Assembly (NCBI GenBank): GCA_002279765.1
Contig: NCCR01000149.1
Coordinates: 15,921-58,296 of the forward strand
Length of the DNA: 42,376 bases
Direction: 5' to 3'
From: Verrucomicrobia bacterium 12-59-8
GTDB taxonomy: Bacteria > Verrucomicrobiota > Verrucomicrobiae > Verrucomicrobiales > Verrucomicrobiaceae
The notes below the pieces were generated by a model. That model made no database searches, was not told the DNA's origin, and saw only the letters and a list, made by a program, of their open reading frames with translations. A program made the translations under genes and the position numbers. Shown here piece after piece: positions 1 to 42,376 of this stretch; within the stretch, counting starts at the first letter, position 1, and every line of letters begins with the position of its first letter.

Positions 1-1
1 C

Positions 2-601
2 ACGAAACTAAGCGAAGCGCAAAAACTCAAGCCCGCGACCGGGCAGACTCAGGAGGCTGCAGCATCAGATGCTCACGCAGGTGTCTTCGCTGCGGCAACC
101 GTTCTTGCAGATACGCTCAAAGATCAGCTTAAACACCGCCGACTCACAGTCAGTGGCGAAGTGGCTTACGCCGGCTTCACGGTCAACGGGGCGGCTGATG
201 ATTACGAACGTGGTGTTGTCGTGCCCTTTTTTCGTGAAAGCGCAGATTCCCCCTGGAGAAGTGGCTGGTCGAACGCGCAAATCATGGCCGCGCTGGACCT
301 TGCGGATGCTGCTCCAGCCATGCCGGACACACCGAGGCCGGTGGCACAGCAGCCAGTTCAGGAGCCCTCACCTTACGTGCCATCAACTCCCGTGCCCTCC
401 ACTCCAGCGCCCACACTTCCGGGACTCCCTGCTGGATGGACATTCGACAGCGTCTCCAAGCAAGTGATTGCCCCCAACGGAGCACGCATGCCTCAAGCAC
501 CGCCAGGCTGGAGTTATGGCATGGTGGCGGGTTCTGCGGGGGACACGCCAAGAGCTTATGTGCAAGACCCCCAAGGCCAGCGAAAATACTATGTGGAGTA
601 A
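2..601 (+). CDS. Unknown protein, C-terminal part (5' end outside window)
   Basis: The reading frame is open from the first bases of the window to a TAA at 599-601, so at least 199 residues are visible and the true start lies upstream. A GTG at 161 could start a 146-residue product, but the frame before it is uninterrupted and reads like coding sequence. The visible part has an Ala-rich helical start, a mixed central stretch, a Pro/Thr/Ser-rich linker (about 50 residues) and a C-terminal Gly/Trp/Tyr segment ending in KYYVE. I recognise no family. It converges on the ABC exporter gene with a 5-base gap. Function unknown. Confidence 0.55.
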   Translation, partial: TKLSEAQKLKPATGQTQEAAASDAHAGVFAAATVLADTLKDQLKHRRLTVSGEVAYAGFTVNGAADDYERGVVVPFFRESADSPWRSGWSNAQIMAALDLADAAPAMPDTPRPVAQQPVQEPSPYVPSTPVPSTPAPTLPGLPAGWTFDSVSKQVIAPNGARMPQAPPGWSYGMVAGSAGDTPRAYVQDPQGQRKYYVE

Positions 602-606
602 CTGGC

Positions 607-3600
607 TCAATTCGGCTGTTTCAGCTTGAGACCTTGGAGACTGATCAAGTAGCAGAGCAGCACCCACCCCAGCAGCACCAATCCCGCACGACGCACCGGT
701 GACAAATCAGTGACGGGCATGGCTTGCACATAGGGTGCTATGTCTGCCCGCGTTTCCACGCTTTCCAATTCGTTGCCGTCCGCGTCCTTTTCCTTCTCGC
801 GTTTGCCGGAGAGCGCGCCCTTGACGATCAAGTTTTGCAGCGCCGTATTCACGGGCGAGACACGTTGATAATCCTCGGACTTTTCCTGCGTCGGCCCTCC
901 CCACGTCACGGTTTCATAACCCTCCATGAAAATCGGGATGCGGGAGCGATTGGAAATCAAAGGCACCCGTTGCCCATACACGGCGGCGGCCTCGGCGATC
1001 CTTTGCGCCGCTGAGCTTGGCACAAAATGGCTGACGCGTCGGCAGAGCGTCCCCATCTCAGGCAGCGTCACCATGAATCCGCCAAATAATATCTGAGGGA
1101 TGAGCAGGAGCGGCACCCACATGACCGCCTGGGTCGGACTGCGCACCAGCGCGGAAATCGCCAGCCCCAGCGCCACTCCCACCAACGCCGTGCCAGCCAG
1201 CGCCAGCAGATGCAGCGCCAGGGGCAGCAGAACCACGACATACAACGGCTTGGCGGCGTGCTTCAGCCGACGGCCGGTGATCACGTCAACAATATCTTCG
1301 CCCTTCTCCTGGGCATAGCGTTCCGCCGAGTCGATGACGTTCTCCTTCAGGCCGAGGAAGCGGATACAAAGCAGCATGCCCTCGCGATACAGCATGCCTG
1401 GCACCGCCGGCAGCTCACGTGGCGGGACCGGCTTCACATTGCCCGGCTTCAGACGCAGTTGCACCTCACGGCGTGCGGCGTCCGTTTTCAGGACAGTTTG
1501 CGATGACAGCTCCCGCGCCAGGCTTTCCGCATGAAACGTCACAGTGCGCTCGTCCAGCAGCGGCTGACCTTCATCATTCAGGAGCGGTTCGCCTTTTTCG
1601 GAACGCAGGGCAAAAGCACCGGCAATGGCCTCGGCTTCTGCACGACTAAAGCCAAAGATTTTGCCCAATGTCAAAGCACCGGCTCCCGGTGTGTCCTCTG
1701 CTTCGATCTCGGATGTGTCGCCGACGAGACGCTTGTCCTCCAGTAAAGCAGCGCGGTCCGTTGACCACTGTTTGGCATCTCCATGAACTGCCAGCGCCGT
1801 CAACGTGACCGTGACAAAGAGCAATGCCGCCTGCAGCAGTGTGGTGGCGAAGCAAAACAAAATCTTGCTCAGCAAATACACATGCAAACCCAGGCCGCAG
1901 ACACGCTCACGACGAAAAATGGGCAGCTCGCCCACAATCTGCTGGGCGGCGTTCGAGCAGCCAAACCATAGCACTGCCACCACGCTGAGAAAACTGCGCA
2001 GCCCCTGCCCGGATGCCACCCAGCCAATCATCAAAGCGATGGCCGCCGCCTGCGCCCCGAGGAAAGCGAGGTTCATCTTGTCAGCCTTCAGGATGGCCCA
2101 TTGACGACCCATCAGCGTTGCCAGGGTGCGCCACAAACCGGGCCTGGAGGCTGGTGGTGCCGCGCCTTGGTCATGCACCAGCGGGATGTTGGGTTCAGGC
2201 TCAGGTTTGGCGGAAGATGCCTGATAGTCTGCCTCCCATTGCGAGGGATCTTTCTGGCCTTCCTTGCCGCTTTTGTCGAGCAGCAGGTAGATGTCCACCC
2301 ATTCACTGCGCTCGAAGAATTTTGCGGCGTCATCCGGCCGACCGTAATAGACGACTCGACCGCCCTGCACGAAGGTGACACGGTCAAACAGGTGGGCAAA
2401 ACCCAGCACATGCGTGGTGCAGATCACCGTGCAGTCGGTGCCGGCGAGCAGGCGCAACGTCTCCATGAGATAAAACTCGGTGGCCGGGTCCAATCCGGAA
2501 GAAGGCTCGTCAAGGAAGAGCACAGCAGGCTTCATGAGCATCTCCGTGGCGATGCTCACGCGTTTGCGCTGGCCGCCAGAGAGCTGGAAGACGCGCTTGT
2601 GCAGATGCGGTTCCAGTGAAAGGCGTTTGGCCGTGGCCATGACGAGGGCCTCTACCTCCGATGCGGCAGGATCATCTGGCAGCCTCAGCCGGGCGCTGAA
2701 AGTGATGGCTTCATGCACTGTTAGCTCGACATGAACAATGTCATCCTGCGGCACAAAGCCGATGCGGCCCACACCTGCGGCCTCCGATTTGGCACCGGGG
2801 CCGATTTTGACTCCGTTGAGCAGCACTTCACCCGAAGTCGGCGGATTAAGGCCGCACATGGCCGTCATCAGCGTGCTTTTGCCCTGACCAGAACCACCCA
2901 GCAGACCTACAAAACTGCCCGGCGGCACATCCATCGAGACCTCGTTCAAGATGCGCCTTCCATCGCCAACGACCCGGGTCAGACCACGACCTACGATGCG
3001 TCCAGCACTGGAGGTGGGCAACCTCCGCAGAGAGCGCCCGGTAAATTCAAACACGTAATGACCAATGCGAAAGCGGTCGCCGATAACCAGGCGTTCACGT
3101 TCAAAAGCCTGGCCATTGAGCTCAGTTCCCGCATGGCTGTGATCGCGCAAATACCAAGACCGCTCCGTCGCTTCAAATTCCAGTGTGGCATGGTGACGCG
3201 AGACGTCTCCATCCTCGGCATCCAGCACAATTTTAGCCGGATCGGCCTCCTCATTGCCACGGCCAATGCGCATCTGAGTTCCAGACAGTGGGATGACACG
3301 CAGTTCCTGGCCACTGACCGTCGGAATCTGGGGCAGCAGATCGAAGCGCATGGTGAAAGCAGAGGCGCTGACCACCGCCCCATCCTCCAGCATCACAGCA
3401 GGCTGCATCAACGGCATGCCATTGAGCTTCATCACGCTGCGTGCGGCGGCATCTGTCTCAAGCGCCCAGGAGCCGCGTTCATGATCCCAGGTGAAAGAGC
3501 CGCAGTAGCCTGGAAGCCCGGCGACTGTCACAGCCAGATCCATGCGCTCGTCACTGCCAAATGTGAAGCGCTGCTGATGCAGTTGCACCAGATGAACGGC

Positions 3601-3636
3601 GTCCTCGCCTCCGCCAAAAGTAAGATAACCCTGCAT
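607..3636 (-). CDS. FHA-FHA-ABC-2 exporter (ATPase and permease fusion, Rv1747-like layout)
   Basis: A 1009-residue half-transporter. Residues about 20-95 form a degenerate FHA-like domain. Residues about 120-195 form a canonical FHA domain (RIGRG at 123-127, SRHH at 146-149, ELNG near 172). The ABC ATPase follows, with Walker A GGSGQGKST at 247-255, signature LSGGQ at 352-356, Walker B VLFLDEP ending near 378 and H-loop His409. The C-terminal half is an ABC-2 permease with about six membrane segments, and an insert of roughly 150 residues sits between the third and fourth. FHA domains bind phosphothreonine. In Mycobacterium tuberculosis, Rv1747 has the same FHA-FHA-ABC-permease order and is phosphorylated by the neighbouring kinase PknF. 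Two Ser/Thr kinases lie 2.5-8 kb away here, so phospho-control of export is a reasonable inference. Substrate unknown. Confidence 0.9.
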   Translation of the reverse strand: MQGYLTFGGGEDAVHLVQLHQQRFTFGSDERMDLAVTVAGLPGYCGSFTWDHERGSWALETDAAARSVMKLNGMPLMQPAVMLEDGAVVSASAFTMRFDLLPQIPTVSGQELRVIPLSGTQMRIGRGNEEADPAKIVLDAEDGDVSRHHATLEFEATERSWYLRDHSHAGTELNGQAFERERLVIGDRFRIGHYVFEFTGRSLRRLPTSSAGRIVGRGLTRVVGDGRRILNEVSMDVPPGSFVGLLGGSGQGKSTLMTAMCGLNPPTSGEVLLNGVKIGPGAKSEAAGVGRIGFVPQDDIVHVELTVHEAITFSARLRLPDDPAASEVEALVMATAKRLSLEPHLHKRVFQLSGGQRKRVSIATEMLMKPAVLFLDEPSSGLDPATEFYLMETLRLLAGTDCTVICTTHVLGFAHLFDRVTFVQGGRVVYYGRPDDAAKFFERSEWVDIYLLLDKSGKEGQKDPSQWEADYQASSAKPEPEPNIPLVHDQGAAPPASRPGLWRTLATLMGRQWAILKADKMNLAFLGAQAAAIALMIGWVASGQGLRSFLSVVAVLWFGCSNAAQQIVGELPIFRRERVCGLGLHVYLLSKILFCFATTLLQAALLFVTVTLTALAVHGDAKQWSTDRAALLEDKRLVGDTSEIEAEDTPGAGALTLGKIFGFSRAEAEAIAGAFALRSEKGEPLLNDEGQPLLDERTVTFHAESLARELSSQTVLKTDAARREVQLRLKPGNVKPVPPRELPAVPGMLYREGMLLCIRFLGLKENVIDSAERYAQEKGEDIVDVITGRRLKHAAKPLYVVVLLPLALHLLALAGTALVGVALGLAISALVRSPTQAVMWVPLLLIPQILFGGFMVTLPEMGTLCRRVSHFVPSSAAQRIAEAAAVYGQRVPLISNRSRIPIFMEGYETVTWGGPTQEKSEDYQRVSPVNTALQNLIVKGALSGKREKEKDADGNELESVETRADIAPYVQAMPVTDLSPVRRAGLVLLGWVLLCYLISLQGLKLKQPN

Positions 3637-3798
3637 AGTGAAATCGTTTTGTTAGCAGTTAGGCCGATAAGTCGCGAGAATTTTCTTGTATCAAATGCTC
3701 AAAAATGCTCAATATGGTTTCCTCGTCAGGCATGCGGGCATCCATACATGCTCCTGCTTGGTCAGACAATCTTGTCCCACTCCACGCCCCCCTCACCC

Positions 3799-4509
3799 AT
3801 GATCTCCTCTGCATTCGCCAAAAAGACTGCTCCAATCCTGATGGCTATTCTCATGCCATGCCTGGCAAGCTCCTGCGCGAACCCCGCTCTCATGATGGCA
3901 CAGTCAATGGCACAAGGTGCCATCTCCAAACGTGGCGGCACGCAGGCCGATCAGGAAAAATTTCGGAAGGACCAGAACAAGACCATGATCCAAGGCACTG
4001 GCCTAGGGGCCATCCTCGGCGCAGGTGCCGGCTATGCTTTGGGCGGCACCCGCGGCGCGATCGCCGGCGCTCTGATCGGTGGCATGATGGGCAATCAATT
4101 TGGTCAGCATGTGGCGATGAAGAAGGCGCTGGCACAGACCAGCGAGGCCAACCTGGATGCATGCATCAAAGAATCGCTTGCTGACAATGCGGCGGCCGAG
4201 AAACGCGTAGGATCCCTGCGCACCCAGCTGTCAGAGTACAAGCGGCGCATCTCCGCCGCCCGTGCCCAGAACAACACCAAGGAACTCGCCAAAATCAAAG
4301 GGGAACTCAAGTCGCTGGACAAACAGGTGGGCGGTGAAGTTTCCAACTATGACAAGGGCATCGGCATGCAGAAGCAGATTGTTGCCAAGGTGCCGTCTTC
4401 CAACACCAAGTACGCCAAGCTCAGCAGCACACTCAGGCAGAGCACCGAAAGCCGCAATGCCCTAGAATCCCAGCGCACGCAGATCGCCAGCCTCATGAAC
4501 ACCCTGTAA
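3799..4509 (+). CDS. Glycine-zipper envelope protein with coiled-coil tail
   Basis: A 236-residue protein. I chose ATG 3799 because the frame upstream of it is antisense to the exporter gene; ATG 3841 is an alternative. An N-terminal hydrophobic segment ends in LASSC (Cys26), resembling an imperfect lipobox. Residues about 66-98 carry a glycine zipper of repeated GxxxG steps (GAILGAGAGYALGG, then GALIGGMMGNQFG), typical of small outer-membrane-associated proteins. Residues about 115-236 are charged and heptad-like, probably a coiled coil. A second small lipoprotein gene starts 19 bases downstream and a terminator follows, so the two form a short operon. The exact role is unknown; envelope anchoring or stress function is inferred from the fold class. 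Confidence 0.8.
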   Translation: MISSAFAKKTAPILMAILMPCLASSCANPALMMAQSMAQGAISKRGGTQADQEKFRKDQNKTMIQGTGLGAILGAGAGYALGGTRGAIAGALIGGMMGNQFGQHVAMKKALAQTSEANLDACIKESLADNAAAEKRVGSLRTQLSEYKRRISAARAQNNTKELAKIKGELKSLDKQVGGEVSNYDKGIGMQKQIVAKVPSSNTKYAKLSSTLRQSTESRNALESQRTQIASLMNTL

Positions 4510-4528
4510 ACCCAAACTGCAGCCCTCT

Positions 4529-4741
4529 ATGAAACACCTTGTTGTCAGCATCGCCATCGCCAGCAGTCTCAGTTCCTGCACCATGACTGGAGATCCGTCG
4601 GAAGGCGGTCTCTTCAACTGGAGCCAGGGCATGTCCAATGACCGCATCTCAGCCCGCCACCAGTACAATCAAAGCATCAAGGCTGACACCGCCGCCAAGC
4701 GCGCTGAAGCCCGCCGCATTGAGAGTCAGATGAAGCAGTAA
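4529..4741 (+). CDS. Small lipoprotein (70 residues)
   Basis: A 70-residue product with a short signal segment ending in SSLSSC, a good lipobox that places the lipidated cysteine at about residue 17. The mature part is only about 54 residues, hydrophilic, with a Lys/Arg/Glu/Ala-rich helix at the C-terminus. It starts 19 bases after the glycine-zipper gene and is followed by a strong stem-loop terminator, so both are probably co-transcribed. I recognise no named family. A partner or anchor for the glycine-zipper protein is a guess from position. Confidence 0.75.
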   Translation: MKHLVVSIAIASSLSSCTMTGDPSEGGLFNWSQGMSNDRISARHQYNQSIKADTAAKRAEARRIESQMKQ

Positions 4742-4774
4742 GGTCTGGATGCAGTAGATGAAAAATTCTGCACG

Positions 4775-4812
4775 AACCCGTCTCCCGGCATCAGGCGTGG
4801 GAGACGGGTTTT
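4775..4812 (+). terminator. Rho-independent terminator after the glycine-zipper/lipoprotein pair
   Basis: A perfect 12-bp inverted repeat, AACCCGTCTCCC at 4775-4786 and GGGAGACGGGTT at 4799-4810, with a 12-base loop, runs into TTTT. It sits 34 bases after the lipoprotein stop and before the protease gene, so the protease is probably transcribed separately. Confidence 0.85.
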
Positions 4813-4875
4813 GCATGCCAGGAAATGATGTTACCTTGTTTACTGACGCGCGTTGCGTTCCGCACACCTCCCCCC

Positions 4876-6105
4876 ATGATCCACATTCGCTTGCTTCTGT
4901 GCCTCGTCTTTGCCAGCGCCTCGTCCCTGGCGCAGACGCCGCCTTCCGCCGTTGCCAACAGCAATGAAGGTGCCCGTTCGTTGTGGGAGGAATTCATGAC
5001 TCGAATGCAGACCGACTACCTTGAGCCGGTCGATGAAATCGCGCTTACGCGTAAAGCGGTGGACATTCTTGCCGCCGAAAACCCCGCCTTCAGCAGCCTG
5101 CCCAAACCGCGTGATTACGGGACGACACCGGAGGCCTGTCGCAGCGCGTTTCATCAATATGTCGTTGCCTTTGCCTTTAAGGCGGGACGACGGATGGACG
5201 CCACCGCCGTGGTCGAGCTGGCCATCCAGCGCCTGTGCGAGCGCCATCTACGGTTTGCGCAATACATTCCCGCGAGCACCCAAGCAGAGCTTGCCACCCT
5301 GGGCAAAGCGAACCTCGGTATGCGCATTGAAGTCAGTGAAAACGGCCGCTTCTACTGCCAGCCCTTCGCTGGTGAAGCCGCCGCCCTAGCCGGCATCGAA
5401 GCAGGGGATGAACTCATCGCGCTGGATGGTGTGCCGGTGGAAGGCATGAACCGGTGGAAGTTGAAAGTGAAGCTCTACGGCACAGATGGCTCGAAAGCCG
5501 AGGTGCGCGTGCGCCAGACCACCGGGCGGATCATCACCGCAGAGCTCATCCGCCGCATCAACAACGGTCTGCGTGTCACCGCCACTTCCGGCATCAGCGG
5601 CACGACAATCCGCATCCCCCTTTTTGATGGCAACACCCTTTCAGACCTACGTGCGGCACTGCAAACTGTCAGACCAGGATCGCCGCTCACCCTCGACCTG
5701 CGCGGCAATGGCGGCGGCGAAATCCCACCAGCGGTGGATACGGCGGCGCTGTTCATCGACGGGCCGCGTCCGCTGCTACTGTGCAAACAGCAACGCCGCG
5801 GCCAGCCCGATGTCGATCTATCCTCCAATGAGGCCATGATGCCGGGTTTTAAGCGTCTGAATGTGCTGATGGACGGCGGCACTGCCAGTAGCGCCGAGCT
5901 GTTCATCTCCATTCTCACCGAAGCTCCAGCCCTCCGGGTGGCATTAAGCGGCACACGCACCTACGGCAAGGATATCTGGCTTGAGGGTGCCACCTTGAAG
6001 AATGGTGGTGGCGAACTTTATCTGCCGATGGGCAATATGGTCACCACAGGAGGCAAACGCTGGACCAACGGCATCGAACCGACAACGTTTGGGATGAAAA
6101 AATAG
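4876..6105 (+). CDS. Secreted S41-type (C-terminal processing) protease with PDZ domain
   Basis: A 409-residue protein. I prefer ATG 4876 over the upstream in-frame ATG 4825 because it begins directly with a signal peptide (MIHIRLLLCLVFASASSLAQ). Residues about 140-215 read as a PDZ domain (AGIEAGDELIALDGVPVEG). The S41 domain follows, with DLRGNGGG near 274-281. The catalytic pair is visible: Ser338 in GGTASSAE, and Lys365 in TRTYGK. Spacing matches the Ser-Lys dyad of the Prc/CtpA family to within two residues. It should act in the periplasm or outside the cell on C-terminal tails of proteins. Specific substrate unknown. The stop is about 80 bases from the end of the convergent kinase gene. 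Confidence 0.88.
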   Translation: MIHIRLLLCLVFASASSLAQTPPSAVANSNEGARSLWEEFMTRMQTDYLEPVDEIALTRKAVDILAAENPAFSSLPKPRDYGTTPEACRSAFHQYVVAFAFKAGRRMDATAVVELAIQRLCERHLRFAQYIPASTQAELATLGKANLGMRIEVSENGRFYCQPFAGEAAALAGIEAGDELIALDGVPVEGMNRWKLKVKLYGTDGSKAEVRVRQTTGRIITAELIRRINNGLRVTATSGISGTTIRIPLFDGNTLSDLRAALQTVRPGSPLTLDLRGNGGGEIPPAVDTAALFIDGPRPLLLCKQQRRGQPDVDLSSNEAMMPGFKRLNVLMDGGTASSAELFISILTEAPALRVALSGTRTYGKDIWLEGATLKNGGGELYLPMGNMVTTGGKRWTNGIEPTTFGMKK

Positions 6106-6188
6106 GCGTCCTACCAAGAAAGTCTCGGCCGTTCAAGCTCACCGAAGTCCAGGCGTTCTCCATTCACTTACGGGGGGGGTAACGCTGC

Positions 6189-8711
6189 CTAATTCGCCGG
6201 CTGTTCGATATTGTCTGCCGCCCATTTGTACGGACCGGCTCCAGGGTCATCCGGACCGGCAGGTTCGGCCACAAAACGCTCAGCGGAGCGCAAGGTGTTT
6301 TTACTGTAGCTGCCAGCCGCCCTGCCATGCAGATAGATGTCCGGGAAGGCATTCGGGCCGATGTCATTTTCACTCACGTCCGGCACCATGCCGGCACCAT
6401 GAATGTTCAGGCCGAAACGATTCATCTTGATGATGTTTTTGTAAATCAAAGCGGTGCCGGCCTGCGCCTCCGAAAAGAGCACGATGCCATCCTCGGAACT
6501 GCTTTCGATGGTGTTTTCACGCAGCTCGATCTTTCCGGCCGTATCAACGGCGATGCCGATGATGTTCTCTTTCACACGGCATTTAAGAGCTGTCAGTGCG
6601 GCACCTCTGGCAGCCTTGATACCACTGTCACTTTTGGTGATATCGCAGTCATCCAGCAGCGCGCTGGTGCCAATGTCGTGGGCGTACAAAGCGCTCTCCT
6701 TGTTGTTGGCGAACTTGCCCAGACGCACCGTGACCTGCGCCTGATCACTGGCTTCAATGCCAGAAGCCGCATGGCCGTCGAATGATCCGCCGGTCACCTG
6801 AGCCTTGGAACCGGCCAGTTCTACAATGATGCCGAACAGGTTCTTTGTATAGACGCAATCGGTCGCTTCGATGGAAGTTGCCGCCGTTGCCCTGGCCCCA
6901 GCCTCGGCGTTTTCTATGAAGGAACATTTGCTCAATTTCAACTTCGATCCCCCTGTGCCTGTCAGGCCATCCCGCATGGCCCTTGAGAAGCTGCAATCAT
7001 GAAATGAAACCTCACCGCCTTCGACCAGCACGGCGGAATTGCCGCCCGCCAGCGTCTCATCACCCGTGTGGCTGAAACCGATGCCTTCTATGACCACACC
7101 TTTGACTCCGCGCACCTCCAACGCTGATCCACCACGGCCATCCACAGCGATGAGGCTCTTGGCGGAACCTGCGCCAACCAGATGCACCGGCGTCTTGACG
7201 CTGATTTTTTCATTCCACTGTTTCTCACCAATGTAAATCTTCTGGCCAGGCAGCGTGGCGGCATTGATGGCCGCTTGAATCGAAGGAAAATGACCAGGCA
7301 CACGCCAGTCCGCGCCTGCGGCTGGCATGCCGGGATCTGGAGCCAGTGGCACAGCTGGAGATGGCGTTTGTCCGCTGCCAGTTTCCGCATGAAGAAGGGG
7401 TGGTGCTGTCTTCGTCCTCGTCATCCATAAGCCCGCGCCACCAAGCGTGAGAACCGCAACGACCGCGATCGTTACCGGCACCACGGGAAAGGGGCGTTTG
7501 CTGTCCGGCGTTGTCACTGCAGGAGGCGGAGCCGCTCCCTGCCGGTTTCCAGGCATCGTGCGCGTCAGGTCAATAGTACGCTGCGTGGCGGAAGGCAGCA
7601 ACGTTACCACAGGTGCCGAGGTGGCGATGGCGATCGATCTCGTGTTCCCAGCTGCGGTAGTCAGCGGCAGTGTGGCCGCAGGCGGTGCGGTGTGTGTGCC
7701 GAACGCTACTGCCGCGGCAGGCGGCGGCACCGCGCCAGTCTGCAGGACGTACGGCATGGGCAGTGGCATGTCGCCGTCACGCAAGCCCAGCAGATCCAAA
7801 ATTTCCGCAGCGCTTTGCGGGCGTTGAGCACGCTCCTTGGCTAGGCAGCGCATGATGGCGGCCTCCCAGTGCGGCGGCGGCGGCTGGCTGAAGCCCTGCT
7901 CACGCTGCCGTTCGCCGATAGGAGACGGCGGCACCTTCAGCAGCTGATTGAACACATCTCCTGAGTAAAACGGGGGCGAACCGGCCAGCAGCTGGTACAG
8001 CGTGGCACCGACAGCGTAAAGATCGTCCAGCGGACTGGCACCGCGACCCATCGCCTGCTCCGGACTCATGTAGCACAAGGTACCACGGCTCTGCACGGAA
8101 ACGGTGGCGCGCTGCATTGACTCAGCCAGGCAGCGGGCGATGCCGAAGTCGGCGATCTTCAAATTGCCACTGACCTGGTCAATCATTAAATTGGACGGTT
8201 TCAGATCGCGATGCACTACGTTCTCCATCCGGTGCGCGTAATCCAGGCCCATCAGCAACTGCCGGGTCCATGGCAAGATACGATCCACGACGAAAGCGCC
8301 ATGCGGCTCACGCGCATGCAGGACACCGAGGTTTTCGCCGTCCACAAACTCCATCGCGATGGCCACATTTTGGGCATCTTGATGGAAGTCGAACACGCGC
8401 ACAACATTCGGGTGGGAAAGCTGCCTGCCGCGGCGGGTTTCGTTCTTGAGATCCTCCACCGCACGTTCGTCGAACTGTATCAGGCGCGGCAGCAGTTTAA
8501 GCGCGAGTTTTTCATCCAGTGTCTTGTCATGCGCGAGCCAGACCTCCCCCATGCCGCCGCGGCCGAGGCAGCGCTCCAGTTTGAAGCGGCTGAGCACCAA
8601 GTCGCCCTTCTTAAGGCCCGCCAGGGTGTTCAGTTCATCGAAATCAGAAATCGTCTGCGGCGCAGGAGAGGTAGAATCAGACACGGTTATAGGGGGGGGA
8701 ATCGCAGGCAT
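6189..8711 (-). CDS. Membrane Ser/Thr protein kinase with periplasmic parallel beta-helix
   Basis: An 840-residue Hanks-type kinase. The cytoplasmic catalytic domain spans about 42-310: glycine loop GRGGMG (50-55), Lys72 in LALK, HRDLKPSN (167-174), DFG (188-190) and a SPEQ activation-segment end (216-219). All key residues are present, so it should be active. A Pro/Ala/Thr-rich linker follows, then one membrane span at about 408-430. From about 470 to 820 there are repeated short turns (SALEVRGVKGVVIEGIGF-type units), as in pectate-lyase/NosD-like parallel beta-helix (PbH1) domains that bind carbohydrate. The likely role is sensing a glycan or wall polymer outside and phosphorylating proteins inside. 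The gene starts 61 bases from the divergent FHA pseudokinase gene. Codons 5-7 contain a run of eight C. Confidence 0.9.
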   Translation of the reverse strand: MPAIPPPITVSDSTSPAPQTISDFDELNTLAGLKKGDLVLSRFKLERCLGRGGMGEVWLAHDKTLDEKLALKLLPRLIQFDERAVEDLKNETRRGRQLSHPNVVRVFDFHQDAQNVAIAMEFVDGENLGVLHAREPHGAFVVDRILPWTRQLLMGLDYAHRMENVVHRDLKPSNLMIDQVSGNLKIADFGIARCLAESMQRATVSVQSRGTLCYMSPEQAMGRGASPLDDLYAVGATLYQLLAGSPPFYSGDVFNQLLKVPPSPIGERQREQGFSQPPPPHWEAAIMRCLAKERAQRPQSAAEILDLLGLRDGDMPLPMPYVLQTGAVPPPAAAVAFGTHTAPPAATLPLTTAAGNTRSIAIATSAPVVTLLPSATQRTIDLTRTMPGNRQGAAPPPAVTTPDSKRPFPVVPVTIAVVAVLTLGGAGLWMTRTKTAPPLLHAETGSGQTPSPAVPLAPDPGMPAAGADWRVPGHFPSIQAAINAATLPGQKIYIGEKQWNEKISVKTPVHLVGAGSAKSLIAVDGRGGSALEVRGVKGVVIEGIGFSHTGDETLAGGNSAVLVEGGEVSFHDCSFSRAMRDGLTGTGGSKLKLSKCSFIENAEAGARATAATSIEATDCVYTKNLFGIIVELAGSKAQVTGGSFDGHAASGIEASDQAQVTVRLGKFANNKESALYAHDIGTSALLDDCDITKSDSGIKAARGAALTALKCRVKENIIGIAVDTAGKIELRENTIESSSEDGIVLFSEAQAGTALIYKNIIKMNRFGLNIHGAGMVPDVSENDIGPNAFPDIYLHGRAAGSYSKNTLRSAERFVAEPAGPDDPGAGPYKWAADNIEQPAN

Positions 8712-8772
8712 GTTGAATCAAGATGCGTTTGCAGCAAAGCCTTATCTGCGATAAAAGAACGCCTTTGCCGAC

Positions 8773-10386
8773 ATGGAATCCCCCTTGTCAACGGCCACCT
8801 CTGGCCCCCTAAATGTACAACGCTGCATGGAGAATTTTTCCAGCGATCTGGCGGCACGATTTGACAGCCACCAGGCCGTGCCGCCTTCAGCGGTCGGCGT
8901 CCGGCGGTTTACCGCGCGTCAGACAGCCACAACTCAGCCTTGTTTCATTTCCTTGCGGCAGTACGGACAACCACTGAACACCAGCCAGATCGACTTTCAG
9001 CGTGCCATTGCCGCACGTATTTCGCGCACGGAGTCCCTGCATCTCTGTGGTCTCGTTGAATCCCGCATCGAGCCAGAGGCCCATTATGTCGTCTCGCAAC
9101 TGGGGGAGGCACTCGAGGACGCCACCCTCGCACGCTGGCCACGCGCCATGCTGGACACTCATGCCATTTTCCTGCCGGTTACCTCGCCAGATACGGTGCC
9201 GCCGGTCAAGCTCATCGTCCCGCCGCTGCCAGGGCCGGAAATTGCCCACGGGGCTGCATGTTTTCCGGTCTGCAGCAACGAATATGTCCTTGATCTCGCT
9301 CTGCTGAGCTGCGAACTCCTCGGCATGCCCGCACGCAGGCAGCGCTTCCGCCCGCTGCCGCATCTCAGCGCGGATACCAATCATTTGCTGCGCGATATCA
9401 TCGAATGCGGCAGCGCGGGTACGTTTGAATCCGCCCGGCATTTTGCCGCCGCATTTATTGCCGCCGGTGCCTCGCCGGTGCCCGGCACCACCGCCGTCAT
9501 CAGCATGGCGACGCTTACGATGGCTCGCACCACCAGTCCGACGGCAACTGCCGAGCCCATACCCTGCACCACCACAGGCGCACAGCAGGCTCCCACGGTG
9601 CCAGTAACGGCGCTGCCTAGCCAGACGGCCCGCAAGCGCCCCCCACTCCCAGTGCCTGCGCAGCCGGAGAAGCCGCTGTGCAGCCACTTGCGTCTCGTCT
9701 CCACCACTTCGCCGCACCTGCCCCAGGTCGGCGTGTGTGTGGCAGATGAGGTCCGCATTGGCCGCAGTGCCACAGCGCATTTCGTTTCGCAGTTCTTTCC
9801 GCGCAATCCGCGCAATGATGAACGCACGCGCATGCTCAGCCGGGAGCATGTCACGCTTCGGCGCGAAGGCGCGAACATCAGCCTGAGCGATCTGTCTGGG
9901 ACGAACCAGTCCTTCATCAACGGCAAGCCGGTGGAGTCCGACGTCAGCCTGCGCCGCTCCTGCCGCCTCACCATTGCCGGAGAATACGATCTGGACATAC
10001 GCAGGCTCGACTCCTGGTGGGCCGAGGGCGAGGTCTGGGAGAACCCTGCGGAAAAGCCGCCGCTTGTGATCGGAGCGCTGAGCCTTGCGCCAACACTTGG
10101 AGTGCCCGCCTTGGACTATCGTCTCCTTTGGCTCTTCTCGGACGCCGCCTTCGGCATCAACAGCAGCGGGGGGGCCATCAATCCACAACCGCTCACTATT
10201 CAGGCAACGCTCGGCTGGTTCGTCAGAGCACACAATGGCATCTGGGTGGTTGCTTCCGAGGACGATGGCAGTCTGACGGTGGACAACGTGGCATTGAAGG
10301 CCGGCGTTCCCGCGCCACTGCATCACGACACTCTCTTGCGCATCGGCCCACAGGAATGGCGTGTGCAGTCATTGGCCGCAGCATGA
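8773..10386 (+). CDS. FHA protein with degenerate kinase-like N-terminal half
   Basis: A 537-residue protein. A clear FHA domain lies at about 318-395: VRIGRS, LSREHVTLRR, a TNQSFINGK turn. N-terminal to it, about 40-245 follows the rhythm of a bacterial Ser/Thr kinase without its catalytic motifs. There is no glycine loop, HRD or DFG, but stretches align by eye with the ATP-lobe strand and with the C-lobe helix plus the RFxSA-type end (YVLDLALLSCELLGMP, then ECGSAGTFESARHFAAAF). A Pro/Thr-rich linker joins the halves. After the FHA domain, about 415-537 holds a beta-rich segment that could be a second FHA-like fold. It is encoded divergently from one kinase and upstream of another, so it is probably an adaptor that binds phosphothreonine. 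The FHA part is sure; the pseudokinase reading is inference. Confidence 0.75.
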   Translation: MESPLSTATSGPLNVQRCMENFSSDLAARFDSHQAVPPSAVGVRRFTARQTATTQPCFISLRQYGQPLNTSQIDFQRAIAARISRTESLHLCGLVESRIEPEAHYVVSQLGEALEDATLARWPRAMLDTHAIFLPVTSPDTVPPVKLIVPPLPGPEIAHGAACFPVCSNEYVLDLALLSCELLGMPARRQRFRPLPHLSADTNHLLRDIIECGSAGTFESARHFAAAFIAAGASPVPGTTAVISMATLTMARTTSPTATAEPIPCTTTGAQQAPTVPVTALPSQTARKRPPLPVPAQPEKPLCSHLRLVSTTSPHLPQVGVCVADEVRIGRSATAHFVSQFFPRNPRNDERTRMLSREHVTLRREGANISLSDLSGTNQSFINGKPVESDVSLRRSCRLTIAGEYDLDIRRLDSWWAEGEVWENPAEKPPLVIGALSLAPTLGVPALDYRLLWLFSDAAFGINSSGGAINPQPLTIQATLGWFVRAHNGIWVVASEDDGSLTVDNVALKAGVPAPLHHDTLLRIGPQEWRVQSLAAA

Positions 10387-10472
10387 ATCCCGGCGTCGGT
10401 CGTGTGGAACTTGCTCGTTGACACGGCATGGAGCGAAAGCTCCACTGACCGGGTAAATTTCACCCCACGCTG

Positions 10473-11876
10473 ATGGCCCAAGAACACCCTACCGGCATGG
10501 ATGAGGAACGAGTGACTGTCAAAATCAGTTATCCGACACCTCATTCAGTATTATCGTCCTCCAGTGAGTCCGGTGCCCCCGTTGCAGGATTGGACGCATA
10601 TGAGTTGTTGGAGCCCCTGGGTGCCGGTGGTATGGGCACCGTGGTCAAAGCACGGCACAAGATGCTCGGCAGGCTCGTCGCCATCAAGACGTTGCGCAAA
10701 GAGCTTAGCCATGATCCGCTGTTTGCCAGGCGATTTCAAAAAGAAGCCCAGGCGCTAGCCGCCATCCACCATCCCAATGTCGTCGCCATTCATGATTTTG
10801 GCGCAGCGGTCGATGGCACTCTGTTTCTCGTCATGGAGTATGTGGAAGGCCCCACACTGCGCCGCAAACTCAAGCACGGGCCGCTTCCTTTTGTCGAGGC
10901 GCTCCCGCTCATCCGGCAGATTTGCAAAGGACTCGAACAGGCGCACAAGGCTGGCATCGTCCATCGCGATCTGAAGCCTGAAAACATCCTCATTGGTGCA
11001 GATGGGCGCCCACACGTTGCGGACTTTGGACTGGCCGTCACACATGCGGGTCCGAGTGCTTTCGCGAGCTTTGCCGTCGGCCCGGCTGGCACACTGACCT
11101 ATATGGCACCGGAGCAGAAAGTCTCCGGCGGTGCCGTCATTCCGGCCACGGATGTCTTCGCGCTCGGCCTCATCATCTATGAAATCCTCTCCGGTCATGT
11201 GCCGGAAGGCGCGTTTGAGCCGCTGTCATCCCTCGTTGGAACACCGCCGGAAATTGATGAAATCGTCAGGCGCTGCCTGCAGGCCGATCCCCTGCGTCGT
11301 TTCGCCAACGCGAGCCTGCTGTACCAGGCGCTGTCGCGGCAGGACCGCGCCCTGCCCGGTCTGACCTCCCACATCAACCGCCGCACCCTGCTATTCGCTG
11401 GCGTCGGTTCATCAGCACTCGTGCTGCTCGGATTGGGCCTCGGCTGGATGCACCTGAGCCGTAAGATTGACCTGCTGGAGGAAAAAATCATCAAGATCAC
11501 CAATGGCGCGCGCTACACGGCGCACCCGGACGGCAGCGCCAGCATTGAAGTCGAAAAGAAAGGAGAGATTCGCTTTCAGATCGTCATGAGCGAATCGCCT
11601 CCAACGGTTGAATGCCTGCGCATCCGCTGTGATTCATCCGCGCCTCTCAAAGGCTTCTCCTTCTCCGTCACCGACGGCAAAACCACCTGGAACTACGTTC
11701 ACCCCAAGCCCGTGCCCCAAGGCGTCTGGAACACGGTCATCAAGGCGGAAAAATTCACGCCAGCGCTCGACTTTAAAAACGCCAGCTCCTTGAAAGAGGC
11801 AGTGCTCACTTTGGAAACCTCCCCAGGCGGGACGGCCTCAACCACCATGGTCATGCACGAACTGGCCTTTGAGTAA
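10473..11876 (+). CDS. Membrane Ser/Thr protein kinase with small periplasmic domain
   Basis: A 467-residue Hanks-type kinase. Catalytic features at about 42-290: glycine loop GAGGMG (50-55), Lys72 in VAIK, Glu91 in the C-helix, HRDLKPEN (164-171), DFG (184-186) and MAPEQ (211-215). A single membrane span lies at about 304-327, followed by a short charged helix (KIDLLEEKIIKI) and about 120 residues of beta-rich periplasmic sequence that I cannot place in a family. The catalytic set is complete. It lies 86 bases downstream of the FHA pseudokinase gene on the same strand and may be co-transcribed with it. Targets are unknown; the FHA exporter and FHA adaptor nearby are the obvious candidates by context. 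Confidence 0.9.
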   Translation: MAQEHPTGMDEERVTVKISYPTPHSVLSSSSESGAPVAGLDAYELLEPLGAGGMGTVVKARHKMLGRLVAIKTLRKELSHDPLFARRFQKEAQALAAIHHPNVVAIHDFGAAVDGTLFLVMEYVEGPTLRRKLKHGPLPFVEALPLIRQICKGLEQAHKAGIVHRDLKPENILIGADGRPHVADFGLAVTHAGPSAFASFAVGPAGTLTYMAPEQKVSGGAVIPATDVFALGLIIYEILSGHVPEGAFEPLSSLVGTPPEIDEIVRRCLQADPLRRFANASLLYQALSRQDRALPGLTSHINRRTLLFAGVGSSALVLLGLGLGWMHLSRKIDLLEEKIIKITNGARYTAHPDGSASIEVEKKGEIRFQIVMSESPPTVECLRIRCDSSAPLKGFSFSVTDGKTTWNYVHPKPVPQGVWNTVIKAEKFTPALDFKNASSLKEAVLTLETSPGGTASTTMVMHELAFE

Positions 11877-11959
11877 ATACATTCGCCTTCTCCTCCACTC
11901 CGCGCCTTGGCCAAGTCACATCGCCACCGTGCCCTGCGGTTGCAGAAACCCCGGCCTTC

Positions 11960-12616
11960 TCACTTGGCAGGTGCTCCCGGCATCGCGGGCATTTTCATTT
12001 CGTTGTAACCTTCGGGCGGCACGAACTCCTGCGGATCCACCGTCTCCTCCTTCGCCGAGACCAGCGCCGAAGTGACGCTCTTGCCCATCATCGTCACCTC
12101 AGATTTTACCACCATGCCGTCGAAGTCTGAAGCCTGCGGTGACAGTGCCGACATGGTCCCTCCCACGATCTTGCCGAGCTTGTCGCTGAAGGCGCTGATT
12201 TCGGCGTATTTCGGAAAATCCTTCGCCACCCAGAAGCGGCCTTTGCCCATCTGACCTTCCCAGGTGTAAATTTCGGTGTCCCATACGCCGACTTTTTCTT
12301 TCTCTCTGGTCGACACCGGCTTGGCGGCCGACTGGCCTGCCCCACCTTTTCCCAGTTTTTCCATGGCCGCTTTAATCGTGGCCAGATCCCTTTTCATGAT
12401 CATTTTCTGTGTATGCATGATCATGGTCATGCCCTCAGTTCCCACGATCACGGACATCTTATCTCCCATGTCCACCCGCGCCTGCTCTCCTTTGATCTTC
12501 GTGGTGACTTCACCCTCTTTGCCATCCGTGTTGGTCTTTTGCACAAGCACCCAGTCAGCTTGGGCAAATGTGACGGCCAGAATCAGAGCGATCATGCATA
12601 GAGTGGGCGTTTTCAT
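11960..12616 (-). CDS. DUF4412 periplasmic protein
   Basis: A 218-residue protein with a clear signal peptide (MKTPTLCMIALILAVTFAQA). The mature part follows the DUF4412 pattern: an early beta-hairpin stretch (KIKGEQARVDMGDKMSVIV), a Met-rich segment (TMIMHTQKMIMKRD), and a later ETEIYTWEG-like strand (here VWDTEIYTWEGQMG). These proteins are usually periplasmic or outer-membrane-associated with a LolA/LppX-like beta-sandwich, and their function is not established. It converges with the second kinase gene (83-base gap) and diverges from the permease gene. Confidence 0.8.
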   Translation of the reverse strand: MKTPTLCMIALILAVTFAQADWVLVQKTNTDGKEGEVTTKIKGEQARVDMGDKMSVIVGTEGMTMIMHTQKMIMKRDLATIKAAMEKLGKGGAGQSAAKPVSTREKEKVGVWDTEIYTWEGQMGKGRFWVAKDFPKYAEISAFSDKLGKIVGGTMSALSPQASDFDGMVVKSEVTMMGKSVTSALVSAKEETVDPQEFVPPEGYNEMKMPAMPGAPAK

Positions 12617-12714
12617 AGGTTCACAAAGCTACTTCAAACCGGGGCCGACGGTCAATCATGAACGTCTCTGGCCTTGAACTGCGTTCTTCTGCCCCGCATG
12701 ATCGTTCTTTCCGT

Positions 12715-14013
12715 ATGAGCCGCCTTCTCGTCTTCATCCGCCATCACCTCGCCGGCTCCGGCATGCTCGTCGCGCTGCTGCTGCTCTGCGTCTTCTTCAG
12801 CATCGCCACCTGGACAACTCAATACCCGCAGAATGCCGCCGCTGCCAAAGACGTCGCCTCACAAATCGCCCCGCAGGCGAAAGTGCTCATCGTCGTGCGC
12901 CCGACCACCGCAGACAGCGCCTTTGCCGAAGCTCTCAAAGCGGAACTCGGCTCGCGCGCTGAAATCGTCCAGGGCGAACCCAAAGACGCCCGCGCCGCTC
13001 TGCTGCGCGCCTCTGCCGCAGAAGGCCTCGATGTCATAGCCTGCAATCAGGCGACTGCCTCCTGGCTCGTGTTCAGCGATTTGCCTCATGACTTCCCCGC
13101 GCTCAAAGACACCCGCGTAGTGCGGCCCAGAGCCCACGCGTGGCCGGTCTTCCTCAAGACCGACAACCTGCTCAACATCGCCAATCAGATCGCAGTCATC
13201 GCCATTCTCGCCATCGGCATGACGCTGGTCATCATCACCGCCGGCATCGATCTCAGCGTCGGCAGCTTGATCGCCCTCTCAGCCATCATCACCACGATGA
13301 TCGTGCGTGATTTCTGCGGCGGTGTGCAAGCCGGAGCTGCGGGCATGTTCGCGGCCGGACTCGGGGGAATCGCTGTGTGCGGCGCGTGCGGGTTGATCAC
13401 CGGGACCCTCATCACACGCCTGCGCATGCCCCCTTTCATTGTCACATTGGCGATGATGCTCGTGGGCAGCGGCCTTGCCTATCGCCTCGCTGAAAATCAA
13501 TCGGTCTATCAGGTGCCGGATTCCTTCGTCTGGCTTGGGCGCGGTTCAAACTTCCTTGGCCTGCCCAACGCCGTGGTGCTCATGCTCCTGCTCTATGCCG
13601 CAGCCCATGTGGTGATGACGCAGACACGCCTCGGCAGAAATCTCTACGCCGTCGGCGGCAACACCGAAGCCGCGCACCTTTCCGGCGTGCCAGTCCAGCG
13701 GGTCATCCTCATCGCCTACGTCCTGTGCGGACTGCTCGCCGGTCTCGGCGGTGTCGTCACCGCCTCATTGCTCAAAAGCGGATCGCCCACCTACGGCCAG
13801 ATGTACGAGCTGTATGTCATCGCCGCCGTCGTGGTGGGCGGCACCAGCCTAAGCGGTGGCCGGGGCACCATGCCCGGCACGCTGATCGGTGCCTTCATCA
13901 TCGCCGTCATTCAAAACGGCATGAACCTCACCAACGTCGAAAGCAACACGCAGAAAATCGTCCTCGGCCTCGTCATTCTGGGCGCTGTTCTCGTCGATCG
14001 TGTGCGTAAGTAG
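12715..14013 (+). CDS. RbsC-type sugar ABC permease with an extra periplasmic insert
   Basis: A 432-residue inner-membrane permease of the ribose/xylose family (BPD_transp_2). I favour ATG 12715 (MSRLLVFIRHH) over ATG 12658, because the earlier 19 residues are not membrane-like. Family landmarks are plain: TDNLLNIANQIAV, GMTLVIITAGIDLSVGS, GRNLYAVGGNTEAAHLSG and VVGGTSLSGGRGT. The unusual part is about 110 residues (roughly 38-147) between the first membrane segment and TDNLLNI, where the family normally has only a short loop. It contains a Rossmann-like alpha/beta stretch (AKVLIVVRPTT, then AEGLDVIACNQ). No ATPase or binding-protein gene is next to it here, so the partners must lie elsewhere. 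Substrate unknown. Confidence 0.85.
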   Translation: MSRLLVFIRHHLAGSGMLVALLLLCVFFSIATWTTQYPQNAAAAKDVASQIAPQAKVLIVVRPTTADSAFAEALKAELGSRAEIVQGEPKDARAALLRASAAEGLDVIACNQATASWLVFSDLPHDFPALKDTRVVRPRAHAWPVFLKTDNLLNIANQIAVIAILAIGMTLVIITAGIDLSVGSLIALSAIITTMIVRDFCGGVQAGAAGMFAAGLGGIAVCGACGLITGTLITRLRMPPFIVTLAMMLVGSGLAYRLAENQSVYQVPDSFVWLGRGSNFLGLPNAVVLMLLLYAAAHVVMTQTRLGRNLYAVGGNTEAAHLSGVPVQRVILIAYVLCGLLAGLGGVVTASLLKSGSPTYGQMYELYVIAAVVVGGTSLSGGRGTMPGTLIGAFIIAVIQNGMNLTNVESNTQKIVLGLVILGAVLVDRVRK

Positions 14014-14027
14014 AAGATCACAAACTC

Positions 14028-14834
14028 ATGTTCAACTCCTGGCTCCCCGAATCTCAAGACCGATTCCCGCTGACGTGGTGGAAGCAGCACCCCGTCTATC
14101 TGGCCGCCATCATCGCACTCGCCGGAGTGGCGAGCATGATCCTCACCGCCGTGCTCGGTTACGGTTTGATGGAGCATTTTGTCTTCTCCTACGACATCGC
14201 CTTTCACCAGCTTCATCTCTGGACGCCGCTGACCTACGTCTTTGTCAATCCTCCCAGTCTCTGGACGCTCATCGGCTGCCTCCTGCTGTGGAATTTTGGC
14301 GAAGCCGTGGAGCGCCACCTGGGCCGTCGCTCATTTGTCCGGCTGCTGTTGCTGCTGCTCATGGTTTCACCGCTGGTCATCACGTTTTTCAGCCTCTTCG
14401 GCGGTCGTGGCTTCGCCTGCATGGGGATCACGCAGCTTGAGTTTGGTGTCTTCATCGCCTTCGCCACGCTCTATCCCCGCGCGAAGCTCAGCATCATCAT
14501 CCTCACGATCGATGCCTGGGTGCTCGCCGCTGTCTTCGTGGGCCTCAACGCTCTTGGCAGTCTCGGCGCACGTGACTGGTCCTCCCTCTTCCTCCTCGCT
14601 GCCAACGTCGGCACCGCCTACGCCTTCATCCGTTTTGAAACAGGCGCGCTGAAGATTCCCTCCCTGCCCAAGCGGTCGCCGCCACAGGCCAAAAAGCCCG
14701 CGAAAAAAAGCAGCACTCCGTCCGTCGATGACATCCTCGACAAGATTAGCCACCAAGGCATGCAAAGCCTCACCGCCGAAGAGAGGCGCATCCTGGACAA
14801 GGCGAGCGATGAGATGAAGCGGCGCGCTGGTTAA
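14028..14834 (+). CDS. Rhomboid-family membrane protein, probably inactive, with DUF6576-like tail
   Basis: A 268-residue protein starting 14 bases after the permease stop. It has about six hydrophobic segments and the rhomboid landmark LWNFGEAVERHLGRRSF after the second one. Active rhomboids carry a GxSG serine and a later His. Here the corresponding positions read ACMGITQLEFGVF, without a GxSG serine, and the last segment AANVGTAYAF lacks the His. The C-terminal tail (about 230-262, ILDKISHQGMQSLTAEERRIL) matches the short helical DUF6576-type module found on bacterial rhomboids. It is therefore probably a rhomboid-fold pseudoprotease. Its stop overlaps the stop of the convergent cyclase gene by four bases. 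Confidence 0.75.
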   Translation: MFNSWLPESQDRFPLTWWKQHPVYLAAIIALAGVASMILTAVLGYGLMEHFVFSYDIAFHQLHLWTPLTYVFVNPPSLWTLIGCLLLWNFGEAVERHLGRRSFVRLLLLLLMVSPLVITFFSLFGGRGFACMGITQLEFGVFIAFATLYPRAKLSIIILTIDAWVLAAVFVGLNALGSLGARDWSSLFLLAANVGTAYAFIRFETGALKIPSLPKRSPPQAKKPAKKSSTPSVDDILDKISHQGMQSLTAEERRILDKASDEMKRRAG

Positions 14835-15463
14835 CGCAGCACCACCCGGCACGGAGCACCGTCGGCTCCTTCGAGTTTCAGCGGCAGGCAGATCAGTTCG
14901 TAGTAGCCAGATTTGATCTCGGCCAGATTGAGGCCTTCGATCACCCAAATGCCTGCGCCGAGCATGATCTGATGCGTTTCGACGCCGTCCTTGTTAAAGC
15001 CGCCGATGCTGAGGTAATCAACACCCACGGTCACTACACCTTGATCGACGAGGTACTGCGCGGCGTCCGCACGGATGGAGACGAAGTCCTTGTCGAACTC
15101 GTTCATCGCCCAGCTGCGCGTCGAGTTGCGCGTCTTGAACAGCACGCGCTGGCGCGGGGCAATTTTGAGCTTCTTCAGGTCATCCACCGTGATTTGATCT
15201 TCACAGTCGAGCAGCTCAAACACGCGGCAGCGGCCGATCACCGGCTCCAGTGGCATCTGCTCCATCGTCATACCATCGGCGACGAAATGTCGCGGCGCAT
15301 CCATGTGCGTTCCTGTGTGGGCGCTCATGCTGATGTGCGTTAGATTGCACACCGCACCATCTTCCATGCTGCTCACGCGTTTGATGTGGCACTCGGGATC
15401 ACCGGGCCAGTGTATCATCCCATCGCGCAGCGGAACGGACACGTCTTTCCAAGGTCGTTTCAT
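14831..15463 (-). CDS. Cyclase-family metal hydrolase (kynurenine formamidase-like)
   Basis: A 210-residue cytosolic enzyme of the cyclase family, which includes kynurenine formamidase KynB and other metal-dependent amide or lactone hydrolases. The signature HTGTHMDAPRH (49-59) gives the metal-binding His49, His53, Asp55 and His59. Family length and the C-terminal segment (GVDYLSIGG, GAGIWVIEGLNLAEI) fit. No tryptophan-degradation genes are nearby, so the substrate should not be assumed to be N-formylkynurenine. It diverges from the Gfo/Idh/MocA gene across 67 bases. Confidence 0.85.
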   Translation of the reverse strand: MKRPWKDVSVPLRDGMIHWPGDPECHIKRVSSMEDGAVCNLTHISMSAHTGTHMDAPRHFVADGMTMEQMPLEPVIGRCRVFELLDCEDQITVDDLKKLKIAPRQRVLFKTRNSTRSWAMNEFDKDFVSIRADAAQYLVDQGVVTVGVDYLSIGGFNKDGVETHQIMLGAGIWVIEGLNLAEIKSGYYELICLPLKLEGADGAPCRVVLR

Positions 15464-15530
15464 ATGAATTAATACGAACCAGAGTAAACACTCTACGCAA
15501 GAGGTTGTTTTTATTTTCCGTTTTCTTGGG

Positions 15531-16766
15531 ATGTCCCAGATCCCTCGTCGTCAGTTTGTTAAATCCACCGCTGCTGCAGTTTTCGGCTTTCAGATCGTCC
15601 CGCGTCACGTCATCGGCGGCCCGGGCTTCACCGCACCGAGTGAGAGGGTCAATCTCGGCTGCGTCGGCATCGGTGGCCAGGGCGGCGGCGATATCCGCGA
15701 CCTAGATGACTCCGGCCTCGCGAACATCGTGGCCCTTTGTGACGTCGATCTGGACCACTCTGCCGCCACGATCAAAAAATACCCAAATGCGAAGCTCTAC
15801 CGGGACTACCGTGAACTGATCGACAAGCAGAAAGACATCGACGCCGTGCTCGTCGCCACGCCGGACCATGTACATGCGCCTGCAAGCATCATGGCGATGC
15901 GCGCCGGACGCCACGTCTATGTGGAGAAGCCTCTCGCCCACACCATCGCCGAGGCGCGTGCCATGCGTGATGTGGCTGCGGAGACCAAACGCGTCACGCA
16001 GATGGGCAATCAAGGCCACGCCAGCGAAGGCATTCGCCTCACCCGCGAATGGATTCAGGCCGGGGCCATCGGCAAAGTCTCCGAAGTACATGTGTGGTCT
16101 GACCGCCCCGGCAAATTCTGGGACACGCAGGGCAAGGCCTACCCCACCGACACACCACCCGTGCCCAAAAACCTCGACTGGAACCTCTGGCTCGGACCGG
16201 CCAAAGAGCGCGCCTACAGCCCTGACTTTTGCCCGCGCAAATGGCGCGGCTGGTGGGACTTTGGCTGCGGTGCCCTCGGCGACATGGCCGTCCACAACGC
16301 CGACCCCGCCTTCTACGCGCTCGACCTCGACGCCCCCGACTGGGTCGAGGCGGAGAACGGCCCGAACAACAACCAGTCGTACCCGACGTGGAGCATCATC
16401 ACCTACCACTTCCCCGCCAAAGGCGACCGGCCAGCAGTAAAAATGGTCTGGTATGATGGCGGCAAGCTGCCACCCCGCCCCGAAGGTCTGGAAGAAACGC
16501 GCAACCTCGGCGACAACGGCATCTACTTCGTCGGAGACAAAGGCTGCATCCTCGCCGGCGGCTGGTCCGGCACCCCGCGCATCGTGCCTGAGACCAAGAT
16601 GCAGCAGTTCGTCATCCCCGCGAAGACGATCCCACGCTGCCTGAGCGGCCACCGCAAAGAATTCCTCGAAGCCTGCAAAACCGGCAACCCGCAAGATGCC
16701 AAGTCCGGCTTCTGGTACTCCGCCCCCTTCACCGAATCCCTCCTCGTCGGCCTGCTCGCCGTTCGT
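15531..16766 (+). CDS. Gfo/Idh/MocA oxidoreductase, Tat-exported, C-terminal end lost
   Basis: A secreted NAD(P)-dependent oxidoreductase of the type common in Planctomycetes and Verrucomicrobia. The N-terminus carries a twin-arginine signal ([16 protein letters not shown]). The Rossmann motif is GIGGQGGGD (46-54) and the EKPLA motif lies near residue 133. Family similarity runs to [13 protein letters not shown] at about residue 412 (base 16766) and then stops abruptly. About 35 C-terminal residues expected in this family, plus the stop codon, are missing. From there the frame runs on without a stop to 18158, antisense to the convergent DUF1501 gene. The coordinates given are the recognisable part only; the literal open frame would encode 875 residues. 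Role inferred: oxidation or reduction of a sugar or polyol in the periplasm. Confidence 0.75.
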
Positions 16767-16775
16767 CACCAACTC
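16755..16775. other. Tail-to-tail junction without stop codons
   Basis: Plus-strand Gfo/Idh/MocA similarity ends near 16766 and minus-strand DUF1501 similarity ends at about the same base. Neither gene has its own stop codon or any intergenic spacer. The two frames are in codon register on opposite strands, an arrangement in which high-GC codon bias tends to keep the antisense frame open. This reads as a deletion or assembly join that removed both 3' ends. Confidence 0.6.
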
Positions 16776-18176
16776 GCCTGCGACTCCCGTGAGCCGCATG
16801 TCGAGGCCTTGGAAGCGCTGATTGAGCTTCGTGTGCTCAAACCCGAGCAGATGCAGCAGCGTGGCGTGCAGGTCATGTACATGCACCGGATCTTCAGTAA
16901 CGTTGAACCCAAACTCATCGCTCTGACCGAGCGTGAGGCCAGGCTTCATGCCGCCGCCGGCAAACCACATGCTAAAACAGTTCGGATGATGATCGCGCCC
17001 ATCGCTCCCACCCTGCACCATCGGCGTACGCCCAAATTCACCGCCCCAGATGACGAGGGTATCCTCCAGCAGACCGCGCTGTTTCAGATCGCGAAGCAAC
17101 GCCGCGCAGGGCTGGTCAGTAAGACCACACTGCGTCTTCAAACCGTTCACCAAACCACCATGGTGATCCCAGGCCTCATGGAAGAGCTGCACAAAACGCA
17201 CACCACTTTCCACGAGACGACGTGCGAGCAGGCAGTTGTTGGCAAAGGAGGCCTCGCCCGGCTTCGCGCCGTACATGTCGAGGATGTGCTGCGGCTCTTT
17301 GCTGATGTCCATCAGCTCCGGCGCCGTCTGCTGCATGCGATAGGCCAGCTCGAAGCTGTTGATGCGGCTGGCGATCTCAGGATCCCCCACCACGTTGAGA
17401 CGCTCCTCATTAAGCTGCTTCAAAACGTCCAACGTGTCGCGCTGCGTCGCATCATCGACGCCGTCCGGGTTACTCAGGAACAGCACCGGCTCACCGCTGC
17501 TGCGAAACGGCACGCCTTGATACACAGTGGGCAGGAAGCCACAGCCAAAGTTGCTCATCCCACCGCTGGGGCCTTTCTGGCCGCTCTGCATCACCACGTA
17601 ACCCGGCAGATCCTGATTCTCTGTACCGAGACCGTAAAGCGTCCACGCCCCAAAGCTCGGCCTGCCAAAAATCTGCGAGCCCGTGCTCATCAAAATCTGC
17701 GCCGGTGCGTGATTGAAGGCGTCCGTTTTCATCGAACGCACAATCGTGAGATCGTCCGCCATTTTCGCCGTGTGCGGCAGCAGCTCGCTCAGTTCCGCAC
17801 CGCTCTGGCCATGCCGGGCAAATTTAAACTTCGGCCCCAGCAGCTTGCTATTGGGATTGATGAACGCAGCGCGGTAGCCCTTGAGCAGATCCGGCGGCGG
17901 CAGCTTGCCGTCCCACTTCGAAAGTTCCGGCTTGTTGTCGAACAGCTCCAGATGACTCGGCGCACCCCCCATGAAAAGATAGATCACCCGCTTCGCCTTG
18001 GCAGGATAATGCGGCTTCTTCAGCGCCAGCGGACTCACCGGTGCCGCAGCACTGGCCGTGCGCGACATCATATCCATCGCCGCAATGCTAGCCAAGCCCA
18101 CGCCGCAGTCTTTGAAAAACCAGCGGCGGCTGCGGTAGCGGGCGTATTCGGCCTGTAGTTCGTGGCGAAAATTCAT
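16767..18176 (-). CDS. DUF1501 protein (sulfatase-like fold, Tat signal), last residues lost
   Basis: About 470 residues of recognisable DUF1501 sequence. The N-terminus has a Tat-type signal ([18 protein letters not shown]), followed by hallmark segments [46 protein letters not shown] and [14 protein letters not shown]. The family ends soon after [17 protein letters not shown], where this copy reaches the junction with the Gfo/Idh/MocA gene. Only about 3-6 residues and the stop are missing, so the fold is probably intact. The literal frame continues to 15702 (824 residues) through sequence antisense to the oxidoreductase. DUF1501 genes usually accompany cytochrome-like DUF1549/DUF1553 genes in Planctomycetes and Verrucomicrobia, but none is next to this one. 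Function unknown. Confidence 0.78.
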
Positions 18177-18319
18177 GAGAGCAATGGACGCATAGAAATC
18201 GCCGGCTGGCGATGATGTCTATCCGCATAGGTTGCGCAGCACAATCCCGGCGGCGGCTTTGTCCATGCAGGCACTTTGGCATGAAGGATCGCAGGGCTTG
18301 CCATCGTTCCACCCAGCCC

Positions 18320-20227
18320 ATGAAGCAGCTGAGTATCTTCCTTTCTTCCTTCGCCATTCTAGTTTCGTCCTTCGCCGCCGACCGGCCCAACATCCTCTGG
18401 CTCACCAGCGAGGACCACGGGCCGCACATGGGCTGCTACGGTGACACCTATGCCGACACCCCGAATGTGGACGCGCTAGCTTCAAAAGGCATGCTCTTCA
18501 AGCACGTCTGGTCATGCGGTCCGGTTTGCGCTGCAGCACGCACCACGATCATCGCAGGCATGTACTCGCCCTCCACAGGCGGCGAGCACATGCGCAGCAT
18601 GGTGCCTATGCCGAAGGGCACGAAGATGTATCCGCAGTTCCTCCGTGAGGCGGGCTACTACTGCACGAACAACAGCAAAGAGGACTACAACCTCAAAAAG
18701 CCCGAGGGCGTATGGGACGTGTCCTCCGGCAACGCGCACTGGAAGAACCGCAAGGAAGACCAGCCTTTCTTCGCCATCTTCAATGAAACCTGCAGCCACG
18801 AAAGCCAGATCCGCAAACGCCCGCACGTGGCCATCCATGATCCTGCCAAGGCCCGTGTGCCCGCCTACCATCCCGACATTCCCGAAGTGCGGCAGGATTG
18901 GGCGCAGTACTACGACCAAGTCACACTCGCCGACGCCTCCGCAGGCAGGCGCTTGAAGGAACTCGAAGAAGCAGGTCTCGCAGCGGACACCATCGTCTTC
19001 TACTACGCCGATCACGGCAGCGGCATGCCACGCAGCAAGCGCTGGCCCTGCAATTCCGGCCTGCAGGTGCCCATGGTCGTCTATTTCCCGCCCAACTGGA
19101 AACACCTCGCGCCGAAGGAATACGGAGCCGGGGTGAAATCGGACCGCCTCGTCAGCTTTGTCGATCTCGCACCCACGCTGCTCAGCATCATCGGCGTACA
19201 GCCTCCTGAATGGATGCAGGGCTACGCCTTCGCCGGAAAATTCCAATCCGAGCCGCAGCCCTTCGTCTATGGCTTCCGTGGCCGCATGGACGAGCGCTAC
19301 GACTGCGTACGCAGTGTCACCGACGGCCGCTTCGTCTATCTGCGCAACTACATGCCTCACCTCTCACAGGGCCAACATGTGAACTACCAGTTTGAAACAC
19401 CCAGCACGCGGGTGTGGCGGCAGCTTTATGACGCGGGCAAGCTCACGCCTGAGCAGTCGATCTTCTGGAAGGTGCCGAAAGACCCTGAAGAACTCTACGA
19501 TCTGCAAAGCGACCCCGATGAAGTGCACAATCTCGCCACCCAGCCTGAACATGCGGAGACGCTCGCCAAGATGCGCTCCGCACAGGAAAACCTCGCGCTG
19601 AAAATCCGCGATGCCGGCATGATCGCCGAAGGCGAGATGCACCTCCGCTCCGAAGGCACTACTCCCTACGACATGGCGCACGATGATAAAATGTATCCCC
19701 TCACCCGCATTCTGAAAGCTGCCGGGGAGGCGGCCTCCATGAAGCCGGGTGCTGTAGCGGACCTCAAAGCTGGATTTGCCGACAAGGACAGCGCCATCCG
19801 CTACTGGTCAGCCATGGGCGTCCTCATGCGCGGCGGTGATGGCCTGAGAGCAGCCCACGATGAAATCACCCAGGCCACCAAGGACAGTTCCACCTACGTG
19901 CAGGTCGTCGCCAACTGGGCGCTGGCCAAATATGGCAGCGAGGCCGAGCGCGCCGCCGCACTGCCTGCCCTCATGGGTCTCGCCAACTGGAGCCAGCACG
20001 ATGTCTTCACCAGCCTGAGCGCCCTGAACGCCATCGATGATCTCGGCGACAAGGCCAAGGCCATTGCCGCTCAGATCAAAGAGCTGCCCGCGAAAGGCGA
20101 AGCTCCCGATGGCCGCTTTTCCGGCTACGTCTCACGTCTGCTCGCTGATCTGAACGGCACCAAACCTGCCGCTGAAGATGCCGTTGAGGCCCCTGCAAAG
20201 AACAAAAAGAAGACCAAGAAAAAGTAG
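18320..20227 (+). CDS. Secreted sulfatase with C-terminal HEAT-like region
   Basis: A 635-residue formylglycine-type sulfatase. I chose ATG 18320 because it gives a signal peptide directly (MKQLSIFLSSFAILVSSFAA); the 36 residues from an upstream in-frame ATG (18212) are Arg-rich and not signal-like. Metal site TSEDHG lies at 29-34. The maturation motif is CAAAR (70-74), a C-x-A-x-R variant of the usual C-x-P-x-R. Asp/His of the second metal half (YYADHGSG) are present. From about 495 to 620 there are helical pairs resembling HEAT repeats, after the normal sulfatase end (ELYDLQSDPDEVHNLA). It probably removes sulfate from a polysaccharide or ester in the periplasm or outside the cell. A second sulfatase follows 41 bases later. 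Confidence 0.88.
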   Translation: MKQLSIFLSSFAILVSSFAADRPNILWLTSEDHGPHMGCYGDTYADTPNVDALASKGMLFKHVWSCGPVCAAARTTIIAGMYSPSTGGEHMRSMVPMPKGTKMYPQFLREAGYYCTNNSKEDYNLKKPEGVWDVSSGNAHWKNRKEDQPFFAIFNETCSHESQIRKRPHVAIHDPAKARVPAYHPDIPEVRQDWAQYYDQVTLADASAGRRLKELEEAGLAADTIVFYYADHGSGMPRSKRWPCNSGLQVPMVVYFPPNWKHLAPKEYGAGVKSDRLVSFVDLAPTLLSIIGVQPPEWMQGYAFAGKFQSEPQPFVYGFRGRMDERYDCVRSVTDGRFVYLRNYMPHLSQGQHVNYQFETPSTRVWRQLYDAGKLTPEQSIFWKVPKDPEELYDLQSDPDEVHNLATQPEHAETLAKMRSAQENLALKIRDAGMIAEGEMHLRSEGTTPYDMAHDDKMYPLTRILKAAGEAASMKPGAVADLKAGFADKDSAIRYWSAMGVLMRGGDGLRAAHDEITQATKDSSTYVQVVANWALAKYGSEAERAAALPALMGLANWSQHDVFTSLSALNAIDDLGDKAKAIAAQIKELPAKGEAPDGRFSGYVSRLLADLNGTKPAAEDAVEAPAKNKKKTKKK

Positions 20228-20268
20228 CTCCACTTTTGGTACACTCCGTCTCTTCCCATTCACACCTC

Positions 20269-21756
20269 ATGTCTTTGCCTGCTCGATTCCTTGCCTGCCT
20301 CCTGCTTTCCCTCAGCCCCCTGGCCGCATCTCCTAATTTCATCCTGTTCATCGCCGATGACGTGAGCTGGAACGATCTGGGCTGCTACGGCAATGCAGCG
20401 GCACGCACGCCGAATATCGACAAGCTCGCAGCCAAAGGACGGCGGTTTGACGAAGCCATCCTCGTGGCAAGCAGCTGCAGCCCAAGCCGCTCCAGCATCA
20501 TCACCGGACGCTATCCTCACAACAACGGCCGTGCCTCAGAACTGCACCAGCCCATCGCCGCGCATCTGCCATGGTTCCCACGTCTGCTGCGCGAGGCGGG
20601 CTGGTACACCGCCCTCGTGGGCAAGCACCACATGACCTCCGACAAACTGGCCGCAGGCGAACAGCCGCAGCCTGCGCCCTTTGATCTCGTGGACAGCGGC
20701 AACGCCCCCGGCAACAAAGGCGGTCACGCCACCTGGGTGAAAACCCTGCGGCAACGCCCCAAGGACAAACCGTTCTTCTTCTGGTTCGCCGCACTCGATG
20801 CGCATCGCGGCTGGGATGCGGACAAGGACTGGGAGGAAAACCTCTATGGCCCCAAACACGATCCCGTGAAGGTCATCGTCCCGCCCTACCTGAACGACGA
20901 TGCAGAAACCCGGGACGATCTCGCCTCCTACTACAACGAGATCACCCGCTTTGATTACTTCATCGGCTGCGTGTTCGCCGAGCTCGAACAGCAGGGCACG
21001 CTGGATGACACCCTCATCATGGTCATGGCAGACAACGGTCGTCCCTTCCCCCGCGCCAAGACGCGGTTGCATGATTCCGGCATGAAGACACCGTTTGTCG
21101 CCCACTGGCCCAAAGGCATCGCCAAACCGGGCACCGCCACGCAGAGCATCATCAGCTCCATCGACATCGCACCCACAGTTCTCTCCCTCACGGGTGTGGC
21201 TGTGCCTCCCTCGATGCAGGGCATCAGCTTTGCCCCCATCCTGGCCGATCCCAACGCCACGACGCGGAAATATGCCTTCTCCGAACACAACTGGCACGAT
21301 TACGAAGCGCATGGCCGCTCCGTGCGGTCGGAGGGTTTTCTCTACATCGTCAATGCGCGTCCTAATCTCCCGTGGCAGGGCCCGGCGGACTCAGTGCACT
21401 CGCCTTCCTTCCAGAGCCTGCGCGCCGTGCGTGATGCTGGCAAGCTCACCCCCGCCCAGGCGGACGTCTTCCTCGCTCCGCGCCCCGTGGCGGAACTCTA
21501 CCGCACCGATGCTGATGCGCTGCAGCTTCATAACCTCATCGACGATCCCAACTACACCTCCGTCAAAGCACGCCTCGCCAAAGCGATGGACGAATGGACC
21601 GATGCCACCGGCGACTCCGCCCCCGCCGAACTCTCCAAGGACTCCTTCGATCGCGAAACCGGCGACAAGCTCAAACTCAAGGAGCAGGACTACCGCCGCA
21701 CCCCCGCCGGCTGGGACCAAGACGCCAGCCGCATCAACGCACCGGGGCCACGCTGA
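20269..21756 (+). CDS. Secreted sulfatase (CSPSR type)
   Basis: A 495-residue formylglycine sulfatase. ATG 20269 starts a signal peptide (MSLPARFLACLLLSLSPLAA), so I prefer it to ATG 20236. Metal site IADDVSWND lies at 28-36. The classic CSPSR motif sits at 70-74, followed by SSIITGRYPHNNG. GKHHM and MADNGRP supply further active-site residues. The C-terminal end carries the usual ELYRTDADALQLHNLIDDP sulfatase tail. It lies just downstream of the first sulfatase on the same strand, likely in one transcript. The stop is two bases from the stop of the convergent M56 gene. Substrate unknown. Confidence 0.9.
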   Translation: MSLPARFLACLLLSLSPLAASPNFILFIADDVSWNDLGCYGNAAARTPNIDKLAAKGRRFDEAILVASSCSPSRSSIITGRYPHNNGRASELHQPIAAHLPWFPRLLREAGWYTALVGKHHMTSDKLAAGEQPQPAPFDLVDSGNAPGNKGGHATWVKTLRQRPKDKPFFFWFAALDAHRGWDADKDWEENLYGPKHDPVKVIVPPYLNDDAETRDDLASYYNEITRFDYFIGCVFAELEQQGTLDDTLIMVMADNGRPFPRAKTRLHDSGMKTPFVAHWPKGIAKPGTATQSIISSIDIAPTVLSLTGVAVPPSMQGISFAPILADPNATTRKYAFSEHNWHDYEAHGRSVRSEGFLYIVNARPNLPWQGPADSVHSPSFQSLRAVRDAGKLTPAQADVFLAPRPVAELYRTDADALQLHNLIDDPNYTSVKARLAKAMDEWTDATGDSAPAELSKDSFDRETGDKLKLKEQDYRRTPAGWDQDASRINAPGPR

Positions 21757-21758
21757 AA

Positions 21759-23942
21759 TCAGCTTGCGGCTTTAACCGGCTCCTTTTTCTGGGTGGTCAC
21801 CGGTTTCACCGGAGTCCCTTCGGCAGCCGGTTTCGGTTCGCTCTTCCACAGCCTCCAAATAGGAATGAGACCGCTTTGCACGATCTCTATGGCTGGCCTG
21901 GCACGTTGTTGGATCGCCACAAAATCCGTGCCACCGACCCGGTCCTGAAACTTTTCAGCCTTTTCAAACAGCTTTTGAAAAGCTTCCTTGGCTGCATTGG
22001 CCGCTTTTTCGAGTTTCAAATACTGGGCGATTTTTGAACCCAAATCGAGTGCTTGGGCTTCCTTCTCTACGATCACCTTTTTCAGCACGGTGATCCTCCG
22101 CCGGGTGTTTTCTGCCCTGTGGCTCATTTCTTCCCGGATGGGCTCGACGAGTGCGTTGAGTAAAAAGCGTACCTTGGCGGCTTTCTCCTTCGTTTCAATC
22201 ACCAGAAGGTTATCAGGCTTGTGATTTTCGAGCAGGTACTTCAGTTCATTCTCCAAACGGCGAAGTTCGCTTTGGGTTTGGATGTAATCCCTTTCCGTCT
22301 GAGTCGATGGCTGCACGTCGCTGACTTTGACTTGGGCTTGCGTCACTGCCGCAGGGATGTTGCTTAAATCCAGTTCTAGATCTGCCAGAATCATATTTTG
22401 CTCTGCCATTTGAGCAGTGAGTTTACTCAGCATCTCCGCCGTCTGGTTGTTGCCTTGTGTTATGGCCGTGATGTTGTTGAACATCCGAAACTCAGCCAGC
22501 TCACGGTTACGTTCCTCCATGACTCTTTGCATTTTCACTGTTTCTTGGAGGAAGAGATGTAGATCTTTGCCGCCTGCCTGCTCGCGTACGGATTGGCGAA
22601 AGGCGATGAATTCATCCAGCAGCGCATCAAGGAAAATTTTGGCGTACTTACCGTCTGTACTGACCGCTTGAACTCCAAACATGGTTGTGCCCTTGACCTG
22701 CGCCGCAAGGATCTCGACATCCTTGTCTTTTAGATTTGGATTCAAGGCTCTGACTCGCTCCAAAGCCCGGCGCTTCATTTCGGCCGACTCGATGGTTTCA
22801 ATGATCGTACCGTAATGATCCGCCTGTTGGGCCTGCCAGTTATTCCCTGCCGCTAGGAGCGATGATCCAGCCACGAGTTTCGCCTCACTCTGATACAACG
22901 GCACCTTTGGCTTGAACTCAACCTTCGTCGCCGCCAGCACCGCCAAGATCACCGCCACGACCGCTATCAAGCTCATCGCACCGATGCCGATGCGTCCTCG
23001 CCATTGATTCGTCTTCATCAGCTCCCGCACCCGCTGCTGGATGGACTCCCCGCCGAACATGGTAACACCTGCTGTAGGGCGCAGCCGACCAGGAATACCG
23101 GCGGCAATCTCCACCAGTGTGCGAGCATACTCACGCGTATCGCCACTTGCCAATACCGCCACATCATCCGCCGCCTGCTCGGTTTCGAAACGCAGACGGC
23201 GCTGTGCCAGCCAAGACAGCGGCTGCCACCACCATAGGCACACAGCACATTGCCCCAGCCATTTCCAGAACACGTCCGAACGCTGGAAATGAGCCAGCTC
23301 GTGATGCATCACCGCGTCCAGACGTTTCTCGTCCCAGCCAGCGGCTTCCTGTGGCAGCCAGATCACGGGCTTACGCAAGCCAGTCAGCATGGGTGATTGC
23401 AACCTCTGCGCCAAACGGCAGCGCATGCTGGATGGCGCCCCTGCTCTTTCTCCCTGCTGCTCAATCAGCGGCGGCGCTTCTTCACTGTTCTTCCTCAACC
23501 AAACCAGTCCCGCGAACGCCCTTGCCAATTTCCACAGGAGCAGTGCACCGGCCGCACCCAGCCAAAGCCTCAGGCCCCAGCTCTCCAGCCACATCAATCC
23601 ACGCTGCGACCAGCTTTTCTCCGGCAGAATCAGCACAGGTGTTTCCGGCAGCACAAGAGGAGCTGCATTAATCTGATGTGCCTGCATGGTCACACGCCAC
23701 TCCACAACGGCCACCGGCGGAGCTGCTTCTGACGTGAAGCGCCAGACCGCCACCACCAGCAGCATCGCCATCGTGATTCTCCAGATGAGGCTGCGGGCAC
23801 GCGCGGAGCGCCGTTGCAGTTGCAAGGCCATGGCCCAGGCCACGCACACCACTGCTGTGCTGGTGAGGAGTGCTGAAACCAACAGGCCCAGATTTGGATT
23901 CCGCGTGAGAAAGCGAAGCAGGTCTTCCAAGAAATCGTTCAT
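21759..23942 (-). CDS. BlaR1-like M56 metalloprotease fused to a Wzz/GumC-like domain
   Basis: A 727-residue membrane protein. Residues 1-340 are BlaR1/MecR1-like: several membrane segments and a cytoplasmic zinc protease with HELAH (214-218) and downstream EQAAD (255-259). A last membrane span lies at about 318-338. In BlaR1 this position is followed by a penicillin-binding sensor. Here residues about 349-450 instead resemble the periplasmic part of polysaccharide co-polymerases (Wzz/GumC): LYQSEAKLVAGSSL, YGTIIETIESAEMKRRALERV, KGTTMFGVQAVSTDGKYAKIFLDALLDEFIAFRQ. About 230 residues of coiled coil and a Lys/Pro-rich tail follow, with no second membrane span. The start overlaps the BlaI-like gene by four bases (ATGA). 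Inference: a sensor of polysaccharide or envelope state that cleaves the repressor. Confidence 0.85.
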   Translation of the reverse strand: MNDFLEDLLRFLTRNPNLGLLVSALLTSTAVVCVAWAMALQLQRRSARARSLIWRITMAMLLVVAVWRFTSEAAPPVAVVEWRVTMQAHQINAAPLVLPETPVLILPEKSWSQRGLMWLESWGLRLWLGAAGALLLWKLARAFAGLVWLRKNSEEAPPLIEQQGERAGAPSSMRCRLAQRLQSPMLTGLRKPVIWLPQEAAGWDEKRLDAVMHHELAHFQRSDVFWKWLGQCAVCLWWWQPLSWLAQRRLRFETEQAADDVAVLASGDTREYARTLVEIAAGIPGRLRPTAGVTMFGGESIQQRVRELMKTNQWRGRIGIGAMSLIAVVAVILAVLAATKVEFKPKVPLYQSEAKLVAGSSLLAAGNNWQAQQADHYGTIIETIESAEMKRRALERVRALNPNLKDKDVEILAAQVKGTTMFGVQAVSTDGKYAKIFLDALLDEFIAFRQSVREQAGGKDLHLFLQETVKMQRVMEERNRELAEFRMFNNITAITQGNNQTAEMLSKLTAQMAEQNMILADLELDLSNIPAAVTQAQVKVSDVQPSTQTERDYIQTQSELRRLENELKYLLENHKPDNLLVIETKEKAAKVRFLLNALVEPIREEMSHRAENTRRRITVLKKVIVEKEAQALDLGSKIAQYLKLEKAANAAKEAFQKLFEKAEKFQDRVGGTDFVAIQQRARPAIEIVQSGLIPIWRLWKSEPKPAAEGTPVKPVTTQKKEPVKAAS

Positions 23943-24325
23943 GACTCGCGTGCCTCCTCGATGAGTTGAATCAGTTTTTCCGCCTCTTCCTTGGACAGCT
24001 TCACGTTTTTCTGCCCCAGCAGAGCCATCGCCGCCTCCCCCGCAGAGTTCTCAAAAAACCGGCTCACAAAGCTCTGCAGCGCACACACCCGTGCTTTTTT
24101 AGGCGACACCGGCAGCGAGAACCAATCGCGCCCGTCTGCCTGTGTTTTAAGGAGAAGCCCCCGCTCCACCAGCAGCCGCAGGATGGACCGAACGGCCGAG
24201 TATGTTGGCGCATCCGGCAGCTTCTCTTCAATCTCACGAGCAGAAAGCCGCCCATGTTTCATCACGATCTCAATCACCTGCCGCTCGCGGCGGCTGAACT
24301 CATTGGAATGTTTGTCGTCCCACAT
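23939..24325 (-). CDS. BlaI/MecI/CopY-family repressor
   Basis: A winged-helix repressor of 128 residues if it starts at ATG 24325 (MWDDKHSNEFSRRERQVIE). An in-frame ATG at 24355 would add 10 residues, but that extension overlaps an operator-like palindrome, so I prefer the shorter form. LSAREIEEKLPDAPTYSAVRSILRLLVERGLL is the helix-turn-helix and wing. The C-terminal helices (LLGQKNVKLSKEEAEKLIQLIEEA) are the dimerisation and cleavage region of the family. The stop overlaps the start of the M56 protease gene, the usual BlaI-BlaR order, so the two are translationally coupled. The repressor should bind its own promoter as a dimer and be inactivated through the M56 partner. Confidence 0.9.
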   Translation of the reverse strand: MWDDKHSNEFSRRERQVIEIVMKHGRLSAREIEEKLPDAPTYSAVRSILRLLVERGLLLKTQADGRDWFSLPVSPKKARVCALQSFVSRFFENSAGEAAMALLGQKNVKLSKEEAEKLIQLIEEARES

Positions 24326-24327
24326 GA

Positions 24328-24345
24328 GTGCTGATTTTTCAACAC
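24328..24345. promoter_or_regulatory. Second operator-like palindrome (one mismatch)
   Basis: GTGCTGATTTTTCAACAC lies two bases upstream of the preferred repressor start. It is an 18-bp inverted repeat with one mismatched pair in its arms, and matches the arms of the perfect palindrome 41 bp away centre to centre, about four helical turns. It is probably a second binding site for the BlaI-like repressor. Confidence 0.6.
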
Positions 24346-24367
24346 CTTCTGGCATTCGTCAAGTCTG

Positions 24368-24387
24368 CATGTTGAAATTTCAACATG
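24368..24387. promoter_or_regulatory. Perfect 20-bp palindrome, probable BlaI-type operator
   Basis: CATGTTGAAATTTCAACATG is a perfect inverted repeat with no spacer. It lies 42 bases upstream of the preferred repressor start at 24325, in the 107-137 base gap between thioredoxin and repressor genes. Autoregulated BlaI-family genes carry dyad operators in this position, so repressor binding is the natural reading. Confidence 0.75.
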
Positions 24388-24462
24388 ACATGCGTTTAAA
24401 AGATCATTTCGACCGATGTTTTGACAGTCGTGCCCTGTAATTCACTGAACCACCATCGCAGC

Positions 24463-24861
24463 TCACAGCCCCAGCAACTGCCGCATCCGCTCTTTCGGAA
24501 TACCTCCCACTTCACGGCCTGTCTCTCGCCCTGATTTGAAAGCGATGAAGGTGGGAATGCCGCGCACTCCATGCTCGCGGGAGAGAGACGGGTCTTCATC
24601 GACATTGATGCGAATCACCACCGCCTGGCCCTTCAGTTCCTTCGCCAGTTCCTCCACCATCGGGCCTACGACCTTGCACGGGCCGCACCAGTCGGCGTAA
24701 AATTCCACCAGTACAGGCACCTTGGCCGTGCGCACGGCGCTGATGGATGTAGTGCGGCCAACCCCGCCGCCTGAGACCGGACGCAGCATGTCGAACGCGA
24801 TCCAGCCGATGTACAGCAGGACGGCTCCGGCAATCCAGAGGGGGATGTTTCCTTTGTTCAT
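24463..24861 (-). CDS. Membrane-anchored thioredoxin
   Basis: A 132-residue protein. ATG 24861 begins with a hydrophobic anchor (about 7-24) and a Gly-rich linker, then a thioredoxin fold with WCGPC (58-62) and the cis-proline motif GIPTF (101-105). The order N-in anchor then catalytic domain puts the active site on the periplasmic side. The open frame extends far upstream antisense to transketolase, but those residues are not coding-like. The closest homology is to ordinary thioredoxin rather than to a DsbE-type protein. It lies upstream of the BlaI-like gene on the same strand and divergent from transketolase. Its likely role is reduction or disulfide exchange on envelope proteins. Confidence 0.85.
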
Positions 24862-25023
24862 GCGGTACCATCCGGGCCAGATTTCATTCTGGCAAGGGGC
24901 GATGACGTCCGATTCCCCCCAGTTTTCGACCTTGAAACCAACCCCTGTACCAGTAAGGAAGGCGTCCCGCGCTTGGCCGCATCTGGCGCTTGTTTGACCC
25001 TCATTGACCCTGAAACCCTCGAC

Positions 25024-27111
25024 ATGAACAATACCCTCCTCGCTCAAGCTGCCAACGAAGCCCGTGGTCTCGCCATGGATGCCGTGCACAAGTGCTCCTC
25101 CGGCCACCTCGGTCTGCCCCTCGGCTCCGCCGAAATCGGCGCTGTCCTCTTCGGCGAAACCCTTCAGTGCGACCCCGCCGACCCCAAATGGCTGAACCGC
25201 GACCGCTTCATCCTCAGCGCCGGCCATGGCTCGATGTTCCTCTACTCCTGGCTGCACCTGAGCGGCTACGCGGTGACGATTGACGATGTCTCCAAGTTCC
25301 GCGTGCTGCATTCCATCACCCCGGGGCATCCTGAATTCCATGAAACCCCCGGCGTCGAGTCCACCACAGGCCCGCTGGGCCAGGGCATCGGCAACGCGGT
25401 GGGCTATGCACTCTCCGGCAAGATGGCGGCGGCAAAGTACAACACCGCCGCGCACAAGATCATCGACAATCACATCCTCGTCCTCGCCGGTGACGGCTGC
25501 TTGCAGGAAGGCGTGGCACGTGAAGCCGTCGCCTTCGCCGCTCACAACCACCTCGACAACCTGATCCTCATCTATGATTCCAACGATGTGACGCTGGATG
25601 CGATGGCCAAGGTCACGCAGGACGAAGATACCCAGGCTCTTTACACCGCGCTCGGCTGGAACGCCGTGACAATTGACGGCCACGACCTTGATGCCGTGAA
25701 GAACGCCATCGAAACCGCCAAAAAGAGCGACAACGGCAAGCCCTCCCTCATCATCGCCAAGACGATCATCGGCAAAGGCATCCCCGAAGTCGCCGGCACG
25801 GCCAAAGGCCACGGCGAGGGCGGCGCGAAGTTCATCGATTCCGCGAAAAAAGGCCTCGGCATCCCCGAAGGCACGCATTTCTATGTCAGCGACGAGGTGA
25901 ACGCGTATTTCGCCGATCTGAAGAACAAGCGCGGAGCCATCCACGGCGAGTGGAACACGGTCTTCCTCGCCTGGAGCGCCGCAAACCCAGAACTGGCCAA
26001 GCAGCTCGACGCCGCACGCAACGGCACCCTCAAGGCCGAAGATCTGCTCAAAGTGGTTCCAGAATATCCGGCTGAAGGCAAGGCCGCCACACGCAACAGC
26101 GGTGGCGAAATCTTCAACCACATCGCCAAAGCGGTGCCGCACATCATCACCGGCAGCGCCGACCTCTTCGGATCCACCAAGAACTACCTCACCGGCATGG
26201 GCGACTTCAGCCCTTCGAACCCAACCGGACGCAACATCTGGTTCGGCATCCGTGAGCACGCCATGGGCGCGATCTGCAACGGCATCGCCTATGACGGCCT
26301 GTTCCTCCCCAGCGGCGCGACCTTCCTCGTCTTCGCCGACTACTGCCGCCCGAGCATCCGTCTCGCAGCACTCGCCAAGCTTCCCGTCACCTACATCTTC
26401 ACGCACGACTCCGTCGGCGTCGGTGAAGACGGCCCGACCCATCAGCCGGTGGAAACCATCAGCGGCCTGCGCGTGATTCCGAATCTCGACGTCATCCGTC
26501 CCGGCGATGCCGAAGAAGCCGCCGCCGCTTTCGCCGCAGCCTTCAGCCGCACCGATGGCCCCACGCTGCTCGCTCTGAGCCGTCAGGATCTGCCGCATCA
26601 GGGCATCGCCAGCGCCGCCACTCAAGAAACCGCAGGTGCCTTCGCCGCAGCCTTCAGCCGCGCCGACGGCCCCACGCTCCTGGCCCTCAGCCGTCAGGAT
26701 CTGCCGCATCAGGGCATCGCCAGCGCCGCCACTCGTCGTGAAGGCACGCTCAAAGGCGGCTACGTCCTTGTGAAGGAAACCTCTCCACTCGAAGCCATCG
26801 TCATCGCCACCGGTTCCGAAGTGCAGTGGGCCGTCGAAGGAGCCAAAGGCAAGCCCGGCGTCCGTGTCGTCAGCCTGCCTTGCTTCGAGCGCTTTGACCG
26901 TCAGGACGCCGACTACCGCGAATCCGTTCTCCCTGCCGCCTGCACCAAGCGCATCGCCATCGAAGCCGGCGTCTCCGGCCTCTGGTGGAAATACGTTGGC
27001 ACCCAGGGCCAGATCATCGGCATCGACCGCTTCGGCATCAGCGCCCCCGGCAACACCGTCTTCAAGGAGCTCGGCATCACCGCCGACGCTGTGACCAAGG
27101 CGCTGGCCTGA
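25024..27111 (+). CDS. tkt: Transketolase with an internal tandem duplication
   Basis: A 695-residue thiamine-diphosphate enzyme that moves two-carbon units between sugar phosphates in the pentose phosphate pathway. The start [34 protein letters not shown] is typical, and the upstream in-frame codons are not. Motifs: STTGPLGQG, the diphosphate-binding GDGCLQEG followed by a SND segment, and GIREHAMG with [14 protein letters not shown] in the Pyr domain. Usual length is about 660-670. The excess comes from a 37-residue tandem repeat (about 503-576) whose unit contains [20 protein letters not shown], which normally occurs once. A terminator follows 30 bases downstream. Whether the duplication preserves activity cannot be told from sequence. 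Confidence 0.92.
26530..26734 (+). repeat. In-frame 111-bp tandem duplication inside transketolase
   Basis: Copies at 26530-26623 and 26641-26734 are offset by exactly 111 bp (37 codons). The last 45 or so bases of each are identical. The first half differs at six or so bases, nearly all synonymous, and one change swaps Thr for Ala. This pattern points to a real, partly diverged or gene-converted duplication rather than a simple read-join artefact. Confidence 0.9.
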
Positions 27112-27141
27112 ACTGACCACCAACTGGTCTAAAACTCACGG

Positions 27142-27170
27142 AGAGAGGCTGGCAACAGCCTCTCTTTTTT
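27142..27170 (+). terminator. Rho-independent terminator after transketolase
   Basis: The stem AGAGAGGCT (27142-27150) pairs with AGCCTCTCT (27157-27165) around a six-base loop, and six T end the element. It is 30 bases past the transketolase stop. The minus strand lacks a T-run after the stem, so it should act one way only. Confidence 0.9.
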
Positions 27171-27220
27171 GTGTCCACAAGTCTTTAGACCTGCTGACCC
27201 GGCTTTATGTCAGCGACAAA

Positions 27221-27970
27221 TCACTCCAAGGTTTCCAGCGTCTTTCTTCCACGCTCCTTGGTCTCCGGGTCATCCCGGTCGTGGTTCGGCATCGCGAGTC
27301 CTTTTTCGATGAACTTCCGGGCCTCCTCCTTGCGCCCCATCAGGGCGTAGGTGCGGCCCAGTTCCACATAGTGGAGGAGGCGGTTCGGATTGAGCGCGAT
27401 GGCTTTCTGAAAACACTTCACCGCCTCATCATAAGATGCATTCGGCAGTGAACCATACACGACCCTGGCCACGGCACGTGTCACACCACCGATCTGCGCC
27501 AGCTCCTGATGCCAGCGCCCTAGCATGTGCCAGGCGAAGTCGTCTTTAGGATTGAGCTTCGTTGCCGTTTCCGCTTCCGTTTTGATCCTGTGAGATGCCT
27601 CAATGCCTTCCTTGTTGCTGACCAGTGGCGAAAGCTTGCCAAGACAGATGGCGACCGCGAGATGCGGATCTGCCTCCTTGGGTGCGATTTTTACCGCGCG
27701 TTCAGCATAGGCCAGCGCGGTGCGTCCTGACTTGAGTTGCTCGGCCTTCGAGGACAAATCCGCCATGCGGTAGGCATACTGACGCGCGATCTTCACCAGC
27801 AGAGCTGCGTCGTTCGGATTCAACTTTTCGGCAGGCAGATAGGACTTCAGCGCCGCATCCGGTTTGAACCTGGCATCCTCCGCATCGCCTTGCTTCACGA
27901 GCTCGGTGAAATCGCCAAATGCATGTCCTGCCACGAGCATGGCAGTCAAAAGGGTGAATGTCGTTCTCAT
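27221..27970 (-). CDS. Exported TPR protein, last gene of the lipid operon
   Basis: A 249-residue protein with a signal peptide (MRTTFTLLTAMLVAGHAFG). TPR-like units cover most of the rest: LKSYLPAEKLNPNDAALLVKIARQYAYRM, AYAERAVKIAPKEADPHLAVA, CFQKAIALNPNRLLHYVELGRTYALMGRKEEA. The spacing resembles the regulator-of-microtubule-dynamics (RMDN) type of TPR protein seen in bacteria. I chose ATG 27970 because it overlaps the stop of the preceding methyltransferase gene (ATGA) and starts directly with the signal. Probably a periplasmic scaffold. Its link to lipid modification is by position only. Confidence 0.8.
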   Translation of the reverse strand: MRTTFTLLTAMLVAGHAFGDFTELVKQGDAEDARFKPDAALKSYLPAEKLNPNDAALLVKIARQYAYRMADLSSKAEQLKSGRTALAYAERAVKIAPKEADPHLAVAICLGKLSPLVSNKEGIEASHRIKTEAETATKLNPKDDFAWHMLGRWHQELAQIGGVTRAVARVVYGSLPNASYDEAVKCFQKAIALNPNRLLHYVELGRTYALMGRKEEARKFIEKGLAMPNHDRDDPETKERGRKTLETLE

Positions 27971-29004
27971 GGTTTGATAAATCGGTAGTGTGACACGATC
28001 CACTCCTCACCGCCGCGATACCCCCACAGTTCTGCGCAGGCGAGAAAGAAAAGGCGCCACCAGACCCACCACTTGGTCACCTGATCTTTGCCGTACGTTT
28101 CAGCAAACAGCGGCAGGATCTCCGCCTTGTGCGCATCCATGTTCGCCAGCCAGGCTTCGCTCGTCTTCGAGTAATGCTGACCGCTGACACACCAGTGGTC
28201 TTCAATCTTTAAATCATCCTGGAAGTAGAGCAGCAGATCATCGCTGGGCATCTGACCACCGGTGAAAAAGTATTTCGCCATCCAGTCGTCCTCGCTGCGC
28301 ACCTCATAGTGGTAGGCGTATTCACGGTGGGTAAAGATGTGAACGAAGAGCTTGCCTCGCGGTTTCAGCCAGGTGGAGACGCGTCGCAGCAGCTCCTGGT
28401 AGTTCTTCATGTGCTCAAACATCTCCACCGAGACGCAGCGGTCGAAGACGCCTGCTCCGACGCCTTCAAAGTGGATCATGTTCGCCGTGATGATCGTCAG
28501 ATTCTTCAAGCCACGCTTCGCCGCCTCAGCGTCGATGAACAGCTTCTGCGTACGCGAATTGGAAACGCTGGTGATCTGCGCATTCGGATAATGTTCCGCC
28601 ATCCAGAGTGACAGCGAGCCCCAGCCGCAGCCGAGTTCAAGAATGCGCTGGCCATCCTGCAACTCAGCGCGCTCACAGGTCATTTGCAGCATGGCTGCTT
28701 CGGATTCATCGAAAGTCGTTCTCTCATCCGGCCAGTAACCCGAGCTGTACTTCAAATGCTTGCCGAGGACGAGCTGATAAAAACGCGTGGGCACCTCATA
28801 ATGCTGCTGGTTGGCCTCATCGGTCGCTATGGCCACAGGCATCTGCTTGAGATCCTGCACATAGCGCATCAAGGCGGCACGCTGGGCTTCGGCGGTAGGC
28901 TGCTTGTTCTCCCGCAGCGTCTCGGCCAGCCGCTGACGGATGCCGAGCCGGATCATGGAGTCAGGAAGGATGTTCTTGGCGAGGATGGCGTTGATGGTGC
29001 TCAT
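27967..29004 (-). CDS. CFA-synthase-family SAM methyltransferase, short form
   Basis: A 345-residue member of the cyclopropane-fatty-acid synthase family. I chose ATG 29004 because upstream residues are antisense-like and Arg-rich. HYEVPTRFYQLVLGKHLKYSSGYW (68-91) is the substrate-side segment, and LELGCGWGS (122-130) is the SAM-binding loop. Compared with the 426-residue paralogue in the same operon it lacks the long N-terminal domain and has a divergent C-terminal end rich in Trp. This branch includes methyltransferases that add carbon to fatty acyl double bonds or to nitrogen bases, so the exact chemistry is open. It starts 40 bases after the DUF1295 gene. Confidence 0.82.
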   Translation of the reverse strand: MSTINAILAKNILPDSMIRLGIRQRLAETLRENKQPTAEAQRAALMRYVQDLKQMPVAIATDEANQQHYEVPTRFYQLVLGKHLKYSSGYWPDERTTFDESEAAMLQMTCERAELQDGQRILELGCGWGSLSLWMAEHYPNAQITSVSNSRTQKLFIDAEAAKRGLKNLTIITANMIHFEGVGAGVFDRCVSVEMFEHMKNYQELLRRVSTWLKPRGKLFVHIFTHREYAYHYEVRSEDDWMAKYFFTGGQMPSDDLLLYFQDDLKIEDHWCVSGQHYSKTSEAWLANMDAHKAEILPLFAETYGKDQVTKWWVWWRLFFLACAELWGYRGGEEWIVSHYRFIKP

Positions 29005-29044
29005 GCGGTTTGGTGAGTTCTGCGACCTTCGATGAAGTCTGGAT

Positions 29045-29836
29045 TCAACTTTTCGGCGGCCATGGTACAAAGGCGCTCGTCGTGCGCTGGTATTCGCGGT
29101 AGGCATCACCTTTGGACTTCACTGAAGTTTCTTCCGTGAGCGGAATGCCGGTGACGCGCAGCAGAAAATACAGGATCAGCCCCGGCGCATACACGGTGGC
29201 CCAGCCCCACGGCAAACCGCAGGCAAACAGCCAGAACCCCCACCACACGACGGACTCAAAGAAGTAATTCGGATGTCGCGAATAGTGCCAGAGACCAACC
29301 TGACAAACTTTGCCTTTGCTCGCAGAGTCCGACTTGAACCGCTGCATCTGAGCATCGCTCAAAGCCTCACCACAAATACCGACCAGCCATACGACCGCAC
29401 CCACAATCTCAATGAGACTCAGTTGCGGAGCAGGATTCAAACACGCGAGCAGCACGGGCACCGCCAGCAGCACGATCAGCAAGGCCTGCGCCTGAAAGAA
29501 AAAGAAGAAGTTCTTCGCCAGTCCATCCTTCCATTTCTCACGCAGCACGGCGTAACGAACGTCCTCTTGGGGATGATGCCGTTTGACGCGAAAAAAGAGA
29601 TACGTCCCCAGTCGCACACTCCATATGCCTGCCATCGTGACCGCGATGATTTTGCGCGGCGTGAATCCGCCACCCAGCAGCGCGTAGATCGGCGCAATAA
29701 CAGCAAGCGCATAGGACCATGTCACGTCGACAAAGCTGAAGTTGTTCAGCTTCAAACTGAGCAGCCAGGTAAGTGCAAAAAGCACAAACGCCACCGCTAT
29801 GCCGATGCCGATTAGGAACCAAAATTCATCAGTCAT
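29045..29836 (-). CDS. DUF1295 membrane protein (steroid 5-alpha-reductase-like)
   Basis: A 263-residue protein with about six or seven membrane segments. ATG 29836 (MTDEFWFLIGIG) is preferred because it begins at the first segment and overlaps the previous gene's stop by eight bases. The C-terminal half has the DUF1295/isoprenylcysteine methyltransferase-like landmarks: GLWHYSRHPNYFFESVVWWGFW, ILYFLLRVTGIPLTEE and YREYQRTTSAFVPWPPK. Relatives reduce carbon-carbon double bonds with NADPH or methylate at the membrane. In this operon, reduction of a methylene or unsaturated acyl intermediate is a plausible role, by inference. Confidence 0.85.
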   Translation of the reverse strand: MTDEFWFLIGIGIAVAFVLFALTWLLSLKLNNFSFVDVTWSYALAVIAPIYALLGGGFTPRKIIAVTMAGIWSVRLGTYLFFRVKRHHPQEDVRYAVLREKWKDGLAKNFFFFFQAQALLIVLLAVPVLLACLNPAPQLSLIEIVGAVVWLVGICGEALSDAQMQRFKSDSASKGKVCQVGLWHYSRHPNYFFESVVWWGFWLFACGLPWGWATVYAPGLILYFLLRVTGIPLTEETSVKSKGDAYREYQRTTSAFVPWPPKS

Positions 29837-30326
29837 GACGTGCGAAGTTGAAGCGTTTGGAGAGTTTCTCGATGAGTGGCTTGCTGATAAAATAAACCAC
29901 ACCGATGAGCAGCGGCGCGATCAGCAGCCACACGACCACACCATAGAGACCGATAATGCCGTAATCGGTCATGAACTGTCCTGGACTGGCAAAGAACCGC
30001 TCCATCATCATGGAAATTGAAAGCGGCACATGCTCAGCACCAAACAGCGACTCTCCGGCGCGCATGAACAGCAGAAGGCTGGCAAGGTGCAGCGGATAGG
30101 TCAGCTCACGAAACACCTGCAGCACAGGCTGATTGAGCTTCAGTACGAAGCCCACAGCCACAGCGAGCAGTGTCGTGGTGCCAAGTAGAGGAAAGACACC
30201 CGTCGTGACTCCGAAAGCGATGGCCTGCGCGATTTTGGCGGGAGTTGTTCCCTGCGCCAGCTGCGCAACGACCGGCTTCACCACCCAGCGCCGCCAAAGG
30301 GATTCACGCTGGACGGGTTCAGTCAT
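29829..30326 (-). CDS. DUF2062 membrane protein
   Basis: A 165-residue protein with three hydrophobic segments. The N-terminal part shows the DUF2062 pattern: ALGxxxGFF-like AIAFGVTTGVFPLLGTTTLLAVAVGFVLKLNQPVLQ, followed by a long loop and a last membrane pair near the C-terminus. No biochemical function is established for the family; several members sit beside lipid or glycan genes. The start overlaps the upstream gene by four bases and its stop overlaps the DUF1295 start, so it is translationally coupled on both sides. Confidence 0.8.
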   Translation of the reverse strand: MTEPVQRESLWRRWVVKPVVAQLAQGTTPAKIAQAIAFGVTTGVFPLLGTTTLLAVAVGFVLKLNQPVLQVFRELTYPLHLASLLLFMRAGESLFGAEHVPLSISMMMERFFASPGQFMTDYGIIGLYGVVVWLLIAPLLIGVVYFISKPLIEKLSKRFNFARHD

Positions 30327-30655
30327 GCTTTGCGCAGGAGAAGGTCTTCCATGCGCGAACTCGTCGGCAAGCGGAAGAGGAGGATGAGCATGTATACCGC
30401 CATCGCGATGTTGCCGAGCAGCAGAATACCAAGCAGCCAGCCGATGCGGCCAAACCAGGAGCGCTCCTTGTAGGCGACCCAGCAGTAGAAGGTGAGAAAA
30501 GCCCAGTAGGTGTCAAACAACGTGGCAATAAACCATGGATGACCGCCCACAGAACCCGGGATGGCCCACAGCGCACACTGCTGCGAAGCCCAGCTCGTGA
30601 CGCCGAGCATGGACACCAGCACAATGAAAAAGAAAACGCGAAGAAACCAAATCAT
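30323..30655 (-). CDS. Small membrane protein, DUF1475-like
   Basis: A 110-residue protein with three membrane segments (about 4-24, 40-62 and 73-95). The central stretch HPWFIATLFDTYWAFLTFYCWVAYKE resembles DUF1475 proteins, though I cannot check this. It begins five bases after the long CFA synthase stop and overlaps the DUF2062 gene by four bases. Function unknown; a membrane subunit or chaperone for the neighbouring lipid enzymes is possible. Confidence 0.7.
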   Translation of the reverse strand: MIWFLRVFFFIVLVSMLGVTSWASQQCALWAIPGSVGGHPWFIATLFDTYWAFLTFYCWVAYKERSWFGRIGWLLGILLLGNIAMAVYMLILLFRLPTSSRMEDLLLRKA

Positions 30656-30660
30656 GGGCG

Positions 30661-31941
30661 TCAGAAAGTGCGATGCAGTGCGGCGTTGTTTGGGCGTGTG
30701 TACACAGCCTGCACGACGCTAATGTTCCGCATGGAAAACGCGGCCTCGCAGTATTGCAGGTAGAAGTTCCACTTGCGGACAAAGCGGTCGTCAAAGCCGA
30801 GCGACTTCACCTCGGTGACCTTGGAGTTGAAGCGCTCAAACCACACACGCAGTGTTTTGGCATAGGACGCGCCGAGATCTTCCAGACCGTGCATGAAGAG
30901 TTCGCTGGTGCGGTTGATGGCTTCGTTGACGCGCCCCACGCTGAGCAGCAGCGAACCGGGGAAGATGTGCTTTTGAATCCAGTCCACTCCTTTGCGCAGG
31001 TCCTTGTGCTGGCAGTCGGCCACCGTGATCATCTGGAAGGCCAGCAGGCCGTTGGGCTTCAAAACCTCAGCGCACTTGGCGAAATACGTCTCCAGATATT
31101 TGTCACCCACGGCTTCCAGCATTTCGATGGAAGCGATCTTGTCGAACTGGCCGGTGATGTGACGGTAATCCTGCATGCGGATTTCGACCTGATCGGCCAG
31201 CCCTTCACGTGCCACGCGCTCGGTGGCATACTTGTGCTGCTCCTGCGAAATCGTCACAGCGGTGACGCGGCAGCCATGATGTTTCGCCGCGTGGCAGGAG
31301 AAGCCACCCCAGCCGCAGCCGATTTCCAGCACATGTTCTCCCGGCTTGAGCTGCAGTTTCTGACACAGCGCCTCGTATTTGGAATGCTGCGCATCAGCCA
31401 GAGGCTGTCCTGGATGCTCAAACCGCGCGGCGGAGTAGGTCATCGTTTCGTCAAGCCAGAGCGAGTAAAATTCATTCCCCAAATCGTAGTGCTCGGCGAT
31501 GTTACGCCGGCTGGTGCTCACGCTGTTGGGCCGCAGCAGATGTTGGACTCGGTTGACGAAGTTCAGCAGATTCACACAGGCCACCTTGCCGGAGGAACTT
31601 CTCGAACCCTGGCTCTTGGAGAGATTCAGAATGAACCACGCGATCACCGCCGCGATGTCGTCGGTCTCCCAGTCACCATCAACATAGGCCTCACCAAATC
31701 CGACATTGCCAAACAAGGCGCAACGTTTGAAAAAAACACTGCTGCGAATGCGCATCTCGGCCGTGATTGGAGCCCCATGCTCGCCCAGCACATGGGCGCG
31801 GCCATCGGGATGCACTATTCTCAGTCCCCCGTGAACGAAAGGTTTGAGCGAAAGCATGAAAAGCCGCTCGTAGAAGCCCGGCTTCGCCGCCGCAGATGTG
31901 GAGGCGGGGATCTCGGTGTCGTAAGTAATGCTGTTGTTCAT
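30661..31941 (-). CDS. cfa: Cyclopropane-fatty-acyl-phospholipid synthase, long form
   Basis: A 426-residue SAM-dependent enzyme that adds a methylene bridge across cis double bonds of phospholipid acyl chains at the membrane surface. An N-terminal domain (about 25-140) precedes the catalytic domain. HYDLGNEFYSLWLDETMTYSAARF lies at 151-174, the SAM loop LEIGCGWGGF at 205-214, and SIEMLEAVG carries the family Glu. The C-terminal YLQYCEAAFSMRNISVVQ also matches. It overlaps the DUF1365 gene by four bases. The desaturase at the head of the operon could supply its substrate. Confidence 0.92.
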   Translation of the reverse strand: MNNSITYDTEIPASTSAAAKPGFYERLFMLSLKPFVHGGLRIVHPDGRAHVLGEHGAPITAEMRIRSSVFFKRCALFGNVGFGEAYVDGDWETDDIAAVIAWFILNLSKSQGSRSSSGKVACVNLLNFVNRVQHLLRPNSVSTSRRNIAEHYDLGNEFYSLWLDETMTYSAARFEHPGQPLADAQHSKYEALCQKLQLKPGEHVLEIGCGWGGFSCHAAKHHGCRVTAVTISQEQHKYATERVAREGLADQVEIRMQDYRHITGQFDKIASIEMLEAVGDKYLETYFAKCAEVLKPNGLLAFQMITVADCQHKDLRKGVDWIQKHIFPGSLLLSVGRVNEAINRTSELFMHGLEDLGASYAKTLRVWFERFNSKVTEVKSLGFDDRFVRKWNFYLQYCEAAFSMRNISVVQAVYTRPNNAALHRTF

Positions 31942-32744
31942 GGTTTGTGGGGGGCGATGGATTCGTGGGGACGCAGGACTCCGAGTTGCAGCCCGGCATC
32001 AGCTGATTTGCGGTGCCAGGGAATGCGCTTCAGCCACAGCCACAGCGCATGCCAGTGGATGAGAAAAATGACGCGCAGCGTGAGCAGCGGATACTTCACC
32101 GCGCAGAGCAACAGCCCGGCATCTGTCAGCGGTCGCTGTTTGCCGGTCAGTGCGGTCAGCAGCAAGCGGTCATCTTCCTGCCGGTCGTCGATGTGAATCT
32201 CCAGCTTTTCATCCGGCACCTGCAGTTTGAAATCGAAGCTCAGATCGAGCGCGAAGAAAGGCGACACATAAAAATGCTTCGGCGTGATGAGGCGAAAGCG
32301 CTGGGCGCGATCACACTCCTTCAATATGTACGGCTTCTGCTCGTGGAAGGTGTTGGTCACCTCCGCCACCGCACACAACGGTTCACCGGCTGCATCAAAG
32401 GCATAGTAGAAGCAGACTGGATTGAAAATGTACCCAAGCACCCGTGGAAAGGTGAGAAGGCGGATGCTGGCGATGCGCGTGGTGTCCACCTCGTTCTCCT
32501 CCAGATACTTCAGGATATTCGCCTTCACATCTCCGGCACCGAGGTCGAGATGATCCCGGTCATAAAAGGAGAAGAGATTGAAGCGGTTGCGGCTGAAGCA
32601 GCGCAGCTTCGATGCGAGGTCGTCGATGGCATCGAGATCGAGCCACAAGTAAAACACGTTGTAATTGAACCGATGCACCTTCGGCTGCAGCCGGTGGTGC
32701 ATCACCGCACATTCGTAGATGGCGGAGTCGCCTTGCATCACCAC
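31938..32744 (-). CDS. DUF1365 protein
   Basis: A 268-residue protein of the DUF1365 family. Landmarks: YECAVMHHRLQPKVHRFNYNVFYLWLDLD, RVLGYIFNPVCFYYAFD, EVTNTFHEQKPYIL and HFYVSPFF. A hydrophobic C-terminal stretch (about 215-240) may touch the membrane. In many proteobacteria DUF1365 genes sit between an FAD oxidoreductase and a CFA synthase, as here, but no reaction has been assigned to my knowledge. It overlaps the genes on both sides (seven and four bases). An alternative start lies two codons downstream. Confidence 0.9.
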   Translation of the reverse strand: MVMQGDSAIYECAVMHHRLQPKVHRFNYNVFYLWLDLDAIDDLASKLRCFSRNRFNLFSFYDRDHLDLGAGDVKANILKYLEENEVDTTRIASIRLLTFPRVLGYIFNPVCFYYAFDAAGEPLCAVAEVTNTFHEQKPYILKECDRAQRFRLITPKHFYVSPFFALDLSFDFKLQVPDEKLEIHIDDRQEDDRLLLTALTGKQRPLTDAGLLLCAVKYPLLTLRVIFLIHWHALWLWLKRIPWHRKSADAGLQLGVLRPHESIAPHKP

Positions 32745-34015
32745 GGCTCCTTTCCGAGAAGGTCACGGCACAAGGCGACCGCCGAACCAAAGGCGTCCTC
32801 ATGAAACCCATGGCGAAAGTAGCTGCCGCAGAAATAGGTGCTCTGGTCGCTGGATAGCCGGTTGAGATCAGGCAACCTCTTCTGCGCATCGATCGCAGCC
32901 AGGTCAAAGAGCGGATGCTCGTAATTGATGCGCTTCAGCACCTTGTCCGGAGCGATTTCATAAGCGGCGTTGATAGCGACAAAATAGTTGGTCTTGTCAG
33001 ACACGCCTTGCAGGCTGTTCATCCAGTAATGCGTGCTCGGCTCGATGCCGCCACCTGCCGTTGGCTTGATCCGGTAGTTCCACGAAGCCCAGCACTTCTT
33101 CGATTTGGGCATGAAGCTCTCATCCGTATGCAGCGTGGCAATGTTCGGCTGGTATTTGAAACAGCTCAGCAGCTTGTCTTCGAGATCCGTCGGTTTGGCC
33201 AGCATGCGCAGCGTTTGATCCGCATGACTGGCGAAGATGACCTTGTCGAAGACCTCAGCACCTCCATCACGTGGAAACACCTTCACGCCATCCGCATCCC
33301 GCTCGACACGGACCACCGGAGCCCCAAGCCGAATGCAATCCTTGAAGGGTGCGGTCAGTTTCTTAACGTACGACCGCGCGCCATCCGTCACGGTCCGCCA
33401 AGGGTGCTGCGTGTTCAGCCCCAGAAACCCGTGATTGTGCCAGAAGTGGATCAAGGTGAGGGCTGGAAATTTCAGCATCAGTTCCGGCGGCGTGGACCAC
33501 ACGGCAGACCCCATCGGGATGATGTAGAGATTGAGGAAGTCACTGCCGTAACCCCGCACCTCGACGTATTCGCGCAGGGTCATGCGGGAAAAACGCTCCT
33601 CATTCAGCGCCGCGACTGCATCGGCATTGAAGCGATTGATCTGGAGGATGAACTTCCAAAACCGCGGGCTCAGCAGATTGCGCCGCTGGCCGAACAAATG
33701 GTTCATCGAGGTGCCATTGTATTCAATGCCGCTTTCCAGATGCGCGACGCTGAAGGACATTGAGGTCGGCTTCGTCTCCACGTCGAGTTCCTTGAACAGT
33801 CGGCTCAGCAGCGGATACGTCACGTAGTTGAAGACCATGAAACCGGTATCGACCGGCAACTCTCGGCCCGCTTCATTCACCGTCACGGTGTTGGTGTGCC
33901 CGCCAGCATAGTCGTTCTGCTCGAAGATCGTCAGATCGAAATGCTTCTGCAGAAAGTGTGCACAGCCCAGTCCGGCAACACCCGTTCCGATGATAGCTAG
34001 GCGCGGACGATTCAT
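32738..34015 (-). CDS. FAD-dependent oxidoreductase (amine oxidase/desaturase-like) of the lipid operon
   Basis: A 425-residue flavoprotein. N-terminal dinucleotide motif GTGVAGLGCA (10-19) is followed by FEQNDYAGGHTNTV and DTGFMVFNYVTYP, typical of the NAD(P)-binding FAD oxidoreductase family that travels with DUF1365 and CFA genes. The C-terminal YFCGSYFRHGFHEDAFGSAV closes the FAD site. Relatives include desaturase-like enzymes; in Rhodobacter-type furan fatty acid synthesis a member of this broad group introduces a double bond next to a methylated carbon. A similar role here is inference. It overlaps the desaturase gene by four bases. Confidence 0.88.
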   Translation of the reverse strand: MNRPRLAIIGTGVAGLGCAHFLQKHFDLTIFEQNDYAGGHTNTVTVNEAGRELPVDTGFMVFNYVTYPLLSRLFKELDVETKPTSMSFSVAHLESGIEYNGTSMNHLFGQRRNLLSPRFWKFILQINRFNADAVAALNEERFSRMTLREYVEVRGYGSDFLNLYIIPMGSAVWSTPPELMLKFPALTLIHFWHNHGFLGLNTQHPWRTVTDGARSYVKKLTAPFKDCIRLGAPVVRVERDADGVKVFPRDGGAEVFDKVIFASHADQTLRMLAKPTDLEDKLLSCFKYQPNIATLHTDESFMPKSKKCWASWNYRIKPTAGGGIEPSTHYWMNSLQGVSDKTNYFVAINAAYEIAPDKVLKRINYEHPLFDLAAIDAQKRLPDLNRLSSDQSTYFCGSYFRHGFHEDAFGSAVALCRDLLGKEPW

Positions 34016-35016
34016 GCGCTAGGAGATTGGGCTGATTTTTTGAGCTCCGCCGCCTCACGATACACGCTGGGCGGCACCGCCTTCAGGTCCCAGATCAGGC
34101 CCATCCAGGAAAGCATTTTGAGCAGATAGTAGGATACGTCGATCTCCCACCAGAAGAAGCCCTGCCGCGCAGAGCCGGCATAGCGATGGTGATTGTTGTG
34201 CCAGCCTTCGCCCAGCGTCAGCAGCGCCAGCAGCAGGCTGTTTCGGCTGTCGTCATCGGTCTTGAACCGCTTGGAGCCGAACACATGAGCCAGCGAGTTG
34301 ATAAAAAACGTCGCGTGCAGCAGGATCACCGTGCTGATGAAAAAGCCCCACACAAACATCTGCGCACCATTGGTCCCGAGTTCAGGAGCATAGCGTTCGA
34401 GCAGCCAGCCCGTGAGCCAGAGAAACGCGCCATAGAGCAGCGGCACAAGTTGATCATGTCGGTTGAGGAACACCAGCTCGGGAAACTGCTCCAGATCCCG
34501 GATGCGGCTGTAGTCCGTGGGGAAGTTCTTGGGGCTGGTCAGCCAGCCGATGTGGGACCAAATAAAGCCGCGCACACGTGGCGAATGCGCATCCGGAACT
34601 TCGTCTGAATGCTGGTGATGGTGGCGATGCACCGAAGCCCACCACAAAGCACCGCGCTGGCAGGAGGTATTCCCCAGCACTGCAAACAGGAACTGCATCA
34701 AACGCGACGTGCGGAAGCTCCGATGCGAGAAATAGCGGTGGTAAAAGGCCGTGATGGCAAACATGCGCACCGCATAGAGCAGGAGTGCCGCCACCAGCGC
34801 CGCCCAGCTGAATCCCACCCAAAGCACGGTCAGACAGCCCAGATGCAGCACGATGAACGGCAGGCAGCGCCGCCAGTCGATCCCATCCGTCAGCTTGTCG
34901 TCCCCCTCCCAGCCCGGCGGGCGGTAGTCTGAGTCAAACCACTGCCTCATCATCACGGCGATCTGCCAGAGAAGGTTCCGGCGCTGAGGCATTGTGGCTG
35001 TGTTGTCGCTTTTCAC
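34012..35016 (-). CDS. Acyl-lipid/acyl-CoA delta-9-type desaturase, first gene of the lipid operon
   Basis: A 334-residue membrane di-iron desaturase. The three histidine boxes are complete: HRYFSH (93-98), HRHHHQH (130-136) and HNNHH (273-277). About four membrane segments flank them. The layout is that of stearoyl-CoA desaturase-like enzymes, which place a cis double bond in a saturated acyl chain using oxygen. The start at ATG 35016 gives a short hydrophilic N-terminus. It heads a nine-gene run in which neighbouring coding regions overlap by 4-8 bases in most cases, so it probably supplies the double bond that the CFA-family enzymes act upon. Confidence 0.92.
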   Translation of the reverse strand: MKSDNTATMPQRRNLLWQIAVMMRQWFDSDYRPPGWEGDDKLTDGIDWRRCLPFIVLHLGCLTVLWVGFSWAALVAALLLYAVRMFAITAFYHRYFSHRSFRTSRLMQFLFAVLGNTSCQRGALWWASVHRHHHQHSDEVPDAHSPRVRGFIWSHIGWLTSPKNFPTDYSRIRDLEQFPELVFLNRHDQLVPLLYGAFLWLTGWLLERYAPELGTNGAQMFVWGFFISTVILLHATFFINSLAHVFGSKRFKTDDDSRNSLLLALLTLGEGWHNNHHRYAGSARQGFFWWEIDVSYYLLKMLSWMGLIWDLKAVPPSVYREAAELKKSAQSPSA

Positions 35017-35211
35017 GCCTCCTATTGCGTCTGCCCGATTCTTCTGGATTCAAAAAAATGGCAAATGATCGGTGAACGGCTTGTGCTGCGCCTGCCCGGC
35101 GTGGAATGAAGCAGCATGAACGACTCCATCGCTCCCGACGCATGTGAGTATCACACCCCTCGCTAGAGCCTCGTGCCCGTGGCCATAACGCTGAAAACGC
35201 GATCCATGCTG

Positions 35212-36162
35212 CTAAAGCACAATTCTGCGCAAAAGCTCGGTGCAGCGCTCGGGCCGCATGCTGTTGATGTAGGTGCCGCTGCCGAGTTCAAAGCCCGCGA
35301 GCTGGGAGATGCGTGAGACGATGGAAACATACCAGTGGAAGTAATCTGGCGCACCTGCGCCAGCCTTCAGCCGCCGCAGCAGGCGGCTCAGAATGCCCGC
35401 CAGTTCTAAGATGTCCTCATCGCTGATCTCATCGAAGGACGACTCATGTTTGCGCGGGAAAATCCAGGTGTGATAGGGCGACAGCGAAGCGTAAGGCATG
35501 AAGGCTACAAATGCCTCCCCGGCCTCGATGATGCGCTCTTCCGCCAGCAGTTCGTCATGCAGCACCGAGCAATACAAACAGCCGCCCTCCAGTTCATGAA
35601 AACGCCGGGCCTCCTGCAGGCGCATGCACACCTGTGAGGAGAGAACCGGGGCCGCTGTGATCTGGGAATGCGCATGCTCCAGGGAACTGCCCGCGCGCTG
35701 CCCCTGGTTTTTGAAAATGACAATGCTCTCCACCAGCGGATGGCCACGCAGCGCCTGATAACGCTCCCGATACATGCTCAGTACCCGGACCAGATGCGCC
35801 GGTTCCATTTCCCCAAGATCGAGATCATGCCGTGGATGCTCCACCACCACTTCATGCACCCCGGCTGCGGCCATGGAGCGAAACGTGCCCTGCTTCTTCC
35901 GCTGCAAATCAAGCACGGGATCAAACACGGAATACTTGTTGGAAACCACGCGCACCAGCCAGGAGCCATCTGGGACACCTATGCGTGCGACTTCCCCTTG
36001 AGTCAGCCCTTCGTTGCCACTGCAGAAGGGGCAGTCGTCACGATGCGCCGGCCGCACAGGATGCTCCAGCCCCTGCCGATGAAAATCATCCGGCCTGAGC
36101 GCCCGGTCTGGAGCCATGACGACCCAGTCGAGCGTGATGGGATTGAAACGCATTTCAGACAT
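35212..36162 (-). CDS. galT: Galactose-1-phosphate uridylyltransferase family
   Basis: A 316-residue HIT-superfamily enzyme that exchanges UMP between UDP-glucose and galactose 1-phosphate. Zinc-site Cys44 and Cys47 in CPFC and the active-site HAHSQ (163-167, nucleophile His165) are visible, as is FHWYV near the C-terminus. The start MSEMRFNPITLDWVVMAPDRALRP is typical. The active-site motif here is HAH rather than the enteric HPH, and ADP-glucose phosphorylase-like relatives share it, so substrate range is not certain. No galK or galE is adjacent. It is separated from the lipid operon by 195 bases and from metK by a terminator. Confidence 0.85.
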   Translation of the reverse strand: MSEMRFNPITLDWVVMAPDRALRPDDFHRQGLEHPVRPAHRDDCPFCSGNEGLTQGEVARIGVPDGSWLVRVVSNKYSVFDPVLDLQRKKQGTFRSMAAAGVHEVVVEHPRHDLDLGEMEPAHLVRVLSMYRERYQALRGHPLVESIVIFKNQGQRAGSSLEHAHSQITAAPVLSSQVCMRLQEARRFHELEGGCLYCSVLHDELLAEERIIEAGEAFVAFMPYASLSPYHTWIFPRKHESSFDEISDEDILELAGILSRLLRRLKAGAGAPDYFHWYVSIVSRISQLAGFELGSGTYINSMRPERCTELLRRIVL

Positions 36163-36217
36163 GTGACACAGAAGGGCTGGACCTGTTTCTAACGCACGGA
36201 ATCCTCTAAGCTGACAG

Positions 36218-36249
36218 ATAAAAGCCGCGCAGGTTTCCCTGCGCGGCTT
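36218..36249 (-). terminator. Rho-independent terminator after metK
   Basis: A 12-bp perfect stem, AAGCCGCGCAGG (36222-36233) with CCTGCGCGGCTT (36238-36249) and a four-base loop, lies 48 bases past the metK stop. On the minus strand the stem runs into TTTTAT, which fits a terminator for metK and insulates galT. Confidence 0.85.
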
Positions 36250-36296
36250 GTGATGGTGAGGGTAAAGTAGTTTGGTTGCTCAGCAACAAGCCAACT

Positions 36297-37517
36297 TTAA
36301 TTCGCTGCCTTCTTGAGCGCCTCAGCCTTGTTGGTGAGTTCCCAGGTGAGGTCTGGATCGTCGATCTTGCCGAAGTGACCGTAGTTGGTGCTCTTCGAAT
36401 AGATCGGGCGCAGGAGATTGAGCTGCTTGACGATGTCGGCTGGCTTGAAGGAGAAGACCTTCAAAACAGCGTCGAGGATCTTGTCGTCATCAATGCTGCC
36501 GGTGCCGAAGGTGTCTATATGCACACTCACAGGCTCTGGATGGCCGATGGCGTAGGCAAACTGAACTTCGCAGCGGGAGGCAAGACCCGAGGCCACGACG
36601 TTCTTAGCAACCCAGCGGCCCATGTAGGCGGCGCTGCGGTCCACTTTGGACGGGTCTTTGCCGGAGAAGGCACCACCGCCGTGACGACCCATGCCGCCGT
36701 AGCTGTCAACGATGATCTTGCGTCCGGTCAGGCCGCTGTCGCCCTGAGGACCGCCGACGACGAATTTGCCGGTCGGGTTGATGAGATACTCGGTGTCCTT
36801 GGTGAGCATGTTCTTCGGCAGCACCTTCTTGATGACCTGCTCGATGCAAAACTTCTCGATCTCGGCGTGGCTCACATCCGCAGCGTGCTGCGTGGAGATG
36901 ACAACGTTCACGATGCGCGTAGGCTTGCCGTCAACGTACTCGACGGAGACCTGGCTCTTCGCGTCAGGGCGCAGCCACTTGGCCAGCTTGCCAGCCTTGC
37001 GGATGCGCGTCAGCTCACGGCCAAGACGGTGGGCATACATGATCGGCGCAGGCATGAGTTCCGGCGTGTCGTCACAGGCGAAACCAAACATGATGCCCTG
37101 GTCACCCGCGCCCTGTTCCTGATGCTTTTTGCCTTCAGCTCCAGCGGCGTCCACCCCCTGGGCGATGTCGGGGCTCTGGATGGTGAGGTAGTTGTTGATG
37201 AAAAGCTTGTCGGCGTGGAACACATCGTCGTCATTGGTGTAGCCAATGCCGCGCACAGCGTCACGGATGACCTTGCCGACGTTGATGACTTCATCGATCG
37301 GCTTCGTGGTGCCGAGCTTCTTGTTCTGAAGCTTCGGGATGGTGATTTCACCACCGACGACGACGACGTTGCTCTTCGCAAAGGTCTCGCAGGCGACGCG
37401 GCTCTTCGGGTCGATCGCAAGGCAAGCGTCGAGGATGGCGTCAGAAATGGTGTCGCAAACTTTGTCAGGATGGCCTTCGCCGACGGACTCGGACGAGAAG
37501 ATGTAGCTACGGGACAT
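36297..37517 (-). CDS. metK: S-adenosylmethionine synthetase
   Basis: A 406-residue enzyme that makes SAM from methionine and ATP. It carries the family's sequence marks: [19 protein letters not shown] near the start, the [12 protein letters not shown] loop, and [19 protein letters not shown]. Length and both ends match bacterial MetK. SAM is the methyl donor for the two CFA-family enzymes encoded 5-8 kb away, though nothing here shows coregulation. It has its own terminator downstream and a 180-base upstream gap shared with the divergent sulfatase gene. Confidence 0.96.
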
Positions 37518-37697
37518 GATAGTGGTCGTTTGGGTTATATGGACGAATCATGATTTGATGATGCGTCTTGGGAAACCGGAGAGTATTCCCCAAACCGAGG
37601 GCGTCAATGTGGATTTCACGCCGCAGCAGGGCGCAGTCCCGACAAACGCAGGTAGATTGTAAAAGATAAGGCCGTCCTTCGCCCCCGTTTAGGTCGC

Positions 37698-39029
37698 ATG
37701 CGCTACTTCCTTTTCCCCGTGCTCCTGGGTGCTCTCCTAGCCTCTGCCGCCGCCGTCGAAAGCCCCAACCTTGTCTTCATTTTCGTGGATGACCTAGGCT
37801 GGGGGGATGTCTCATGCTTCGGTGGCCAGGTGCCGACACCTCACATGGATCGGCTGGCCAAGGAAGGCATGCAGTTCCGCCAGTTCTACGTAGCCTCGCC
37901 CATCTGCTCGGCATCGCGCTGCGGAGTGCTCACAGGGCAGTTCCCGGCGCGGTGGCGGATCACGAGCTATCTGCAAACGCGCGCAGGCAATCGCGAATGT
38001 GAGCAGGCGGATTTCCTCGATCCCAAGGCACCCTCCCTACCCCGCGCCTTTCATGAAGCAGGCTACGCCACGGCACACATCGGCAAATGGCACCTCGGCG
38101 GTGGCCGCGACGTGACGGGTGCTCCCAAATTCGCCGCCTATGGCTACGATCTGGGCCTGGGTACGTATGAAAGCCCGGAACCTGCCGCAGGACTCGGTTT
38201 GAAGACGACGCCATGGGAATTGAAGCGCGAGCCCCAGCAGGTGCCACGGCACGAGCGCACGCGCTGGATGGTGGATGAAACACTGAATTTCATGCAGCAG
38301 CACTCAGCACAGCCACGCTTCGTGAATCTGTGGTTCGATGACGTTCACACCCCCTATCGTCCCAGCGATGCCAAGGATGAGCGCGTCCTCCCAGAGAAGT
38401 ATCGCGACGTCCTCGTCGAAACAGATCGCCAGATCGGCCGTCTCATCGACGCACTGCCCACCAACACCCTCATCGTGCTCTGCGGAGACAACGGCCCGGA
38501 GCCCACCATGGAACACACCCGCACCAAGGGGCTACGTGGCATGAAATGGAGCCTTTACGAAGGGGGCATCCGCACACCGCTCATCGTACGCTGGCCCGGC
38601 ACGGTGCCGGCAGGTGTGGTGAATGATACCACCGTCTTTAGCAGCGTCGATTTCATGCCTACCCTCTGCACCCTGGCTCAGATCAAAGCTCCCGTGGCCA
38701 ATCAGGATGGCGAAGACATGAGCGCCGCATTGCGCGGAGAAAAAGCGCTGCGCCACAAACCTCTGTTCTGGGAATATGGCCGCAAACCCGGTGAGGCAGG
38801 CAAAGTCAAAAACGGCTTTCCCTACCCCAAAGAACCGAATTCCAAGTCTCCCAACGTCGCCATCCGCGACGGTCACTGGAAACTCCTCGTGAATGCGGAT
38901 GGCACGCAAGCTGAGCTGTACCAGCTCGGCAAAGACCCCAACGAAACCACCAATCTCGCCCAGATAGAAAAAGACACCGCACAGCGCCTGAAAAAAGCCG
39001 CTTTGGACTGGCGGATAGCACTGCCGTGA
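37698..39029 (+). CDS. Secreted sulfatase (CSASR type)
   Basis: A 443-residue formylglycine sulfatase with a signal peptide ([19 protein letters not shown]). Metal site VDDLGWGD lies at 30-37 and the maturation motif CSASR at 70-74. [16 protein letters not shown] and the C-terminal [17 protein letters not shown] complete the family picture. It is shorter than the first sulfatase and lacks its HEAT-like tail. The stop is 58 bases from the hisG start, so the two could share a transcript. Substrate unknown. Confidence 0.9.
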
Positions 39030-39087
39030 AATTTCCCCTCGCCAGCCGAAAAAATGCCACTAGGATGCGCGCCCCCTTCCCCCAACC

Positions 39088-39970
39088 ATGTCCGAACCAA
39101 AGAACATCCTCCGCCTGGGTCTGCCAAGGCAGCCTGCAGGAGCCGACGCTTGAATTATTCAAGCGCGCGGGGTTCAACATTGTTATCTCTTCCCGCTCTT
39201 ACCGCCCCTCGGTGGATGACTCGGAGCTGGAACTCCGCCTGCTGCGCGCCCAGGAGATCGGCCGCTATGTCGATCATGGATTCCTGGACTGTGGTATCAC
39301 TGGTCGCGACTGGATCGTGGAAAACGGGGCTGACGTCGAGGTCATCACCGACCTGCGCTACAGCAAGGCGACCTCCTGGCCCACCCGCTGGGTGCTGGTG
39401 GTGCCAGACGACTCCCCTGTGAAGTCCGTCAAGGACCTTCAGGGCAAGCGCATCGCCACCGAAGCGGTCGAGATGACGAAAAAATACCTCGCCGCCAACG
39501 GCGTCGAAGCCGAGGTCGAATTTAGCTGGGGTGCCACCGAAGTGAAGGTGCCCGAAATGGTGGATGCCATCGTAGACATCACCGAAACCGGCTCGTCCCT
39601 GCGCGCGAACAAGCTGCGCATCGTGGACACGCTGATGGAAAGCTACCCCCAATTTGTCTCCAGCCGACCCGCCGCCCGTGATGAATGTAAGCGGCAGAAG
39701 ATGGAGACACTCGTGCTGCTGCTTAAAGGTGCGCTCGAGGCCCGCCACAAGGTCGGTCTCAAAATGAACGTGCCCGCGAAACAGTTGCAGGAGGTGGTCG
39801 CATGCCTGCCGGCCCAGCGCTCGCCCACCGTTTCAACGCTCGCCAGCCAGGAATGGGTGGCCGTGGAAACGGTCATCGACGAAGCCACCGTGCGGGTAAT
39901 CATCCCACGACTGAAGTCGCTGGGGGCCGAGGGTATTGTGGAATACCCGCTGAATAAAGTCGTCCACTAG
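39088..39970 (+). CDS. hisG: ATP phosphoribosyltransferase, long form, with apparent 2-base frameshift
   Basis: First enzyme of histidine synthesis, joining ATP and PRPP. ATG 39088 reads [13 protein letters not shown], the normal HisG start, then at about 39126 the frame is lost: the expected LPKGSLQEP needs two more bases than are present. The remaining sequence continues in another frame as [16 protein letters not shown] to the stop at 39970. With the shift repaired the protein is about 294 residues. [26 protein letters not shown] and [16 protein letters not shown] support the catalytic domain, and the C-terminal [19 protein letters not shown] is the regulatory ACT-like domain of the long form. 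A GTG at 39026 opens an uninterrupted frame but gives an unrelated N-terminus. The shift may be a sequencing error. Confidence 0.85.
39124..39130 (+). other. Frameshift site in hisG
   Basis: The observed CCAAGGC replaces an expected CCAAAGGGC, so one A and one G seem missing from two short runs. This breaks the frame exactly between LGLP and GSLQ, and the ATG 39088 frame then meets a stop at about 39151. Confidence 0.65.
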
Positions 39971-39986
39971 ATCAACGCCAACACAC

Positions 39987-39991
39987 AGGAG
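39987..39991 (+). promoter_or_regulatory. Ribosome binding site for the 34-residue basic peptide
   Basis: AGGAG sits nine bases before ATG 40001. Such a good site in front of a very short frame supports translation. Confidence 0.75.
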
Positions 39992-40000
39992 AACACGAAC

Positions 40001-40105
40001 ATGGGATCGCTCAAAAAGCGGAGAAAAACGAAGATCAACAAGCACAAGCGCAAAAAGCGCATGCGTGCGAACCGTCACAAGAAGCGTTTGCGCTACAAGT
40101 CGTAA
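40001..40105 (+). CDS. 34-residue basic ribosomal-type peptide (AURKAIP1/COX24, bS22-like)
   Basis: A 34-residue product (starting MGSLKKRRKTKINKHKRKK) made almost entirely of Lys, Arg and His, with the pattern of the AURKAIP1/COX24 domain: K-M/I-N/S-K-H-K-R-R-K then LRxxRHKKRLR-like ends. This family includes mitochondrial mS38 and the mycobacterial small-subunit protein bS22, both bound to the ribosome. A strong AGGAG precedes the ATG. It starts 30 bases after hisG. A ribosomal role is inferred from the family. It is easily missed because of its size. Confidence 0.85.
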   Translation: MGSLKKRRKTKINKHKRKKRMRANRHKKRLRYKS

Positions 40106-40163
40106 CCGCTAGCCTCCCCGGCATGGCTCCTCTCCGCAGTGCGATTCGAGATCATCGAGACGC

Positions 40164-40169
40164 AGGAAG
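40164..40169 (+). promoter_or_regulatory. Ribosome binding site that favours the 40177 start
   Basis: AGGAAG lies seven bases before ATG 40177, while the earlier in-frame ATG 40123 has no such site. Confidence 0.6.
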
Positions 40170-40176
40170 TCTTGTC

Positions 40177-41958
40177 ATGTCCGGGTACGGCTCGGTTGGC
40201 AGGGCTCTGCGGCCCTGTCTGGCGATGGGTCTTGCCGCCTTCTTTGCCTCCCTCCGCCCAGGTCATGCTGCAACAACAGCCGACTTGTCTTTGGGAGCCA
40301 GAGCGGCAGACGCGTCCGACCTGCAGTTATCACTGGGATCTGCCTCCAGGGCGGATGTCTTGGCGCATTTCAGTGCAGCGCTCCAGTTTGAGTCCTCCGG
40401 GAAACTGCGGCAGGCGTTGGACCATTATCTGGCCGTTTTCAAAGCCGATCCCAGCAATGCGGATCTGGCCTCGCATACCGCCGGGATCGCCATGCAGTTC
40501 CAAGGGCGTGAGGCCGCCATGAAAATCCTCGAAGACGCCGTGCGTGCCAGTCCGCGCACGCCTGCGCCATTGCTCAATCTCGCGCGCTTCGCCAACACCT
40601 ACCCGCCTGAGGATCTCTTCGTCAAAGACGAGGTGCCCGCCAAGGCCGTGGCCGAGGCATTGGCAAAATTTCCCCACCACGCCGAGGTCTATGAGACGGC
40701 TGTCATGCTGCACCTCACTCACAACGAGCGTGACAAAGCCATCGCGGTCATGACTCAGGCCGCCAATCAGAACAGCCACGATCCGCAGTACTGGCTGGCC
40801 ACGGGACACACCGCCGAACGCGTCTGGCCGCTCGGTCAGGCCGAGTTCGGCACAGAGTACCGCCAGCGGGTAGCCCCGTTTTTTGAGAATGCCCTCAAAA
40901 CCGCCACCAAAGCCGAAGCCGAGCAGGTCACCCTCGAAGTCGCCCGGCAGTACCTCCTGACCAACGATCCCGAGCGCGCTCGGCAGCTCTGTGAGAAACT
41001 GGCGGCCGACTACAACAACCTCGACGCCCGCAAACTGCTCTATCGTCTCTACCTAGCCGCCGACCAGAAAGACAAGGCTCTCGCCACGCTGGAAAAGATC
41101 GTCAAACAAGCGCCCGAGGACGCCGAGCAGCAGCGCCTGCTGGCCAGTGAGTACGACAAACTCAAACAACCCGAGAAGGCCATCCCCCACCTCGAAGCGG
41201 CCATTCAAACTGGCGGCGGCGAGATCGGTGACTACGTCAAACTCGGCTGGGAGCTCTACCAGACGCAGAAGTTTGAGGACATGGTGCGCGTTGGACAGCG
41301 CAGCGTGCGGCTGTTCCCCGATCATCCGCTTGTGCATTACCAGCTCGCCATCGCCCATCGTGCGCGTGAAGAATGGGGCCCGTCAGTGCAGCACTTCGCC
41401 GAGGCCGAGCAGTTCGCCGGTTCCACCCAGAGCGAACTCCTGGACCACCTCTTCTACTATCAGTACGGCATCACCCTCGAACGCCTGGCACGCTACGAAG
41501 ACGCCTCACGCATGCTGGAAAAATCCATCACGCTGACCCCCCGCGAAGAAGCCAAGTCCGCCGCCAACACCATGAACTTCCTCGGCTACATGTGGCTCGA
41601 TGTCGGCACGCACCTCGACAAAGCGGGCGAACTCATCGCCAAGGCCAACGAGTTGCTGCCAGATCAACCCGCCTACATCGACAGCCTCGGCTGGTTCCAT
41701 TACAAGAAGGGCAACTACCCCGGAGCCCTCAAGGAACTCCAGCGCGCCGAAGCCCTGATGAAGCCCATCACTCCCGAAGATGCCGAGATCCTCGAACACA
41801 TCGGCCTCACCCACCAGGCTCTCGGTGAAAAAACCAAGGCCCTCGAGTACCTCGAACGCGCCGAAGCCCTCAAGACCCCCGATTTAAAAGCCCGCCAGCG
41901 CATTGAAGATGAGCTGAACAAAATCAAAGGCGGCAGACCGGATACGGAGAAAAAGTAG
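40177..41958 (+). CDS. Large exported TPR protein
   Basis: A 593-residue protein. ATG 40177 is preferred because of its ribosome binding site and because it opens a signal-like segment (SVGRALRPCLAMGLAAFFASLRPGHAA). More than ten TPR-type helix pairs follow from about residue 55, for example FSAALQFESSGKLRQALDHYLAVFKADPSNADLA, KALATLEKIVKQAPEDAEQQRLLASEYDKLKQPEKAI and IDSLGWFHYKKGNYPGALKELQRAE. The C-terminus is charged. TPR proteins scaffold multiprotein complexes in the envelope; no specific partner is shown here. The stop is six bases from the convergent MFS gene. Confidence 0.85.
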   Translation: MSGYGSVGRALRPCLAMGLAAFFASLRPGHAATTADLSLGARAADASDLQLSLGSASRADVLAHFSAALQFESSGKLRQALDHYLAVFKADPSNADLASHTAGIAMQFQGREAAMKILEDAVRASPRTPAPLLNLARFANTYPPEDLFVKDEVPAKAVAEALAKFPHHAEVYETAVMLHLTHNERDKAIAVMTQAANQNSHDPQYWLATGHTAERVWPLGQAEFGTEYRQRVAPFFENALKTATKAEAEQVTLEVARQYLLTNDPERARQLCEKLAADYNNLDARKLLYRLYLAADQKDKALATLEKIVKQAPEDAEQQRLLASEYDKLKQPEKAIPHLEAAIQTGGGEIGDYVKLGWELYQTQKFEDMVRVGQRSVRLFPDHPLVHYQLAIAHRAREEWGPSVQHFAEAEQFAGSTQSELLDHLFYYQYGITLERLARYEDASRMLEKSITLTPREEAKSAANTMNFLGYMWLDVGTHLDKAGELIAKANELLPDQPAYIDSLGWFHYKKGNYPGALKELQRAEALMKPITPEDAEILEHIGLTHQALGEKTKALEYLERAEALKTPDLKARQRIEDELNKIKGGRPDTEKK

Positions 41959-41964
41959 CAGGCG

Positions 41965-42376
41965 CTACTCCTCCAGCCGTTCATCGCTGTCGATGAACAC
42001 CCAGCAAAACGCCGCGATCAAGTATGTGGCCGCAGCGACATACATCACCTTGTCCCAGCTTCGGTTCGTCAGGTTCATCAACCACGGCACCGCTACGCCG
42101 CCGAGCGCACCGCCGAAGTTGCCGATCATGTTCATGCTGCCTGAGACCGAGCCCGCCAGCTTGCCTCCCACCTCCATGCACGCACCCCAGGCACCGGGCA
42201 TGGACAGATCATTGAAGAAACCCGAGAAGCCCAGCGCCAGCATCGCATACGTCGGATTGTTCAGGGTCGTGGCCAGGATGATCATGCCACCCGCCGCCAG
42301 CATGCCCAGAACGCCGATCGTGCGCCGTGCCCGGCTCAGGCTGTCTGACTTTGCCGACATGCGCCGCGCCACGATG
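41965..42376 (-). CDS. MFS transporter, C-terminal part (5' end outside window)
   Basis: 137 residues are visible and the frame is open to the window edge. Three or four membrane segments, a cytoplasmic RRMSAKSDSLSRARR loop, then LGMLAAGGMIILATTL, LGFSGFFNDLSMPGAWGACMEVGGKLAGSVSGSMNMIGNFGGALGG resemble the second half of anion:cation symporter-type (glucarate/phthalate-like) MFS proteins. Substrate cannot be read from this part. Confidence 0.8.
   Translation of the reverse strand, partial: IVARRMSAKSDSLSRARRTIGVLGMLAAGGMIILATTLNNPTYAMLALGFSGFFNDLSMPGAWGACMEVGGKLAGSVSGSMNMIGNFGGALGGVAVPWLMNLTNRSWDKVMYVAAATYLIAAFCWVFIDSDERLEE

Follow-up and report, generated by a model that had tools for sequence, protein, structure and literature searches.

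In Verrucomicrobia bacterium 12-59-8, an intact BlaR1-type M56 protease and the kinase-less periplasmic half of a Wzc-type protein are joined in one gene, which directly follows a gene for a BlaI-family repressor. The two genes are read here as a self-regulating BlaI/BlaR1-like circuit, whose sensor copies, without the kinase, the periplasmic half of a Wzc-type autokinase from the same lineage and would report on the capsule or exopolysaccharide (EPS) machine; we infer both the signal and the output, and consider this reading evenly poised between right and wrong. All coordinates refer to the window, i.e. the whole stretch of 42,376 nucleotides that was analysed. To our knowledge, the ways in which bacteria keep watch on polysaccharide export machines are not well understood. 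If a proteolytic switch uses a copy of the machine's ring subunit as its sensor, a simple reporter composed of operator and promoter could show in which state such a machine is. Moreover, if the reading is true, the BlaR1 design, known for antibiotic resistance, would be a general plug-in sensor platform, and further sensors could be sought by a rule, namely among M56 proteins with a C-terminal part that copies a subunit of an envelope machine. The sequence-only reading of this DNA knew of no such fusion, and no description was found in the open-licence PMC literature either. PMC12578637 was discarded as M56/BlaI literature, as the accessible part of its text matched by chance words.

Architecture of the fusion protein

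The features of the operon are listed in Table 1. The HELAH protease that had been noticed, together with membrane segments, in the N-terminal part was confirmed by the Pfam model Peptidase_M56 (107.1 bits, cut-off 31), with the zinc residues intact. The fusion residues H214, H218, D223, E255, D259 and Y272 align with H201, H205, D210, E242, D246 and Y261 of BlaR1, which are named catalytic or stabilising in the accessible part of the BlaR1 structure paper (PMC9834060). None of these fusion residues, nor E215, varies among the 29 aligned fusions, and HExxH is kept in 52 of 52 listed fusions. The NCBIfam model blaR1_generic reached 54.9 bits against a cut-off of 400 and covered residues 175-335 only, which is below the level of the beta-lactam sensor equivalog, and the sensor region is Wzc-like and not a penicillin-binding sensor domain. 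Judged from these comparisons, the fusion is BlaR1-like by architecture and not a beta-lactam sensor. Signal-dependent cleavage of BlaI would be expected from the family and the intact motifs, by analogy with known M56 regulators, which act through cleavage of BlaI/MecI according to the accessible parts of PMC7593790 and PMC9834060.

Table 1. Features of the BlaI-M56 operon in window coordinates
Feature	Coordinates	Strand	Basis or remark
M56-Wzz fusion gene, 727 aa	21759..23942	(-)	single gene
Peptidase_M56 region, residues 21-306	23025..23882	(-)	
HELAH zinc motif, residues 214-218	23289..23303	(-)	alignment to H201ExxH205 of BlaR1
Last membrane helix, residues 318-336	22935..22991	(-)	hydropathy 2.83; position of Wzc TM1
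Wzz/Wzc base domain, first part, residues 345-477	22512..22910	(-)	
Long coiled coil, residues 478-648	21999..22511	(-)	secondary structure of predicted model
Return part of base domain, residues 649-693	21864..21998	(-)	
C-terminal tail, residues 694-727	21762..21863	(-)	
BlaI-family repressor, likely start ATG at 24325	23939..24325	(-)	Pfam Penicillinase_R 3.8e-17; operator position
Operator 2, TGTTGAAAAATCAGCA	24329..24344	(-)	palindrome just before BlaI start; candidate site
CTTGAC, -35-like element between both operators	24358..24363	(-)	putative, from sequence
Operator 1, perfect palindrome TGTTGAAATTTCAACA	24370..24385	(-)	candidate site

The last M56 helix is followed by a region of about residues 345-693 that corresponds to the periplasmic part of Wzc/ExoP-type tyrosine autokinases; the alignment with Wzc begins at residue 314. 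Both the Wzz/GumC-like sensor and the long coiled coil claimed by the sequence-only reading were upheld by a structural match to Wzc, found next to that to BlaR1, and by 45-48% identity of the sensor part to Prosthecobacter autokinases. The predicted model (pLDDT 75, pTM 0.41; moderate confidence) gives the base domain a Wzz-type fold, as in Wzc-type autokinases and polysaccharide co-polymerases, which is what the suggested structure prediction had been expected to return. In the suggested Pfam search Peptidase_M56 matched, and the Wzz model matched neither the fusion nor its autokinase relative P0062; a Wzz-family match was likewise absent from the Pfam and PDB sequence searches. No second membrane helix was found in the fusion, the hydropathy from residue 660 to the end (727) being at most 0.59 compared with 2.9 for TM2 of P0062. 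The autokinase alignment stops short of TM2, and no kinase domain was found in the fusion. In the tail, W696 and W699 are invariant among the 29 aligned fusions.

Like BlaR1/MecR1 with BlaI/MecI, the fusion combines an M56 protease, membrane helices and the motifs HExxH and ExxxD with a sensor that follows the last helix on the far side and a BlaI-family repressor gene, but it has a Wzc-type periplasmic domain in place of the beta-lactam-binding sensor. With the Wzc/ExoP/GumC autokinases (polysaccharide co-polymerase class 2a) it shares the base fold, the coiled coil and the position of the first membrane helix; unlike these, it lacks the kinase domain, the tyrosine cluster and the second membrane helix and carries the N-terminal M56 protease. 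Several of the same genomes also encode Wzz-type proteins of about 340-400 aa with this base domain and without a kinase, which in contrast to the fusion have a C-terminal hydrophobic segment (two copies read, L025) and no M56 part. Genes of this kind, several of them in tandem, were seen in L025, L026, L028, L030, L031, L053 and L149; they derive from the same autokinase, and their eight tree rows form one clade (100/100).

Distribution and genomic context

A scan of genome contigs, built on two peptide patterns and therefore missing fusions that lack them, yielded 12 fusion loci from organisms named Verrucomicrobia or Prosthecobacter. Within one family (that of G006) the fusion occurs in about 17 of 68 genomes. 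A match into both halves on one contig was obtained in 15 of the 68 (frameshifted in G006, without the coil in G005), the fusion of G012 is split across two contigs, and that of G055 is a fragment. In a class-wide search of 384 genomes, with at most two candidates scored per genome and E<=1e-70, only G006 matched; other families may have such fusions as well. The proposed survey for the same fusion elsewhere was positive, and its recurrence across genomes rules out misassembly or two separate genes as its source. The fusion of G005, a metagenome assembly, lacks about residues 478-648, i.e. the coil, and keeps the base parts, BlaI and the operators (L005 10001-11599).

BlaI lies directly upstream of the fusion at 11 of the 12 relatives' loci (L011, which contains Ns, was read in part); the L001 fusion has its start at the end of a contig, and BlaI with the operator pair was found near the end of another contig of the same genome. 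Neighbouring genes are conserved among close relatives only, and therefore the module is the BlaI-M56 pair itself. A single copy of the autokinase was found in 65 of 68 genomes, among them all 17 fusion-bearing ones; because nearly all genomes have an autokinase, the co-occurrence of the two is uninformative. At the one annotated locus (L056, G006) the autokinase adjoins a Wza-like Poly_export/SLBB gene.

Operators and search for further targets

The reported BlaI-family gene with its four-base overlap of the fusion start was recovered as such, its product matching Penicillinase_R at 63.1 bits against a cut-off of 22.6. Like BlaI/MecI, it has dyad operator-like sites at its own promoter: two were seen, against 0.01 matches expected from shuffles of the window. 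As these candidate operators are placed on a -35-like element and ahead of the BlaI start codon, they would fit autorepression. The staphylococcal bla/mec operator is of the TACA/TGTA type, whereas that of the window reads TGTTGAAATTTCAACA.

The genomes of 12 of 12 relatives have a pair of sites with the exact pattern TGYTGAWWWWTCARCA at this BlaI promoter. Genome-wide, the exact pair occurs nowhere else in ten of them, and in the other two (G002, G004) a second exact pair precedes a sister BlaI gene, after which comes an M56 gene whose product differs in its C-terminal half. The reversed pattern gave 0 sites in all 12 genomes, and exact sites of two control palindromes composed of the same letters numbered 1 and 0 there. 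BlaI and exact operator sites were also read from the DNA at all four fusions outside the motif derivation (G015, G016, G017 and G021). The operators are spaced by about 40 bp, and by 25 bp in G015 and G016. A second BlaI-M56 pair sharing the same operator pair was seen at L051 5837-5893 and L052 2899-2955, with M56 proteins of 1082 and 1089 aa; that of L052, the one scanned of the two, has carboxypeptidase-regulatory-like repeats. Here the sensor is exchanged, and the repressor type and the operator are retained. Strict even-spaced dyads precede sister BlaI genes at 6 of 21 promoters (L115, L116, L052, L121, L122 and L130); with the general dyad test positive in these six only, a private operator for every BlaI-M56 pair was dismissed as a mere impression.

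Exopolysaccharide genes had been predicted as targets of the repressor. No operator at up to two mismatches was found around 12 autokinase genes (flanks of 1.5 kb, one of them shorter in L023 and L024 due to a contig end) or in six stretches of 14-20 kb (L053-L058; four autokinase loci and two tandem Wzz loci). Because no operator lies near the autokinase genes examined, these scans do not support exopolysaccharide genes as direct targets, and this prediction was given up. One-mismatch sites outside the exact pairs numbered 29 in the 12 genomes versus 1 for the pattern read backwards; this excess was rejected as background, since the two same-letter control palindromes give comparable numbers (30 and 16 sites at up to one mismatch). 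Four of the 29 sites precede another BlaI gene, and 23 of the other 25 lie under an open frame of at least 100 aa, chance frames being common in such GC-rich DNA. When the covering frames were inspected by eye, no recurrence of these 25 sites in the same gene was seen.

The confinement of the exact pair to the own promoter, or also to that of one sister pair, together with a yield of 25 further one-mismatch sites that is within the range of the control palindromes, would suit a main output that is not transcriptional. The protease-bearing subunit would then enter autokinase rings and cut or poison them, and BlaI would only set its dose. This is improbable in our judgement, as known M56 regulators cleave BlaI/MecI (PMC7593790 and PMC9834060, in their accessible parts) and as an operator scan would miss weaker or differently built operators. 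For the self-regulating circuit that is preferred here, the output seen so far would be the operon itself, under positive autoregulation.

Evolution of the sensor half

In a tree of the M56 halves, calculated without the C-terminal piece of G012 and without G055 (both fragments), 17 fusions and two sisters with the same operator formed one clade (99/97) against 13 other M56 proteins. When 18 fusions and 48 autokinases were compared by their Wzz halves, well-supported branches forced the fusions into four places in the tree. Three of these places, taken by G021, by G015/G016 and by G010/G011/G055, are next to autokinases from the respective lineage; the remaining 12 fusions make up the fourth. 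A single fusion clade was rejected for the Wzz half (dlnL 259.6, AU p 3e-30) and for the base domain alone (210 log-likelihood units, p 2e-10; without G017). G017 was omitted from the base and coil trees due to its very long branch, and the coil-less G005 from the coil tree. The tree of autokinase domains, meant as a species guide, has 2 of 13 inner branches starred and is mostly unresolved.

Base domain and own autokinase share 95.6% identity in G011, 81-85% in G010, G015, G016, G021 and G055, and 75-82% in G007, G008, G009 and G012; in these ten genomes (74.6-95.6%) the own autokinase ranks first to fifth of 48. This identity is 50-67% in G001-G004 and G006 (rank first to ninth of 48) and only 37% in G017 (rank 43); for the base of the window fusion, comparison with autokinases from its nearest relatives gave 63%. 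In many cases the own autokinase shares the nearest position with those of close relatives, which tie with it. When the pairing of fusions and autokinases was shuffled among 16 genomes, ignoring kinship, the observed match was never reached (0 of 10,000). The coil has 25-45% identity overall and 31-45% in the ten genomes with the best-matching bases.

Fourfold (synonymous) sites are saturated, and similarity was seen at the protein level only. Therefore, a recent gene conversion or a fresh copy of autokinase DNA is not supported, and the match is, on the sequence record, one of old replacement or homogenisation with purifying selection. The same protein-level similarity with saturated sites would also be left by independent fusions of autokinase pieces and M56 genes in several lineages, or by strong constraint alone, in which case sensor and resident autokinase need not match in function. 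We regard this as very improbable: all fusions examined have the same type of BlaI, of operator and of M56 half, so that the protease side would have one origin and the sensor side would have been replaced or homogenised, and constraint alone would leave the single fusion clade that was rejected.

In the coil-only tree 14 of 16 fusions grouped together (89/94, not starred); in AU tests a single coil clade of all fusions had p 0.038, compared with 0.24 and 0.13 for the other groupings. A different history of base and coil is suggested, but not established, by the coil-only tree. The periplasmic ring of E. coli Wzc is held together mainly through the base region (motif 1), and motif 3, the coil, is mobile (PMC8285477, accessible part). 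The simplest reading of the sequence comparisons is that the sensor base must fit the cell's own machine; in the window's lineage this fit rests on descent, since the base of the window fusion has drifted.

A different role for the Wzz part, namely direct sensing of something else, such as a glycan or a ligand from cell wall or envelope, by means of the diverged coil, with a base that only anchors or oligomerises and never meets the autokinase, is rather unlikely in our view. It would account for the far stronger divergence of the coil (31-45%) than of the base (75-96%) in the ten genomes and for the drift of the base in Prosthecobacter-type genomes (50-67%), and, BlaR1 being a dimer (accessible part of PMC9834060), an oligomerising sensor domain would be useful on its own. 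However, it leaves unexplained why the base repeatedly tracks autokinases of the host lineage, and G005 keeps BlaI and operators without having a coil. Because the sensor base matches autokinases of the host's own lineage, the case for sensing of envelope or polysaccharide assembly is strengthened, and the fusion most likely reports on the Wzc-type machine.

According to this preferred reading, the base domain would join or compete with the ring of resident autokinase base domains, or bind the same partner. A change in the autokinase machine would be transmitted via the shared helix, the protease would then cut BlaI, and the operon would be switched on in positive autoregulation. Further effects could arise via weaker sites or from action of the protease on other proteins.

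Sister M56 systems

In the 12 draft genomes, 4-10 M56 and 3-9 BlaI-type matches were counted per genome, some of them fragments. From three genomes 22 sister M56 genes were extracted, of which 18 were domain-scanned and the other four were short (289-364 aa). An envelope-machine domain exceeded the Pfam cut-off in 7 of the 18, i.e. ExbD in two, a PBP transpeptidase in three (two with MreC), STN in one, and secretin plus SLBB in one. Such a match stayed below the cut-off in 4 of the 18, carboxypeptidase-regulatory-like repeats were present in three, and nothing beyond M56 was detected in four. BlaI-paired M56 proteins with envelope modules in the sensor position were seen in L112, L119, L114, L120, L128, L121 and L122.

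SxxK and KTG are the motifs expected in a catalytically active PBP. Two of the three PBP-type sensors have PG-AVFQ or PG-AVLQ where PG-SxxK is usual, with serine and lysine lost, and in the third this place was not located with certainty; other SxxK letters are present elsewhere in two of the three. Because the SxxK place is altered and a KTG-type motif was not found in any of the three, these modules look catalytically dead by their motifs.

It is possible, though we advance it only tentatively, that in the Verrucomicrobiaceae a panel of BlaI-M56 systems surveys the envelope machines, each sensor being an inactive copy of a subunit that joins or shadows its machine and the protease reporting the state. 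The copies in such a panel might include, again as a tentative list, a kinase-less Wzc, ExbD/TolR, a secretin, and a PBP without catalytic serine and lysine that is fused to MreC. If this holds, BlaR1, with a relative of penicillin-binding proteins as its sensor, would be a special case of the principle.

Other observations in the window

At 24973-27111 the window encodes a transketolase with an internal tandem repeat (a 23-residue unit, twice); compared with the aligned query, its matches in L003 and L005 lack about 37 residues. At 15531-18176 two long antisense open frames overlap nearly completely, namely a MocA-type oxidoreductase ORF on the (+) strand (875 residues, Pfam domains at 41-294) and a DUF1501 ORF on the (-) strand (824 residues, domain at 61-471).
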